Positions 1 to 64,000 of a stretch of DNA of 64,000 nt are shown in pieces. The stretch covers positions 179,458 through 243,457 of the forward strand of contig NZ_KB849715.1 in assembly GCF_000368825.1 (NCBI RefSeq), written 5' to 3'. Positions within the stretch are counted from its first letter, which is position 1. Each line of letters begins with the position of its first letter. A model generated the notes under the pieces. That model was not told the origin of the DNA, did no database searches, and worked only from the letters and a program-made list of their open reading frames with translations. Position numbers and translations under genes: made by a program. The stretch comes from Acinetobacter ursingii DSM 16037 = CIP 107286 (GTDB lineage Bacteria; Pseudomonadota; Gammaproteobacteria; Pseudomonadales; Moraxellaceae).

Positions 1-92
1 CCAGCTACCACAACAAAATAAGGTAGCTTAACTAGAGCAGAGTATCACTTATAAATAAGCTTTTAGTTGTTCAAACATGTGGGACCACCTCT
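1..92 (+). mobile_element. IS3-family element copy A, terminal fragment at window edge
   Basis: Bases 1-92 are the exact reverse complement of the left end of the complete IS3 copy at 921-2202, ending in the same ccacctct terminus. Bases 1-31 encode the last residues of its OrfB transposase (ending QLPQQNKVA, stop at 29-31) on the + strand. The rest of this copy lies upstream of the window. The two copies therefore face each other across the RTX remnant at 298-920. Confidence 0.9.
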
Positions 93-186
93 ATAAAAAC
101 CACATAATAAATAAAGAGGAATTCTTATAAAATGCCGCCATTTGTTCATTCTTTTATTCCAGAATTTGAACTTAATATTCAAGTCA

Positions 187-216
187 AAAATTGTACTTGA
201 TTTCAAGTACAATTTT
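187..216. terminator. Strong hairpin terminator (bidirectional)
   Basis: The 13-bp stem aaattgtacttga/tcaagtacaattt has a two-base loop and A/T-rich flanks. It lies beyond the 3' end of the RTX remnant and can terminate on either strand. It is part of the 200-bp noncoding stretch between the IS copy A end and the RTX stop codon. Confidence 0.6.
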
Positions 217-246
217 ATCATTTCACTAAATTTTATTTCACCATTA

Positions 247-278
247 AAAAAACTGCTTCATGACTGAAGCAGTTTTAT
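247..278 (-). terminator. Terminator of the RTX remnant
   Basis: The 10-bp stem aactgcttca (251-260) / tgaagcagtt (265-274) has loop tgac and is flanked by A-runs and T-runs. It sits about 20 bp past the RTX stop codon, the normal place for its intrinsic terminator. Confidence 0.75.
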
Positions 279-297
279 TCAATGCTTTTAATAGAAC

Positions 298-920
298 TTA
301 GCCAATAATGATTTGGTCATTATTCAATAGTGTCTGTAAAGTAACTTCAGAAGTCTGATTAGTTAATACCAATAATGTTTCATGCGTAGTAAATGCTGTA
401 CCATCACCATCTCGATCCACTTTAATAGTTGCAGTATCCTTATCAGCATCATAAGTCACAGAAATATATTTACCAACGGTCGTTGCATTGTCTGTCGCTA
501 GAATAGCCTGTGTTAAGCCTGTAAAGAATGTTGTTGAGAATTGGATGACATCAGCATTTACATCACTTGTCGTATTGCCGACATGGAAATCTGTCCACGT
601 ATCAACACCATTGCCAGCAGTCGCATTAGCCGAGTTCAATACGTTATAGATTGCAGTATCTTTGCCTGTACCACCAGTTAAAGTATCGTTACCAGCACCG
701 CCATTAAGAGTGTCATTGCCAACACCACCATATAGATAGTCGTAACCTGCCCCACCATTAAGAGTGTCATTTCCTGCACCACCAATTAAAATATCATTTC
801 CATCGTTTCCATTCAAAATATCGTTTCCAGCATAACCCCTGATCAAATCATTATTTGCAGTGCCATTTAAAGTATTATTTCCTTGGTCACCAGCCAATGT
901 ATTCGTGGTTTGACTAATAT
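298..920 (-). pseudogene. RTX (hemolysin-type Ca-binding) secreted protein, 3' remnant
   Basis: This is the C-terminal part of an RTX protein. It has about eight glycine/aspartate nonapeptide repeats of the GGAGNDTLN type, which form Ca2+-binding parallel beta-rolls. A non-repeat C-terminal region of about 110 residues rich in T, D and V follows, as in type I secretion targets. The open frame runs on to an ATG at 936, but its first five or six residues come from the IS end, so the native 5' end (adhesin or enzyme part) is gone. The stop is at 298-300, followed by two terminators. No export genes are nearby. Calcium binding and type I export are family knowledge; the original function cannot be told. 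Confidence 0.85.
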
Positions 921-981
921 AGAGGTGGTCCCACATGTTTGAACAACTAAAAGCTTATTTATAAGTGATACTCTGCTCTAG

Positions 982-1722
982 TTAAGCTACCTTATTTTGT
1001 TGTGGTAGCTGGTCATAGTAAAACTCATCTGGAGTCATTTTGTCCAGACTCGAATGAGGTCGTTTCAAATTATAAAATTCAAAATATGCGTTTAATTGCT
1101 TCTTCGCATCCAAAACATTGCTGTAGGCTTTGAGATACACCTCTTCATATTTAACGCTCCGCCATAATCGTTCAACCATCACATTATCAACCCATCGACC
1201 TTTACCATCCATACTGATTTGAATGCCATTTGATTTCAATACATCAATAAATGCATCACTGGTAAACTGACTGCCTTGGTCTGTATTAAATATTTCAGGT
1301 CGACCATATTTTTCAATAGCTTCATTTAATGTTTCTATGCAAAATGTAACCTCCATACTAATCGATACTCTATGCGCAAGTACCTTGCGGCTATGCCAAT
1401 CAATCACAGCACATAAATAAACAAAGCCTTTTGCCATAGGGATATACGTTATATCCGTAGACCACACTTGATTACTGCGCTGAATAGCCAATCCTTTGAG
1501 CAGATATGGATATTTGCGGTGAGCTTGATTAGCCTGGCTTAAATTTGGTTTGCAATATAACGCATTAATGCCCATTTTCTTCATTAAAGTACGTGTATGA
1601 CGTCGTCCTATATGATGTCCTTGACGATTCAACAAATCACGCATCATACGGCTACCTGCAAAAGGGTATTGCATATGTAACTCATCCATACACCGCATCA
1701 GCTTCAGATCTGATGTACTCAC
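982..1722 (-). CDS. IS3-family transposase OrfB (DDE integrase)
   Basis: This is the catalytic subunit of the transposase, an rve/DDE domain. Visible motifs are WSTDITYIP with the first Asp, FNTDQGSQFTS with the second Asp, and a downstream MVERLWRSVKYEEVY region holding the Glu. The GTG at 1722 is only the first in-frame start-like codon. The frame stays open upstream to about 1860 and reads like OrfB sequence (SRGCYYYRPKP), so the working product is probably an OrfAB fusion made by -1 frameshifting at 1854-1860. The stop is at 982-984, within 65 bp of the element end. Confidence 0.9.
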   Translation of the reverse strand: MSTSDLKLMRCMDELHMQYPFAGSRMMRDLLNRQGHHIGRRHTRTLMKKMGINALYCKPNLSQANQAHRKYPYLLKGLAIQRSNQVWSTDITYIPMAKGFVYLCAVIDWHSRKVLAHRVSISMEVTFCIETLNEAIEKYGRPEIFNTDQGSQFTSDAFIDVLKSNGIQISMDGKGRWVDNVMVERLWRSVKYEEVYLKAYSNVLDAKKQLNAYFEFYNLKRPHSSLDKMTPDEFYYDQLPQQNKVA

Positions 1723-1808
1723 AGGTTTTGGGCGATAGTAATAACAACCACGGGAGACTTTCAGCAGCTGAGCTTGCTTAGATACTGAAATCTGAAGTGA
1801 GTCATCGA

Positions 1809-2114
1809 TTAACTTTTGTGGTTGAAGCGGCCCAGTTTCTTCAACACACCTTCTAAAAAATCAATTTCTAATGCCTGCTCACCGATTTTTGCATGTAGTT
1901 TTTTTAGATCGATGGGTGGTTCTGTTGGAGCTTTTGATTGATCGAAAGCTTGCGAGGAAGCTGAAATCAGTTGATTTTTCCAGTCGATAATTTGGTTTTG
2001 ATGAACATCAAATTCAGCACTCAATTCAGCAAGTGTTTTTTCTGCTTTAATCGCAGCAAGTGCTACCTTAGCTTTAAAATCATTTGAATGATTTCTTCTT
2101 GGTCTACGTGCCAT
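1809..2114 (-). CDS. IS3-family transposase OrfA (HTH)
   Basis: This is the short N-terminal transposase protein, about 101 aa, with an HTH (FKAKVALAAIKAEKTLAELSA) and a leucine-rich C-terminal segment of the usual OrfA type. I chose the ATG at 2114 because GGAG lies six bases upstream; an ATG at 2126 is also in frame. The frame contains the slippery heptamer T-TTT-TTA (minus strand, 1860 to 1854) in the correct zero-frame phase, just where OrfB's frame opens. Confidence 0.88.
   Translation of the reverse strand: MARRPRRNHSNDFKAKVALAAIKAEKTLAELSAEFDVHQNQIIDWKNQLISASSQAFDQSKAPTEPPIDLKKLHAKIGEQALEIDFLEGVLKKLGRFNHKS
1854..1860 (-). promoter_or_regulatory. Programmed -1 frameshift site of the IS3 transposase
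   Basis: The minus strand reads T TTT TTA in the OrfA frame (gat ttt tta), the canonical X XXY YYZ slip site. A -1 slip joins OrfA to an uninterrupted frame leading into the DDE domain of OrfB. This is the standard IS3-family way of making OrfAB. Confidence 0.7.
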
Positions 2115-2136
2115 AAAATACTCCATATATTGATGT

Positions 2137-3702
2137 TTATAACATCATTTGGGGAGCAAAATATAACTTATAAGTGTTGTTCAAATTTCCTGATCCACCT
2201 CTGTAAGTCACTTCATAATCGCGTAGGTTCAAAGTTTTTAAACGCTGTTTTAATTTTTTTAACGACCACGGCCATGCGGCAAAGTTACGCCCATTTGCAT
2301 CCAAATAATAGCTTTTACAGCCGCCTGCATTAAATACTGTGGTTTTTAAATGCTTTTGCACCAATTCATTATGCGCATGTATGACTTGGGGTTTAACACT
2401 TAATTTGGCAATATTATGTTTTTTGATTTTTTGCAAACCATCGACAATATAATCTAATTGCGCTTCGGCTAAGCCAATAAATGAATCGTAAACCAATACG
2501 TTTGGCCCGAGTACCAAAAATGCATTCGGTACATTTTCAATATTGGTTCCTAAATACGCTTCAGGAGAACTACTTTTCCAAAGATCATTTAAACATTCCC
2601 CTTTGTCATTATAAACACGGCGACCAATAGGAGGATGAGAGACTTCAAAGCCTGTTCCCCAGATGATGATATCAACTTCATGACGTTCACCATTGGCAGC
2701 AATGACCGTATTGCCTTCTACTTTGACCAAACCATGTGGAATTAAATGCGTATTTTCAGCTTGTAATGCTGGATAGTAATTATTTGCAAATAATAGACGC
2801 TTACAGCCAATGGTAAAATCTGGCGTCACATTTTTTAATAACTCAGGATCTTTTACCTGAACTTTTAGTACTTGTTTAAATACTTCACCGACAGGCTTTA
2901 ATACAGAAGGATTACGTAAACCAAAGTTAATCGCATTCAAAGATTGTGCTACGGTTTTACGCCATGTTGATTGAATCAGTGGAAATTTTTCAATCGCAGA
3001 TTTACCAAACTCACCCAGTTGCATATCTGGTTTTGGCACGACCCAAGGCGCAGTACGCTGAAAAACAAAGAGTTCTTTTGCTAAAGGTTGAATTTGTGGC
3101 ACAAATTGAATCGCTGAAGCACCTGTCCCAATCACGGCAATACGTTTATCGGTTAAGTCATAGTCATGCTTCCATTTTGCTGAATGAAACATCTCGCCTG
3201 TAAAGGTTTCGATGCCCTCTAATTTTGGAATTTGCGCTTCGGTAATGGGTCCTGTCGCAAACACGACAGTACGAGAAAGATACTGTCCTTTATTGGTATC
3301 GAGTACCCAGACATTGCGTTGATTGTCCCAAGCTGCTTTTTCAAGTTCAGTTTCAAATTCAATTTTTTCATGAACATTGAATGTGTGGCTCACTTCTTCT
3401 AAATAACTGAGAATTTCAGGTTGACGCGCAAATAGATGACTCCACTTAGCACTGGGTGCAAATGAATAAGAATATAAAGCTGATGGTACATCGCAACCGC
3501 AACCCGGATAGGTATTTTCACGCCATGTTCCGCCTACACGACCTGCTTTTTCAATAATTTTGTAATCGGTATAACCGACTTGGTCGAGTCGAATCGCTGC
3601 TGCAATTCCTGAAATACCAGCACCGACAATAAACGTGTCATAAATATGCTGGGGTAATGCTTTGCTTTCAGCCGAGTTTAATTTTTTTGCTTGAGCTGTC
3701 AT
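2137..3702 (-). CDS. Flavin-binding monooxygenase (Baeyer-Villiger type), 3' end replaced by IS sequence
   Basis: This is a probable FAD/NADPH-dependent Baeyer-Villiger-type monooxygenase. The FAD Rossmann motif GAGISG is at residues 27-32. The BVMO fingerprint FTGEMFHSAKW fits F-x-G-x3-H-x3-W, though K replaces the usual P/D after W. A second Rossmann motif, GTGASA, binds NADPH. Codons 1-500 are native (3702-2203). The last 21 residues are encoded by the IS3 terminal repeat, up to a stop inside the element. Since native proteins of this type end near here, activity may survive. It is first in a minus-strand order with the SDR and hydrolase, a set often seen together for ketone or hydrophobic-substrate oxidation; the substrate is unknown. 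Confidence 0.85.
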   Translation of the reverse strand: MTAQAKKLNSAESKALPQHIYDTFIVGAGISGIAAAIRLDQVGYTDYKIIEKAGRVGGTWRENTYPGCGCDVPSALYSYSFAPSAKWSHLFARQPEILSYLEEVSHTFNVHEKIEFETELEKAAWDNQRNVWVLDTNKGQYLSRTVVFATGPITEAQIPKLEGIETFTGEMFHSAKWKHDYDLTDKRIAVIGTGASAIQFVPQIQPLAKELFVFQRTAPWVVPKPDMQLGEFGKSAIEKFPLIQSTWRKTVAQSLNAINFGLRNPSVLKPVGEVFKQVLKVQVKDPELLKNVTPDFTIGCKRLLFANNYYPALQAENTHLIPHGLVKVEGNTVIAANGERHEVDIIIWGTGFEVSHPPIGRRVYNDKGECLNDLWKSSSPEAYLGTNIENVPNAFLVLGPNVLVYDSFIGLAEAQLDYIVDGLQKIKKHNIAKLSVKPQVIHAHNELVQKHLKTTVFNAGGCKSYYLDANGRNFAAWPWSLKKLKQRLKTLNLRDYEVTYRGGSGNLNNTYKLYFAPQMML

Positions 3703-3780
3703 TTACAATATCCTTGTACTTGAAAAATAGATCTTTTAAAACGGCATTTGACCGAATTCCTATCTAAATTTCATCGTGGG

Positions 3781-4608
3781 TTATTTCATTAATCTGTAGG
3801 AAGTCCCTAGAAATTTTGCATAAAGATTGGGTGCTGTACGTTTCATCAACCAGAAAAGCTTGGCATCGAACTGTGGAATGGTATAAAGCTGATTTTTATC
3901 CAAACGATCCAGTGTCAATTTTGCGACTTTATCGCTGGTGGTAAATGCCAAATGAGTCAATGCATAATCTAAAATACCTTTATGCGGTACTTTCCCATTT
4001 TTTATAATGTTGGTGGGTACTAAGGTTGGGCACAGTACATTCACCTTAATATCAAACTTTTTAAGCTCAGCAGACAATGTTTCTGATAATGCTCGAACCC
4101 CTGCTTTACTGACGTTATACACTGTCATTTCTGGCGCCGCAGTATAAGAAGCTGCTGAGGCCACATTGATAATCGCGCCATATCCAAGTTGCTTAAACTT
4201 AGGCACAAATGCACGACAGCCATGAATCACGCCCCATAAATTGACATCCATGCACCATTGCCAATCTTCCATCGTCATTTCATCAAACTTACCACCCAAA
4301 CCAATACCAGCGTTATTAATGACCAGAGTGACTGGATTTTTCAGTAACTTCTCGGCTTGTTCAGCCAGTTCCGATACCTGTTCAGCTTTCGCTACATTAC
4401 ACTGCACAGAAAATGCAGTCGCGCCCAGTTGTTCAATCAGACTCACTGTTGCTTGAGCTGCCTCTAGATTGATATCTGAACACACCACAGTACCGCCACG
4501 ACGGGCAAGCTCTAGTGCAAAACTACGTCCAATACCACTGCCTGCGCCTGTTACAACAGCATAAGACTGTTGGCTTGGCTTTTTATTTTTTGAGCCAAAT
4601 AATTTCAT
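3781..4608 (-). CDS. Short-chain dehydrogenase/reductase (classical SDR)
   Basis: This 275-aa NAD(P)-dependent oxidoreductase has the cofactor motif TGAGSGIG at residues 20-27, NNAG, and the catalytic YNVSK (Tyr/Lys). A C-terminal extension of about 40 residues (FDAKLFWLMKRTAPNL) resembles SDRs that sit with flavin monooxygenases. It lies about 60 bp from the hydrolase and 80 bp from the monooxygenase on the same strand, so it is probably co-transcribed. It could interconvert the alcohol and ketone for the neighbouring BVMO. The substrate is not determined. Confidence 0.88.
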   Translation of the reverse strand: MKLFGSKNKKPSQQSYAVVTGAGSGIGRSFALELARRGGTVVCSDINLEAAQATVSLIEQLGATAFSVQCNVAKAEQVSELAEQAEKLLKNPVTLVINNAGIGLGGKFDEMTMEDWQWCMDVNLWGVIHGCRAFVPKFKQLGYGAIINVASAASYTAAPEMTVYNVSKAGVRALSETLSAELKKFDIKVNVLCPTLVPTNIIKNGKVPHKGILDYALTHLAFTTSDKVAKLTLDRLDKNQLYTIPQFDAKLFWLMKRTAPNLYAKFLGTSYRLMK

Positions 4609-4669
4609 GGCATATCCTTTTTCCTGTCAGCATCTTGACTGAACATCTCTTTGTTGAATAACGTAGGAC

Positions 4670-5632
4670 TTAATGACGTACTGGTGGTGTAAATGTTTTC
4701 ACCAGATAAGGCGCAATCGCCCCGCCTTCGGAGAGAAGTTTGTCTTTGTAATATTCGAGATAAGCCGATGTGTCATGGTCATTCGGATGAAAATCGGGAC
4801 GTAAATAATCAAATATCTGCCCTATAGTGCTACCAAATACACCATCTTTAGGACTAAAAATGAGGCTCACACCCCGACCTGCATCTTTCCAGAACTTTCG
4901 GGTCAGCACATCTTTTGGCTTACGAAATAAAGGTACAAATAAAGTCGAAAATGGAATTAAACCTAAAATCGTCCCCAATGCGATAAAGAATCCAGCAGCA
5001 CGAAGTGAATAATTACCATTGAGCAGCTGATAAACATCGTAGGCAATATCTTTATGTTCCGATTCTTCCAGCATATGCCACATCCACATGGCACGTGTTT
5101 TAGCATCATCAGAATAATAAAAATTCTTTTCATGCTTCATCATGTATTCGGCAAGCACTGCGGTAAAATGTTCAATTCCCGCCATCATGGAAAGCTTAAG
5201 CGGCTGTGGAAACTTTAAGAAAATATTGTCAAAGAATTTTTCGCCCAGAAAGCGATATAAAGCGACTGGATAATTAATGGCTTCGTGTGCAATCGCATCA
5301 TTAAACTCATTGTGTAATTTGGAATGAATCGCTTCTTGTCCAATCAAAGAAGTTACACGCTGTTTGAGAACAGGATCTTTTACCATATCTCGGTGAAAAC
5401 GAGCTGTTTCAATAACTAAGTCTTCACCATAAGTCAAAAATACAGAAAGCGTGGCGAAAAAAATCGTGGCAAACTGATTATTCATATAAAATGACATATC
5501 AATTTCCTGACCTTCAAATCCAATGGCTAAATGACGAATTGGAATGGTCTGTTTCAAAGCATAATCAGGTTGTTCAAATTTAGGCGATGATTTGAAAGCT
5601 TGGACTGATTTTTTTACTGCGGTCGTGATCAT
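4670..5632 (-). CDS. Metal-dependent hydrolase-like (ferritin-like, PF10118 type)
   Basis: This 320-aa helical protein resembles the family annotated 'metal-dependent hydrolase' (PF10118). Visible metal-ligand-like pairs are QEAIHSKLH and EESEHKDIAYD (two E-x-x-H motifs), plus EHFTAVLAEYM, an arrangement like ferritin-type di-iron proteins. One hydrophobic stretch (AAGFFIALGTILGLIPFSTLF) may be membrane-associated. It is the first gene of the minus-strand monooxygenase/SDR group, divergent from the TetR regulator. The true reaction is not established; an oxygenase role fits the ligands as well as hydrolysis. Confidence 0.75.
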   Translation of the reverse strand: MITTAVKKSVQAFKSSPKFEQPDYALKQTIPIRHLAIGFEGQEIDMSFYMNNQFATIFFATLSVFLTYGEDLVIETARFHRDMVKDPVLKQRVTSLIGQEAIHSKLHNEFNDAIAHEAINYPVALYRFLGEKFFDNIFLKFPQPLKLSMMAGIEHFTAVLAEYMMKHEKNFYYSDDAKTRAMWMWHMLEESEHKDIAYDVYQLLNGNYSLRAAGFFIALGTILGLIPFSTLFVPLFRKPKDVLTRKFWKDAGRGVSLIFSPKDGVFGSTIGQIFDYLRPDFHPNDHDTSAYLEYYKDKLLSEGGAIAPYLVKTFTPPVRH

Positions 5633-6044
5633 GGCGACACCTACTTAAAGCATTCAATTTGTTACAACATTCAATATTTACGAAGCTCAATGATGCAAAC
5701 TGAAATATTGTTCGCACTTTACTAACCATTTCATCCTAATCTGATCTTATGTTCGGATTCAATTCGGGTCTAAATGGCTGAGCTTATCTGTAAAAACCGA
5801 AGCGATTAAATTGAATACCCCAGTTAAATCTCCATAACATATTGTTTTTATTAAGAGCAAAATTATAAATTAGCAAAAAATAATCGCAATAATGAGCTTT
5901 TAAGCAAATGACATCATGCATTTATTTATCTTGATAAAATTGGATAAAATTCAGAATTTTTTGCTGTTCGGATTTATGTTTTTTAATTTGGTAAATATGG
6001 CCCGACATGATAACTTGAATAAATATTCGGATTTCAAGGATGTG
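5633..6044. promoter_or_regulatory. Divergent control region between hydrolase and TetR genes
   Basis: About 410 bp, AT-rich, presumably containing both promoters and the TetR operator. Three copies of the octamer ttcggatt occur at 5752, 5967 and 6026, and cattcaa is repeated near 5650-5670. No clear palindrome stands out. Upstream in-frame ATGs (5916, 5997) lie here but have no good ribosome-binding site. Confidence 0.4.
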
Positions 6045-6665
6045 ATGTTGAGTACACGCAAACCGCGCCAGACTCGCGCTAAAGTCACGGTGGATACCAT
6101 TATCGAAGCAGGTTTTATCTCTGTGGCCTTGCATGGCACCAGTGGTACAACGACTCGACATATTGCAGACATTGCAGGCGTGAGTGTGGGTTCACTCTAC
6201 GAATATTTTAAAAACAAAGAAGAAATTTACGATGCGATGGCACATTCTTTTGTGCAGGAAATTCTGGAGATGATTCAAAATCTCACTCCGATCATTATGG
6301 ATATGGAGCTAGAATCGGTCATTGAACTTATTTTCTATACCTTTCGCGATTTATTGACTCAAAACAATGAACGTTATTTGATCTGTTTACGTTATGCAAG
6401 TGAGCTTAAATATGACAAATATATCAATCAGATTGAACGTGAACTGATGAATATTGTCATGAAATACATGATGAATAATCCAAAATATCTGAAAGTAAAC
6501 AATCTGGCGGTCACAGCCTATGTCAGCATCAATAGCGGAATCTTTAATATTGCCCGCCATTTAATTTTGCCAAACCCCTATATTACCTTTGATGAATTGG
6601 TGCAGGGTTTAAAAACCATGATTATGAGCTACATCAATGTCGAACTGGCAAAAAGTGAACGCTAA
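6045..6665 (+). CDS. TetR/AcrR-family transcriptional regulator
   Basis: From the ATG at 6045 (aagga four bases upstream) this is a 206-aa regulator. The N-terminal TetR HTH is clear: TTRHIADIAGVSVGSLYEYFKNKEEIYDAM. The effector domain is helical and unassigned. The frame extends back to 5997 or 5916, but those starts add a hydrophobic, non-TetR leader and lack ribosome-binding sites. It is transcribed away from the hydrolase-SDR-monooxygenase genes and is their likely repressor. Confidence 0.88.
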   Translation: MLSTRKPRQTRAKVTVDTIIEAGFISVALHGTSGTTTRHIADIAGVSVGSLYEYFKNKEEIYDAMAHSFVQEILEMIQNLTPIIMDMELESVIELIFYTFRDLLTQNNERYLICLRYASELKYDKYINQIERELMNIVMKYMMNNPKYLKVNNLAVTAYVSINSGIFNIARHLILPNPYITFDELVQGLKTMIMSYINVELAKSER

Positions 6666-6674
6666 ACGAAAGTG

Positions 6675-7151
6675 TCACGTTTGGCGATCGTCGACTGTGG
6701 TACTTAGGTTTTTCACCATAATTTCCAGATTATTGCGAATTAAATACGCCAAATGAATATCGACACCCTGTAACATCTGATGTTCGAGTTTTTCAACAAT
6801 TTGATTACACGCTGCCAATTTTTCCAGACCTTTTCCAGTGACGGTCAATAAAATACGACGACCATGCGTTGGATCTGGTGTTTTTTCGATCCAGTCATTG
6901 ACCAGCAAATCTTGTAAAATCTTATTGGCAGATTGCGGCTTAATAAAAGAACGCTCTGCTAATTGGGCATTTGAAAGATTCGGCTTTGCTGCCAAAACTG
7001 ATAAAGCAGTAAATTGCGGCAAACTAATATTTAAATCTTTGAGATGTTCGGTGAGATGTTTACTAATGATTCGATCCACACGGGCAATCATATAGCTGAG
7101 TCTTGGTTCATCTTCTCGTTTTTTTTCAACTGAACTTGAGTTTGGCATCAT
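6675..7151 (-). CDS. hcaR: MarR-family repressor HcaR
   Basis: This 158-aa MarR-type winged-helix protein has its recognition region in LSNAQLAERSFIKPQSANKILQDLL and its wing at DPTHGRRILLTVTGKG. In A. baylyi ADP1, HcaR represses the hca genes and is released by hydroxycinnamoyl-CoA thioesters. The position here, next to hcaK and opposite hcaABCDEF, fits that assignment. It ends 10 bp from the convergent TetR gene. Confidence 0.85.
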   Translation of the reverse strand: MMPNSSSVEKKREDEPRLSYMIARVDRIISKHLTEHLKDLNISLPQFTALSVLAAKPNLSNAQLAERSFIKPQSANKILQDLLVNDWIEKTPDPTHGRRILLTVTGKGLEKLAACNQIVEKLEHQMLQGVDIHLAYLIRNNLEIMVKNLSTTVDDRQT

Positions 7152-7209
7152 GTTTGATCATCAAAATTTAAAGAAAGTATGAAGCCCTGCCCCATACTTT
7201 TCATTTTAC

Positions 7210-8436
7210 TTAAGTTGTACTTTGGCTATGTGCTAACTGTACTGCCTGTTTAGGCTTTCTGACAAGCAGCAACGCAGAAATTGCAGCAATCAAAATCACA
7301 GGGATACTTGAACCAATGACGATTGTGGCACTTTGCCCTAATGATAATAAAAATCCTGCAAACAATGGCCCTGCAAATGAACCAATTCGCCCAATCGCAA
7401 CCGCAGCACCAACACCTGTACCTCGCATTTCGGTTGGATAATACATCGCAGCTAGTCCATAAAGTGCAGATTGACCACCTACAATAAACAAACCACAACC
7501 CACCGCAGAAAGTGCCAATAAAGCGACTGTTGGAGAAATCGATAAACAGCAAAGCGCGATCAAGATTCCTGCATAAATAAATTTGATGACCGTTGCCATG
7601 CGCATTTGATCCAATAACATCCCCATCAGGATTGATCCGAAAATCCCCCCAATGTTATAGCCCATTTGTACATAGTTAGCTTCTAGTTTGGAGAGTCCTT
7701 GTGCGCCCATGAGTAGCGGCAACCAGTTCAGCAAGAAATATAAAACTACGAGTGTACAGAAGAAACTGACCCAAATTTGCAAGGTCGACATACGTCTTTC
7801 TTTGGCAAATAGCACTTCAAAAAAAGGCGTTGGTGCTTGTGTTTTTTGTTGCAAATAACTTTTTGACTCGGGTAGATACTTCATCAATAACGGAATTAAC
7901 AAGATAGGCGCAATACCGCCCACATAGAAAATATGTCGCCATTCGCTATCGCCTGCTAACAACATTGCAACCACCGAAGTCAGCAATCCACCAAAAGGGA
8001 TCCCGCTATACATAATACTGACTGCGGTCGCTTTTCGATTTTCAGCAACAGCTTCAGAAGCCAAAGTGATCATCATCGGTAAAGCGCCGCCCATACCCAA
8101 CCCTGTAAAAAAACGGATAAGTAAAAGCAAAGTATAATTTTCGGCATAGGCGGTGAGTAAAGACATCACACCAAAAATGAGAATACTCAGAATTAAAATT
8201 TTCTTACGTCCAATAATATCGGCAAGTCGTCCACCAATAATTGCACCAGGCAAGGTTCCAATAATAGCAGCACTAAATGCCCAAGCCATTTGAGCATTAT
8301 CCAACATAAACTCCGCACGCATACGTGGCGCTGCTACACCCATTGATTGAAGATCAAAACCTTCAAAGATTGCGATGGCAAAACACAGTAGTAAAGTCAG
8401 TTTCGCCCTTCCTGACGGATTCAATACTTTATCCAT
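7210..8436 (-). CDS. hcaK: Aromatic-acid MFS transporter HcaK
   Basis: This 408-aa, 12-segment MFS permease is of the aromatic acid:H+ symporter type (PcaK/BenK relatives). It has the loop motif GGRLADIIGRKK after the second segment and an N-terminal FEGFDLQSMG with the conserved acidic residue of this family. I chose the ATG at 8436 because aaggaaagga precedes it; an upstream ATG at 8472 is less likely. It is divergent from hcaA and lies upstream of hcaR on the same strand. It probably imports hydroxycinnamates such as ferulate, caffeate and p-coumarate. Confidence 0.85.
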   Translation of the reverse strand: MDKVLNPSGRAKLTLLLCFAIAIFEGFDLQSMGVAAPRMRAEFMLDNAQMAWAFSAAIIGTLPGAIIGGRLADIIGRKKILILSILIFGVMSLLTAYAENYTLLLLIRFFTGLGMGGALPMMITLASEAVAENRKATAVSIMYSGIPFGGLLTSVVAMLLAGDSEWRHIFYVGGIAPILLIPLLMKYLPESKSYLQQKTQAPTPFFEVLFAKERRMSTLQIWVSFFCTLVVLYFLLNWLPLLMGAQGLSKLEANYVQMGYNIGGIFGSILMGMLLDQMRMATVIKFIYAGILIALCCLSISPTVALLALSAVGCGLFIVGGQSALYGLAAMYYPTEMRGTGVGAAVAIGRIGSFAGPLFAGFLLSLGQSATIVIGSSIPVILIAAISALLLVRKPKQAVQLAHSQSTT

Positions 8437-8693
8437 AGTCCTTTCCTTATTTAGACCATATTTCCATGACATTTTTTATTGTGTAGTGTTTAAATAACAC
8501 CGCTAAAATATCAGTTAAGCTTATAAAAAAATCAATAGTATTTTATAAATATTTTTTAATTTAATTTTTTTATTTATATTTTTCATTCAATTATAAAAAA
8601 TATAAAATATTTCACAAAAAAGACTTGAATGTAAGTTTAACTGATATTAAATTAAATCCAGAACAACACCATTGTCATTCAAGGAGAATACAC
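8437..8693. promoter_or_regulatory. hcaK / hcaABCDEF divergent promoter region
   Basis: This very AT-rich 257-bp spacer separates hcaK (minus) from hcaA (plus) and must hold both promoters and the presumed HcaR operator. A run of A/T-only sequence at about 8520-8610 has several imperfect palindromes, so I could not single out one operator. The hcaA ribosome-binding site aaggag is at 8681-8686. Confidence 0.5.
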
Positions 8694-9527
8694 ATGACAT
8701 ATGAAAAACGCTGGGAAACCGTTGATGTACAACTTGAAAATGGTATCGCATGGGTCATTTTAAATCGTCCCGAAAAGAAAAATGCCATGAGTCCAACCCT
8801 TAACCGTGAAATGATTGATGTACTTGAAACACTCGAACTTGATCAAAATGCCAAAGTTTTAGTTTTAACAGGTGCTGGTGATTCTTGGACTGCGGGAATG
8901 GATTTAAAAGAATACTTCCGTGAAGTAGATACACAACCTGAAATTTTTCAAGAACGTATTCGCCGTGATTCATGTCGCTGGCAATGGCAACTCCTCAGAA
9001 TGTACTCAAAACCCACGATTGCGATGGTGAATGGCTGGTGTTTTGGTGGCGGTTTCTCTCCATTAGTGGCGTGTGATCTTGCGATTGCAGCAGATGAAGC
9101 AACTTTTGGACTATCTGAAATTAACTGGGGTATTCCACCGGGCAACCTTGTGAGTAAAGCAATGGCAGATACTGTCGGACACCGTGCATCGTTATATTAC
9201 ATCATGACTGGTAAAACCTTTAGTGGCAAAGAAGCCGAGCAAATGGGATTAATTAATAAAAGCGTTCCATTAGCTCAACTTAAAGCGGAAGTCACTGAAT
9301 TGGCAAACTGCCTGCTTGAGAAAAATCCTGTAGTATTGCGTACCGCCAAAAATGGTTTTAAACGTTGCCGTGAACTGACTTGGGATCAAAACGAAGACTA
9401 TTTATATGCCAAACTGGATCAGTGTAACCACCGTGATACAGAAGGTGGTCGTGAAGAAGGACTGAAACAATTCTTGGACGAAAAATCGATTAAACCGGGT
9501 TTACAGAGCTATAAGCGTACTGGTTAA
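8694..9527 (+). CDS. hcaA: Hydroxycinnamoyl-CoA hydratase/lyase HcaA
   Basis: This crotonase-fold enzyme hydrates feruloyl-, caffeoyl- or coumaroyl-CoA and cleaves it to the benzaldehyde plus acetyl-CoA. The 277-residue product is very close to Pseudomonas HCHL (Ech): oxyanion-hole region GWCFGGGFSPLVACD and catalytic EINWGIPPGN. Ser122, Glu142 and Tyr238 match the HCHL Ser123, Glu143 and Tyr239. The ATG at 8694 has aaggag seven bases upstream; the open frame begins earlier at 8625 but without support. First gene of the hca operon. Confidence 0.95.
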   Translation: MTYEKRWETVDVQLENGIAWVILNRPEKKNAMSPTLNREMIDVLETLELDQNAKVLVLTGAGDSWTAGMDLKEYFREVDTQPEIFQERIRRDSCRWQWQLLRMYSKPTIAMVNGWCFGGGFSPLVACDLAIAADEATFGLSEINWGIPPGNLVSKAMADTVGHRASLYYIMTGKTFSGKEAEQMGLINKSVPLAQLKAEVTELANCLLEKNPVVLRTAKNGFKRCRELTWDQNEDYLYAKLDQCNHRDTEGGREEGLKQFLDEKSIKPGLQSYKRTG

Positions 9528-9563
9528 CTTTTGATTTTTATTGGCTATGTAAGGACACAACCC

Positions 9564-11015
9564 ATGCAAAATGTACAGTTACTCATCCACGGTCAATCGC
9601 TTGACGCATCTAATGGCGCAAGCTTTGAACGCATCAGCCCGATTAACGGTCAGGTTGCTAGTATTGCATCTGCCGCAACGCTTGAAGATGTTGACCGTGC
9701 CATTGAATCGGCGCAACAAGCTTTTCAGATTTGGTCAAAACTGTCTCCAACTGAACGTCGTTTACGCTTATTAAAAGCAGCAGATTTAATGGATCAACAT
9801 ACTGATCAATTTATTCAGATTGGGATGCAAGAAACAGGATCGACTGCGACTTGGTATGGGTTTAATGTGCATCTTGCCGCCAATATGCTGCGTGAAGCTG
9901 CTGCCATGACCACCCAGATTGATGGCAGTCTGATTCCCTCGGATGTCCCGGGTAATCTGGCGATGGGGATTCGTGTTCCATGCGGTGTGGTGGTTGGAAT
10001 CGCACCGTGGAATGCACCTGTGATTTTACCCACTCGTGCTTTAGCAATGCCGCTTGCCTGTGGTAATACCGTCGTATTAAAAGCATCTGAAGCCTGCCCT
10101 GCCACGCATCGTCTAATTGGACAGATTTTAAATGAGGCTGGATTAGGTGATGGCGTGGTCAATGTCATTACCCATGCCCCAGAAGATGCGCCACAGATTG
10201 TTCAGCGTTTAATCGAACACCCTGCGGTAAAACGAATTAATTTTACGGGTTCCACCAAAGTTGGGAAAATCATTGCAGAAACTGCGGCGAAATATTTAAA
10301 ACCAGTGTTGCTAGAACTTGGTGGTAAAGCACCTGTTGTCATCTTAAATGAAGCTGATCTGGATGAAGCAGTCAATGCCGTTGCATTTGGTGCCTTTTTT
10401 AATCAGGGTCAGATCTGTATGTCGACTGAACGAGTGTTAGTGCAACAGGGTATAGCCGATCAGTTTATTAAAAAACTCATTGCAAAAACCAAATCACTAA
10501 AAGCTGGCAATCCGACTGATCAGCAGAATATGTTGGGTGTGTTAGAAAGCCGTCGAGCTGCCGAGCGTATTCAACATTTACTTGAAGATGCAAAAATCAA
10601 AGGTGCAGATTTACCTTTAGGCATTCAAGTTCAAGACACCACCATGCAACCTACGCTGGTACTGAATATTCAGCCTGAAATGTTGCTATACCGCGAAGAA
10701 TCTTTTGGGCCAGTCTGTACAGTACAACGCTTTGAGACGCTTGAAGAAGGTATTGCACTGGCCAATGACAGTGAGTTTGGTTTGTCATCTGCTGTATTTA
10801 GCCAAAACTTTGCTCAAGCCTTTGAAGTCGCCAAGCAGATTGATTCAGGGATTTGTCATATTAATGGTGCCACTGTACATGATGAAGCACAAATGCCATT
10901 TGGTGGAACCAAATCGAGCGGTTATGGACGTTTTGGTAGTAAGGCTTCCATCGCTGAATTTACCGAATTGAGATGGATTACGGTTCAAACTCAATCACGC
11001 CACTATCCGATTTAA
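9564..11015 (+). CDS. hcaB: Hydroxybenzaldehyde (vanillin-type) dehydrogenase HcaB
   Basis: This 483-aa NAD(P)-dependent aldehyde dehydrogenase oxidises the benzaldehyde made by HcaA to the benzoate. The catalytic Cys is in FFNQGQICMSTERV, the general-base Glu in LELGGKAPV, the cofactor segment in NFTGSTKVGK, and the oxyanion Asn in APWNAPVIL. I chose the ATG at 9564 because aagga lies eight bases upstream; the frame opens at 9531. It follows hcaA by 36 bp. Confidence 0.93.
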   Translation: MQNVQLLIHGQSLDASNGASFERISPINGQVASIASAATLEDVDRAIESAQQAFQIWSKLSPTERRLRLLKAADLMDQHTDQFIQIGMQETGSTATWYGFNVHLAANMLREAAAMTTQIDGSLIPSDVPGNLAMGIRVPCGVVVGIAPWNAPVILPTRALAMPLACGNTVVLKASEACPATHRLIGQILNEAGLGDGVVNVITHAPEDAPQIVQRLIEHPAVKRINFTGSTKVGKIIAETAAKYLKPVLLELGGKAPVVILNEADLDEAVNAVAFGAFFNQGQICMSTERVLVQQGIADQFIKKLIAKTKSLKAGNPTDQQNMLGVLESRRAAERIQHLLEDAKIKGADLPLGIQVQDTTMQPTLVLNIQPEMLLYREESFGPVCTVQRFETLEEGIALANDSEFGLSSAVFSQNFAQAFEVAKQIDSGICHINGATVHDEAQMPFGGTKSSGYGRFGSKASIAEFTELRWITVQTQSRHYPI

Positions 11016-11124
11016 AGGTCAATTTAACTGAAGCGGTTAAATAACCACAATAAACATTGAATGAATAAAAAAATTGCATGATGCAAAACAAGCGCAGCAA
11101 TGCGCTTTCCACGGAGTGAAAGAA

Positions 11125-13002
11125 ATGCAAATGAATGCCACTCAATCACAAGATCGTGAACGGTTTGTTCAACTAGGATCACATGATGTTGAGTATCAAT
11201 ATCAAGGTCAGGTCCTTTATATTCAACCTACAGAGCAATTAAAGCCCTATCCGCAAAAGCTTACAGATCGCCTGATTCATTTTGCAAAAAATAAGCCTGA
11301 TCATATTTTTGCTGCAAAACGTAATGCTCAGGGTCAATGGGTCAAATTGAGTTATGCCGATACCTTGCAACGCGCTTGGCACATTGCTCAGGCATTGCAT
11401 CAACGTAATTTAAGTCAGGAACGACCATTACTCATTCTGTCGGGTAATGATCTTGAACATTTAACCTTATCAATGGCTGCAATGTTGGCAGGTGTTCCAT
11501 TCTCTGCCATTTCTCCTGCTTATTCTCTGATTTCTCAGGATTTCGGAAAGCTTAAACATATCTTTGAAGTCCTTACTCCGGGCATGGTCTATGCCAGTGA
11601 TGGTCAGGCGTTTAACAAAGCGATCCAAACGTGTGCAACATCCGATATCGAAATCATTACCAATACGGGAATTGTTGGGCAGCAGCAATGCACCTCTTTT
11701 CAATCCTTGCTGGATACCCCTGTGACCAATGTTCAGGAGTTTTATCAAACACTGGATGAACACCAGATTGCCAAATTTTTGTTTACCTCTGGTTCGACTA
11801 AACTGCCTAAAGCTGTACCAACCACGCATTTGATGCTGTGTGTGAATCAGCAGATGTTATTACAAACCTTTCCAGAATTTGAGCAGACCCCGCCTGTATT
11901 ACTGGATTGGTTATCTTGGCATCATACTTTTGGGGGTAGCCATAATGTCGGCATCGCTCTGTATAACGGCGGTACAATTTATATCGATGATGGCAAACCC
12001 GTTGCAGGCAAGTTTGATGAGACCATTCGCAACTTAAAAGAAATCTCCCCGACAGTCTATTTAAATGTGCCAAAAGGTTGGGAAGAACTCACGGATGCTT
12101 TGGAAAAAGATGCTGAGTTACGTGATCGCTTTTTTAAAGATGTCAAAATTCTATTTTTCGCAGGTGCAGCATTGTCCGAAGCAGGCTGGAATCGTCTGGA
12201 TAAAATTGCACAAGCACATTGCGGTGAAAAAATTCGGATTATGAGTGGTCTCGGTATGACTGAAACTGCGCCTTCTTGCGCCTTTACCACAGGGCCAAAA
12301 GTCATGGCAGGCTTTATTGGTTATCCTGCGCCTGGCTGTGAAATTAAACTGGTGCCACACGGCGATAAAATGGAATTTTGTGTGCGTGGTAAACACGTCA
12401 TGCAGGGTTATTGGCGTTTAAAGTCCGATCAACAAAGTATCGTATTTGACGATGAAGGCTTTTTCCATACAGGTGATGCCGTGCGTTTGGTATCCCCCAA
12501 TGATCCAACGCAAGGCCTGATGTATGACGGACGAATTGCAGAGGACTTTAAGCTCAATACTGGTACTTTTGTTAATGTTGGAACCCTACGGAATAAAGTC
12601 CTGATTCAAGGCAATTTACTGATTCAGGATGTCTGTATTACAGGGTCTAACCTAAATGCCATTGGTTTTCTGATTTTTCCAAAATTGGACGCTTGTGCAC
12701 AATATGCAGGTTTAACTTTTAAGGATCATCTTGCCGAAGAAATTTTAAAACATCCCAAAGTACAGCAATGGTTCCGCCAATTTTTATTAAATTTTAATAA
12801 AGACGCAACAGGAAGCTCTAATCGAGTGTCGATGCTGTATTTAATGACTGAACCGCCACAACTTGATGCAGGAGAAGTCACCGATAAAGGAAATCTGAAT
12901 CAGGGCAACATCGCTAAGCGTCGAGCGGATTTGATTGAAGAACTTTATCAAAAGCAAACGGACAATCCCCTGATTATTCGGATTCCTGTCCTAAACCACT
13001 AA
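11125..13002 (+). CDS. hcaC: Hydroxycinnamate-CoA ligase (feruloyl-CoA synthetase) HcaC
   Basis: This 625-aa ANL-superfamily ligase activates hydroxycinnamates with ATP and CoA. The P-loop motif FTSGSTKLPKAVPTTH lies near residue 220, followed by GLGMTETAP and the hinge region FHTGDAVRL. It lacks the usual C-terminal catalytic Lys motif in a canonical position, as in Fcs-type ligases. The ATG at 11125 is preceded by acggag at eight bases; an earlier in-frame ATG at 11074 has no such site. It supplies the substrate for HcaA. Confidence 0.92.
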   Translation: MQMNATQSQDRERFVQLGSHDVEYQYQGQVLYIQPTEQLKPYPQKLTDRLIHFAKNKPDHIFAAKRNAQGQWVKLSYADTLQRAWHIAQALHQRNLSQERPLLILSGNDLEHLTLSMAAMLAGVPFSAISPAYSLISQDFGKLKHIFEVLTPGMVYASDGQAFNKAIQTCATSDIEIITNTGIVGQQQCTSFQSLLDTPVTNVQEFYQTLDEHQIAKFLFTSGSTKLPKAVPTTHLMLCVNQQMLLQTFPEFEQTPPVLLDWLSWHHTFGGSHNVGIALYNGGTIYIDDGKPVAGKFDETIRNLKEISPTVYLNVPKGWEELTDALEKDAELRDRFFKDVKILFFAGAALSEAGWNRLDKIAQAHCGEKIRIMSGLGMTETAPSCAFTTGPKVMAGFIGYPAPGCEIKLVPHGDKMEFCVRGKHVMQGYWRLKSDQQSIVFDDEGFFHTGDAVRLVSPNDPTQGLMYDGRIAEDFKLNTGTFVNVGTLRNKVLIQGNLLIQDVCITGSNLNAIGFLIFPKLDACAQYAGLTFKDHLAEEILKHPKVQQWFRQFLLNFNKDATGSSNRVSMLYLMTEPPQLDAGEVTDKGNLNQGNIAKRRADLIEELYQKQTDNPLIIRIPVLNH

Positions 13003-13077
13003 TCCTTTGAAATTAGATAAGAAGTTCAAATTTACTTTTGAGCTTCCTCCTTAGTTTTGCCCTAAAAAAGGTGAAAT

Positions 13078-14217
13078 ATGCAACACGATACGGAATTTGA
13101 ACTATTTCGAGATAATTATCGACGTTTTCTAAAAGAACAAGTCGCTCCTTATTATGAACAATGGGAACAGGATGGCCTAATTCCACGAAAGCTTTGGAAT
13201 CAACTGGGTGAAAATGGTTTTTTATGCGTCGATGTTCCAGAAGAATATGGCGGTTATGGCGCACCTATCCATTACTCACTGATGCTAGTTCAAGAAACTG
13301 CACAGGCAGGATTTACCTCTTTGGCAGTGGCCATTGGTGGGCAAAATGAATTAGTTTCGCCCTATATTCAAAATATCGGTACTGAAGCACAGAAAAAATA
13401 TTGGCTTCCTAAAATGGTCACAGGTGAAGTGGTCACTGCGATTGCCATGACTGAAGCCAATGCTGGTTCTGATTTACAGGCGATTCGTACACAAGCCATT
13501 TTGGAAGATGATCACTATCTGATTGATGGTTCAAAAACATTTATTTCCAATGGCTTACATGCAGACTTAATTGTACTGGTGGCAAAAACCAACCCACTGG
13601 CAGGTGCCAAAGGTATCTCATTGTTTTTAGTTGATGCTCATTTAGAAGGTGTAAAAAAAGGACGCTCACTGAAAAAAATTGGTTTACATGCCCAAGATAC
13701 CGCCGAACTATTTTTTGATCAGGTCAAAGTTCCCACTTCACAACGTTTAGGCAATGAAGGACAAGGCTTTGCTTACTTAATGCAAGAATTACCGCGTGAA
13801 CGTCTGAGCATTTCCATGATGGCACTTGGGTCAATTTTGGGTGCAATTGAACTGACTAAAGACTATGTCTTACAACGCAAAGCCTTTGGTCAACCCTTAA
13901 GCCAAATGCAAAATACCCGATTTGTACTTGCCAATGCGCAAATTAAAGCCAAAGCCGCACAAGCCTTTGTCGATCAATGTGCTGAGATGTATAGCCAACA
14001 GCAACTCAGCGTCAACCACGTCGCCGCACTGAAATGTTTTATCACCGATACCCAATGTGATGTGATTGACCAATTACTACAACTGTTTGGTGGCTATGGC
14101 TACATGCAGGAATATCCAATTTCACGTTTCTTTGTCGATGCCCGCGTGCAAAAAATTTACGGCGGAACCAACGAGATTATGAAAGAAATCGTGGCGCGTG
14201 AACTCTTGGGAAAATAA
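13078..14217 (+). CDS. hcaD: Acyl-CoA dehydrogenase HcaD
   Basis: This 379-aa FAD-dependent acyl-CoA dehydrogenase has the signature AIAMTEANAGSDL (flavin contact), the FGQPLSQMQNTRF segment, and a C-terminal QLFGGYGYMQEYPISR leading to IYGGTNEIMKEI. In ADP1 the matching gene lets saturated phenylpropanoid-CoA side chains such as dihydroferuloyl-CoA be desaturated into the HcaA substrate. It sits 75 bp after hcaC, with a start at 13078 after aaaaggtgaaat. Confidence 0.88.
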   Translation: MQHDTEFELFRDNYRRFLKEQVAPYYEQWEQDGLIPRKLWNQLGENGFLCVDVPEEYGGYGAPIHYSLMLVQETAQAGFTSLAVAIGGQNELVSPYIQNIGTEAQKKYWLPKMVTGEVVTAIAMTEANAGSDLQAIRTQAILEDDHYLIDGSKTFISNGLHADLIVLVAKTNPLAGAKGISLFLVDAHLEGVKKGRSLKKIGLHAQDTAELFFDQVKVPTSQRLGNEGQGFAYLMQELPRERLSISMMALGSILGAIELTKDYVLQRKAFGQPLSQMQNTRFVLANAQIKAKAAQAFVDQCAEMYSQQQLSVNHVAALKCFITDTQCDVIDQLLQLFGGYGYMQEYPISRFFVDARVQKIYGGTNEIMKEIVARELLGK

Positions 14218-14299
14218 TTTAAATTTTAACAGCGAAGCAAGGCAGAAAGAACCAACAGGTCTTGCTTAAAACAACAATGATATTTCAGGATGAAATGCT

Positions 14300-15550
14300 A
14301 TGTCTAAATTATGGGTGTATTCCACGCTTATGTTTTCTGGTTCTATATTTGCGGGAAGTTTTGTCGATAACAGCAGTGTAGAACTGACTACACGCAACTT
14401 TTATTTTGACCGCGATTATCAGGAGCTTTCCAAATATCCAGCAGCGAAGGACTGGACACAAGGCTTTATTTTCAAGGCAAATTCAGGCTATACGGAAGGA
14501 ACAGTGGGCTTTGGTCTGGATATTCTCGCCACCGCTGGTTTTAAGCTGGATGCCAGTGCCAAATATGCAGGAACTGGAAATCTACCGCGAGACACTGCCA
14601 CCAATGAACCCGCATCAAGTTACGGTGAAATCGGTGTCACGGGTAAAGCTAAAATTAGTCAGACTGAACTTAAAATAGGAACGCTTAGACCGATGAATCC
14701 TGTTTTAGTCGCTTCTCCTGCCCGTTTGTTACCACAAACTTATCGTGGAATTTCACTAGAATCTAAAGATTTAAAAGATTTTGAATTACAGGCTGCTTAT
14801 ATTGATAAAGTGAATCAACGTGATTCGACTAATTTTGAGAATATCAGAATTTCAGCGGTGAATGGACGTTTTAAAAATGCTGAAACCGATGGATTGTACT
14901 ATGCAGGCGGGTATTACAATGTCAATCCAAGTTTACGTTTAGGTTTATTCTATCTGGATGTGAATAATCTTTATGATCAATGGACAACAGGTTTTTTACA
15001 CAAATGGGAGATCAACCCAACCACACGATTGAGTAGTTATTTACATTATTATCGAAGTCGTGATGAAGGCAATGCAAAAGCAGGCTTAGTCGATAATGAC
15101 TTATATCATGCGCATTTTGAACTGAAGCATCAAAATCATAAATTTATTTTTGGAACGTTTCAGCATCATGGTGAAACTGCGTTTCCTTATTTAAGTGGTG
15201 GAGAAACAGGACTACTGATTGATACATGGCCAGGCGAGTTTCTCAATCCCAAAGAACAAGCTTATAGTTTCCGCTATGAATATGACTTTAAAGATTATGT
15301 TCCGGGTTTACACTTTATGACACGCTATACCATGGGTCGTAATATTTATGCACCCAATCTGGGTGGAACCAATTTAAAAGAACGAGAAACTGATTTTGAT
15401 CTGGGCTATACCATTCAAAACGGTTGGCTCAAAAATCTGGGACTTCGCGCACGTTATGCCATCTATGACAATAACATGTCGGCCAACGCCAATATCAAAC
15501 CTGTGAACGAAACCCGTATCAATATTGATTATACGTGGAAATTTAAATAA
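14300..15550 (+). CDS. hcaE: OprD-family outer-membrane porin HcaE
   Basis: This 416-aa protein starts with a short signal peptide (to about residue 18, ...IFAGSF) and continues as an 18-strand-type OprD barrel. Alternating aromatic strands are visible and the end is INIDYTWKFK, a C-terminal beta signal. OprD relatives in aromatic operons (VanP, BenP, PhaK types) admit aromatic acids across the outer membrane. Its place in the hca operon suggests hydroxycinnamate uptake. Confidence 0.87.
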   Translation: MSKLWVYSTLMFSGSIFAGSFVDNSSVELTTRNFYFDRDYQELSKYPAAKDWTQGFIFKANSGYTEGTVGFGLDILATAGFKLDASAKYAGTGNLPRDTATNEPASSYGEIGVTGKAKISQTELKIGTLRPMNPVLVASPARLLPQTYRGISLESKDLKDFELQAAYIDKVNQRDSTNFENIRISAVNGRFKNAETDGLYYAGGYYNVNPSLRLGLFYLDVNNLYDQWTTGFLHKWEINPTTRLSSYLHYYRSRDEGNAKAGLVDNDLYHAHFELKHQNHKFIFGTFQHHGETAFPYLSGGETGLLIDTWPGEFLNPKEQAYSFRYEYDFKDYVPGLHFMTRYTMGRNIYAPNLGGTNLKERETDFDLGYTIQNGWLKNLGLRARYAIYDNNMSANANIKPVNETRINIDYTWKFK

Positions 15551-15604
15551 CACTGATAGGCTCTAAATCATCGGGAGCCTACTTCAATTTAGGGAAAATA
15601 AAAA

Positions 15605-15985
15605 ATGGATATGACTGACAAACTTCCTCCTATTCACTATTTGCTAGGCGGGCATCATATTCAATGGAACGATCAAGCGCAGCAACTTGAAATTGATTAT
15701 GTCGCATTAGAAAGTTTTACCAACCCTAGAGGTACAGTTGAAGGGGGTATGATTTGCGCAATGTTGGATGATGTGATGGGCTTATTTGCATTTCTGGCGA
15801 ATGATCGACAACCTGCCACCACGATTAATCTGACAGTAGATTTTCTACGCCCATGTCAGGTCGGTGTCGTGCAGACCAAATGCCGCTTTGTAAAGCAAGG
15901 TAAATCTATTTTAAATATCGAAAGTGAAGCATGGCAAAATCATAAAATGCTGGCACGAAGTACAGCTAATTTTATGGTGCTTTAA
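15605..15985 (+). CDS. hcaF: Hotdog-fold thioesterase HcaF
   Basis: This 126-aa PaaI/4HBT-like protein has the core NPRGTVEGGMICAMLDDVMG, in which the Asp of the central helix is the usual catalytic acid, and TINLTVDFLRP. It is the last gene on the strand before the terminator at 16007. It may release CoA from dead-end hydroxycinnamoyl- or benzoyl-CoA esters; that role is inferred. A hydrolase gene corresponding to ADP1 hcaG is not present after it in this window. Confidence 0.75.
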   Translation: MDMTDKLPPIHYLLGGHHIQWNDQAQQLEIDYVALESFTNPRGTVEGGMICAMLDDVMGLFAFLANDRQPATTINLTVDFLRPCQVGVVQTKCRFVKQGKSILNIESEAWQNHKMLARSTANFMVL

Positions 15986-16006
15986 GTTTCAGTTGAACCC
16001 ACAAAA

Positions 16007-16035
16007 GAGAAAGAAAACCCGTTGCTTTCTTTCTC
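16007..16035. terminator. Convergent terminator, hca operon / TonB receptor
   Basis: A 10-bp stem, gagaaagaaa (16007-16016) / tttctttctc (16026-16035), lies between the stop codons of hcaF and the oppositely oriented TonB receptor gene. It can serve both transcripts. Confidence 0.65.
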
Positions 16036-16055
16036 AAACCATTCATTACTTAATT

Positions 16056-18659
16056 TTAAAAACGCTGAGAGATACTCAACTTAAAGTCACGTCCAGTACC
16101 TGTCATATATTCTCCCAGATACATTTTGTAGTCACGATTAAACAGGTTATCAATAGAGAAATTCAACTGAGGGCCATTTTCACCGACTGGCTGCCAATCG
16201 ATAAAAATACCGTGCAAAGCATAGCCTTTAGTACGAGGCAATGAAAAACCAGAAGCCCCAATTGAATGATCTGTATTTAAAATACTTCTGGTTTGCGCGT
16301 CTACAAAAATTCCACGCCAGCCCATGGTCAAATCATGTTCAGGAACATTGACACCTAGCGTAGCTGTCGCCTTGCGTGGAGGTATTTGTTCAATCCATGT
16401 TTTTTGATTAAACCACGGATTAACAGGAGAATTATCACGTTGACCGCGCACATAAGAATAAGTTAAACCTGCAAAATAGGTGGGCTGATTATAAAATAGC
16501 TCTGCTTCATAAGCTTTGATGGTGTAATCAGTAATATTTCTGTAAAAACCATGATCATATTGGCCATTACAAACACTGGCATTCGCACTTCCACCCTGTG
16601 CAATAATCTCGGCTTGTGCCTGACAGAAAACTGAACGATTACGAAAAATTTCGTCTGAACCGCGGTTATGATAATAGCTAAGACGGATCTGTAAATGATC
16701 ATCATCTGTCAAAAGCTGATCAAAATTCATTTCATTGCCAAGTCTTATCGCCAACATTTTTTCGGGACGCAAATACAGACTGGTCGCAGATACCGTAGAA
16801 CTTGGACCATCATTATAATATTGTTCATCAACACGTGGCGCACGCCATGTTTTGCTAATATTAGCAAACCACGTGAGGTAATCTGCCTGTTTCCATGCCA
16901 ACGCTAAACGGGGTGACCAGCCTGTATAACTTTTTTCTGAATAATCATGACCTGCTTCAGCCGTGCTATAACGTGGAGCCAGATTGCCATAACCCTGATT
17001 GATAATATTGTCATAACGTAAAGACGGCGTAATCGTGACTGCCCCAATTTGATATTGGTCTTCAACAAATGCGCTATACATTTGCTGATCACCTGCGGGC
17101 ATATAATTCGGTTGATAGAGTCCGTAATTATATTGAGGATTATTCAGATAAGAGCGAACCAGCATCAAAGAGTTTTGCTTCATCTTTTAATATTGTGCCC
17201 CGATTTTTAGCTTATGTGTACCATACGCCGTATCAATATCACTGATATTTAAAAGTTTTAGTGCTGTATTGGTATAGTTCACCCAGCTTTCATCGCCAAG
17301 ATTGGCCGCTGAAAAAGAAACCCCTTCCAAACGTTTATCATGTTGTTTGGTTTTTGAATAAGAAAAATTTGCTTTGAAATTAATATAAGGATTCGCAGCA
17401 GGATTGAACTCATAACCAGCGGAATAGCTTGTATCTTTTTGGTCACGATAGACTAAACGGCGTTTCCACGCTTCGTCATAGCCATACTTTGCAATATCTG
17501 CGGCACTCGGAACAGCATCCTGATCACGCATTGCAGCAAAAGGTTCCCAGCCTGTATGGCTACTTTGCATGGCATTGAAAGAAATCTTTTGGCTTTCATC
17601 TGGACGAATATTCAGTTTTGCTAAATATGTGTCCTGTTCCTGAGCTGAATATAAAAAAGAGGTTCCATCTGGACGCTCTACATTACCGCTATCGCGTTTG
17701 GTATAGTAAAACAGCCCATCCAACAGATTATTTTCAGTTTTTCCATACACTGCACCCGTATAAGTATTTTGTTGGTTATTACTAAATCGCGAATACTTTA
17801 GAAATGCGCCGACATCTTTATTTTGTTTTAATAGATCTTGCGCATCTCTGGTTTCCAGTGTCACCTTTCCGCCAAAACCGCCATTACCAACTTCAACATT
17901 ATGCGGACCTTTATCGACCGTGACCCGTTTTAAAATTTCAGGTTCAATAAAGACTGACCCTTGTCGATATTTATCAAAAGATTTGACCGAATCATCCAGT
18001 GTAATGGGAACATCTTCAACTCCTCCCATACCCAGAATATTAATCGTTTGTCCGCCGGGTCTAGGAGAGCCAGCCGAAGATACTCCTGGCATGGTGTCTA
18101 ATAGTTGTGCAACATTATTGGCCTGATAACGATCAATCGCGGTCTGATTTAAAACGCTTTGCCCAAACTGAACCGTATCTGAATTTTCTGCCTGCGTAGA
18201 AAGGGTTGGCATTTGGTATAACTGATGATTATCCTGATTGAAAATTGAAGATGAATTCAGTTGCCCTTTTTTTATGGCACTTGAAGTCCCCACATTTTTT
18301 TCATCAGACTGTTCATGCTCTAGTTTCTTATCCACCAATAAGTAACCTGCCGATGATTTCATCATCTGAAACGGTGTATGTTCAATCAATCTGGCAAATG
18401 CTTGCTCAACGGTGTAATTGCCTTTTATCGCATTTACTTGGTAACGATTGGTTTTCTTTGCATCCATCAGTAATGAAACATTGGCTTGCAATGCAACGCT
18501 ATTGAGTGCCTGAGTCAGAGAACCACGCTCCACTTGAAAGTACGCAGAACTATTGCTATTTGCAGCGTATATAGGGGCTGAAACGCAACTGACAGAAATT
18601 GCCAGAGAAACGGCCAACGCTATTTTTTGTAGGGAATATTGGGAAGATAAAATGTGCAT
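16056..18659 (-). pseudogene. TonB-dependent heme/siderophore receptor with STN domain, in-frame stop
   Basis: This outer-membrane receptor would be 867 residues. It has a signal peptide (to about residue 36), an STN signalling domain (ALNSVALQANVSLLMDAKK), a plug domain (QLLDTMPGVSSAGSPRPGG) and a 22-strand barrel ending FKLSISQRF. A TAA at 17187-17189 interrupts codon 491. The reading frame then continues without any shift (next codons K-M-K-Q-N) to the natural end. The STN domain and the adjacent FecR/FecI pair indicate substrate-induced cell-surface signalling; heme is likely because heme oxygenase follows. Either a nonsense mutation or a base-call error could explain the stop. Confidence 0.85.
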
Positions 18660-18675
18660 TAAAACGATAGCCCCA

Positions 18676-18695
18676 TATAAATGATAATCATTAAC
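18676..18695 (-). promoter_or_regulatory. Fur-box-like operator upstream of the TonB receptor
   Basis: The sequence aaatgataatcatta (from 18679) matches the core of the Fur consensus gataatgataatcattatc. It lies about 20 bp upstream of the receptor's chosen ATG at 18659, in the position expected of an iron-repressed promoter. Confidence 0.65.
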
Positions 18696-18774
18696 CAAGC
18701 CAATTAGCAAATAATTGCTGTTCTTCCCTATATGACGCACCACCATCCAAAAACACGCAATTTGTCGTTATTTT

Positions 18775-19764
18775 CTAACTTTCAAACTGAATAATAAAAA
18801 CATGACTTCCTATTTTTTGAATATTTAATTGTGGATATTGAGCTTTGATTAAGCTTAAGGTTTGCTCCACATCCTGTTGGGCATCAATCACCCCGTTGAC
18901 TTTGAATGACTCAAGTACAGATGCGCGATAAATAAAATAAACGTGATGCTGTCGATTTAGACGTTCTAGTAAATCAGGTAAAGCCAGATTATTGGCTAAA
19001 ATCTGGTTGTGTTGCCATGCAAATTCAGTAGATTGAATTGCAATCGGTTGAATCGGTCCAAAGCCATGCGCGTCAGCTTGTACCTTTTCACCAGCATGTA
19101 CACGCTGACGTTGATTGACCTGCTTCGCACTTGCTTCAACACTTGAATGCAACATGCTAATACTGCTGTTTTCACGATTTTGATGCACAATAAATCGTGT
19201 TCCTAATGCCTTGTAATCGGCTTGCTTTGATTGCACGATGAATGGCCGATGTTTGTCTTTTGCGACATCCACATAAATCTCACCCTGAACCAGTTCAACC
19301 TGACGTATCTGTGAATTAAAATGCAATTTGATGGCAGATTTAGCTCCTAGCGTAATTTTTGAACCATCTTTAAGTACAAATGACTGCATACTTCCCGTTG
19401 CAGTTTTATAATCTGCGGTGTAATAAGCATAGGGAAAATAATGGTAGGTCAAAATACTGAATAGCCCAATAAAACCAATGCCCAATATCCCACGACCAAA
19501 AGCCTTTTTTAGCTGTTGTTGACTTTGTTGAGTGTGTTTTAGCGACTTTTGCAAGGTCTGGCTATGAATACGGTGTGTTTCCTGAAGTTGTTTTAATTCG
19601 TCAGAAAAGCGACTAATTTTATCGAATTGATCATGATATTCGGGATGCTGTCGTTGCCAATGCTCAAATTCGACTTGAGCTTGAGAACGTTCAATCGGAT
19701 CATCTGTGTTTAAACGAATAATCCATAAAGATAATTCTTTTTGTAATTTTTTTGGGTCAGTCAT
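18775..19764 (-). CDS. FecR-type anti-sigma/signal transducer
   Basis: This 329-aa inner-membrane regulator has an N-terminal cytoplasmic DUF4880-like helix region (WIIRLNTDDPIERSQAQVEFEHW broadly), one transmembrane segment near residues 105-125 (GILGIGFIGLFSIL), and a periplasmic FecR domain followed by a short STN-like C-terminus (NGVIDAQQDVEQTLSLI). It senses the receptor's STN domain and controls the FecI-like sigma factor. The ATG at 19764 overlaps the end of fecI, giving translational coupling; an upstream ATG at 19797 would lie inside fecI. Confidence 0.88.
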   Translation of the reverse strand: MTDPKKLQKELSLWIIRLNTDDPIERSQAQVEFEHWQRQHPEYHDQFDKISRFSDELKQLQETHRIHSQTLQKSLKHTQQSQQQLKKAFGRGILGIGFIGLFSILTYHYFPYAYYTADYKTATGSMQSFVLKDGSKITLGAKSAIKLHFNSQIRQVELVQGEIYVDVAKDKHRPFIVQSKQADYKALGTRFIVHQNRENSSISMLHSSVEASAKQVNQRQRVHAGEKVQADAHGFGPIQPIAIQSTEFAWQHNQILANNLALPDLLERLNRQHHVYFIYRASVLESFKVNGVIDAQQDVEQTLSLIKAQYPQLNIQKIGSHVFIIQFES

Positions 19765-20302
19765 GTTCCGACTCAAGCAACTGTTCTCGCGCTTCAAGAC
19801 ATAGATTTAGACAATCTGCTAAATAAGATTGCGTCGTCCTTAAAGATTTACCAATCCGTTTAGCGATTTCACTTTGATTGTAACCTTCAAAGTAATACAT
19901 CAGAAAAGCTTTTCTTGCAAATACTGGGCTTTCGTTTAAAGCGATTGTTAAAAAATCTAAAATTTGTACCACTTCTTCAAGTTGATTATTTGATAATTCA
20001 ATCTCTTGAAGTTGTAACTCCCCTGCCAGAGTTTCCAGATAGCTTTGCTCTAATACATAACGTCGATGCTTATCAATCAGTACATTTTTGGCAACATTGA
20101 CTAAATAAGCTCTTGGTTCCTGAATTCCGAGTAGTTTTTGCCGAGTTTGTAATAACTTAACAAAAGTATCTTGCACCAGATCGGCTGCATTAAAAGGATA
20201 ACGAATGCGATAGCTAAGCCACTTTTGAAGCCAATCATGATGATCCAGATACATTTCATGAATGAATTGTTTCTGTGCAGTTGGGGAGAAAGATTGATCC
20301 AT
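19757..20302 (-). CDS. ECF sigma factor, FecI type
   Basis: This 181-aa sigma-70 family protein has region 2 with DLVQDTFVKLLQTR and region 4 with EGYNQSEIAKRIGKSLRTTQSYL, as in FecI/PupI factors that transcribe TonB receptor genes. The ATG at 20302 (MDQSFSP) gives the usual family length; the frame opens ten codons earlier. Gene order sigma, anti-sigma, receptor on the minus strand is the classic surface-signalling arrangement, with a Fur-like box upstream at about 20330-20350. Confidence 0.9.
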   Translation of the reverse strand: MDQSFSPTAQKQFIHEMYLDHHDWLQKWLSYRIRYPFNAADLVQDTFVKLLQTRQKLLGIQEPRAYLVNVAKNVLIDKHRRYVLEQSYLETLAGELQLQEIELSNNQLEEVVQILDFLTIALNESPVFARKAFLMYYFEGYNQSEIAKRIGKSLRTTQSYLADCLNLCLEAREQLLESEHD

Positions 20303-20329
20303 AGCAAAATATTGAATGAATAATATAAA

Positions 20330-20350
20330 CAAGAATTATTATCATTTATT
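20330..20350 (-). promoter_or_regulatory. Fur-box-like operator between fecI-type gene and hemO
   Basis: The plus strand reads aagaattattatcatttatt, the minus strand aatgataataattctt, a partial match to the Fur 19-mer. It lies just upstream of the sigma gene and about 150 bp from the divergent heme oxygenase, so it may serve both. Confidence 0.5.
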
Positions 20351-20495
20351 AATGTGATTATTGTAAACTATTTCTGAACGATATTTTCTATAAAAAAGCT
20401 GCATTCCTTATTGCGTCTTTTTCTATCCTCCTTCGTCATAGCGTATATAGACCTTTATTTACTCCGCAAATATACATCTTTATTTAGGTAACGAT

Positions 20496-21107
20496 ATGAA
20501 CCAATCCGTTGGCAAAACAGACATTCAACATCATATAAGTTCGGCACTATCACTTCGCTTAAAAACTGAAACAGCAGCAGAACATGAACATATGCATCAC
20601 TTAATGGCTCAGGCAGATGTTTTTGCAAGTCGGATGCATTATGCAAAATTTACACTGGCTCAATATTATTTTCAGCGTGATGTTGAGGATTTATTTAAAT
20701 ATCCAGAAATCATTGATTTTATTCCTGATCTGGATGTTCGTGGTCGCTCAGACGCAGCGTTTAAAGATTTACAAGATTTAGGAGTTTCACCTACAGATCT
20801 TAATATCGCGAGTCAGGATGCCAATGCACTTGAAGCGCTAGGCTGGATTTACGTTTCTGAAGGTTCAACGCTCGGAGCTGCGTTTTTATTTAAGGAAGCC
20901 AAAACCAAGCTGGAACTTTCTGAAGAATTTGGCGCACGAAATCTGGCGGCTTATCCTGAAGGCAGAGCAAAAGTCTGGAAACGCTTTGTTCAGGCACTCG
21001 ATGATGCAGGTTTAAGTCAAACTGAACAAGATCAGGTCGTGCAAGGTGCAATGGATGGTTTTGCCCGCTTTGCATCGCTGTTAACCACAGCAAATACAGA
21101 TCAGTAA
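20496..21107 (+). CDS. hemO: Heme oxygenase HemO
   Basis: This 203-aa helical protein of the bacterial heme oxygenase family (HemO/PigA type) opens heme to biliverdin, CO and Fe2+. The proximal His is expected in TETAAEHEHMHHLM near residue 30, and the flexible distal-helix glycines are in YVSEGSTLGAAFLF. It is divergent from the FecI/FecR/receptor genes. Gene content corresponds to the Acinetobacter hemO heme-uptake cluster. The stop is one base from the next gene's ATG. Confidence 0.9.
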   Translation: MNQSVGKTDIQHHISSALSLRLKTETAAEHEHMHHLMAQADVFASRMHYAKFTLAQYYFQRDVEDLFKYPEIIDFIPDLDVRGRSDAAFKDLQDLGVSPTDLNIASQDANALEALGWIYVSEGSTLGAAFLFKEAKTKLELSEEFGARNLAAYPEGRAKVWKRFVQALDDAGLSQTEQDQVVQGAMDGFARFASLLTTANTDQ

Positions 21108-21108
21108 A

Positions 21109-21591
21109 ATGTCAGTACCCACCCATCCGTCCAAGTTGCCCTCAACCTCTGATCACCTAAATCATGATCAGATCGAGCTCACTACATCTAAAAATATACA
21201 TCATGAAAGCTTATCTAAATCCAGCTTTTTAAGAATTGTATTTATAGGTCTGTCTTGCTTGAGCCTGAGTATTGGTGTGATTGGTTTGTTTGTTCCGGGT
21301 TTACCTACAGTTGAGTTTGTATTACTCGCAGCTTTTTTTGCAGGAAAAGGCTCTTCCAGATTACATCGATGGTTTTACCAGCATAAATTATTTGGTCCCA
21401 TGATTCGTAACTGGCAAGATCAGCGTCAGGTTTCCAGAAAATCAAAATATATGATGGCTGTTAGTATGACACTTGCTAGCAGCATCTTGATACTTCATGT
21501 ACCTCATTTCTGGTTTAACCTTGTATGTATTGTATGCATGCTGCTCGTTTTTATCTGGGTTTGGCGGCGACCTGAACCCGAGAAAATTTAA
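21109..21591 (+). CDS. YbaN-like DUF454 inner-membrane protein
   Basis: This 160-aa protein has a polar N-terminus of about 40 residues and then the DUF454 core: IGVIGLFVPGLPTVEFVLLAA, FFAGKGSSRLHRWF, and two more membrane segments near the C-terminus. The family function is unknown. It begins one base after hemO and is certainly co-transcribed, a pairing also seen in other Acinetobacter hemO loci, so a role in heme or iron handling is possible. Confidence 0.8.
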   Translation: MSVPTHPSKLPSTSDHLNHDQIELTTSKNIHHESLSKSSFLRIVFIGLSCLSLSIGVIGLFVPGLPTVEFVLLAAFFAGKGSSRLHRWFYQHKLFGPMIRNWQDQRQVSRKSKYMMAVSMTLASSILILHVPHFWFNLVCIVCMLLVFIWVWRRPEPEKI

Positions 21592-21610
21592 AATGCAAAA
21601 CACAAGTCAT

Positions 21611-21639
21611 AAAAAAGACCACACATCGTGGTCTTTTTT
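21611..21639. terminator. Convergent terminator, hemO operon / bdhA
   Basis: A perfect 12-bp stem, aaaaaagaccac (21611-21622) / gtggtctttttt (21628-21639), serves both directions. Confidence 0.85.
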
Positions 21640-21650
21640 ATCAGAACAAA

Positions 21651-22436
21651 CTACTGAGCAGTATATCCGCCATCCATCACTACAGCTTGTCCTGTCACTC
21701 CACCTGCCTTATCACTGCACAAGAAAATCGCATAATCGGCAATTTCCTCAACACTAAGAAGGCGTTTTTGCGGCACCATCGCCAAAATCACATCTTCCAA
21801 CGCACTGGTTTCACTCACATTTCGCGTTTTAGCCAAATCTGCAATTTGCCCACGAACCAAAGGTGTATCCACATAGCCAGGACACAAAGCATTTACTGTA
21901 ATACCATCACGTGCACATTCGAGTGCAGCGACTTTGGTTAAGCCAATCACACCATGCTTAGCGCTGTTATAGCCTGCTTTACCTGCAAAACCGATCAAGC
22001 CATTAATCGATGCCATATTGATAATACGACCTGATTTTTGTGCTTTCATAATTGGAAAAGCATGTTTAATGCCGATAAATGAACCTGTTAGCATCACCGC
22101 AATCAGTTTTTGATAAACTTCAGTTGGGAATTCCTCAATTGCTGCCACATGTTGAAACCCTGCATTATTAATTAAAATATCCAGTGTTCCGAATGTTTCT
22201 TGTGTTAGTTCAATTGCAGCTTGATAGGCTTGTTCATTGGTCACATCACAAGGCGCCGAAATAGCAGTAAAACCTTCGCTTTTGAGCTGTTGTGCAGCTT
22301 CTTCACATTTTTGCGCATTCATATCTGAAATAACTACTTTTGCACCTTCCAATGCAAATTTTTTCGCAATTTCCAGACCAATTCCGCTCGCAGAACCTGT
22401 AATAAAAGCCACCTTACCATCGAGTTGTTTTGTCAC
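21651..22436 (-). CDS. bdhA: 3-hydroxybutyrate dehydrogenase
   Basis: This 261-aa SDR is closely related to D-3-hydroxybutyrate dehydrogenases: TGSASGIG cofactor loop at residues 14-21, NNAGFQHVAAIEEFP, catalytic Ser/Tyr/Lys in MASINGLIGFAGKAGYNSAKHG, and CPGYVDTPLV. It converts 3-hydroxybutyrate to acetoacetate with NAD+. It neighbours a GntP-type permease and the ato genes, which complete the route. Confidence 0.9.
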   Translation of the reverse strand: MTKQLDGKVAFITGSASGIGLEIAKKFALEGAKVVISDMNAQKCEEAAQQLKSEGFTAISAPCDVTNEQAYQAAIELTQETFGTLDILINNAGFQHVAAIEEFPTEVYQKLIAVMLTGSFIGIKHAFPIMKAQKSGRIINMASINGLIGFAGKAGYNSAKHGVIGLTKVAALECARDGITVNALCPGYVDTPLVRGQIADLAKTRNVSETSALEDVILAMVPQKRLLSVEEIADYAIFLCSDKAGGVTGQAVVMDGGYTAQ

Positions 22437-22515
22437 GTTCTTTCTCCTGCCTCATTTATAAAATGCCTTGGTTTTTTAAACCAAAACAAGTTCATAGCTT
22501 ATTTTGATCAAAAAA

Positions 22516-23949
22516 TTACACAATTCCGAACCATGTAAATGCAGCTATCGCCACAAATACTGCAACTGTTTTAATGATCGTAACTGCAAAAATATCTTTA
22601 TAAGATTGCTTATGTGTTAAACCTGTTACAGCGAGTAAGGTAATGACTGCGCCATTGTGTGGAAGTGTGTCCATGCCGCCCGATGCCATTGCCACAATAC
22701 GATGCATCACTTCGGGCGGAATACCCGCAGCCAAAATAGCAGCATTATACTGCTCTGCCATCGCACTCAAAGCGATACTCATCCCGCCTGATGCTGAACC
22801 TGTAATCCCTGCCAATACAGTTGTGGTCACCGCACCATTCACCAAAGGATTAGTAAATGCCGTTCCCAATGCATGACTCACTAAAGCAAAACCGGGTAAA
22901 GCCGCAATAATCGCACCGAAACCATATTCGGACGCGGTGTTCATGACAGCCAAAAGCGAACCGCCAATACTGGCATTTACACCTTCTTTAAATTGGCTCG
23001 CCACACGACCATAATCAAATAAGATAGCCGCGATAATCCCAACCATCAGTGCCAAACCGACCGCCCAGATCGCACCCGTTTTTGCAACATCAACCGTATA
23101 ATTTGCAAGACCAATTGCATTAAAATCAAAACCGTTTGGGTACCATGTTTTAATTGCTGTCGATAAATATTTATTCATCACAGCAACTAACACTAAAGGA
23201 ACGAAGGCTAGAATCTGACGAATAACCGAACCATTATCATGCGCATTTTCCTGTACAAGATTTACATCAGAATCAACACTATTTGCAGAATTATCTGAGA
23301 CAAAACCTGCATAGCCTTCCCCTGCTTGAGCAGCCACACGTCGACGCCACTCTAGGTATAACAAACCTGTACTCAATACAAAAATCGCACCAATAATCCC
23401 TAAAAATGGAGCAGCATAAATATTGGTTCCAAAGAAAGTGGTTGGTATCACGTTTTGAATTTGTGGCGTACCCGGTAGCGCGTCCATGGTAAAGGTAAAT
23501 GCACCAAGTGCAATCGTGCCGGGAATTAGACGTTTAGGGATGTTAGCTTGCTGAAATAATTGATTGGCAAATGGATAAATCGCAAATACAGCTACGAATA
23601 AACTGACACCACTATAGGTCAAAATTGCGCCGAGGATCACCACGGTCAAGATTGCTTTTTTTGCACCAATCAAATTCACAATAGTTTTTGCAATCGACTC
23701 AGCGATCCCTGACATTTCAACCACTTTGCCAAAAATTGCACCGAGTAAAAATACCAGAAAATAATCCTCGATAAAGTTGACCATTTTCGGCATGAAAACG
23801 CCTGAGTAAAAAGGCAAGACATTACTTGGATTGATTAAAAAAACCGCCAATAATGCACATAACGGTGCCATCAGGATGACTGAAAACCCGCGATAAGCGG
23901 TGTACATCAGTAAGACTAAAGACAGCAGAATAACAAATAAATCCCACAT
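22516..23949 (-). CDS. GntP-family permease, probable 3-hydroxybutyrate importer
   Basis: This 477-aa protein has 12 or more membrane segments and the GntP/CitMHS-type ends: N-terminal LFVILLSLVLLMYTAYRGF and late GMDTLPHNGAVITLLAVTGLTH, diagnostic of the gluconate:H+ symporter family. A hydrophilic loop at about residues 215-240 is acidic. It lies 80 bp upstream of bdhA on the same strand, so hydroxybutyrate rather than gluconate is the likely substrate. Confidence 0.82.
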   Translation of the reverse strand: MWDLFVILLSLVLLMYTAYRGFSVILMAPLCALLAVFLINPSNVLPFYSGVFMPKMVNFIEDYFLVFLLGAIFGKVVEMSGIAESIAKTIVNLIGAKKAILTVVILGAILTYSGVSLFVAVFAIYPFANQLFQQANIPKRLIPGTIALGAFTFTMDALPGTPQIQNVIPTTFFGTNIYAAPFLGIIGAIFVLSTGLLYLEWRRRVAAQAGEGYAGFVSDNSANSVDSDVNLVQENAHDNGSVIRQILAFVPLVLVAVMNKYLSTAIKTWYPNGFDFNAIGLANYTVDVAKTGAIWAVGLALMVGIIAAILFDYGRVASQFKEGVNASIGGSLLAVMNTASEYGFGAIIAALPGFALVSHALGTAFTNPLVNGAVTTTVLAGITGSASGGMSIALSAMAEQYNAAILAAGIPPEVMHRIVAMASGGMDTLPHNGAVITLLAVTGLTHKQSYKDIFAVTIIKTVAVFVAIAAFTWFGIV

Positions 23950-24522
23950 ATTCTTTCTTACTCCATTATGAAGAATATAGATTAGGTTTAACTCAAATAT
24001 TGTGCCTAATATTTGATAACAGTTTGCCTAATAATAAATAAATACAATTTGTCCAAAATGAGCCATTAAATATACTTAGCAAATAAGATTTTATATTTAT
24101 TTTAAAATATCAATATTTTTACGAAATACAAGAATATTATTTAAAAGACTGTTAAATAAAAATTTAAACATTGAAATATAAGATTTTTATTTAAGTAAAA
24201 CGACTTATCTATTTATTTAAAAAACAAATGAATTATTTAATAAAACTCATTAATTATTAGTTTTCTTTCATAAGTCCCTTTTATTTCTTCCTATAGGAGA
24301 AAAATAAAGAGAGTTTAAAAATTATGAAAGAAGTCTATTTAATGAAAAAATTCTGCTTTTAATATTTTGATTTGGATCATTTCAGCCACATTTTAAAAAA
24401 CTGTTTTTTTAATATAAAACTGAGCTTGATTTAATTTTACAAAAAAACAAGTATATCAATCGTAGAGTTAGATATAATTTTTCTTTAAAATCAAAAACTT
24501 TTGATTAGGATGGAATCTATAA
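23950..24522. other. AT-rich divergent intergenic region (573 bp)
   Basis: The region separates the GntP permease (minus) from the LysR gene (plus). It is very AT-rich with many ttattta repeats. No RNA gene, protein-like ORF or clear terminator was seen. It must contain both promoters and probably LysR-binding T-N11-A sites, which cannot be picked reliably in such biased sequence. Confidence 0.5.
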
Positions 24523-25422
24523 ATGACGCTCAAGCAACTCAAAGCTTTTTTGGCACTGGCTCGTACTCTGAATTATGCCAATGCATCGACTGAGCTTCAT
24601 TTAAGTCAGTCCGCCTTGAGTTTGAGTATCAAATCATTAGAAGAGGAATTGGGTGGAAAGCTATTTAAGCGTAATACTCGCCGTGTCGAACTCACTCAGG
24701 AAGGAAAATCTTTGATCCCTTATGCTAGAAAGTTACTGGCAAACTGGGAAGACATGGAAAATGATGTAAAACAACGTTTTAAACTTAATCGCGGTACTTT
24801 AAATATTGCTTCAATGCCCTTTGTTACCCATGCAATTTTACCCGAAGTCATTCAGACTTTTTCAAATGCCCACCCTAATTTAAATTTTTCAATTCATGAT
24901 ATTCCCAATGAAAAAATTATTGAAAATGTATTGGACGGAATTTTTGAACTTGGAATTTGCTTTCAGCCAATTCTAAATGAACAGTTGGAATTTAAAGCTT
25001 TATTTGATGAAGATTTTTTAGCACTCATTCCCAAAACACATCCGCTAGCCAGTAAAAAAAGCATCACTTGGCAGGAATTATATGCCAATCCATTTATTAC
25101 CTTACAACACCCTTCAATCGTGCGTTACCTCCTTGAACAAAACGCCTCACGCTTAGGTCTGGTGCTTGATTTAAAAGTTGAGTGTCACCAGATTAGTACT
25201 TTCTCAAGTTTTGTGGCTTTAGGCATTGGAGTCAGTGCAATTCCACGCCATTTTCAACATTCGATCGATAAAGAGTATAATGTGTTACTGGAAATTGAAA
25301 ATAGTCAGGTACACCAAGCGGTCGGTATTATTTATAAAAAAGACACTGAACTTTCAAATATTTCCAGCGAATTCATTCAGACACTTTCAAGTTATCCTTA
25401 CGAAAAAATCCTTCAATTTTAG
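24523..25422 (+). CDS. LysR-family regulator of the ketone-body genes
   Basis: This 299-aa LTTR has the N-terminal winged HTH (LKAFLALARTLNYANASTEL, then LSQSALSLSIKSLEEELGGKLF) and a periplasmic-binding-like effector domain. It lies between the divergent GntP/bdhA pair and the atoDAEB genes and is their likely activator. The inducer is unknown. Confidence 0.88.
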   Translation: MTLKQLKAFLALARTLNYANASTELHLSQSALSLSIKSLEEELGGKLFKRNTRRVELTQEGKSLIPYARKLLANWEDMENDVKQRFKLNRGTLNIASMPFVTHAILPEVIQTFSNAHPNLNFSIHDIPNEKIIENVLDGIFELGICFQPILNEQLEFKALFDEDFLALIPKTHPLASKKSITWQELYANPFITLQHPSIVRYLLEQNASRLGLVLDLKVECHQISTFSSFVALGIGVSAIPRHFQHSIDKEYNVLLEIENSQVHQAVGIIYKKDTELSNISSEFIQTLSSYPYEKILQF

Positions 25423-25571
25423 TAGCCATAGAAAATCAACGATCAAAAAACGATATTCGCACATTAAACAGATTCATTAATTTTTCTCATTAATCCTTTA
25501 AAATTTTCAACTTCCTTAAATAAATTACAGATGTTAATAATAAGAAAACATAGGGACGTTGAGTAAATACA

Positions 25572-26276
25572 ATGAATAAAGTGTATGCAAGTGCAGAACT
25601 CGCATTACAGGATATTGTTAAGAATAATCAGACTCTTGCTGTGGGTGGTTTTGGTTTATGTGGTATTCCAGAAGCACTGATCAATGCATTAAAACAAACC
25701 CAAGTTACTGGTTTAACCTGTATTTCCAATAATGCAGGTGTAGATGATTTTGGTTTGGGAATTTTACTTCAAACAAAACAAATCAAAAAAATGATTTCGT
25801 CTTATGTCGGTGAAAATAAAGAATTTGAACGCCAATATCTTAATGGTGAGCTTGAGGTTGAACTGACGCCGCAAGGAACTTTGGCAGAAAAACTTCGCGC
25901 AGGCGGCGCAGGCATCCCAGCATTTTATACTCAAACTGGTGTTGGAACGCTCATCGCAGAAGGCAAAGAACAGCGCGATTTTGATGGTAAACCTTATATT
26001 TTGGAGCCTTCTTTAACCGCTGATATTGCATTGGTCAAAGCGTATAAAGCGGACAAAGCAGGTAATTTGATTTTCCATAAAACGGCACGTAACTTCAATC
26101 CCGAATGTGCGATGGCAGGAAAAATTACCATCGCGGAAGTTGAACAAGTGGTGGAAATTGGTGAGTTAGATCCTGATGAAATCCATCTGGCAGGTATTTT
26201 TGTACAACGTATTGTACTTAATGCGCACCCAGAAAAACGAATTGAGCAAAAAACCCTAAAAGCACAGGAAGCATAA
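25572..26276 (+). CDS. atoD: 3-oxoacid / acetoacetate CoA-transferase subunit A
   Basis: This 234-aa alpha subunit of a class I CoA transferase has the CoA-binding [13 protein letters not shown] near residue 22 and [15 protein letters not shown]. It moves CoA from succinyl- or acetyl-CoA to acetoacetate, with the catalytic Glu on the B subunit. It is first in an operon-like run with atoA two bases later. Confidence 0.93.
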
Positions 26277-26278
26277 TC

Positions 26279-26920
26279 ATGGCATGGACACGTGAACAAA
26301 TGGCACAACGTGCCGCCAAAGAATTACAAGATGGTTTTTATGTCAATCTTGGTATTGGCTTACCCACACTGGTCGCTAATTATATCCCAGAAAATGTTGA
26401 TGTCTGGCTTCAGTCCGAAAATGGTTTATTGGGCATTGGAGAATTTCCAACCGAACAAACGGTGGATGCAGATTTAATCAATGCAGGTAAACAAACGGTC
26501 ACCGCACGTGCGGGCGCTGCATTTTTTTCCAGTAGTGAATCTTTTGCCATGATCCGTGGTGGACATGTCAACATTGCGATTTTGGGTGCAATGGAAGTCT
26601 CTGAAAAAGGTGATCTTGCCAACTGGATGATTCCGGGTAAAAAGGTCAAAGGCATGGGCGGCGCAATGGATTTGGTCGTGGGTGTACAACGTGTGGTGGT
26701 ACTCATGGAACATTGTGCCAAAGATGGTACGCCGAAAATTGTATCTGAATGCAGTTTGCCGCTGACAGGTCAGGCTGTAGTACATCGTGTCATTACCGAC
26801 TTAGGCGTGATGGATATTACTGCTGAGGGTATCGAACTAATTGAACTTGCAGATGGTGTAACAGTTGAGAAAATTCAGGCTGCCTCGGGTGTCAAACTCA
26901 TTACGACCCTAGCAATCTAA
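26279..26920 (+). CDS. atoA: 3-oxoacid / acetoacetate CoA-transferase subunit B
   Basis: This 213-aa beta subunit carries the catalytic Glu in [15 protein letters not shown], plus [23 protein letters not shown]. The start follows the atoD stop by two bases, so translation is coupled. The substrate could be acetoacetate or another 3-oxoacid; the neighbours favour acetoacetate. Confidence 0.93.
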
Positions 26921-27023
26921 ATATTCTTTTAAACGAAATACTGGCATATACAAAGTGAATTAGAAAAAAGCGGTGATCACTTTTGGATGAATGATCACCT
27001 TTAATATCAGATGGAATTTGATC

Positions 27024-28442
27024 ATGAATAAACAACCTGCAATTTTAGAACGGTTTGCGATTAGTATTAGTAACTGGTCAGAAAAATGGTTTCCTGACTC
27101 ATATATTTTTGCATTACTTGGCGTGATTATTGTGGCTACTGCTGCACTGTTCATTGGCGCACCAGTCAAAGAAGTCGCAAGTTCTTTTGGCAATGGATTT
27201 TGGAGCCTGATTCCATTTACCTTACAAATGACCATGCTAATTATTGTGGGCTATGTCGTTTCCGTATCGCGCCCTATGAGAAAACTGATCCAGAAGATGG
27301 CCAGAATCCCACATTCGGGACGCAGTGCCATTGTGCTAGTTGCCACTGTCAGTTTGCTCATTTCTTTGGTCAATTGGGCCATTAGTACCATCTTAACTGC
27401 ACTTTTGGTGATCGCCCTCGCCAAACGTAAAGAACTCAATATGGATTATCGGGCGGCGGCGGCCGCAGCGATTATTGGTATGGGAGCAACATGGGCGCTG
27501 GGGATTAGTTCTTCTGCGGCTCAATTACAGGCCAATAAAGCCAGTTTGCCTGAGTCTATTTATAATCTGACCGGTGTCATTCCGTTTACGGAAACTATAT
27601 TTTTGTGGCAATCGATTGTGATGACTGCCATATTGATCATTGTTTCGATTGTCATTGCCTACCTGTCTGCACCCAAAGGTCAGAATGTCAAAACCATGCA
27701 AGATTTCAATCTGAACTTTGACGAAGAAGAAAAACAGGAACTGGAGCAAACGAAATCGAAACGTCCGGGAGATTGGTTAGAAAATTCACCGATCCTGACC
27801 ATTTTAGTGGTGGCTTTAGGCTTAATCTGGATGATTTTGGAGTTTTCTAAAAACAATCCAATTATTGCGATTTCTAGTCTCAATACTTATAACTTTATTT
27901 TCCTGATGCTTGGTCTGGCATTACACGGCACACCACGCAATTTTCTAAATGCAGTCAGTAAAGCGGTTCCTGCGGTTTCAGGAGTGCTGATTCAGTTTCC
28001 ACTGTATGGCAGTATTGCCTATATGATGACTCAAGCGGTCAATGCTCAAGATTTATCGCTTTCACATTATATTGCACACTTTTTTGTCTCAATTGCCTCG
28101 CATGATACCTTTGCTGTGGTCATGGGAATTTATTCTGCCATTTTAGGCTTTTTTGTACCATCAGGCGGTGGCAAATGGATTATCGAAGCACCTTATGTGA
28201 TGCAAGCAGCCAACGATTTGAAATATCATCTGGGTTGGTCGGTACAAATTTATAATGCAGCAGAAGCATTACCCAACTTAATCAATCCATTTTTTATGTT
28301 ACCGATGCTCGGTATTTTAAAACTCAAACCTAAGGATGTGATTGGTTTTACCGTGACACAATTGGTTGTACATTTACCTTTAGTGCTTTTTTTATTGTGG
28401 ATATTAGGACAAACTTTGACTTATACCCCACCCGTATTTTAA
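27024..28442 (+). CDS. atoE: Short-chain fatty acid / acetoacetate transporter AtoE
   Basis: This 472-aa multi-pass inner-membrane protein of the AtoE family has about 11 hydrophobic segments and the conserved late motif FVPSGGGKWIIEAPYVMQAA. I used the ATG at 27024 (MNKQPAILERFA); the frame opens at 26991 but adds a non-conserved leader. It probably imports acetoacetate or short fatty acids. Confidence 0.88.
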   Translation: MNKQPAILERFAISISNWSEKWFPDSYIFALLGVIIVATAALFIGAPVKEVASSFGNGFWSLIPFTLQMTMLIIVGYVVSVSRPMRKLIQKMARIPHSGRSAIVLVATVSLLISLVNWAISTILTALLVIALAKRKELNMDYRAAAAAAIIGMGATWALGISSSAAQLQANKASLPESIYNLTGVIPFTETIFLWQSIVMTAILIIVSIVIAYLSAPKGQNVKTMQDFNLNFDEEEKQELEQTKSKRPGDWLENSPILTILVVALGLIWMILEFSKNNPIIAISSLNTYNFIFLMLGLALHGTPRNFLNAVSKAVPAVSGVLIQFPLYGSIAYMMTQAVNAQDLSLSHYIAHFFVSIASHDTFAVVMGIYSAILGFFVPSGGGKWIIEAPYVMQAANDLKYHLGWSVQIYNAAEALPNLINPFFMLPMLGILKLKPKDVIGFTVTQLVVHLPLVLFLLWILGQTLTYTPPVF

Positions 28443-28499
28443 TCAATCATAATGAAGTTCAAGCTTATAAGCTAAACTGATACTATAAGGAATCATTTC

Positions 28500-29678
28500 A
28501 TGACAAAAATTGTGATCGTCGCTGCTACACGTACACCAATGGGCAGCTTTCAAGGCAGCCTTTCTGGTTTAAGTGCGCCTGATCTGGGGGCTGTTGCCAT
28601 TCAAGCTGCTCTCAAACAGACGAATATTCCCGTCGATGAAATTGACGAAGTCATTATGGGGTGCGTACTTCCTGCGGGCGTTAAACAAGGCCCTGCACGT
28701 CAAGCCATGCGTAAAGCGGGCTTACCTGATCATGTCGGTGCTACTACGATCAACAAAGTCTGTGGTTCTGGTATGAAAGCTGCCATGCAGGCAAGCGATG
28801 CCATTAAAGCAGACAGTATTAAAATTGCTGTGGTGGGTGGTATGGAATCCATGAGCAATGCCCCTTATTTATTGCCGAAAGCCCGTACAGGTTATCGCAT
28901 GGGGCATGGTCAAGTCATCGATCATATGTTTATGGATGGTTTGGAAGATGCGTATACAGGACGTGCAATGGGTTCCTTTGCACAGGACATGGCAGATAAG
29001 AAAAGCTATACACGAGAACAAATGGATGAATTTGCAATTCGCTCTTTGACTCGCGCACAAAAAGCAATACAGGAAGGCTATTTTGAAGCTGAGATTGTGC
29101 CTGTTACGGTCACTACTCGCCAAGGTGACATTGTGGTTGATACCGATGAAAATCCGGGCAATGCCAAAATCGATAAAATTCCCACCCTACGACCTGCATT
29201 TGCCAAAGATGGCACCATTACTGCTGCAAACTCAAGCTCCATTAGCGATGGTGCATCGGCACTGCTGATTACTTCTGAACAGGAAGCCAAGCAGCGCGGT
29301 CTAAAGGTTTTGGCTGAGATCAAAGCTTATACAACCAATTCCCAATTACCTGAAGAATTTACGATTGCTCCCGTAGGTGCGATTGAAAAATTACTCAAGA
29401 AAGTCGGCTGGTCTGCCGAAGACGTCGATTTATGGGAAATCAATGAAGCTTTCGCTATGGTAACCATGGCAGCGATTGATGCATTTAAACTCGATCCTGA
29501 AAAAGTCAATATCAATGGCGGTGCTTGTGCATTGGGTCATCCATTGGGTTCATCAGGTTCACGCATTATCGTAACTTTGATTCATGCGCTAAAACGACTG
29601 GGCAAACGCAAAGGTATTGCAGCGCTGTGTATTGGTGGAGGCGAAGCAACTGCGATTGCGATTGAAATCGTTGATTAA
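28500..29678 (+). CDS. atoB: Acetyl-CoA C-acetyltransferase (thiolase II)
   Basis: This 392-aa biosynthetic/degradative thiolase cleaves acetoacetyl-CoA to two acetyl-CoA. Nucleophile Cys is in NKVCGSGMKA near residue 88, the His in NINGGACALGHPLGSSG, and the second Cys in ALCIGGGEA near the C-terminus. The start has aagga eight bases upstream. It ends the operon before a strong terminator. Confidence 0.94.
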   Translation: MTKIVIVAATRTPMGSFQGSLSGLSAPDLGAVAIQAALKQTNIPVDEIDEVIMGCVLPAGVKQGPARQAMRKAGLPDHVGATTINKVCGSGMKAAMQASDAIKADSIKIAVVGGMESMSNAPYLLPKARTGYRMGHGQVIDHMFMDGLEDAYTGRAMGSFAQDMADKKSYTREQMDEFAIRSLTRAQKAIQEGYFEAEIVPVTVTTRQGDIVVDTDENPGNAKIDKIPTLRPAFAKDGTITAANSSSISDGASALLITSEQEAKQRGLKVLAEIKAYTTNSQLPEEFTIAPVGAIEKLLKKVGWSAEDVDLWEINEAFAMVTMAAIDAFKLDPEKVNINGGACALGHPLGSSGSRIIVTLIHALKRLGKRKGIAALCIGGGEATAIAIEIVD

Positions 29679-29697
29679 TCAGTTGTCTAAATTTTCC

Positions 29698-29730
29698 AAG
29701 AAAGGCAAAAATAAACATTTTGCCTTTCTT
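29698..29730 (+). terminator. Terminator of the ato operon
   Basis: The 13-bp stem aagaaaggcaaaa (29698-29710) / ttttgcctttctt (29718-29730) lies 20 bp after the atoB stop. Confidence 0.8.
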
Positions 29731-29848
29731 TATGGAAAAAAGATAAAAGTTCATTTAGAACAATTGACTTCTTTCATTATCGTTTAAACCCTGTTTATTT
29801 TTTTTCCATACGGAGAAATAAAAGGGACTTAAGAATGAAATCGAGTAT

Positions 29849-30466
29849 TTACAGATACCAAATACTGTCTGTTAATTGCTGAATCTCATTAATATCATGA
29901 CTGACATACAGCATCGGAATATGAATTTCCTGTTTAATTTTTTGAAAAAAAGGAATAATTTCAGCTTTATGGGCTGCATCCAAAGCGGATAAAGGCTCAT
30001 CTAATAATAAAAGTTGCGGCGAATACAGCAAAGCTCGCCCCAATGCGACACGCTGCTTTTCTCCACCAGATAGTTTAGCAGGCATACGATTCAACAGATG
30101 ATCAAGCTTTAATAAGTCAACAATATAATCTTCTTTAAAATATCTTTTTTCAGGTGCAATTCGCCTCAACCCGAAGCATAGATTTTTTTTGACATTCATA
30201 TGCGGAAACAACTGGGCATCCTGAAATACCAATCCCACACGGCGTTGTTGAGTGCTTAAATTAATCTTTTGCGAAGCATCAAACCATGTATGCTCCTGCA
30301 CTCTAATCCAGCCTGCCTTTGGTGTATGAAGACCAGCTATCGCATGTAAAATACTGGTTTTACCTGAACCCGATGCGCCAAATAAACCAATCACACGCTG
30401 ATCCGACTGAAAAGTCTGATCTAGGCTAAACTTTCCAAGTTGCAACTGGATATGACAATTCAACAT
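29849..30466 (-). CDS. modC: Molybdate ABC transporter ATPase ModC (short form)
   Basis: This 205-aa ABC ATPase has the Walker A GASGSGKTS near residue 32, signature LSGGEKQRVALGRALL, Walker B LLLLDEPLSALD and switch His YVSHD. The chosen ATG at 30466 follows modB's stop by a few bases. It ends soon after the H-loop, so the C-terminal molybdate-binding TOBE/MOP domain found in many ModC proteins is absent. It works with ModA and ModB. Confidence 0.9.
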   Translation of the reverse strand: MLNCHIQLQLGKFSLDQTFQSDQRVIGLFGASGSGKTSILHAIAGLHTPKAGWIRVQEHTWFDASQKINLSTQQRRVGLVFQDAQLFPHMNVKKNLCFGLRRIAPEKRYFKEDYIVDLLKLDHLLNRMPAKLSGGEKQRVALGRALLYSPQLLLLDEPLSALDAAHKAEIIPFFQKIKQEIHIPMLYVSHDINEIQQLTDSIWYL

Positions 30467-30473
30467 CGTTGTT

Positions 30474-31163
30474 CTAGCCTCGCTTGTTTTTTTGATAACG
30501 ATGAAACCATTGCGCAAACCACAACGTAAAAAAAGCAACGCTCAAAGAAAGAATAATCAAACGCCAAACTTGATGTTCAGTATCAGGTTGTTGCATTAGA
30601 CTATACATTGCCAAAGGCAAAGTTCGGGTTTCACCTGCAATATTACCGACAAAGGTAATCGTCGCACCAAACTCCCCCAAACTACGACAAAAACATAAAA
30701 TTGCACCTACTAAAATCCCACTACTGGCTAATGGCAAAGTGATGCTAAAAAATGTGCCCAATCCCGATGCACCTAATGTTTTAGCCGCCATTTCCAGACG
30801 TTGATCAACCAGTTCAATCGCAAGCCGAATCGACTGTACAAATAAGGGAAAACCCATCACTGCGGCAGCCAAAACAGCGCCTTTCCAGTTAAAAGCTAAA
30901 CTTAAACCCCAAGCATTCAGATACTGTCCCAATATGCCATTGTTACCAAAAACCTGTAGTAGCAGATATCCAGGAACAACAGGCGGTAAAACCAATGGCA
31001 AAAAAACCAAAGTCTCAAATAGAGATTTTCCCCAAAATTCTTTTCGTGCCAATAACCAGCCCACAAATAAAGCTGGAATTAAATTCACCAATAAACTAAA
31101 AGCAGCCACCTGACAAGATAACTTGAGAACCTCAAGCTCCTCTGCCGAAAGAGAAAAAAACAT
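30474..31163 (-). CDS. modB: Molybdate ABC transporter permease ModB
   Basis: This 229-aa inner-membrane permease has five or six hydrophobic segments and the EAA loop region AAKTLGASGLGTFFSITLPLA. The ending LGEFGATITFVGNIAGETRT is typical of ModB. Its start codon overlaps the modA stop. Confidence 0.92.
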   Translation of the reverse strand: MFFSLSAEELEVLKLSCQVAAFSLLVNLIPALFVGWLLARKEFWGKSLFETLVFLPLVLPPVVPGYLLLQVFGNNGILGQYLNAWGLSLAFNWKGAVLAAAVMGFPLFVQSIRLAIELVDQRLEMAAKTLGASGLGTFFSITLPLASSGILVGAILCFCRSLGEFGATITFVGNIAGETRTLPLAMYSLMQQPDTEHQVWRLIILSLSVAFFTLWFAQWFHRYQKNKRG

Positions 31164-31945
31164 TATTTAGCTGGTAATAACACAGTAAAACCGTATTGTT
31201 TAAAAACGGTATTTGCCTGTTTTGTCTGTAAAAATTGATAAAATTTTACGGCGGATGGGTTATTTTTGATGAGGCCTAAAGGATAAATAATCGGTGCGTG
31301 GGTATTTTCAGGAAATACTCCCACAACTTTGACATCTTTACTAATGGCAGCATCAGTTGCATAGACAATACCTAATTGACATTCACCACGCGCAACAAAA
31401 TTTAAAGCAGCTCTAACATCCTCTGTTTCAACTAATTTGGGCTGAAGTTTTTGCCACCATCCGAGTGAAGTAAGTGCCTGTTTTCCATATTTTCCGACTG
31501 GAACGCTTTTGGTATCTCCTGTACACCATTTCCCTTGAAAAGCTGTACTTGGATCGACATTTTTATCCATCTTAATAGTGTTGATTGTCGAATTTTTAGG
31601 TGCAATCAAAACCAGTTTGTTGCCCAATAAATTAATACGCTGATTAGACACAATCAGTTTTTTATTTTGCAGATAATTCATCCATTGTTCATCTGCCGAG
31701 ATAAATACATCAGCAGGTGCGCCAGCTTCGATTTGTTTGGCTAAAGTTGAAGAACCTGCATAAGACGTTTTAACTTCAATTTTAGTTTGCTTTTCAAACG
31801 CTTTTTCTAAATCTGTAATTGCATTGGTTAAACTTGCAGCGGCATATACAGTGACATCATTGGCTGCATGGGCTTGGATAGCTAAGCCTACGCTACAACT
31901 GAATAGCATTGAAATTATTATTTTTTTTGTGTGATGAGTCGACAT
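31163..31945 (-). CDS. modA: Molybdate-binding periplasmic protein ModA
   Basis: This 260-aa protein has a signal peptide (cleavage near AIQAHAAND, residue 27) and the ModA oxyanion-binding segments VYAAASLTNAITDLEKAF, YAGSSTLAKQIEAGAPADVF and a YATDAA near residue 190. It is first in the modABC operon; no ModE gene is seen. Confidence 0.93.
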   Translation of the reverse strand: MSTHHTKKIIISMLFSCSVGLAIQAHAANDVTVYAAASLTNAITDLEKAFEKQTKIEVKTSYAGSSTLAKQIEAGAPADVFISADEQWMNYLQNKKLIVSNQRINLLGNKLVLIAPKNSTINTIKMDKNVDPSTAFQGKWCTGDTKSVPVGKYGKQALTSLGWWQKLQPKLVETEDVRAALNFVARGECQLGIVYATDAAISKDVKVVGVFPENTHAPIIYPLGLIKNNPSAVKFYQFLQTKQANTVFKQYGFTVLLPAK

Positions 31946-32216
31946 GATGATTGCCTTTTTTCAATATGTTTTCAGAAATATATCGATAATTATGCAAATA
32001 TACAATTGAAAAGATAGAAATAAGCTCTAGTTTTCTGGTTAAAGAATATAAAATAAATAACCTCTCAGTTAAGCATTGACCCAGCTCTATCACTCTAAGC
32101 AGGGATCTGGTTTGTAAAGTTTAAAAAACCAAACCCCATAAAATCACAATAAAAAACCTCGCCACCACGATATTGCTTTAATTTTGAGCTTTCACTCTTT
32201 TTTTTGATGAAATAAT

Positions 32217-32245
32217 TTGCCAAAACACGCTTTTATTTATATGAT
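32217..32245 (+). promoter_or_regulatory. Promoter of tRNA-Ser
   Basis: A -35 box ttgcca at 32217-32222, a 17-bp spacer and a -10 box tatgat at 32240-32245 place the start of transcription about 5 bases before the mature tRNA 5' end. Confidence 0.7.
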
Positions 32246-32255
32246 AGCCGCCATT

Positions 32256-32345
32256 GGAAGCGTGGCAGAGCGGTTTAATGCACCGGTCTTGAAAACCGAC
32301 GAGGGTGTGAGTCCTCCGTGAGTTCGAATCTCACCGCTTCCGCCA
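32256..32345 (+). tRNA. tRNA-Ser(UGA)
   Basis: This 90-nt class II tRNA has acceptor stem ggaagcg/cgcttcc, encoded GCCA 3' end, anticodon TGA in cttTGAaaa, a long variable arm with stem gagg/cctc, and T arm gttcgaatc. It differs by one base in the variable loop (t versus c) from the tRNA-Ser at 52100-52189. Confidence 0.97.
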
Positions 32346-32352
32346 AATATCG

Positions 32353-32389
32353 AAATAACCCTTTGTTTGCTACAAAGGGTTATTTTTTT
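32353..32389 (+). terminator. tRNA-Ser terminator
   Basis: The 13-bp stem aaataaccctttg / caaagggttattt is followed by seven T residues, 7 bp after the tRNA. Confidence 0.88.
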
Positions 32390-32552
32390 AGCTGCTATTT
32401 TAGCTTTCGCCTATTCCTCTATAAATTCTAAATTGGATTAAAGCCATTTCTATAAAATTAAACATTTTTAAGTTGAGCTTTTTTTCAAACGCTATAATTT
32501 CAAATATTGGTTTTTTAAATCTGTTTTCACCAAGACGTTTGACGTTAACCAT

Positions 32553-33668
32553 TTACTCAGAATGCAAACGTTCCTGTAGCAACCAATGTTGTAACGGCAC
32601 AAAGACCAGTCGGGTTAATTCAATGAGAATAATACCTAACAAAATGCCCGCCAAACGAATCCAGCCATTATCCATGCTCAGTAAACTAAGTTGATCAGGC
32701 ACCATCACGACGATATATACCAAAGAAAATTGGGTTCCTATATAGGCAAAACTCTGTCCACTATTTTCAATATGCCGCCCAATAACAATTCCAAGTGCAA
32801 TTGCCAATGCAGCAAAAGCATAATTTATCGCGCTCAAAGGTAATAATATAAATGCCAACCCAGCACCCAACAAACAGCCAAATAATCGATATAAATTTCT
32901 CATTGATATCAACTTTTTATTATTTAACCCTGGTAGCGGAATCATCAGAACCGCTAAGATCGTAATCGCGGTTTGAGTCAGTAAATCTACCGAAAAGTAC
33001 TGAATTAAAAAAGGCACGACTGCAATTGCCAAAGCAGCTTGTGCGGTATGAATGAGCGTCAGTTTTCTGTAACCCTCAAACTTTGCGATTTCGACCAAAC
33101 CACTTTTATTGGCCGTTAAGGAAAATCTTGGACGAATCAGGTAGGTAAAAAAGAGACTAACCAGCATACAGGCTACAGTGCCCGCCATCACTTCAATACT
33201 TCGGGTTTTGGCAAATTGGCTCATATCGACAAAGGGATACATTAACCCATCAATAATCACCATCGCAAAAGTCAGACCAAAAAACAGCCATGCATAGCCA
33301 TACCGTGTAGTCATGGCAAAATATAGCGAAAATGCAGCAAAAAAAGACAAAACCAGACTGTTCATCCACAGGCTTTTAGAAATATAAAGTTCAATCCAAC
33401 ATGCCAATAAAGCGCCAACTACCGTTCCCAAAATTCTCAGCATTCCACGAATACAGGTATCGACAATGTGTGAACGCAATACCATATAACCACTAAAGGC
33501 TGCCCATCCAATATTTTCTGCGCCAAAGTAATGAGCAAATAAAATAGCAAGGAATACTGAACATAAAATTTCAATTTCATCCAGTGTACGCTTGGGCGTA
33601 TGACTCTCCCAACGAAATTGTTGGAGGATTGCAGACCATAAACCTTTTGCTGATTCAAATACTTGCAT
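32553..33668 (-). CDS. FUSC-family (YccC/AaeB-like) membrane protein
   Basis: This 371-aa protein consists of two blocks of hydrophobic segments, starting [18 protein letters not shown] and ending [21 protein letters not shown]. The internal motif [20 protein letters not shown] matches the fusaric-acid-resistance/aromatic-acid-exporter-like family. It probably exports aromatic or phenolic acids; the substrate is not known. It stands alone on the minus strand between tRNA-Ser and the MHS symporter. Confidence 0.78.
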
Positions 33669-33766
33669 AGTGGTACTTATATGCCGAACTGCATTAATTG
33701 TAATGGATAGCTAAAGCTGAAGATTTGTATTCTTGTGACTGATTTCTGGATTTTATTCAATAAAAA

Positions 33767-33791
33767 AGAGGGGAAAATTACTTTCCCCTCT
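33767..33791 (-). terminator. Terminator of the MHS symporter gene
   Basis: The 10-bp stem agaggggaaa (33767-33776) / tttcccctct (33782-33791) ends in a T-run on the minus strand, 30 bp past the stop at 33822. Confidence 0.8.
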
Positions 33792-33821
33792 CTTGCAAAT
33801 TAAATCATTTATACAGTTGAT

Positions 33822-35132
33822 TTAATCTTCCAGAATGCGGCTATGTTTTTGTTGATCTTTCATGCGGAAGAAATACACCAGACAGATCGCACACATCACC
33901 GTTACATAGATAAAGTAGAAATTTTCGTGGCCGATGTTTTTAAACTGTAGCGCCACAAGTTCTGATGTACCACCAAAAATCGTATTGGCAATCGCATAAG
34001 GAAGTGCCACACCAAGCGCACGGATATGAGCGGGGAACATTTCAGATTTAATGACTGCACTGGTTGAGGTATAGCCAGATAAGAACATCATACCAAACAG
34101 AATCAATAAACCTGCAATCACAGGACTTGATGTCGTTGCGATAGTACTAAAAATTGGATAAGTGAATAAAACGCCACCGATACCAAAAAAGATCATGACG
34201 GCTCTACGACCAACTTTATCAGAAATAGAACCCATCACGGGTTGTGCAAGCATGAAGATAAAGATAGTGACAGCAGAAACCATCGTCGCGACTTCTTTAG
34301 AAAAGCCAGTCGTATTCACCATGAATTTTTGCATATAAGTGGTATAAGCATAGAATGAAATCGTACCACCCGCAGTTAAGAATAAAACACCTAATGCTTC
34401 TTTGGGATGATGTTTAAACAATGCAAATGCACTTGATTTGACTTCTTGCGTCGCGTTTTTGAAAGATTGAGTCTCTACCATACCGCGACGGATAATAAAG
34501 ACAGACAATGCTAAAATTGAACCGACAAAGAATGGAATACGCCAGCCCCACTCGTACAATTGCGCTTCAGTTAACACTTGTTGCAAGATGATTAAAGTTG
34601 CAAGTGCCAGAAGCTGACCAGCCATAATGGTCATATACTGGAAACTTGAGAAAAAACCACGTCGGTTTTTTCCTGCCATTTCACTCAAATAGGTCGCGCT
34701 TGCACCATATTCTCCACCGACACTCAAGCCTTGGATCAATCGTGCAATAATTAAAATAACAGGAGCCATCACCCCAATCTGTTGATACGTTGGTGCAATC
34801 GCAATCAGGATTGAACCGATACACATCAAGGTAACAGAGAGTGTTAAACCTGCTTTACGTCCCTTACGGTCTGCAAAGATACCCATCATCCATGCGCCAA
34901 TGGGGCGCATCAAGAAACCAACCGCAAAAACCGCTGCTGCTTGAAGCAACTCAACGGTCTGGTTACCTGCTGGGAAGAAAGATTTTGCGAAATATAAAGT
35001 GAACATACTGTAGGCAAACCAGTCATACCATTCGACTAGATTACCTGCTGAACCGCCCAAAATAGACTTAATGCGTGTTTTCTGATCCAGATTCGCATTT
35101 AATTTTTTATCAACCGCCTGATCGATACTCAT
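33822..35132 (-). CDS. MHS-family MFS symporter (KgtP/ShiA-like dicarboxylate transporter)
   Basis: This 436-aa, 12-segment permease of the metabolite:H+ symporter group has N-terminal GNLVEWYDWFAYS, the loop motif GIFADRKGRKAGL, and GLSVGGEYGASATYLSE in segment 5, all typical of KgtP/ProP/ShiA. It lies next to the LysR and probable itaconate-degradation operon, so a C4-C5 dicarboxylate such as itaconate or 2-oxoglutarate is a reasonable substrate guess. Confidence 0.82.
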   Translation of the reverse strand: MSIDQAVDKKLNANLDQKTRIKSILGGSAGNLVEWYDWFAYSMFTLYFAKSFFPAGNQTVELLQAAAVFAVGFLMRPIGAWMMGIFADRKGRKAGLTLSVTLMCIGSILIAIAPTYQQIGVMAPVILIIARLIQGLSVGGEYGASATYLSEMAGKNRRGFFSSFQYMTIMAGQLLALATLIILQQVLTEAQLYEWGWRIPFFVGSILALSVFIIRRGMVETQSFKNATQEVKSSAFALFKHHPKEALGVLFLTAGGTISFYAYTTYMQKFMVNTTGFSKEVATMVSAVTIFIFMLAQPVMGSISDKVGRRAVMIFFGIGGVLFTYPIFSTIATTSSPVIAGLLILFGMMFLSGYTSTSAVIKSEMFPAHIRALGVALPYAIANTIFGGTSELVALQFKNIGHENFYFIYVTVMCAICLVYFFRMKDQQKHSRILED

Positions 35133-35467
35133 TTGGCTTCTCCTTAGCCATTTACATGTTTAGAACCAGTTAGCCCTAGCTAGTTCTACCTAAACCATCA
35201 TTTTGCGTAATAGTTAACAAAGCCAGTTTGATTAAACAATGCGAAAAAAAGTCAGTTCAAAAATAAAGGTCTTTTAAAATTAAATAATTTATTGTTTTTT
35301 ATTGATTTATTTTTATTAAATTTATTCATTATTCGATCATTTAAACTGATGGAACTGATCAGAATAAAATATAAGCAATAAAAAACTCCCAGAGTCCAAC
35401 TGAGAGTTTTAACTACCATATCTAAATTTATTTAAATTAAAGTTATTTAAACGTACTGGTATTTTCT
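35133..35467. other. AT-rich intergenic region with LysR terminator
   Basis: This 335-bp stretch separates the MHS gene from the downstream end of the LysR gene. It holds the promoter of the symporter near 35150-35300 and an imperfect hairpin at 35381-35412. No small ORF with a good start was seen. Confidence 0.5.
35381..35412 (-). terminator. Probable terminator of the LysR gene
   Basis: The imperfect stem aaaactc ... gagtttt is followed by tttatt on the minus strand, about 55 bp past the stop of the LysR gene at 35468. Confidence 0.55.
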
Positions 35468-36403
35468 TTAACGATCAGAAATCCATGAACCACCGAGCCA
35501 TGCTTTGGTTTCAATCGCAATTTTGCAGCAATTAAATGTTTCTCCTGCAATTACATGCACGAGCTTGGAAATATGTCGGGTGTTGGGTAATGCGATGGCG
35601 ATGTTTCGTGAAAATTCTGTATGTTGGATAGGGGCGACTTTGATGGTCTTTTGCTGCAAATCACTTTTTACAGCGACCAAAGGTAAAATGGTATAACCTA
35701 GCCCCTCTTTCACCAATTGTTTTTGTACATTGAGATCATTAATTTCAGCCGCTATTTTTAAATCTAATTTCTCAATTTGAAAACCATGATCAATTAAAAA
35801 CCGCAGTTGATGTGGCGAATAAGGCAAAATTAAAGGTAATTCTGAAATTTCAGCTAATTCAACAGCTTTAGACTGATGTAAATCAGAGGAATAAGGTCCG
35901 ATTAACCATAATTGTTCTGCCACAATCTGATGACTATCAATAAACTTTGATGGTACAGAATCATAAAGTAAGGCTAAATCAATCTCTCCTGCCTCTAGCC
36001 ATTCTTTCAAATGTCCTGAGTAACCCACCGATATTTTTAGGTTCACGTCAGGAAACTTCTTTTTCATGACCCGCATTAAAGCCACTGAGAGTAATTCACT
36101 TAAACTGGCTAAGATTCCAATATGTACCGTGCCTTTAAGCGCCCCATCTTTTGAGGTCAGTTCCATTTTTGCAGCTTCAATTTCTTTTAAGGCGCGTCGA
36201 GCATAGTCTTCTAGAACTTTACCTTCCTGCGTCAAACTCATACCGTGTCGTCCACGCTCAAACAGTTCAACCCCAAGTTCTTCCTCAAGTAAATGAATTT
36301 GACGAGAAACCGCAGGTTGTACAATATTCAGCATTGCTGCTGCTTTGGTGATGTTGCGTGTCTCTGAAATGGTCAGAAATGCCCTTAACTGCTTAATATC
36401 CAT
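35468..36403 (-). CDS. LysR-family regulator (RipR-like position)
   Basis: This 311-aa LTTR has HTH LRAFLTISETRNITKAAAML and VQPAVSRQIHLLEEELGVELFERG, plus a standard effector domain. It is divergent from the acyl-CoA dehydrogenase/lyase/hydratase/CoA-transferase operon with 104 bp between them, the usual LTTR arrangement. In Pseudomonas the itaconate operon has a LysR regulator in the same place. Confidence 0.87.
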   Translation of the reverse strand: MDIKQLRAFLTISETRNITKAAAMLNIVQPAVSRQIHLLEEELGVELFERGRHGMSLTQEGKVLEDYARRALKEIEAAKMELTSKDGALKGTVHIGILASLSELLSVALMRVMKKKFPDVNLKISVGYSGHLKEWLEAGEIDLALLYDSVPSKFIDSHQIVAEQLWLIGPYSSDLHQSKAVELAEISELPLILPYSPHQLRFLIDHGFQIEKLDLKIAAEINDLNVQKQLVKEGLGYTILPLVAVKSDLQQKTIKVAPIQHTEFSRNIAIALPNTRHISKLVHVIAGETFNCCKIAIETKAWLGGSWISDR

Positions 36404-36507
36404 ATCAATGCTCTTTTGAGATTACACCCATCAAATTATTCTATTTTAATAATTTAACAATAACAATATATGATCATTAAAACGCTCCATTTTGATAAGG
36501 ACATCCC

Positions 36508-37668
36508 ATGAAATCAACTATCGATAATTTTTCTGAAATTCGTGAAGCAGTGCGTGCCTTATGTGCGCAATTCCCTGACGAATATCATCGTAAAATTGAT
36601 GAAGAAAAAAGCTATCCAGAAGAATTTGTGGATGCACTTACCCATGCAGGCTGGTTAGCGGCCATGATTCCTGAAGAATACGGCGGTTCAGGTTTAGGTC
36701 TTGCCGAAGCAACCGTGGTGATGGAAGAAATTAACCGTTCGGGCGGTAATGCGGGTGCTTGCCATGGTCAGATGTATAACATGGGAACGTTGCTACGTCA
36801 TGGTTCAAAAGCGCAAAAAGAATTGTATTTACCAAAGATTGCTAGTGGTGAATGGCGTTTACAATCCATGGGTGTGACTGAACCTACAGCCGGTACAGAC
36901 ACCACCAAGATTCGCACGACTGCGGTGAAAAAAGGCGATAAATATGTGGTCAATGGTCAAAAAGTCTGGATCTCTCGTATTCAGCACAGTGACTGGATGA
37001 TTTTATTGGCACGTACCACCCCGCTTGCCGAAGTTCAGAAAAAATCTGAAGGTATGTCAATTTTTATGGTGGATGTGAAGGAAGCAGTCAAACACGGTAT
37101 GACTGTTCGTCCAATTCCAAACATGGTCAACCATGAAACCAATGAATTGTTCTTTGAAAATCTGGAAATTCCTGAAGAAAACCTGATTGGTGAAGAAGGC
37201 AAAGGCTTTAAATACATTCTGGATGGTTTAAACGCAGAACGTACGCTAATTGCGGCTGAATGTATTGGTGATGGTTACTGGTTTATGGATCGTGCTGTGA
37301 AATATGCCAATGACCGCGTGGTGTTTGGTCGTCCGATTGGTCAAAATCAGGGTGTACAATTTCCACTGGCTGAATCTTTTGTTGAAATTGAAGCAGCAAA
37401 CCTGATGCGTTTCCGCGCTTGTGAACTGTTCGATGCCCATCAAAAATGTGGTGCAGAGGCCAATATGGCGAAATATCTTGCAGCTAAAGCCAGTTGGGAA
37501 GCAGCCAATGCCTGCTTACAAACTCACGGTGGATTCGGCTTTGCCAACGAATATGATATTGAACGTAAGTTCCGTGAAACCCGTTTGTATCAGGTTGCGC
37601 CAATTTCAACCAATCTCATTTTAAGTTATGTGTCTGAACATTTGCTTGGTTTACCTCGTTCATTCTAA
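36508..37668 (+). CDS. Acyl-CoA dehydrogenase (itaconate-type operon)
   Basis: This 386-aa FAD enzyme has YGGSGLGLAEATVVMEEI, QSMGVTEPTAGTDTTKIRT and a C-terminal QTHGGFGFANEYDIERKFRE. It is the first gene of a five-member locus. Itaconate operons of Pseudomonas contain an acyl-CoA dehydrogenase of unknown purpose; this may be the equivalent. It has a good aagga site before the ATG at 36508. Confidence 0.85.
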   Translation: MKSTIDNFSEIREAVRALCAQFPDEYHRKIDEEKSYPEEFVDALTHAGWLAAMIPEEYGGSGLGLAEATVVMEEINRSGGNAGACHGQMYNMGTLLRHGSKAQKELYLPKIASGEWRLQSMGVTEPTAGTDTTKIRTTAVKKGDKYVVNGQKVWISRIQHSDWMILLARTTPLAEVQKKSEGMSIFMVDVKEAVKHGMTVRPIPNMVNHETNELFFENLEIPEENLIGEEGKGFKYILDGLNAERTLIAAECIGDGYWFMDRAVKYANDRVVFGRPIGQNQGVQFPLAESFVEIEAANLMRFRACELFDAHQKCGAEANMAKYLAAKASWEAANACLQTHGGFGFANEYDIERKFRETRLYQVAPISTNLILSYVSEHLLGLPRSF

Positions 37669-37683
37669 GATCAAGGGGAACAA

Positions 37684-38493
37684 TTGATGAAAACTACACC
37701 TCGTTCGTTTCTATTTGTTCCTGCTAACCGTGTTGAGCGCTTTGAAAAAGCGCTGAATGCAAGCAGTGACGCAGTCATTATTGATCTTGAAGATGCTGTT
37801 CCAGTCGAACTTAAAATTCAGGCACGTGAGTTATTGTCAGATTGGCTCGCAGCTCATCCTGATCAAGTCGTTATGTTACGTGTCAATTCTCGACAAACCC
37901 AATGGTTTAACGATGATCTTTCGTTACTCAAATATGCAAATGTTTCTGCTATTGTGCTGCCTAAAACTGAGGCACCAGCCGATGTTGAAGCCGTAACACA
38001 AGTGAAAGCAGTGGATGTCTACCCTCTCATTGAAACGCCGCTTGGTTTGGCGCAAGTTCGTGACATTGCTAAAACGGCGTATGTCAAAGCCTTGATGTTT
38101 GGTTCAATTGATTTCCAACTGGAAATGGGCATGAATGGCGGCTACGCAGAACTGGTCTATTTCCGTAATGAAATTGTGCTGGCGTCTAAACTAGCCAATA
38201 TCGAAGCACCGATTGACGGTGTCACAGTCGATATTAAAAATGATGAACTGTTAAAACTTGAAACCACGCAGGCCAAAAATTTAGGTTTTGCAGGCAAACT
38301 CTGTATCCATCCCTTGCAAGTTGAGCAGGTGAATCAGGTGTTTCATCCAAGTACAGCCGAAGTTGACTGGGCCAAACGTGTGCTTGATGCAGTGAATGCA
38401 GCACAAGGTCAAGCCATTAGTCTGGATGGCAAAATGATCGATTTGCCGGTGATTCGTCGTGCCGAGCAGGTGTTACAGGCTTCGGTTGAGTAA
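37684..38493 (+). CDS. CitE-like lyase, probable citramalyl-CoA lyase
   Basis: This 269-aa HpcH/HpaI-CitE family TIM barrel has RSFLFVPANRVERFEKAL at the start, the Mg2+-binding Glu/Asp in DAVIIDLEDAVP and LMFGSIDFQLEMG, and GKLCIHPLQVEQVN. By analogy with Ccl (RipC) it would split (S)-citramalyl-CoA to acetyl-CoA and pyruvate. It starts 16 bp after the dehydrogenase. Other CitE relatives act on malyl-CoA, so specificity is inferred from neighbours. Confidence 0.8.
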   Translation: MMKTTPRSFLFVPANRVERFEKALNASSDAVIIDLEDAVPVELKIQARELLSDWLAAHPDQVVMLRVNSRQTQWFNDDLSLLKYANVSAIVLPKTEAPADVEAVTQVKAVDVYPLIETPLGLAQVRDIAKTAYVKALMFGSIDFQLEMGMNGGYAELVYFRNEIVLASKLANIEAPIDGVTVDIKNDELLKLETTQAKNLGFAGKLCIHPLQVEQVNQVFHPSTAEVDWAKRVLDAVNAAQGQAISLDGKMIDLPVIRRAEQVLQASVE

Positions 38494-38515
38494 AGGACTT
38501 TACAGGATCAATAAA

Positions 38516-39379
38516 ATGAATAATTTTGAAGCATGGATTGGTAAAAAAGAAGTCTATCATGATGTTTGTAATGATAAACCGATAGGCATGATGCAAGCGT
38601 TACTCAATCAATATGGACAACCAATTGATGAACTTCCACTTTTATTTCATTGGTTATATTTCTTGCCAGTCGTCAACCAGTCTGAACTTGCTGAAGATGG
38701 ACATCCACACAAAGGTAGTTTTTTACCGCCAATTCCTTTTCCAAAACGGATGTGGGCAGGTGGTCGCTTAAAGTTTCACTCACCCATTTGTGTCAATCAG
38801 CAACTGCGCCGCGAATCTGAAATTTTAAAAGTTGAATTTAAGCAAGGTCGTAGTGGTGATTTATATTTTGTGACGGTGCAGCATTCAATTTATGCCGATG
38901 ATGTGCTGGCGATTGTGGAAGAACACGATATTGTCTACCGCGAAGCAACCAGTAATCTGCAAAATAAAGGTTCTACACAAGCATCAGAAAAGCCCAAAGC
39001 GCCTGAAAAATCTGAGCTGCCTGCCAAAAACTATAGCTATAAAAAAAGTTATCCCGTGACCACCCCGACTTTATTCCGTTATTCAGCATTGACCTTTAAT
39101 GGTCACAAGATTCATTACGATCGTTCTTATTGTACCCAAATAGAAGGTTATCCGGGTCTAGTGGTACATGGGCCTTTGCTTGCCACCCTGTTATTACACT
39201 TCCTAACACAGGAATACCCAGACAAACAGGTCAAGAGTTTCGAATTCCGTGCAGTTAAACCTGTTTTTGATTTTAATGAGTTTTATGTCTGTGGCGATAT
39301 TCAAGAGCAAGACGGTGAACTCTGGATTGAACATGTCGATGGCCAAACTGCCATGCAGGCAAAAGTCAGTTTTAAATAA
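38516..39379 (+). CDS. MaoC/hotdog hydratase, probable itaconyl-CoA hydratase
   Basis: This 287-aa double-hotdog protein resembles mesaconyl-C4-CoA/itaconyl-CoA hydratases (Ich/RipB). The C-terminal half has the hydratase motif FRYSALTFNGHKIHYDRSYC with the Asp/His-type dyad, and VVHGPLLATLL. A Pro/Lys/Glu-rich linker of about 25 residues (near 158-180) joins the two hotdogs. The ATG at 38516 has agga eight bases upstream; the frame opens at 38459 inside the lyase gene. Confidence 0.8.
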   Translation: MNNFEAWIGKKEVYHDVCNDKPIGMMQALLNQYGQPIDELPLLFHWLYFLPVVNQSELAEDGHPHKGSFLPPIPFPKRMWAGGRLKFHSPICVNQQLRRESEILKVEFKQGRSGDLYFVTVQHSIYADDVLAIVEEHDIVYREATSNLQNKGSTQASEKPKAPEKSELPAKNYSYKKSYPVTTPTLFRYSALTFNGHKIHYDRSYCTQIEGYPGLVVHGPLLATLLLHFLTQEYPDKQVKSFEFRAVKPVFDFNEFYVCGDIQEQDGELWIEHVDGQTAMQAKVSFK

Positions 39380-39391
39380 GGGAGTTATCTC

Positions 39392-40579
39392 ATGCGACCA
39401 TTAGAAGGAATTACGGTCATTACCCTTGAACATGCCATTGCTGCACCGTTTTGTACGCGTCAACTGGCAGACTTAGGCGCTCGGGTGATTAAGGTTGAAC
39501 GTCCCAATGTCGGTGACTTTGCCCGTAAATATGATGAACGTGTCGATGGTATGTCTTCACATTTTGTCTGGACCAATCGTTCCAAAGAAAGTTTGACGCT
39601 GGATGTCAAAGCTGATCCTGCCAAAGATATTTTGCATAAGTTGATTATGCAAGCCGATGTGTTAGTACAAAATCTGGCACCCGGTGCTGCGGCGCGTTTA
39701 GGCTTGTCCTATGAAGAACTTTCACAGATTAATCCTAAAATCATCGTCTGTGATATCTCAGGCTATGGCGATGATCATGAGCATCCCGGTCCTTATCGTA
39801 ATAAAAAAGCCTATGACTTATTGATTCAAAGCGAATCTGGCTTTTTATCCATTACCGGTACACCTGATGATTATGTCAAAGCAGGCTGTTCAATTGCCGA
39901 TATTGCAGCGGGTATGTATGCCTATAGCAATATTTTAGCGGCTTTGCTTGAACGCAGCCAAACAGGTAAAGGCAAACGTATCGATGTTTCGATGCTCGAA
40001 AGTATGACCGAATGGATGGGTTATCCATTGTATTATACCCTCCGCGGCGACACACCACCGCCCCGTACAGGTTCAGCGCATGCCACGATTTATCCTTATG
40101 GACCTTTTCCTGCTCAAGATGGTCAAGTCATGCTGGGTATTCAAAATGAACGTGAATGGCAAGCATTTTGTCAGATCGTGTTGGAACAGGCAGAAACGGC
40201 AAATCAACCTGAATTTATCAACAATACCTTGCGTGTTAAAAACCGTGAAGCACTCAAACAGATTATTATTGAATGTTTCGGTCAACTGACTCGTGATCAA
40301 GTGATTGAGCGTCTGGAAAAAGCCAAAATTGCCAATGCCAGTGTCAACGAAATGCAGGATGTCTGGCATCACCCTCAACTTCAAGCGCGTCATCGCTGGA
40401 CAGAAGTCGAAACACCGATTGGTAAAGTTCCAACTCTCAAGCCCGTCGGTTTAACTGATGATCAGGATTTTATAATTAAAGCAGTGCCAGATCTCGGTGA
40501 AAATAGTGCCGATATTTTAACTGAACTCAATTACTCACAAAACGAGATTGATCTGCTTAAACAACAGCATGTGATTTAA
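39392..40579 (+). CDS. CaiB/BaiF CoA-transferase, probable itaconate CoA-transferase
   Basis: This 395-aa class III CoA transferase has LEGITVITLEHAIAAPFCTRQLADLGARVIKVE, NRSKESLTLDVK, and the catalytic Asp in NKKAYDLLIQSESG. In the itaconate pathway Ict (RipA) moves CoA from succinyl-CoA to itaconate. It is last in the operon, 12 bp after the hydratase and followed by a terminator. Confidence 0.82.
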   Translation: MRPLEGITVITLEHAIAAPFCTRQLADLGARVIKVERPNVGDFARKYDERVDGMSSHFVWTNRSKESLTLDVKADPAKDILHKLIMQADVLVQNLAPGAAARLGLSYEELSQINPKIIVCDISGYGDDHEHPGPYRNKKAYDLLIQSESGFLSITGTPDDYVKAGCSIADIAAGMYAYSNILAALLERSQTGKGKRIDVSMLESMTEWMGYPLYYTLRGDTPPPRTGSAHATIYPYGPFPAQDGQVMLGIQNEREWQAFCQIVLEQAETANQPEFINNTLRVKNREALKQIIIECFGQLTRDQVIERLEKAKIANASVNEMQDVWHHPQLQARHRWTEVETPIGKVPTLKPVGLTDDQDFIIKAVPDLGENSADILTELNYSQNEIDLLKQQHVI

Positions 40580-40601
40580 ATCGTACTTTCATCAATAAAA
40601 T

Positions 40602-40632
40602 GGATTGTATTTTTTTAATGCAATCCTTTTTT
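40602..40632 (+). terminator. Terminator of the itaconate-type operon
   Basis: The stem ggattg (40602-40607) / caatcc (40621-40626) is followed by six T residues. It lies 22 bp after the CoA-transferase stop. Confidence 0.75.
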
Positions 40633-40765
40633 ATACCCTGTTTTCACTTATATGCTTTTCGTATCACAGCTATTAAATCTTAGTATTTTAAAAATCAGTA
40701 TTTTGTTCTTATGATCAAAATAGAAACAACAGCGCAGCAAAGTGCGATGTTTATTCCAATCATTG

Positions 40766-40918
40766 ATGAAAGGACATCATCATTTAGATCACCATCCTGT
40801 CTATGTTGCCTCAACTGATCCTGCCATGATTTCGCCCCATTCTTTAGCATGGCATGTTTGAGCTTCACAGGTTTGCATGATCAGCGATTAGATGGTCAAT
40901 GTCCTTTTAACATCGTAT
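40766..40918 (+). pseudogene. Possible decayed short coding sequence before sucA-like gene
   Basis: An ATG at 40766 opens a 31-codon His-rich frame (MKGHHHLDHHPVYVASTDPA at the start, stop at 40859-40861). A further protein-like stretch (SFTGLHDQRLDGQ) follows in another frame and runs into the sucA leader. It reads like a gene remnant joined by a frameshift, but is too short to assign. The rest of 40637-40974 is AT-rich leader with no other feature. Confidence 0.25.
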
Positions 40919-40974
40919 TAAAAAACAAAGATTATGGATAGCAATAATCTTTATTGATCGCAGGACATCAGATT

Positions 40975-43812
40975 ATGTATATACAAAAGGATATGAAAGC
41001 ACAGATGCAAGAGGTGATCGGCAAAATCAGTACAGATCTGACGCTTTCTGCCGACAGTGCCACCTACATTGAAGAGCTGTATGAACAATATCTGCTTGCA
41101 CCTGAAACGCTAAGTGAAGATTGGCAACGGTATTTCGGGCAATTTCCTCAGGGCGATCAACCCCACGGCCCGATCAAACAACAATTTCTGGATCTGGCAC
41201 GTACTGCACATCGTGGTCAAAACATTGAAAAAACTGAGGTCAGCCCAGAACAACAACTGCGTCAAATTGCAGTAATTAAACTGATCGCAGCTTATCGTCA
41301 TCGTGGTCATCAAAAAGCCAAACTTGACCCATTAGGTTTGGCCAAACGTGAACATATTGCTGAGCTAGAATTGGCCACGCATGGTTTAACCCAAGCAGAC
41401 TTAGCTACCTTTTTTTTTACGGATGATCTGGCCATTGGCAAGCCACAAGCAAGCTTAAAAGAGATCATTCAGCACCTTGAAAATACCTATTGCCAAAGTA
41501 TTGGTACCGAGTTTACTCATTTGATCAATACTCAGGAACAACGCTGGTTACAACGCCGCTTAGAGCAGACTCAAAATCGTTTTAATTTTAGTGCAGACAA
41601 GAAAAAACAAATTTTTAATTTGCTCAATAAAGCAGAAGGTCTGGAAAAATATCTGGCTAACAAATTTGTGGGTGCAAAACGCTTTGGTGCAGAAGGTGCA
41701 GAAACTTTAGTCCCTTTGATGCACGAAATTATTCAACGTGCAGGTGCAACAGGTACTAAAGAAATTGCACTTGGCATGTGCCATCGCGGTCGACTGAATC
41801 AACTGGTCAATATCTTTGGTAAGCATCCCAATGAAATGTTTGCCGAATTTGAAGGTAAGCTGTTCACCAACTCAGGCTCAGGCGATGTGAAATACCATCA
41901 AGGTTATTCATCTAATGTCATGACGGATGGCGGTGAAGTCCATTTGGCACTTCAACCCAATCCATCGCACTTAGAAATCGTTTCCCCTGTTGCAGTTGGG
42001 TCTGCCCGTGCCCGTCAAGATCGTCGTCAAAATGTCGATGAAGTATTGTCGGTCAGTGTGCATGGTGATGCTGCCTTTGCAGGTCAAGGCGTAGTGATGG
42101 AAGCATTCCAAATGTCACAAACCCGTGCCTACTATGTCGGTGGAACATTGCATGTGATTGTCAATAATCAGGTTGGATTTACCACCTCCAATATTTTAGA
42201 TACGCGTTCAACTGAATACTGTACCGACGTGGCCAAAACCGTTCAGGCACCCATTTTACATGTCAATGCGGATGACCCAGAAGCTGCGATTTATGCAATT
42301 CAATTGGCACATGACTACCGTAAAGAATTTCGTAAAGATATCGTGGTCGATCTCTATTGCTACCGTCGTCGTGGTCATAATGAAGCTGATGAACCATCAG
42401 GCACTCAACCGCTCATGTATCAAGTGGTCAATCAACTACCGACCACGCGCAACCTTTACTTAAATCAATTGATCAATGAAAAAATCCTGACTCAAGCTGA
42501 AGCGGATCAAATGCTACGCGAATATCGAGATCGCTTGGATGCAGGTCAACATGTCACAGATAATCTGGTGCTCGACCCTGATCAAAGCATGTATGTCGAC
42601 TGGGCTCCGTATATTGGTCTAAGTTATAGCGATGAGTGTGATAGCACATTTGATCTCAATCGACTCAAACAATTGGGCGTGATTTTAAATACAGTACCTG
42701 AAGGTTTTGTGTTGCAACGTCAAGTTCAAAAAGCCGTCGATGATCGTTTGGCCATGCAGACAGGTGAACTCGCCTTAAACTGGGGCGCTGCTGAAAATCT
42801 GGCTTATGCAACCCTCATTGATCAGGATTATCCAGTCCGTATTACTGGCGAAGATGTGGGCCGTGGTACATTCTCACATCGTCATGCCAAACTGCATCAT
42901 CAGGTCGATGGCACGACCTATATTCCACATTGTCACATTAAACAAAATCAACCGAATTTTGCCCTGTATGATTCATTACTGACCGAAGAAGCGGTCTTGG
43001 CGTTTGAATTTGGTTATGCGACCACAACACCAAAAAGTCTAGTGGTTTGGGAAGCGCAATTTGGTGATTTTGCGAACTGTGCGCAGGTAGTGATCGATCA
43101 ATTCATCGCATCGAGCGAAACCAAATGGGAGCGTAACTGTGGGCTGACCCTATTACTTCCACACGGATTTGAAGGTCAAGGCCCTGAACACTCTTCGGCA
43201 CGTCTAGAGCGCTTTTTACAACTTTGTGGCGAAGATAATATTCAAGTGATCACGCCGACGACACCTGCCCAGATTTTTCATGCACTACGTCGTCAAGCAC
43301 TACGTAATATCCGTAAGCCGATGATCGTGATGTCACCAAAATCATTATTACGGCATAAACTTGCTACATCTACATTGAATGAATTAGCGACTGGGACATT
43401 CCAGACGGTGATTGATGAAATAGATGATATCAATGCCGAACAGGTAACGCGAGTGGTGCTCTGCGCAGGTAAAGTCTACTACGATTTACTAGAAAAACGT
43501 CGTGAGCAGAAGCTTGAGCATGTCGCTCTGGTGCGGATTGAACAACTTTATCCGTATCCAGAAGCACGTTTAACTGAAATCTTGCGCCAATATTCAAATC
43601 TGCAACAATTGATTTGGGCACAAGAAGAACCAGAAAATCAGGGTGCATGGTTATTTATGGTTTTACGCCTCTATAAGCTCATGGCAAAACTAGGCAAAAC
43701 GGTTGATGTACAGTACGCAGGCAGAGAAACTGCTGCTGCACCCGCATGCGGTTCACCTTACTTACATGCCAAACAACAAGCTGAGTTAGTGCAACAGGCA
43801 TTAGGCTTATAA
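40975..43812 (+). CDS. 2-oxoglutarate dehydrogenase E1-type subunit (SucA family), stand-alone
   Basis: This 945-aa thiamine-diphosphate enzyme has the E1o N-terminal YIEELYEQYLLAPETLSEDW, ThDP/Mg region HGDAAFAGQGVVMEAFQMSQ with VNNQVGFTT, ADDPEAAIYAIQLAHDYR, RRGHNEADEPSGTQPLMY, and a transketolase C-domain (EDVGRGTFSHRHAKLHHQ). The ATG at 40975 has agga nine bases upstream. No sucB (E2) or lpd follows, unlike the usual sdh-suc-lpd locus. It may be a paralogue that borrows E2/E3 or works as a 2-oxo acid decarboxylase. Confidence 0.88.
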   Translation: MYIQKDMKAQMQEVIGKISTDLTLSADSATYIEELYEQYLLAPETLSEDWQRYFGQFPQGDQPHGPIKQQFLDLARTAHRGQNIEKTEVSPEQQLRQIAVIKLIAAYRHRGHQKAKLDPLGLAKREHIAELELATHGLTQADLATFFFTDDLAIGKPQASLKEIIQHLENTYCQSIGTEFTHLINTQEQRWLQRRLEQTQNRFNFSADKKKQIFNLLNKAEGLEKYLANKFVGAKRFGAEGAETLVPLMHEIIQRAGATGTKEIALGMCHRGRLNQLVNIFGKHPNEMFAEFEGKLFTNSGSGDVKYHQGYSSNVMTDGGEVHLALQPNPSHLEIVSPVAVGSARARQDRRQNVDEVLSVSVHGDAAFAGQGVVMEAFQMSQTRAYYVGGTLHVIVNNQVGFTTSNILDTRSTEYCTDVAKTVQAPILHVNADDPEAAIYAIQLAHDYRKEFRKDIVVDLYCYRRRGHNEADEPSGTQPLMYQVVNQLPTTRNLYLNQLINEKILTQAEADQMLREYRDRLDAGQHVTDNLVLDPDQSMYVDWAPYIGLSYSDECDSTFDLNRLKQLGVILNTVPEGFVLQRQVQKAVDDRLAMQTGELALNWGAAENLAYATLIDQDYPVRITGEDVGRGTFSHRHAKLHHQVDGTTYIPHCHIKQNQPNFALYDSLLTEEAVLAFEFGYATTTPKSLVVWEAQFGDFANCAQVVIDQFIASSETKWERNCGLTLLLPHGFEGQGPEHSSARLERFLQLCGEDNIQVITPTTPAQIFHALRRQALRNIRKPMIVMSPKSLLRHKLATSTLNELATGTFQTVIDEIDDINAEQVTRVVLCAGKVYYDLLEKRREQKLEHVALVRIEQLYPYPEARLTEILRQYSNLQQLIWAQEEPENQGAWLFMVLRLYKLMAKLGKTVDVQYAGRETAAAPACGSPYLHAKQQAELVQQALGL

Positions 43813-43845
43813 GTAACTTATTATTACTATGTATACCCTCAAAAC

Positions 43846-43876
43846 AAAAACCGGATAATTTAATTATTCGGTTTTT
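43846..43876 (+). terminator. Terminator of the SucA-type gene
   Basis: The stem aaaaccggataatt / aattattcggtttt is followed by T residues, 34 bp past the stop codon. Confidence 0.82.
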
Positions 43877-44022
43877 ATTTAAAAAATAATCTTGGAAAAT
43901 AATTCATATTATATAATTAATAAAAGTAATAAAAAATTAAAACAATAACAACTATAGAAATAAAATATAAAAATAATCCATCACCAATATCATGTTTAGT
44001 CGTTTTATTTGTTTAACAGTAT

Positions 44023-44307
44023 CTAGCTCAAACGCTTATATTTCTTTAATTTTTTATATAAGCACAAACGGCTAATACCCAAAAACTGACATGCCTGTGC
44101 CTGATTACCTCGTGTATTAATCAGTACAGCAGAGAATACGCCTTTTTCCATTTCTTTTAAAAAATAGGGATATAGCTTACTATCTGTCGATGTATCCTGT
44201 ATTTCCATATGTTTGAGCAATTGATAGACATGCGCCCGAACAACATCAGCAAGCAAAACATCTTTCCCAGAAAAATGATCATGTATCGATAATTGTTCCA
44301 AATCCAT
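44023..44307 (-). CDS. Fis-like HTH DNA-binding protein
   Basis: This protein of about 94 aa has a C-terminal Fis-type HTH: TRGNQAQACQFLGISRLCLYKKLKKYK. The N-terminal part (QLLKHMEIQDTSTDSKLYPYFLKEMEKGVFSAVL) is like the dimerisation helices of Fis. I prefer the ATG at 44307; a GTG at 44331 adds eight residues. It is flanked by AT-rich noncoding DNA on both sides. Whether it is the global Fis or a paralogue cannot be told from the window. Confidence 0.75.
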   Translation of the reverse strand: MDLEQLSIHDHFSGKDVLLADVVRAHVYQLLKHMEIQDTSTDSKLYPYFLKEMEKGVFSAVLINTRGNQAQACQFLGISRLCLYKKLKKYKRLS

Positions 44308-44454
44308 TTTTGAAAACTCAGCTATAATCACAAGTATATTTTAACAAAGAATACCACACATATCCGATTATTTATTTTTATAAGAACAATAAAATAATAT
44401 GATCATTTTTTAATAAATAATAATTTAAATCCAAGATAATTAAGGTTAATATAA

Positions 44455-44516
44455 AGCTCTGGTTTAAACGACACCAGTTTTATAATCCAACCCTGGGTCG
44501 GGTTGGATTTTTTTCT
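44455..44516 (+). ncRNA. Candidate small RNA ending in a strong terminator
   Basis: On the + strand, a small hairpin (ctggt ... accag, about 44459-44478) is followed by a perfect 10-bp terminator stem aatccaaccc (44484-44493) / gggttggatt (44500-44509) and seven T residues. No + strand gene lies upstream to explain a terminator here; the flanking genes are both on the minus strand and the SucA-type gene already has its own. A -10-like taatat lies just upstream at about 44450. Confidence 0.35.
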
Positions 44517-44539
44517 ATTTTTAATTTCCTTTTGAAACC

Positions 44540-45766
44540 TTAACTTTGAGTCATCACTTTTCCCTGTCGAATTTCTTTCATTAATATCATCGAGAAAATA
44601 ACATTTAAAAGCGCCAGTAACGCGATGCTATAAAGTACCGTATTTGCACCAAACGCATCAATCATATACCCAGCAATCAACGGCGTCATGGCTTGTGCAA
44701 TGAGTGATGGACGAGCCAATTTTCCCATAAGATAGGCATATTCCTCTTTTTTGACCAAGGTCAGCGGTAAAGTGCCACGTACGATAGAACGTAAGCCATT
44801 GCCTGCGCCATAGATAATCATTGCAAGTGCAGCATATTTCGGTGAGATGCACAGCAAAATAATCCCGACCACCACTAAAACAACCGATACCAAAAGCGAT
44901 TTAATCGGATGATCAAACTTAATCACCAAATCCAGCATCCGTGATGCCACCTGACTTGGCCCAATCAAAGCACTAATCGCAATGGCGCTGGCTAAAGCCA
45001 GACCATTTTCTTGCAAAATATCAATCAATTGCACTGTCATCACTGTCATGATAATTGAAGTAATCATAAAAATAATCGATATTAAGTGATAGGTTGATTT
45101 GGGCAAGCTCATCGAGTTGGTTTTATTTTTTTGCTGTAGCGCAGACGGTTCAGCGATTTTTTTAGGTTTAGGCAATGCATAGTGATAAATCGGCCAGATC
45201 ACAATAATCATCAAGACTGCACCAAACACACAAGTCGCTCGCCAACCAAATAACGAGACTGCATAAGCCTGAACAGGCCAGACAATGGTTGTACAAAAGC
45301 CAGAAATGAGCGTAACGCTCACTATCGCAACTTTGGCATTTAAACCAAAGAGATTGCCCAAGACTGCAAATAACGTGTCATAGAGACCAATCGCCATCCC
45401 TAGCCCAATCACAATCCACGCCAAAAAGAAAAAAGCCAGATGATAACTAAAGGCCAGAATGAACAATCCTAAAGCCGTGATGATCCCGCTCATGGCCAGA
45501 ATTTCCTTGCCACCATGACGGGAAATTAAGCGACCAATATAAGGCAGTGCAAATGCGGAAACCAAAATGCTTAAAGATAAAGCGCCGTAGACCAGCTCAC
45601 GCCCCCAGCCCATTTCGGACATAATTGGACGCGCCATGACTGCCAATAAAAAGAAAGATCCTCCCCATATGATAATCTGTGCGATTCCAATGAGGAGGAC
45701 TGAGAAAAAAGAAGGTTTATCTTGATCAGCTAGTTTGAACACAGCCTTCAAGCGGGGTGCTAACAT
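44540..45766 (-). CDS. MFS transporter (unassigned substrate)
   Basis: This 408-aa, 12-segment permease has an N-terminal GIAQIIIWGGSFFLLAVMARPI that fits the OFA/MCT-like branch, LPYIGRLISRHGGKEILAMSG as its loop 2-3, and a basic central loop (ALPKPKKIAEPSALQQKNK). It is followed on the same strand by nothing close; the alpha/beta-hydrolase gene lies 54 bp upstream. Substrate not determined. Confidence 0.75.
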   Translation of the reverse strand: MLAPRLKAVFKLADQDKPSFFSVLLIGIAQIIIWGGSFFLLAVMARPIMSEMGWGRELVYGALSLSILVSAFALPYIGRLISRHGGKEILAMSGIITALGLFILAFSYHLAFFFLAWIVIGLGMAIGLYDTLFAVLGNLFGLNAKVAIVSVTLISGFCTTIVWPVQAYAVSLFGWRATCVFGAVLMIIVIWPIYHYALPKPKKIAEPSALQQKNKTNSMSLPKSTYHLISIIFMITSIIMTVMTVQLIDILQENGLALASAIAISALIGPSQVASRMLDLVIKFDHPIKSLLVSVVLVVVGIILLCISPKYAALAMIIYGAGNGLRSIVRGTLPLTLVKKEEYAYLMGKLARPSLIAQAMTPLIAGYMIDAFGANTVLYSIALLALLNVIFSMILMKEIRQGKVMTQS

Positions 45767-45819
45767 GTATTAATCCATAGGATTTTGCGGCAATTGAACT
45801 TAACAATCGCGGTTGCAAC

Positions 45820-46608
45820 TTATACATTTACCTCAACCTCATGATTCAAATAATTTTGAATAAAACCTAAAACGATATCTGGTTTTTCTGCATGCAACCA
45901 ATGCCCTGTTCCTTCAACAGTTTCAATGTGCGCTTGCGGAAATTGCTGTTCTATTTCGGCTTGATATTGAGGCAAAATGTACTCCGAATTTCCACCACGG
46001 ATAAACAAACAAGGTTTATTCCAAGGCTGGATTGGATTCCATCCCACAAGATTTCCATAATTGGCTTTAAATGCGTCTACATTATATAGCCATTGACCTT
46101 TTACAAAGGATTTAAGTAAAAACTGCACAATCATCTCATGCGGTAGATACTTTCTCATGATTTCTGCCGCCTGAGTACGGCTTAAATTTGGATTGTGTTG
46201 TTCAATCACAGCATCAATCGCAGCAAACATGCCTTCATGGCGCTCACCTGCATAAGGCACAGGTGCGACATCGAGAATGACCAATTGCTCAACGCGTTCA
46301 GGAAATAAACCGACGATTTTCATCGAGGTTTTTCCACCCATAGAATGCCCAACCAGAGAGAAAAGATTGACCTGTAAATGATCGAGTGTTTCGACCACAT
46401 CCTGCGCCATCAACTCATAACTCATATCTGATGAATGTGGCGACCCACCATGATTACGCAAATCCATTTGAATCACATGATGATTCTGATTGAGCTTTCT
46501 TGCAATCATCCCCAAATTTGACAAGCTACCAAATAAACCGTGTAACACGACAACAGGTATCTCAGTCACGGGGTTCGGTGAAGTGTGATATTCAGCATTT
46601 AAAATCAT
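45820..46608 (-). CDS. Alpha/beta-fold hydrolase (YbfF-like)
   Basis: This 262-aa hydrolase has the oxyanion region VVLHGLFGSLSNLGMIARKL, nucleophile elbow LVGHSMGGKTSMKI (Ser), acid in the RGGNSEYI region, and catalytic His in VEGTGHWLHAEKP. The pattern fits the YbfF esterase group. It is upstream of the MFS gene on the same strand and may be co-transcribed. Confidence 0.85.
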   Translation of the reverse strand: MILNAEYHTSPNPVTEIPVVVLHGLFGSLSNLGMIARKLNQNHHVIQMDLRNHGGSPHSSDMSYELMAQDVVETLDHLQVNLFSLVGHSMGGKTSMKIVGLFPERVEQLVILDVAPVPYAGERHEGMFAAIDAVIEQHNPNLSRTQAAEIMRKYLPHEMIVQFLLKSFVKGQWLYNVDAFKANYGNLVGWNPIQPWNKPCLFIRGGNSEYILPQYQAEIEQQFPQAHIETVEGTGHWLHAEKPDIVLGFIQNYLNHEVEVNV

Positions 46609-46779
46609 GGTATTGAGTCCCTTTTCAATCTTGGCTTATCTCTGACAAAAGATGGGTTAAAAAACCGACTTTGATCAGTTGTGTATCAATGGCATCCTAA
46701 AGCTGATAATAAATGTACTGTTCTTTCTCTGATAGGTAAAATATAATTTTAAGATCACTGTCATACTATTTTACTATTT

Positions 46780-47709
46780 ATGATCAACTTTCGTTTGATT
46801 CGTCATTTATGGTTATTTTTAACTGTTGCAGAAGAACAACATTTCGGTCGAGCCGCAAAAAAACTTGGAATGTCACAGCCTCCTTTGACTGAGCAAATTA
46901 AGGTTTTGGAGCATTCTTTAAACTTACAATTATTTGAACGTTCACGACGGGGCACCAAACTGACACCCGCTGGACGTGCCATTCTTCCTGCGGTAAAAAA
47001 ACTGGCGGATCAGCTGGAAAATTTGGAAATTGCAGTTCGAGAAGCGGCGCAAGGTCAGATTGGAACCATTACTGTTGGGGCAATTAGTGCTTCGATTATT
47101 GAGGTTTTACCTAAATTTATTGAACACGCCAAATTGCATTTTCCCAATCTGACCATTCATGTCAAAGAAATTGATACAGTGGAAGCAATTCCCGCACTGG
47201 AAAATGGCGATATTGATTTGGCTTTCGCCCGTCTAGAAGGTGATTTGGGGAATCATATTGCATCTCGTCCCCTGATTCGTGAACATCTTGCCGTTGCGCT
47301 CCCCGAAAAGCATCCTTTGGCAGCACATCAGGAAGTCTCTCTTTCTCAATTGAGCCAAGAACAATTTATTATGTTTGCGCGCAAAATTAGCCCTTTATCT
47401 TATGATATTTTGACAGGAATGTGCCGTAAACAAGGTTTTTTTCCAAAAGTCATTCATGAAGTGCGCTCGGTTGCCTCACAAATTGCGTTTGTGGGATGTG
47501 GACAAGGCATTGCATTGGTTCCCTACTCTATTACACGCTTTTCATATCCCAATGTCGTCATTTTACCTTTAGCAGAACATCTAGAATTTATTACTACCGC
47601 CATGGCATGGCGTAGCGACCGCGATAATCATTTGCTCGAGTCACTTCTGGAAAGTTTAGATCTGGATCACAAACAGGCTGTTGACCCAGAAATACCTTTA
47701 TTTAACTAA
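46780..47709 (+). CDS. LysR-family regulator
   Basis: This 309-aa LTTR has HTH FGRAAKKLGMSQPPLTEQIKV and an effector domain starting GTITVGAISASIIEVLPKFI. It is divergent from the hydrolase/MFS pair (171 bp between them), which are its likely targets. Its 3' end overlaps the convergent GFA gene by 12 bp. Confidence 0.87.
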   Translation: MINFRLIRHLWLFLTVAEEQHFGRAAKKLGMSQPPLTEQIKVLEHSLNLQLFERSRRGTKLTPAGRAILPAVKKLADQLENLEIAVREAAQGQIGTITVGAISASIIEVLPKFIEHAKLHFPNLTIHVKEIDTVEAIPALENGDIDLAFARLEGDLGNHIASRPLIREHLAVALPEKHPLAAHQEVSLSQLSQEQFIMFARKISPLSYDILTGMCRKQGFFPKVIHEVRSVASQIAFVGCGQGIALVPYSITRFSYPNVVILPLAEHLEFITTAMAWRSDRDNHLLESLLESLDLDHKQAVDPEIPLFN

Positions 47710-48111
47710 TGTAGCAGGCAAAGCTTCTGGATATTGCGGAGCCTGATCACCAATGACGTCCCATGTCGCTTTCGAGTTGATATAGGCATGTGAAATCACG
47801 TTGACATTGACTGGTTCGTTGATCAATCCTGCACGTAAGCGAATGACCTCAGGTTTATCCAAACGTGCGCTATAAATTGGTGAACCACATTGTTTACAAA
47901 ATACCCGCTTTTTATTTGGTGTTGCAAAATAAGCTTGTAAAAGTTCTTCACCCTGCACAATTTCCAGATCTTTGGTTTCAACCTGTATAATTGCAGCAAA
48001 TGCGCTGCCTTGGGCTTTTTGGCACTGTTTACAGTGACAAACATTGATAGAATTTAAAGGAGCCAATATTTTTAATTGAATGCCGCCGCATAAACAAGAC
48101 GCTGTAAACAT
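47698..48111 (-). CDS. GFA/CENP-V domain zinc-binding protein
   Basis: This 137-aa protein has the GFA-domain zinc cysteines: SCLCGGIQ, CHCKQCQKAQGSAF and FCKQCGSPIY. Family members relate to glutathione-dependent formaldehyde-activating enzyme, but most have no proven role. It overlaps the LysR gene tail to tail. Confidence 0.85.
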   Translation of the reverse strand: MFTASCLCGGIQLKILAPLNSINVCHCKQCQKAQGSAFAAIIQVETKDLEIVQGEELLQAYFATPNKKRVFCKQCGSPIYSARLDKPEVIRLRAGLINEPVNVNVISHAYINSKATWDVIGDQAPQYPEALPATLVK

Positions 48112-48270
48112 CTCACCTTTTCCTGGTCAAAGTTTTATCAAAATATCGCATATATCTCAGTATTAAACCAATACTAAGTTGATGTTTATAGATTTTATTT
48201 AATAGGATTATAAAAGAAGAAAGAACGAGAAAATAATGACTCAAATTGAGAATAACAAAATTGGAATAAA

Positions 48271-48303
48271 AAACGGGATCAAACTATATATTTGATCCCG
48301 TTT
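48271..48303 (-). terminator. Original terminator of the tRNA-Ser locus, left of attL
   Basis: The perfect 13-bp stem aaacgggatcaaa / tttgatcccgttt ends in TTTTTATT on the minus strand. It lies just past the displaced tRNA-Ser 3' fragment, where the host tRNA's terminator sat before the element integrated. Confidence 0.75.
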
Positions 48304-48306
48304 AAC

Positions 48307-48369
48307 ATATTTGGCGGAAGCGGTGAGATTCGAACTCACGGAGGACTCACACCCTCGTCGGTTTTCAAG
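48307..48369 (-). repeat. attL: displaced 3' fragment of tRNA-Ser
   Basis: This copy runs from 5 bases outside the tRNA CCA end to the anticodon region (ggttttcaag), then breaks into ttattggg. It carries the variable-loop base found in the other tRNA-Ser gene at 32256 (a at 48349, plus strand), so it is the original host half displaced by integration. Confidence 0.9.
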
Positions 48370-48584
48370 TTATTGGGACTTACACTTTACTAGGCTTTAT
48401 TAACATTTAGTAAGCCATACATTCCTTTACAAAACAATGCCTTGAAGCTATATTTTGTTTTATGTAGCTTGTTTATGCTTTCCCTGTATCGCTTACAAAT
48501 TGCTTACGAGTTACAGTGCAAAAAAGGCAAGCGACTACGCCAATAGCCCTTGCCTGTGGTTATATCCCTACTAGGAAACAACAA

Positions 48585-48644
48585 ATGAATCATACTACAT
48601 TTATCACCAACTACAATGTCGGTGAGGAGTTCTATCATGCCTAA
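48585..48644 (+). CDS. Possible 19-aa leader peptide overlapping the integrase start
   Basis: ATG at 48585 with agga eight bases upstream encodes MNHTTFITNYNVGEEFYHA. Its stop overlaps the integrase ATG at 48637, so the two could be translationally coupled. No homology is claimed. Confidence 0.3.
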   Translation: MNHTTFITNYNVGEEFYHA

Positions 48645-49845
48645 GTTGACTAAGAGCTTCATCGACAAATACCCTGCACCAATCAACAAAGATAAATTTG
48701 AATGGGATACTGAATTAAAAGGTTTCGGTATTCGAGTTACCCCTAAAGGTCGCGTTAGCTTTATTGTGCAAAACCGTGTTAATGGTCGCTCGGAGCGTAT
48801 TACTATCGGGCAGTATGGTGTCTTTGCCCCTGACCAAGCACGTGACATTGCCCGCGAGCATTTACGCACAATGCGCATGGGTACAAGCCCAACAGCGCAG
48901 GCAAAAGCACATGCATTAATGTCTATTACGTTACGCGAAGTCTGCGACTCTTACATTAAAGATAGGTCGCTTAAAGCAAGTTCGCAAAGTGAAATTCGTA
49001 GACATGTGACCACAAGTTTTGAAGCATGGCAGGATACTCCTATTGCAGCCATAAACCGTGAGGATGTGAATAAACGCTACAACCAACTTAAAGAACATGG
49101 TTTACGTGGTAATGCCCCTGCACCTGCCCAAGCTAATCAAGCATTCAGTGTATTACGAGCATTAATTAATTACGCAATGGACGAATATAGAAAGGAAGAT
49201 GGCACACCATTAATCCAAGAGAACCCAGTTAATATTCTTAAAAAGAAAATGGTGAAATTAAAACCTCGTACCAGTCGTATTCCTGATTCTAAGGTAAATA
49301 ATGTTTGGAAATATCTGTGGTCAACAAGGGAAACCGCTTTTAACCGTGAAACTCTAGCAAGCATTGATTTAATCATTTTCTTAATGCTCACAGGCGCACG
49401 ATTAGGCGAAGCTCGTTCTTTAACTTGGGATAGGGTCAATTTAGAGGAAGCATGGTGGCATATACCCGACCCTAAAAACCACAATCCAGTCTATTTACCC
49501 TTATCAATTCAAGCAATAGACTTGCTCAAAGCTAGACCAAGAACAGACGACTCACCTTTTGTTTTTGCTTCATGGTCAAAGTCAGGACACATTATTGACC
49601 CTAGAGATTCATTGAAACGTATGAGTGAAGTTGCTGGAACACCAATTACAGCACATGACCTTAGACGAACGTTTACCACAATAGGAGTGGCACATTGTGG
49701 TATTGATTTAAACAAGGTTGAATTGCTGACAAACCATGTGCCTAAAGGGGTTACAGCAATTCATTATTTAGAAACTACACACTTGCAATATTTACGTCCC
49801 GAAGTTCAGCAAGTAGCTGATTGGATTAATAAAAGTAAATCATAA
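48637..49845 (+). CDS. int: Tyrosine-recombinase integrase
   Basis: This 402-aa integrase has an N-terminal DUF4102/arm-binding region (GFGIRVTPKGRVSFIVQNRV), a SAM-like core-binding domain and a C-terminal catalytic domain. Catalytic residues visible: R255 (TGARLGEARSLTW), H340 and R343 (HDLRRTFTT), H367 (LLTNH) and nucleophile Y377 (IHYLET). I chose the ATG at 48637 for its strong ggtgaggag site; the frame opens at 48616. It is 270 bp from attL and would recombine the tRNA-Ser sites. Confidence 0.95.
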   Translation: MPKLTKSFIDKYPAPINKDKFEWDTELKGFGIRVTPKGRVSFIVQNRVNGRSERITIGQYGVFAPDQARDIAREHLRTMRMGTSPTAQAKAHALMSITLREVCDSYIKDRSLKASSQSEIRRHVTTSFEAWQDTPIAAINREDVNKRYNQLKEHGLRGNAPAPAQANQAFSVLRALINYAMDEYRKEDGTPLIQENPVNILKKKMVKLKPRTSRIPDSKVNNVWKYLWSTRETAFNRETLASIDLIIFLMLTGARLGEARSLTWDRVNLEEAWWHIPDPKNHNPVYLPLSIQAIDLLKARPRTDDSPFVFASWSKSGHIIDPRDSLKRMSEVAGTPITAHDLRRTFTTIGVAHCGIDLNKVELLTNHVPKGVTAIHYLETTHLQYLRPEVQQVADWINKSKS

Positions 49846-49853
49846 AAAATCAT

Positions 49854-49882
49854 TTGTGCATTAACATAAAACATAATATAGT
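49854..49882 (+). promoter_or_regulatory. Promoter for the alpA leader transcript
   Basis: A -35 box ttgtgc (49854-49859), a 17-bp spacer and a -10 box tatagt (49877-49882) just after int would start a transcript near 49889. Its leader contains the folded segments at 49947-50024. Confidence 0.5.
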
Positions 49883-49946
49883 TGTTTTTAACTGCAAACA
49901 CCTCGCTTAATATTCACGTAACATGGGTTACATTATTAAGCTTGTA

Positions 49947-50024
49947 TCTATCATGGGATAGAGGCTTCAAGGTTAATTTAAACTTGAGCTATCTGTCCCT
50001 TTTTTATTGCATGTCAGATAGCTC
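49947..50024 (+). promoter_or_regulatory. Attenuator-like leader with four alternative pairing segments
   Basis: Segment a (tctatc, 49947-49952) pairs with the start of b (gataga, 49957-49962). Segment b (49955-49971, gggatagaggcttcaag) pairs along nearly its full length with c (49983-49999, cttgagctatctgtccc), and six T residues follow at 50000-50005: a textbook intrinsic terminator. Part of c (49986-49995) pairs perfectly over 10 bp with d (cagatagctc, 50015-50024), just before the alpA ribosome-binding site at 50031. Forming a:b or c:d would prevent the b:c terminator. The regulating ligand, RNA or ribosome is unknown. Confidence 0.65.
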
Positions 50025-50045
50025 ATTGCTAAAGGAACTTTTGAC

Positions 50046-50288
50046 ATGACTATTTCAGCAAACAATCATAAAGATTTACTGACGACTAAAGAAGCCGCTT
50101 CATTACTTGGCTTTAAAAAGAACACCCTTGAAATATGGCGTACTAAAGGTAAAGGACCACAATTTATTAAAGTGGGATCAGATACCCAGTCACGTGTCCG
50201 CTATTTACGTTCAACCTTAATGGCATGGCTTGAAGCACAAGCGCATTCGAGTACGTCTTCGTATTCAGTTCAAACCTCCGACAAATAA
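50046..50288 (+). CDS. AlpA-like HTH regulator/excisionase
   Basis: This 80-aa protein has a MerR/AlpA-type winged HTH: LLTTKEAASLLGFKKNTLEIWRTKGKGPQFIKV and a RVRYLRSTLMAWLEAQ tail. In P4-like elements such proteins activate int or act as excisionases. Its ATG has aaagga nine bases upstream. It is preceded by the attenuator-like leader. Confidence 0.85.
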   Translation: MTISANNHKDLLTTKEAASLLGFKKNTLEIWRTKGKGPQFIKVGSDTQSRVRYLRSTLMAWLEAQAHSSTSSYSVQTSDK

Positions 50289-50292
50289 TTAA

Positions 50293-50451
50293 TTTTCTGT
50301 TCTAAACCTTAAACGTATTGCGCTTATTGAAACCTGTGTCAAACACGACTATGTACCTCCTACAGTACCAGTAACGGTTAAAACCATGCTACAGGGGCAA
50401 CCGTGGGTACAATACCCTAACCCTAATTGTGGTCATACCGATAATGGCTAA
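50293..50451 (+). other. Coding-like open frame without a normal start
   Basis: Between the alpA stop and the next ORF a frame stays open for about 52 codons with protein-like composition (TCVKHDYVPPTVPVTVKTML). It ends at a TAA overlapping the following ATG (ATGGCTAA). No ATG, GTG or TTG is available near its beginning; only ATT at 50317 or 50326, or a late ATG. It could be a gene whose start was lost, or be read by an unusual start. Confidence 0.3.
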
Positions 50452-50620
50452 GGTTTTAAAAGACTTTCAAAAGCGTTTAGCTAAAGTCGAAACCCACAGA
50501 AAGAACAAAGCGACTACTATTAAATTAGTAGCCGCTTTTCCACCTATTTTGTCTTATGATGAGTGGGAAGCTATTGCTGTACCACATCAACAACAATTAG
50601 TTGACGATACTAGGAATTAA
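50444..50620 (+). CDS. Small hypothetical protein of the element
   Basis: From the ATG at 50444 this 58-aa basic-then-neutral protein begins MAKVLKDFQKRLAKVETHRK and ends WEAIAVPHQQQLVDDTRN. The N-terminal half is a charged helix. The start overlaps the stop of the upstream open frame. Not recognised; plausible because its frame is continuous to just before the convergent cargo gene. Confidence 0.5.
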   Translation: MAKVLKDFQKRLAKVETHRKNKATTIKLVAAFPPILSYDEWEAIAVPHQQQLVDDTRN

Positions 50621-50641
50621 AAGTTTATCTTTCTTTTGTTT

Positions 50642-52000
50642 TTAAAAAATACATGCATCATCATACTGATCCACCCAATTTTTTAGTAATAAGATTGCTT
50701 TTGTTTCCTGAGGATAATTAACCTCTGCCAATATATTACCATCTCTAGGAAGTAAGATTTCAAAACCAGACTCCATTTCTAAAAGAGGTAAATCTAAATG
50801 TTGAATAAATTTCAAGAAAAAATTAAATCCTGAATCAATATTTTCTGCCCTGCTAATCCTGTCTAAGTTAGAACCAATTGTTTGAGATATTTTTGCGAAA
50901 TAATTTATATCTGAGTGAATAATTAGATTTGCTTTATCTTTAACTAATTTTCTTGCGTCTATGATAATACTTTTACAACTTAAACCACATGAACTTAATA
51001 TCCTATCAATTTCTTGAATTACTTCTTGTTTATTTTCAAATTTTTTCTTTTCCATTAGCTGTAACAAAACATAGAATAAAATTGGTCTTTCTAAAAACTT
51101 AAGACCATTTTTTAATGAAGCATTGAAATAAATATAATCATTTAACTGTTCTGTCGTAAACCCTTCTGAGGGCTTAAATAATTTATCTACAACATTACTA
51201 TCATTAAATAAATCAAAATGTTTTTCTGTAAAGTTCAAACAGATATCTAGTAACACTCTAGCTATATCAAAAAGATCATCTAAATTTTCAATTCTAAAAT
51301 GGTTTGCTATTAGATGAAAACAAGTTGAATATTCTGTTAAATAAATATTATAGATATAATCTAAACTATTTTGTTTGAACCTAGTCGCTAAAAAATTTCT
51401 TTGCGTTTCATCATCTTTAAGTAAACCAACGATATTCCCCATTGAATTAATATATTCATCAATTGTTGCTGAGCATTCAAGCAAACTCACCATAGAGAAA
51501 GGATGTCTAGCTAAAGATTCACCTTGAGCATTAAAATAACGTGCAAATAAAATTGGTCTGTCTGATACATTACCATATGAATCAAAAACTTTACCAATAG
51601 AAGGTATTAAGTCCCATTTTTTACTATCATCATCTTGCCAAAGTTGGTTGTAATAAGAAGGATATCTAATTTTTTTTAGTTCATTTGCAAACTTTTTAAT
51701 TTTATGAAAATGATATTCATCACCATTTTCCTGCTTAAATCTTTGTCTAAGTGCTTGGTCTAAATTATAAAAATACTCTATCCCATAAGTAGTATGGGTC
51801 ATATCATAATAATGTCTATACTCATGAATAGCTGTAGAATAGGTCGTTAGCGACTCTTCAAAAGTCGCTAAGTCTTCTTTATTTCTCAACCTCATTAAGA
51901 AGCTTCTATCCTTAGCTTTTAAGGAAACTGTATAAGTTATAAAACCGAAGCTACCCAAGGCATCTGAGTCCTCAAGAATATAATTTTCATTTAATGCCAT
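50642..52000 (-). CDS. Uncharacterised 452-aa protein with HEXXH zincin motif (element cargo)
   Basis: I do not recognise the family. Residues 55-66 read STAIHEYRHYYD, a zincin-type HEXXH with the two His and the Glu (H59, E60, H63). SLLECSATIDEY (E175 or E182) could supply a third zinc ligand as in gluzincins. The rest is predicted helical, rich in Lys, Ile and Asn, with no signal peptide or membrane segment, so it is probably cytoplasmic. The gene is notably AT-rich against its neighbours, has a strong aggagg site before the ATG, and points toward int from the attR side. As the only sizeable cargo of a minimal element, a defence, toxin or superinfection role is a hypothesis only. Confidence 0.8.
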   Translation of the reverse strand: MALNENYILEDSDALGSFGFITYTVSLKAKDRSFLMRLRNKEDLATFEESLTTYSTAIHEYRHYYDMTHTTYGIEYFYNLDQALRQRFKQENGDEYHFHKIKKFANELKKIRYPSYYNQLWQDDDSKKWDLIPSIGKVFDSYGNVSDRPILFARYFNAQGESLARHPFSMVSLLECSATIDEYINSMGNIVGLLKDDETQRNFLATRFKQNSLDYIYNIYLTEYSTCFHLIANHFRIENLDDLFDIARVLLDICLNFTEKHFDLFNDSNVVDKLFKPSEGFTTEQLNDYIYFNASLKNGLKFLERPILFYVLLQLMEKKKFENKQEVIQEIDRILSSCGLSCKSIIIDARKLVKDKANLIIHSDINYFAKISQTIGSNLDRISRAENIDSGFNFFLKFIQHLDLPLLEMESGFEILLPRDGNILAEVNYPQETKAILLLKNWVDQYDDACIF

Positions 52001-52066
52001 TTACCCCTCCTAATTATCTTTATTGCTTACTACAGGCTTACGTTGCATAAACCCCAAAAACAACAA

Positions 52067-52085
52067 AGCCCCGATATTCGGGGCT
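52067..52085 (-). terminator. Element-supplied tRNA-Ser terminator
   Basis: The stem agccccga (52067-52074) / tcggggct (52078-52085) lies just past the CCA end of the reconstituted tRNA-Ser, with a T-rich tail on the minus strand. It replaces the host terminator now left of attL. Confidence 0.65.
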
Positions 52086-52094
52086 AAGTCATTG

Positions 52095-52157
52095 ATATTT
52101 GGCGGAAGCGGTGAGATTCGAACTCACGGAGGACTCGCACCCTCGTCGGTTTTCAAG
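52095..52157 (-). repeat. attR: direct repeat within the intact tRNA-Ser
   Basis: This is the matching copy of the 63-bp repeat at 48307-48369, identical except at 52137 (g instead of a). It covers the tRNA 3' half from the anticodon loop through CCA plus five bases. Confidence 0.9.
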
Positions 52158-52189
52158 ACCGGTGCATTAAACCGCTCTGCCACGCTTCC
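52100..52189 (-). tRNA. tRNA-Ser(UGA), second copy, reconstituted by the integrated element
   Basis: This 90-nt class II tRNA has the same anticodon TGA and stems as the copy at 32256. It differs at one variable-loop base (tgcgag instead of tgtgag). Its 5' part (52158-52189) is host sequence; the 3' part lies in attR and was supplied by the element. It remains a complete tRNA. Confidence 0.95.
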
Positions 52190-52275
52190 ATGTGCGTAAG
52201 AATACAAAGACACTTCATTTTATTCAAGAAAAATTTGAGTGCCTGATATTCAATTGGATATTGTTTCATCAAAAA

Positions 52276-54691
<2,416 letters not shown>

Positions 54692-55609
54692 TTATCGAGA
54701 TTGTTTAGAACAATAATTAAATTGGGCATTTTTTGATTTTAATTTCAACGAACTCATCACAATCCCTGAACAAATCAAGGCAGCTCCCATCAGAATATTC
54801 ATCGTGAGAGGTTCATGCCAGATTAACGCACCAAAACATAAACTTAAAACAGGTATACACATAATCGAAATCGAAGCGATAAAGGTATCGACCTGACTCA
54901 CAATCCAGTTCCACAGGGCAAATGCAAAACCAGTTCCAATGACAGCAATATAAAAAAGCAATGATTGGTTTAAAGGATTCATCCATACCGTTATATCTAC
55001 AGGCTCAAATATTAAAGCACCTATCAGAATCGCAATCCCACCGATGAGCATTTGCCAGATTGTTAGCTTAATTTTGTCATAAGTTGCAAAATTTTTTTTG
55101 ATATACACCGTTGCCATTGCCCAGAAAAAACCCGATCCAATCAAAAGTAACTCACCTGCTAAAGACAAATTCCAGCTCAAATGTAACAGTTGTGGCCAAA
55201 GAATCGCAATCAGGCCTAATGTTCCTAAAATTAATCCTAAGATCTTTTGTCTGTTTAAATGTTCGTGTAAAACATAGTGTGCCAAAATCCCAATAAAAAT
55301 AGGCATGGTAAACACCAACACGGCGGACAAGCCAGAATCTACAAATTGCATGGCAAAGATTTGTGTCGCATAGAAACCCAGACACACCAGCGCACTTAAA
55401 ATGATTAAGGATTTCCATTCGCCACGTTTAGGCAGAATCGACTTCTTCAAAATCAACTGAAGCAGCATTAAAGTCACAGCAGCCAAAATCAGACGGAGCG
55501 AAGTAAATAAAAAAGGTGGAAAAACCTGCAAGCTATGTTTGACCAGTCCCCATAAAGATCCCCATACCAGACATAATAATGCGATCGCACTGATGACCCG
55601 AATATTCAC
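54692..55609 (-). CDS. EamA/DMT-superfamily transporter
   Basis: This 305-aa protein has ten hydrophobic segments arranged as two EamA repeats, beginning ISAIALLCLVWGSLWGLVKHSL and with the second repeat near LLIGSGFFWAMATVYIKK. Such proteins export metabolites or amino acids. It is divergent from the LysR gene at 55774, its likely regulator. Confidence 0.85.
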   Translation of the reverse strand: MNIRVISAIALLCLVWGSLWGLVKHSLQVFPPFLFTSLRLILAAVTLMLLQLILKKSILPKRGEWKSLIILSALVCLGFYATQIFAMQFVDSGLSAVLVFTMPIFIGILAHYVLHEHLNRQKILGLILGTLGLIAILWPQLLHLSWNLSLAGELLLIGSGFFWAMATVYIKKNFATYDKIKLTIWQMLIGGIAILIGALIFEPVDITVWMNPLNQSLLFYIAVIGTGFAFALWNWIVSQVDTFIASISIMCIPVLSLCFGALIWHEPLTMNILMGAALICSGIVMSSLKLKSKNAQFNYCSKQSR

Positions 55610-55773
55610 GAGCGTCTCTCAACAAATCAAATAATATGGTGATAGTGTATAAAACAAATGACATCATGAATAATGCTATGTTTTAATAGATACATCATTT
55701 TTTTTAATGCCTTTTTAAAAGAGTCTGATTGATCTGATTAAATTGGCTATTTTGCACAGATTGAGGCATCTCT

Positions 55774-56661
55774 ATGAATATTGACATTAGCGATATCCGG
55801 TCATTTGTTACGGTTGCCGAATTAAAAAGCATTACCGCAGCGGCGCATAAGCTTAATTATTTACAATCCAACATGACCGCCAAAATCAAGAAAATTGAAA
55901 ACCATTACAAACGTCAACTTTTTATTCGCAAGCCCAAAGGCGTTGAGTTAACTGAATCTGGATTACATCTTTATAGTCAATACAAAAAAATGATTTTTAC
56001 ATGGGAAGAAACAGAACACAAAATCGATCAACAAGACAATAACTTACGCTTTGGCACCAATACCAGTTTAGGTGGCATGCGCTTTTATCCCTCTTTTAGT
56101 CAACTCTATCAGGCCTACCCTGAGCTTTCGATTACCATGAAAACTGGTGCAACAGGTTTTATTGAGGATGAAATATTAGCTGGAAATCTGGATATCGCTT
56201 ATGTGCTTGGTCATCCTAAGCAAAAAAATATTCAGTATATTCAAAAAGCTGAAGACCAATTAGTGATTATCGGAAAAAATGTGATTAATCATGAACGGCT
56301 TGAGGATTGTTTGAATCAGCAAAATATTCTGTTGGCATCTGAAGAATGCTGTTATGCCACAACACTGGATCAGATTTATGCAGACTATGGTTTAACTAAA
56401 GGTGAGTTTACCCACATTTATGATCATGAAGCTTTGATTCATTTCACGCAACTTGGAATGGGCATTTCTATGCTGGCCAAATCACTGATTGAAAAATATA
56501 AGATTCAATATTATCGGGAAATACCTGAACAATATCGCAATATTGGTTTATATCTGATCGCACGTAGCGACCATATCTTTACCCCGATTGAGAAACAATT
56601 TATTGGATTAAATGATACTCTTCAAAACAGTCAAAGCTTCCATCAGGTTAAAGTGGCTTAA
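55774..56661 (+). CDS. LysR-family regulator
   Basis: This 295-aa LTTR has HTH SFVTVAELKSITAAAHKLNY and QSNMTAKIKKIENHYKRQLF, with a standard effector domain. It is divergent from the EamA transporter gene (164 bp apart), the usual pairing of an exporter with its LTTR. Confidence 0.86.
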   Translation: MNIDISDIRSFVTVAELKSITAAAHKLNYLQSNMTAKIKKIENHYKRQLFIRKPKGVELTESGLHLYSQYKKMIFTWEETEHKIDQQDNNLRFGTNTSLGGMRFYPSFSQLYQAYPELSITMKTGATGFIEDEILAGNLDIAYVLGHPKQKNIQYIQKAEDQLVIIGKNVINHERLEDCLNQQNILLASEECCYATTLDQIYADYGLTKGEFTHIYDHEALIHFTQLGMGISMLAKSLIEKYKIQYYREIPEQYRNIGLYLIARSDHIFTPIEKQFIGLNDTLQNSQSFHQVKVA

Positions 56662-56763
56662 AAAACTAAAATTGAAAAATTTAGCGCCTCTAAAAATATC
56701 GACATCGATTTTTTATTTTTCGGGATGGATATTGAACGATCAGAAAAAATAAAATGAAAAAAG

Positions 56764-56820
56764 TGCTACAATATCTGCCATTCTGAATTCTCAAGACCAT
56801 CGGTTTAGGTCTTTTTACAA
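56764..56820 (+). promoter_or_regulatory. argG promoter and leader hairpin
   Basis: An extended -10 box tgcTACAAT (56764-56772) would start transcription near 56779. The leader has a small hairpin aagacc (56793-56798) / ggtctt (56808-56813) followed by T residues, which could be a weak attenuator 20 bp before the argG ATG. Confidence 0.45.
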
Positions 56821-56827
56821 ATGTTAG

Positions 56828-58180
<1,353 letters not shown>

Positions 58181-58200
58181 GTCGATCTTTAAATAAAAAA

Positions 58201-58236
58201 TTAAGTGCATCGAGTTTGATAATTCAATGCACTTAA
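58201..58236 (+). terminator. argG terminator hairpin
   Basis: The 10-bp stem ttaagtgcat (58201-58210) / atgcacttaa (58227-58236) lies 20 bp past the argG stop. Confidence 0.6.
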
Positions 58237-58237
58237 T

Positions 58238-58278
58238 AAAATAAAAGAGAGGTTCAATTGAGCCTCTCTTTTATTTTT
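58238..58278. terminator. Convergent terminator, argG / GlyGly-CTERM protein
   Basis: The stem aaaataaaagagagg (58238-58252) / cctctcttttatttt (58263-58277) serves both the argG transcript and the minus-strand surface-protein gene that ends at 58288. Confidence 0.8.
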
Positions 58279-58287
58279 AAGTCTAAA

Positions 58288-60738
58288 TCATGATCGGCGG
58301 CGATAAAGTACCAGTCCAACAAGTCCTAATACTGTAAAGATACCTAGGCTACCGCCACCACTACTACTCTGGTTATTAGTAGTAGATGCTGTATTTTTTA
58401 AAGTCACAGTCGCCTCTGATGACTTTGTGCCATCAGCATCGTAAATGAGATAACTAAATTTATAGTCAAATACGTTGAAATTATTTTTAACCTGAATCGC
58501 AAGATTACCGCCATAGCAGGTTTCTTTTTGATCAGGATATGGACATGGCCCAGTATGCTCAGAAGTAACGGTGATACCTGAAGGAACGGTGGTTAAACGA
58601 ATTGGTAATTCAACCCCATTTTCATCGTGGTAAAAAGCAGGTTTGTTTGGCTTATTGACCAAAGCCGAAACAGGCCCATCACCATCATCAGAAGCATTAC
58701 TCAGTAAATTGACATTGATCTTCTGATCAGTTCCATATTGGATGGTGTATTCAGCGGCTTTGGCAATTGGAGCAATATTGACAAAGTTCACCTGCATCAA
58801 ACCTGATGATTGTTTAGATGTATTGAGTGAACCATCTGCATTTTTTAGGGTTAAGGTATACTGACAGAAGTTATATTCACCTGCTTGAGTAATCCCATCA
58901 TCCAGACGATAAACCATGATCCGCTTAAGATCAGGATTCCATTCACATTTTAAATTTTCATCTGGTCGAACATCAAGTTTAGTGCTATCACCACTTCCTG
59001 TGATCATGCCAACACCCAAGGCTTTTACAGAAACGGCATAAGTATCTGGCGTCAAATGCTGAATTTGACGACCACCATCTGGCAGCACAACTTCATCTGG
59101 CAGACTAAATGCAAATGGATCTACATAGACAGCCCGATATTTCTCATTGGCTTTGGTATAGCTAAGGAGATCTTCATACTCTTTAATACGTTTATTGTAA
59201 TAAGGCAAGAAATCTGGATTTGTACTGGTGTTTGCAACTTGCGCCTTAAAGAAATCTAATTGTGTTTGATAGCCATCCAGTAAGGTAACAAGAGAACTAT
59301 TGACGATACCATTAATATCGCCTGCGGTTAAACGCATGATTTCAGTTGAACCAAGATCACAGCTATTTCGCCCTGCTGGATTTAAGATTAAAGTTCCATC
59401 AGTGATACGATTAATACCGCGTTGATCTTGGGTGCTACATCCATCGGTATTCACATCGACCAAATCTGTATCGGATGAATTATCTTTAGGGAAGTAAAGA
59501 GGTAAGAAGCTGGTATATTCCGAAGGTGTCTGCAAGCTACTTAACACACTCGACATACTGCTGTTACTCATGTCGATATTGGTCTGTTTCTCTGGCAAGA
59601 CTTCACTTGCAACATCGCACTGACTTTGACTTCCAGCGGCCAAACTTACTGCATTATAGACTAAGCCTACACCAGTATCTTTTTGATCTTTGGCTTCACC
59701 AAGTAAATAACGACATGAACGATTACTATTAAATGCTAGTATGTTAAATGACAACACTTTGATACCAATTTTGTCATATAAAAAAGTACTGAACGCATTA
59801 TTTTCTACAATCGTGTTACTCACCATTTGCAAAGTACTTGCTGTACTTAACTTGTTTACATCGGTATTTACGCGGCTATCTCCTGTAAATTTGATAATGC
59901 TTCCATTATCAGCATTTACCGTATTCTGTGCGATGGTATTTGCAGTTAAAGTCGTGGTCGGTTCACCACAAAACTCCAGTGTACTTTTACTATCCGAAGA
60001 ACCATTTTGAATAAAACTGTTATTGGTAAACGCCAACGTGCGTTTGTTGTATGACAAATTATCCAGACAACTCATGGCGAGTACATCACCAATATTGTCG
60101 ACATCATTTTGGTTCTTCTTAACGGTTTTATTACCCTGATAAATCCCACTGGTTAAAGTTAACGATGAATTATTACCTTCGAGATAAATCGCAGCACCCT
60201 GATTTGCACTTGAATTTAAAATCGAAACCCCTGTTAAAGTTGTCGCAGCACCTAGATAGAGTGCACCACCACGGCTGTCACTCTTACCATTTTGCAACTG
60301 GACATTACTCACCGTAATAGAAGCTTTTGTACCACTGGTATTAATGAGTCGGCTCTTACCCTGACCATCGATAATCGTCTTCAAGATCGTTTTAGCTGGA
60401 TAATCATTGGTTATGACATCGATCTTGCTGTAGTCTTGAGGAATTTTTCCCATCAATGAAATAGATGATGCTGGAACCAGCTCCGAATTAAGCTTATAGC
60501 TTCCTTCTTCAAGCTGAATGTAATCTATGGCAGAAGCTGCGGTATTTCCAGCACCACAGCCACCGTAAGATCGATTCAGTTCAGCCGCTTTCATCGCCAT
60601 CCGAAGTGAACATTTACTGCTACCTTGATCATCAATATCATCAAAAGTATTGACATAAATGGTTTTATCTTCTGCGGCCATGAGTGACATGGCAGATAAC
60701 ACCATTACTGTCAGTAGTCCTTTTTTATAATTTTTCAT
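58288..60738 (-). CDS. GlyGly-CTERM surface protein, rhombotarget-like (intact paralogue)
   Basis: This 816-aa secreted protein has a signal peptide (to about residue 22), a KCSLRMAM motif resembling CSLREA, a beta-helix-like repeat region with SNNxx-type turns, an Ig-like or cadherin-like C-terminal part, and ends SSSGGGSLGIFTVLGLVGLVLYRRRS. The GlyGly-helix-basic tail is the GlyGly-CTERM sorting signal recognised by rhombosortase. It resembles Acinetobacter rhombotarget A. The next gene upstream is a broken paralogue. The surface function is unknown; adhesion is possible. Confidence 0.82.
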   Translation of the reverse strand: MKNYKKGLLTVMVLSAMSLMAAEDKTIYVNTFDDIDDQGSSKCSLRMAMKAAELNRSYGGCGAGNTAASAIDYIQLEEGSYKLNSELVPASSISLMGKIPQDYSKIDVITNDYPAKTILKTIIDGQGKSRLINTSGTKASITVSNVQLQNGKSDSRGGALYLGAATTLTGVSILNSSANQGAAIYLEGNNSSLTLTSGIYQGNKTVKKNQNDVDNIGDVLAMSCLDNLSYNKRTLAFTNNSFIQNGSSDSKSTLEFCGEPTTTLTANTIAQNTVNADNGSIIKFTGDSRVNTDVNKLSTASTLQMVSNTIVENNAFSTFLYDKIGIKVLSFNILAFNSNRSCRYLLGEAKDQKDTGVGLVYNAVSLAAGSQSQCDVASEVLPEKQTNIDMSNSSMSSVLSSLQTPSEYTSFLPLYFPKDNSSDTDLVDVNTDGCSTQDQRGINRITDGTLILNPAGRNSCDLGSTEIMRLTAGDINGIVNSSLVTLLDGYQTQLDFFKAQVANTSTNPDFLPYYNKRIKEYEDLLSYTKANEKYRAVYVDPFAFSLPDEVVLPDGGRQIQHLTPDTYAVSVKALGVGMITGSGDSTKLDVRPDENLKCEWNPDLKRIMVYRLDDGITQAGEYNFCQYTLTLKNADGSLNTSKQSSGLMQVNFVNIAPIAKAAEYTIQYGTDQKINVNLLSNASDDGDGPVSALVNKPNKPAFYHDENGVELPIRLTTVPSGITVTSEHTGPCPYPDQKETCYGGNLAIQVKNNFNVFDYKFSYLIYDADGTKSSEATVTLKNTASTTNNQSSSGGGSLGIFTVLGLVGLVLYRRRS

Positions 60739-61810
60739 GACTTATCCCTTATATCCCTATCCCTACTTTTTAAATCGTCTTAAACCTACAAGTCCCAATA
60801 AGGCGATTAACATTCCATAACCAAAGCTACCACCACCCGTTTTTACTTTTTTACTTTCAAAATCATTCGGTGGATCTTGTACAATTTTTCCAGGAATATC
60901 GATATAGCGATTTCCAATAGAATCACTGAATCGAGTAATCGTGGTCATAACGCGAAGTTTAAACTCATCAGAACCATGCCAGTTTCCATTTGGTACATAA
61001 GTCACATTACCTTCCTGATCGAGTGTTAATGTACCTTTAGATGGCGTGTTGGTTTGCACGATTTGCAAACAACCTGCCTGCCATGCTTTACCGTCTTCTC
61101 GTTTGCCCAATAAGCTTTCACATTCACTGGCAGGAAGTAGTTCCCCATCGGCTAACTGATCCGCAATCGAAAACTTCGCAGTTTCACCATACAAAATATC
61201 TTGGCCTACAGGTGAAATAGAATCTGCATCAATGACCAATTCAATCGCCCCAATGTCACAAAGCTCTTTCGTGCTACGTGTTCTGCCACGCTGATCGACC
61301 GATTCGCAACTGGAAAGACTGGTAATATTAGTCCCATCACTGAGGACACGACCTCGATTCACAATCAGCGAATCACTTAAAGTTTGATAAGACATCAAAA
61401 GACGGGGTTTGAAGAATCCCAGAAACTGCTTTTCAGGCAAGTAATATGGACAAAGCAAACCTTCTGCTGGAGCAGCATTACATTTGCCTTCTAACTCACC
61501 CGCCAATAAGGTATTACTGCCTATCTCGATATTTGGATCAGTCGAATTGCCACTACCGCAATCAGAAGTCTTGGTCAGATTGTTAATGAATTGGGTTTTA
61601 TCGCCATCTGCAAATACACAGTTTTTTGAACCATTTTCAGAAATGATGCTATTAGACACATAAGCATCACCTTTTGGTGCTTGAAGGTAGAAACCTGCGT
61701 TATTTCGAATCATGGTGATATTATTAATAATCATGCCATCACGTACATTGGTGATATAGCCCGTATTATTAAAAATCGTACTGTTCTTTAAACCACGCAG
61801 ATTCAAATCC

Positions 61811-62854
61811 CAAGTGCAACACATTTGTAGTCAGTTGAAAAAGTTAGGTGTATTCATAGAATCATTAGACTTTTTCAACTCGCAATTGGAAAGCACACAA
61901 TGAAGAAATACACCCAACTTTCTCAAGATGAAAGATACGAAATTTATGCTACGTTGAAAAGTAAAGGCTCAATCGCCTCCCTTGTTCGGGAGTTAGGACG
62001 TTCACGATCAACCATCTACCGTGAATTAAAAAGAAATACTGGGCAACGTGGATATAGAGCTCAACAGGCAGCTAAATTTGCAAGTCAAAGACGGTACCGT
62101 CCTTCATCATCAATGACAGCATTTGCCTTCGCTTATATTGATTATTTGATTGGTTTGGACTGGTCACCAGAACAAATTTCAGGTGCTTTAACACAACGCG
62201 GTTGGCTGGATGTACCTTCACATGAGTGGATTTACCAGTACATTTATCAAGATAAATCAAAAGGCGGTAAACTCCATCTACACTTAAGGCATCAGAAGAA
62301 ATATCGAAAACGCGGTTACAAAAACACGGATCGTAGGGGTCAAATCATTGATAAAACAAGTATTCACTGCCGAGACCAGGTCATTGATCAACGACAACGT
62401 TTAGGAGATTTCGAAGGTGACACGGTGATTGGTAAACATCATAAAGGTGCTTTATTAACCCTTGTTGATCGAAAGAGCCTGTATGTACATATTGTTCATT
62501 TAGGATCAACGAGAGCATCCTCTCAAACGATTACTTGTGCGTTAGATCGTTTACGAATGAGCCATGCTTATAGTGTGACATTTGATAATGGTAAAGAATT
62601 TTCCGAACACAAAAGAATTACCGATGCTGGCATAGAGACGTATTTTGCTGATCCTTACAAGTCTATTCAGCGAGCTAGAAATGAAAATACGAATGGTTTA
62701 ATCCGTCAATATCTGCCAAAATCATCATCGTTTGATGGCGTGTCAAACGAACAAATAGAGCAGATAGAATTTGCACTCAACCATCGTCCTAGAAAAACAC
62801 TAGGTTGGTATACACCGAGTGAAGTTATGGCTGGTTTTTATACTGTTGCACTTG
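61811..62854 (+). mobile_element. IS30-family insertion sequence in the rhombotarget-like gene
   Basis: The terminal inverted repeat is caagtgcaac (61811-61820) / gttgcacttg (62845-62854). cc bases flank both sides and may be a 2-bp target duplication. A 12-bp stem at 61833-61844/61869-61880 lies ahead of the transposase gene and may block read-in. It is similar to Acinetobacter IS30 elements such as ISAba125 or IS18, though shorter than I recall for ISAba125; the exact name needs ISfinder. The target is the surface-protein gene. Confidence 0.85.
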
Positions 62855-62862
62855 CCGCTTGA
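61900..62862 (+). CDS. IS30-family transposase
   Basis: This 320-aa DDE transposase has the IS30 N-terminal HTH (LVRELGRSRSTIYRELKRN), DFEGDTVIGKHHKG with the first Asp, VTFDNGKEFSEH with the second Asp, and the C-terminal Glu in RARNENTNGLIRQYLPK. Its stop codon (tga at 62860-62862) lies eight bases beyond the element end, in host DNA, so the last two or three residues depend on the insertion site. Confidence 0.92.
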   Translation: MKKYTQLSQDERYEIYATLKSKGSIASLVRELGRSRSTIYRELKRNTGQRGYRAQQAAKFASQRRYRPSSSMTAFAFAYIDYLIGLDWSPEQISGALTQRGWLDVPSHEWIYQYIYQDKSKGGKLHLHLRHQKKYRKRGYKNTDRRGQIIDKTSIHCRDQVIDQRQRLGDFEGDTVIGKHHKGALLTLVDRKSLYVHIVHLGSTRASSQTITCALDRLRMSHAYSVTFDNGKEFSEHKRITDAGIETYFADPYKSIQRARNENTNGLIRQYLPKSSSFDGVSNEQIEQIEFALNHRPRKTLGWYTPSEVMAGFYTVALAA

Positions 62863-63765
62863 ATCCGCCCCATATAAACGAGAGCTGGCATTACCACTGG
62901 TTGAGTCATCATTAAATGCGATAGCAGAATATAACAATGTCGATTGATCTAAACCTGTTGCCTTGTTGTCACGCAGAACAGTCTGATAAAGATGAAACCT
63001 TGGTAATTCACTATAAATGACTGCGCCTTGCGAAGCTGTATTATTCTGGAAAATAACATTTTGGGCACTAACGTAGCCTGCACTTTTGTCAGTAGAGACA
63101 CCTTCGTTATAAATCGCGCCACCATTGACCGTGGCATGTCCATTGATCAATTTGACATATTGCAAACCCAAAGTCTCATGGTTGAAAATTAATCCACCAT
63201 TATTAATAGGACTATTTGGATTGCCTTCCAGATTGACCTCAATCAATGAAACGCTATATTGGGCATTTTCACTATTGTCATCATATATATAGAATATACG
63301 GTCATTGCCGACCATTTTAATCGTGGCATTATTTAAACCATATTGGTTCACCGACACTGGTGTCATACGTTGTTTTAAGCTGTAACGCTTTCTGAATTTT
63401 AATCTGGCTATTTAATTCATAGGTTTTTTGTTTTTCCAGCAATACAACAGCGGTAGAGTCTTTTCCCCCACATCCATTATAGCCTGCTTCTGGCATTCCC
63501 TGATTGATATACTCAATTGCTTCGCGCAAAGAACAGAGATTATCGTTCTTAACTTCGTCTGCTGTTGTATTGACTATGATTTCGCCAGCACTATATGCAT
63601 GACCAGCGACAAACAACAGCCCAACGCCTATACCCCGCTTGAGCATACCTTTCTCCTTCATTTCCATTTTCATTATTTTTGTAAAGTCGCCACGTCCTAG
63701 CAACTTTTCGTTCAATTTGCGTACTTTCGCATAGCTTGAGTAATTACTCAAGATTTTTCACATGA

Positions 63766-64000
63766 CTAGCGATACTCATCTATCAAGGCATAGATTTGCC
63801 TCAAAGTCGCATTAGAAAGCTTGGTTTTTTCACCTTTGAGCATTTTTTCAAGCTGTGCCAATGTCTGTAATAGTAAAGACGCTTGATGAGGACCATGCAA
63901 TAGCAGATATTCAATTATTTGCGGATCAAAATGCAAACCGCGACGTGCTACAGTGGATAACACCAAAGCTTCACGGTCAGCATACAGACTGCCATTGGGT
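63766..64000 (-). CDS. hda: DnaA-related protein, probably Hda (C-terminal part, cut by window edge)
   Basis: The open frame enters from the right edge (PNGSLYADREALVLSTVARRG) and ends LRQIYALIDEYR at 63766. The sequence LHFDPQIIEYLLLHGPHQASLLLQTLAQLE matches the lid region of DnaA-type AAA+ proteins, as in the regulatory inactivator Hda. Only about 77 residues lie in the window, so Hda versus another DnaA-domain protein is a judgement. Confidence 0.7.
   Translation of the reverse strand, partial: PNGSLYADREALVLSTVARRGLHFDPQIIEYLLLHGPHQASLLLQTLAQLEKMLKGEKTKLSNATLRQIYALIDEYR

Follow-up and report, generated by a model that had tools for sequence, protein, structure and literature searches.

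The element lies in Acinetobacter ursingii DSM 16037 = CIP 107286 (GCF_000368825.1, NZ_KB849715.1, 179,458-243,457); the whole 64,000-nt stretch analysed is referred to as the window, and all coordinates are those of the window (Table 1). It is bounded by a 63-bp direct repeat with a single mismatch (position 43, A/G) and a spacing of 3,788 bp, the right copy of which forms the 3' part of a tRNA-Ser(UGA) gene. ARAGORN called just two tRNAs in the window, which marks the left copy as a piece of a tRNA rather than a gene. The identical 63 bp are also present within a second tRNA-Ser gene (32256-32345) because the repeat is tRNA sequence. An empty site was located in the relative G038 (L064), where a hairpin directly precedes att and tRNA-Ser. 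A chance repeat was ruled out, given that the repeat is tRNA sequence and an empty site is known elsewhere; the repeats are real att sites, and the earlier note, which had taken them for the boundaries of the element, is borne out on this point. With the site empty in G038, and with the cargo gene and a near-identical integrase each found in 3 of 175 genus genomes (the window's own included), these chromosomes do not carry the unit as a constant feature; a constant presence would have spoken against that note. The near-identical integrase was also found on one IMG/VR contig.

The integrase matched Phage_integrase (1.5e-12) and Arm-DNA-bind_3 (1.6e-12), and the AlpA-type protein matched HTH_17 (2.2e-10), while the 452-aa product remained below the family cut-offs. 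None of the element's four proteins was recognised as serving replication, packaging or transfer; orf63 gave a single weak match to a terminase-small-subunit PHROG (phrog_5334, E 0.012). The earlier description of a tRNA-Ser integrative element with int, an AlpA-like gene and one large unrecognised cargo gene, and with no replication, packaging or transfer genes, thus stands.

Table 1. Features of the element and its flanks (window coordinates)
Feature	Position	Strand	Remarks
Displaced host tRNA-type terminator	48262..48306		left flank, outside the element; like the hairpin in the G038 empty site
tRNA-distal att copy, 63 bp	48307..48369		tRNA-Ser 3' fragment
int, tyrosine recombinase, 409 aa	48616..49845	+	PF00589, PF13356; phrog_1
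alpA/excisionase-type regulator, 80 aa	50046..50288	+	PF12728; phrog_66
Deletion junction	50345..50347		~4.1 kb of the relatives missing; joint shares at most 1-2 bases, by reading
ORF106 3' stub	50346..50451	+	5' part deleted; aligns with L055 11391-11496
orf63, 63 aa	50429..50620	+	kept in L055 and L056; weak phrog_5334 match
Cargo, 452-aa predicted zinc metalloprotease	50642..52000	-	HEYRHYYD, E175-x-x-A, C450
Conserved element end adjoining att	52011..52094		common to L055 and L056 despite differing cargo
tRNA-proximal att copy	52095..52157		completes the tRNA gene
tRNA-Ser(UGA), integration target	52100..52189	-	intact

Backbones of int and alpA with 97.8-98.4% DNA identity were found in two congeneric genomes, in elements spanning 8.06 and 8.54 kb. 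These complete relatives encode a primase/helicase, ORF246, a DUF5681 protein and ORF106, and no structural genes were recognised in them. The integrase is 98-99% identical in G030, G078 and L081, and the AlpA-type protein shows no amino-acid change relative to L055, L056 and L081. The window aligns to L055 at 5238-7278 and then at 11391-11665; gone between alpA and ORF106 are ~4.1 kb comprising the predicted primase/helicase, ORF246, the DUF5681 gene and most of ORF106. The deletion was seen relative to both L055 and L056, and against L081 at its left edge. A conserved module boundary at 50346 was ruled out, as L055, L056 and L081 continue alike past this position. On these alignments the window element derives by internal deletion from one of ~8 kb and is not a natural minimum; the word "minimal" in the earlier note does not hold for its origin. 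The L055 replication gene, which matched primase/helicase PHROGs and AAA_25, is homologous to that of L056 (86% identity); its strong matches among the 175 genomes were confined to G030 and G078, with four weak others, and none were found in viral contigs. When the complete L055 element was compared with plasmid and phage collections, matches covered 1-2% of the query, at the att/tRNA ends.

The genes between orf63 and the tRNA-side end differ among the three elements: the 452-aa gene of the window is replaced in L055 by one for a 306-aa phrog_8752 protein, and in L056 by genes for a 119-aa DUF2513 and a 327-aa phrog_25719 protein. Since three near-identical backbones carry different genes at one place, the 452-aa gene is swappable cargo, like that of PICI and PICMI phage satellites.

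Some PICIs, but not all, carry terS; no terS was identified here, where L055 has the DUF5681 gene and orf63 its weak terminase match. Otherwise, the Gram-negative PICIs of the EcCICFT073 type, as far as described in the available text of PMC6092414, resemble these elements in having int, an AlpA regulator, a specific att site and, as in the complete relatives, a replication module with accessory genes at the far end; they differ from the window copy, from which the primase/replication module is missing (PMC6092414). The phage-inducible chromosomal minimalist islands (PICMI) of the Vibrionaceae, according to the available text of PMC10803314, require AlpA and int for excision, and defence systems are among the cargo that they carry between prim and fis. 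Shared with PICMI are int, AlpA (the PICMI model counts PF12728 among its profiles for AlpA; PMC10803314), small size, the lack of recognised capsid genes, a primase in the complete relatives and the position of the cargo, which lies between the gene for replication and the end on the target side. The elements nevertheless differ from PICMI in their host, Acinetobacter, in their tRNA-Ser(UGA) site as opposed to fis, and in that the ORF lists show nothing that overlaps int at its end. Nor does the window have int, AlpA and a DUF3987/DUF5906 primase together: it has int and AlpA with no primase, the primase of L055 and L056 is Prim-Pol/AAA_25-like, and a different, DUF3987 primase is present only in L081. 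The Pseudomonas tmRNA-targeted IntY/AlpA islands (I55 and relatives) are likewise described in the available text as lacking genes for autonomous transfer and as having a tyrosine integrase together with AlpA, an RNA gene with direct repeats and cargo of defence type, which is putative here, but theirs is an ~18-kb shared region with alpA at the 3' end and a tmRNA target (PMC12595487).

The cargo (452 aa) had no Pfam, NCBIfam or PADLOC match at cut-off and matched no solved structure; its best hit to the PADLOC 2.0.0 defence models was at E 0.05, and the relative at L003 gave nothing in PADLOC at E 0.01. It matched phrog_33665, of unknown function, weakly (E 0.0064). Its family, which spans three phyla and is unnamed in the libraries used, has in common the motif HExxHxxD, a helix further downstream that bears a glutamate, and a Cys near the C-terminus. 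H59, E60, H63, D66, E175, E182, E223 and H229 are invariant in 24 aligned sequences, with E175 on helix 170-193 of a structure model; these catalytic-type residues are retained at ~25% identity. HExxH occurs in all 24 aligned members and in 33/34 of the members listed, the sole exception being a 283-aa fragment that is missing the N-terminal part, and in 32/34 of those listed a Cys is among the five C-terminal residues. HExxH followed by an E-x-x-A helix is the gluzincin pattern, and from its sequence the cargo is a predicted zinc metalloprotease. It is rather unlikely, given this pattern, that the site is not proteolytic and belongs to another metalloenzyme or to a metal-dependent partner of NACHT or nuclease systems. 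The M49 dipeptidyl peptidase III of Caldithrix abyssi (PDB 6eom), with its HEISH and EECKAD motifs, also argues against a non-proteolytic site (PMC5805324, available text, which prints the DPP III glutamate as both E412 and E442). Compared with this enzyme, the cargo is smaller, has the C-terminal Cys and separates H63 from E175 by 112 residues rather than 29 or 59 (PMC5805324). No profile similarity was seen by hhalign against M49 (probability 0.4%), with a small M49 alignment of 4 sequences; PF03571 (Peptidase_M49) was absent from the families listed for the 24 members. No protease family exceeded the cut-off for the cargo itself, and Peptidase_M30 was hit by 1/24 members (E 0.045).

Distant relatives of the cargo gene were considered in 16 non-Acinetobacter loci, not all of them independent (three are Pseudomonas-type), with neighbours scanned in part by Pfam, PADLOC or record annotation. 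In 7/16, a defence-type gene (NACHT, nuclease, restriction, Juk/NERD) lies at most two genes away: a NACHT gene of which an Mrr-like portion falls narrowly below cut-off (L003), Mrr (L008), a NACHT-type gene with HNH-type effector models (L010), a DpnII/MboI-type REase (L011), a type II methyltransferase (L013), JukA and NERD-UvrD with AbiJ further on (L083), and an annotated restriction-subunit fragment (L084). Counting DUF2971 (L015, L016) raises this to 9/16, and by the strict count no such neighbour was present in 9/16 among the genes looked at; at L082 the close neighbours are all unnamed, and PADLOC gave no match for the single one that was scanned. The count leaves out L017, which matched query residues 13-86 only, and the Acinetobacter loci L004/L005, the same places as G117/G154. 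The control is weak: 0/10 genes ~6 kb away carried such a domain, but 7/10 had no Pfam family and are possibly not genes, and it took one rule-picked ORF per locus from 10/12 loci at a stricter E-value limit using Pfam without PADLOC. L013 was dropped from it since the gene chosen by the rule there already belongs to R-M; including it would give 1/11. The "defence or toxin gene" of the earlier note finds indirect backing only, from the variable cargo position and from these neighbours; the protein matches no defence model. That the protease works like a toxin, in a system for addiction or competition, and stabilises the element rather than acting on phage, is improbable; although a single gene at an island end, with broken copies elsewhere, would suit a costly protein of this kind, no partner gene common to the loci was noticed, the listed neighbours differ, and no secretion signal was recognised by reading of the sequence.

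An even chance is given here to the proposal that this is an internally deleted tRNA-Ser element, whose complete relatives are satellite-like, and whose predicted zinc metalloprotease acts in anti-phage defence. The "satellite or decayed island" of the earlier note is supported, for the satellite indirectly, by the int-alpA-primase-cargo-att architecture, by complete relatives without recognised structural genes and by the deletion. The complete relatives would be helper-dependent satellites of the PICI/PICMI type, excised by AlpA and Int when a helper phage infects, replicated by their primase and packaged by the phage; cos apart, the search turned up neither a helper phage nor a packaging signal, nor any gene that is certainly for a terminase. 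As Int, AlpA and att look intact, excision of the window copy is predicted, but it probably could not replicate itself and its inheritance, as a vehicle for its cargo, would therefore be mostly chromosomal. The cargo may be a latent intracellular protease, switched on during phage infection, that cuts a phage or host protein and so ends the infection; its distant relatives may be tied to a partner of NACHT or nuclease type, while the gene of the window element stands alone.

Alternatively, deletion may have put an end to the satellite and left its cargo gene as a neutral passenger with no present defence role. The 4.1-kb loss would fit this, as would G117 and G154, the other Acinetobacter with a close copy, both with a broken cargo gene and without any near-identical integrase. 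The few nucleotide differences between the window cargo and the broken copies are mostly non-synonymous (3/3, 3/3 and 1/2), and thus lend no support to recent purifying selection. Yet the window frame is intact at 452 aa, the catalytic-type residues persist across the family, and the nucleotide differences in int relative to G030, G078 and L081 fall mostly in synonymous codons (16/6, 29/8 and 29/9), and a neutral passenger is accordingly considered the less likely state, though a real contender. A bolder extension of the defence reading, in which the cargo founds a new family of satellite-swapped immune zinc proteases, kept latent by a C-terminal Cys that covers the zinc at HExxH until it is released by a phage trigger or, in other bacteria, by a NACHT/nuclease partner, is doubtful.

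Phage and E. coli collections gave no match to the cargo or its L018 relative, and a plasmid collection gave distant matches only to either. Literature search listings, mostly of open-access journals, showed nothing that points to this element or its cargo; a paper on an A. baumannii strain contains the terms tRNA-Ser and integrase (PMC7392541). Near-identical 8-kb backbones with different cargo, together with a copy that keeps its cargo and has no replication gene, provide a clean natural comparison. The place taken by the cargo could on that account serve to trap immune genes of Acinetobacter that are not yet known, and elements of this kind might supply immune proteins new to bacteriology.

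The 63-bp direct repeat reported in an earlier note on this DNA was found in the sequence as stated, and the boundaries drawn from it were confirmed; the right repeat copy forms the 3' part of a tRNA-Ser(UGA) gene, while no tRNA was called at the left copy. The search for an empty attB proposed in that note was positive: in another Acinetobacter genome (G038), a hairpin like that at the end of the element's left flank stands immediately before one att copy and the rest of a tRNA-Ser gene, and by this arrangement the locus is the empty site of the element. Among 11 stretches compared, ten held one att copy and one (L073) held none; only G038 is counted as an empty-site match, as the left flank agrees there too. 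Repeat position 43 is A in all printed copies, relatives included, and G only in the window's tRNA-proximal copy, a comparison that excludes the tRNA-proximal copy of the related element L056, too diverged for the printed alignment. Nor is the element fixed in related chromosomes; among 175 genus genomes, three gave a match to the cargo protein (the window's own counted) and only G000 (the window's own), G030 and G078 carry a near-identical integrase (98-100%), with integrase relatives of any kind in 160. A second tRNA-Ser(UGA) gene in the window also contains these 63 bp, without a mismatch to the tRNA-distal repeat. In genome G117, a cargo remnant adjoins a tRNA-Ser with a 5' flank like that of this second copy, so both genes may be integration targets.

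Alignment with two complete relatives, L055 (in G030) and L056 (in G078), showed the window copy to be a deletion derivative of a longer element. With L055, a 2,041-bp match (98.4% identity) is followed by a jump of approximately 4.1 kb and a 275-bp match at 97.5%; L056 gave the same two-block pattern (97.8% and 97.5%). The absent DNA encodes a 655-aa primase/helicase (in L055, PHROG DNA primase, 6.5e-66; AAA_25, 3.8e-35), ORF246, a DUF5681 protein and most of ORF106. Since the sequence past the left breakpoint is similar in L055, L056 and the IMG/VR contig L081, the change was attributed to loss in the window lineage; the joint has at most 1-2 bases in common (by reading). Contig L081 has a DUF3987 gene after the same int and alpA and, directly beyond it on the other strand, phage-tail-like genes (recognized by reading only); this looks like a satellite adjoining or fused to a prophage.

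The element is likely of satellite ancestry. In the PICMI description (PMC10803314), int, AlpA and a DUF3987-type primase are required, the target is fis, defence genes lie between prim and fis, and transfer depends on int, alpA and prim. The window copy, in contrast, lacks a primase and its integration site is not fis, and it was therefore not classed as a PICMI; it resembles a PICI/PICMI-type island minus the replication gene. Its intact AlpA and int suggest that it may still be able to excise.

Cargo was shown by comparison of the three elements to differ at one place, between orf63 and a conserved 84-bp end adjoining att. An extra stretch adjoining att is common to L055 and L056 (holding a 153-aa ORF in the latter), and the window has only its last part. 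The main cargo genes run opposite to int in all three elements, and GC content in the window is 28.2% for cargo and 40.9% for int. The 327-aa protein of L056 shows weak similarity to an HslV-type peptidase (E 0.049) and is possibly another proteolytic cargo.

Coordinates of features in the window and related elements
Feature	Sequence	Coordinates	Remarks
TonB-dependent receptor-like gene	window	16056-18746	
Second tRNA-Ser(UGA) gene	window	32256-32345	
Element	window	48307-52157	repeat-to-repeat 3,851 bp
First match to L055	window	48307-50346	ends at left breakpoint (~50346)
Cargo gene	window	50642-52000 (-)	452 aa, predicted metalloprotease
Conserved 84-bp end	window	52011-52094	
tRNA-Ser(UGA) gene	window	52100-52189 (-)	
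Repeat position 43	window	52137	tRNA-proximal copy
Apparent split surface protein region	window	60763-63751	
IS30-like transposase ORF	window	61900-62862	
Cargo gene	L055		306 aa, phrog_8752; repeat-to-repeat 8,062 bp
Cargo gene	L056		119 aa, DUF2513; repeat-to-repeat 8,537 bp
Cargo gene	L056	6757-7737	327 aa, phrog_25719
Region with int, alpA, DUF3987 gene and tail-like genes	L081	2011-12547	

A defence role is our best guess for the cargo, and we give about even chances to the full explanation of a deleted satellite-type element whose cargo, a predicted zinc metalloprotease, likely acts against phage. Around cargo relatives at 16 non-Acinetobacter loci (L003, L006-L016, L018, L082-L084), a NACHT, nuclease, restriction or Juk/NERD gene lies at most two genes away in seven (L003, with its Mrr part slightly below cut-off; L008; L010, with a Pfam NACHT match below cut-off and a strong NACHT C-terminal domain, 6.7e-30; L011; L013; L083; L084). 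L015 and L016 have DUF2971 neighbours, for which PADLOC gives candidate PDC-S31 in L015, and no such gene was among the neighbours examined at L006, L007, L009, L012, L014, L018 and L082. As a control, one rule-picked ORF approximately 6 kb off was used for 10 of the 12 loci with such an ORF; a defence-type domain occurred in 0/10 (T6SS phospholipase, 1/10; integrase domain, 1/10), a weak control in that seven ORFs had no Pfam match and are possibly not genes, the E-value limit was stricter, PADLOC was run on the loci only, and L013 was omitted, whose ORF, an R-M gene, would give 1/11. These neighbours support, and do not prove, a defence role. On a Sphingomonas plasmid (L083), the relative sits in a dense defence region among JukA, NERD-UvrD, AbiJ and a tyrosine recombinase.

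Against the full explanation, the cargo matched no PADLOC defence model, no helper phage is known, and the close cargo copies in G117 and G154, neither of which has a near-identical integrase, are broken: the former by an inserted stretch that contains stops and unread bases, the latter by a frame break and by a split between two contig ends. The foreign ends are insertion-sequence-like (by reading). The window cargo differs from these copies at few positions, mostly non-synonymous. That the satellite decayed by deletion and retains its cargo as a neutral passenger, with no present defence role, we consider unlikely; the non-synonymous differences and the weak neighbour control both shift confidence toward it and away from the full explanation.

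Elsewhere in the window, an IS30-like transposase ORF lies amid apparent fragments of a split CSLREA-type surface protein gene, and a TonB-dependent receptor-like gene is broken into two consecutive ORFs (both by reading).
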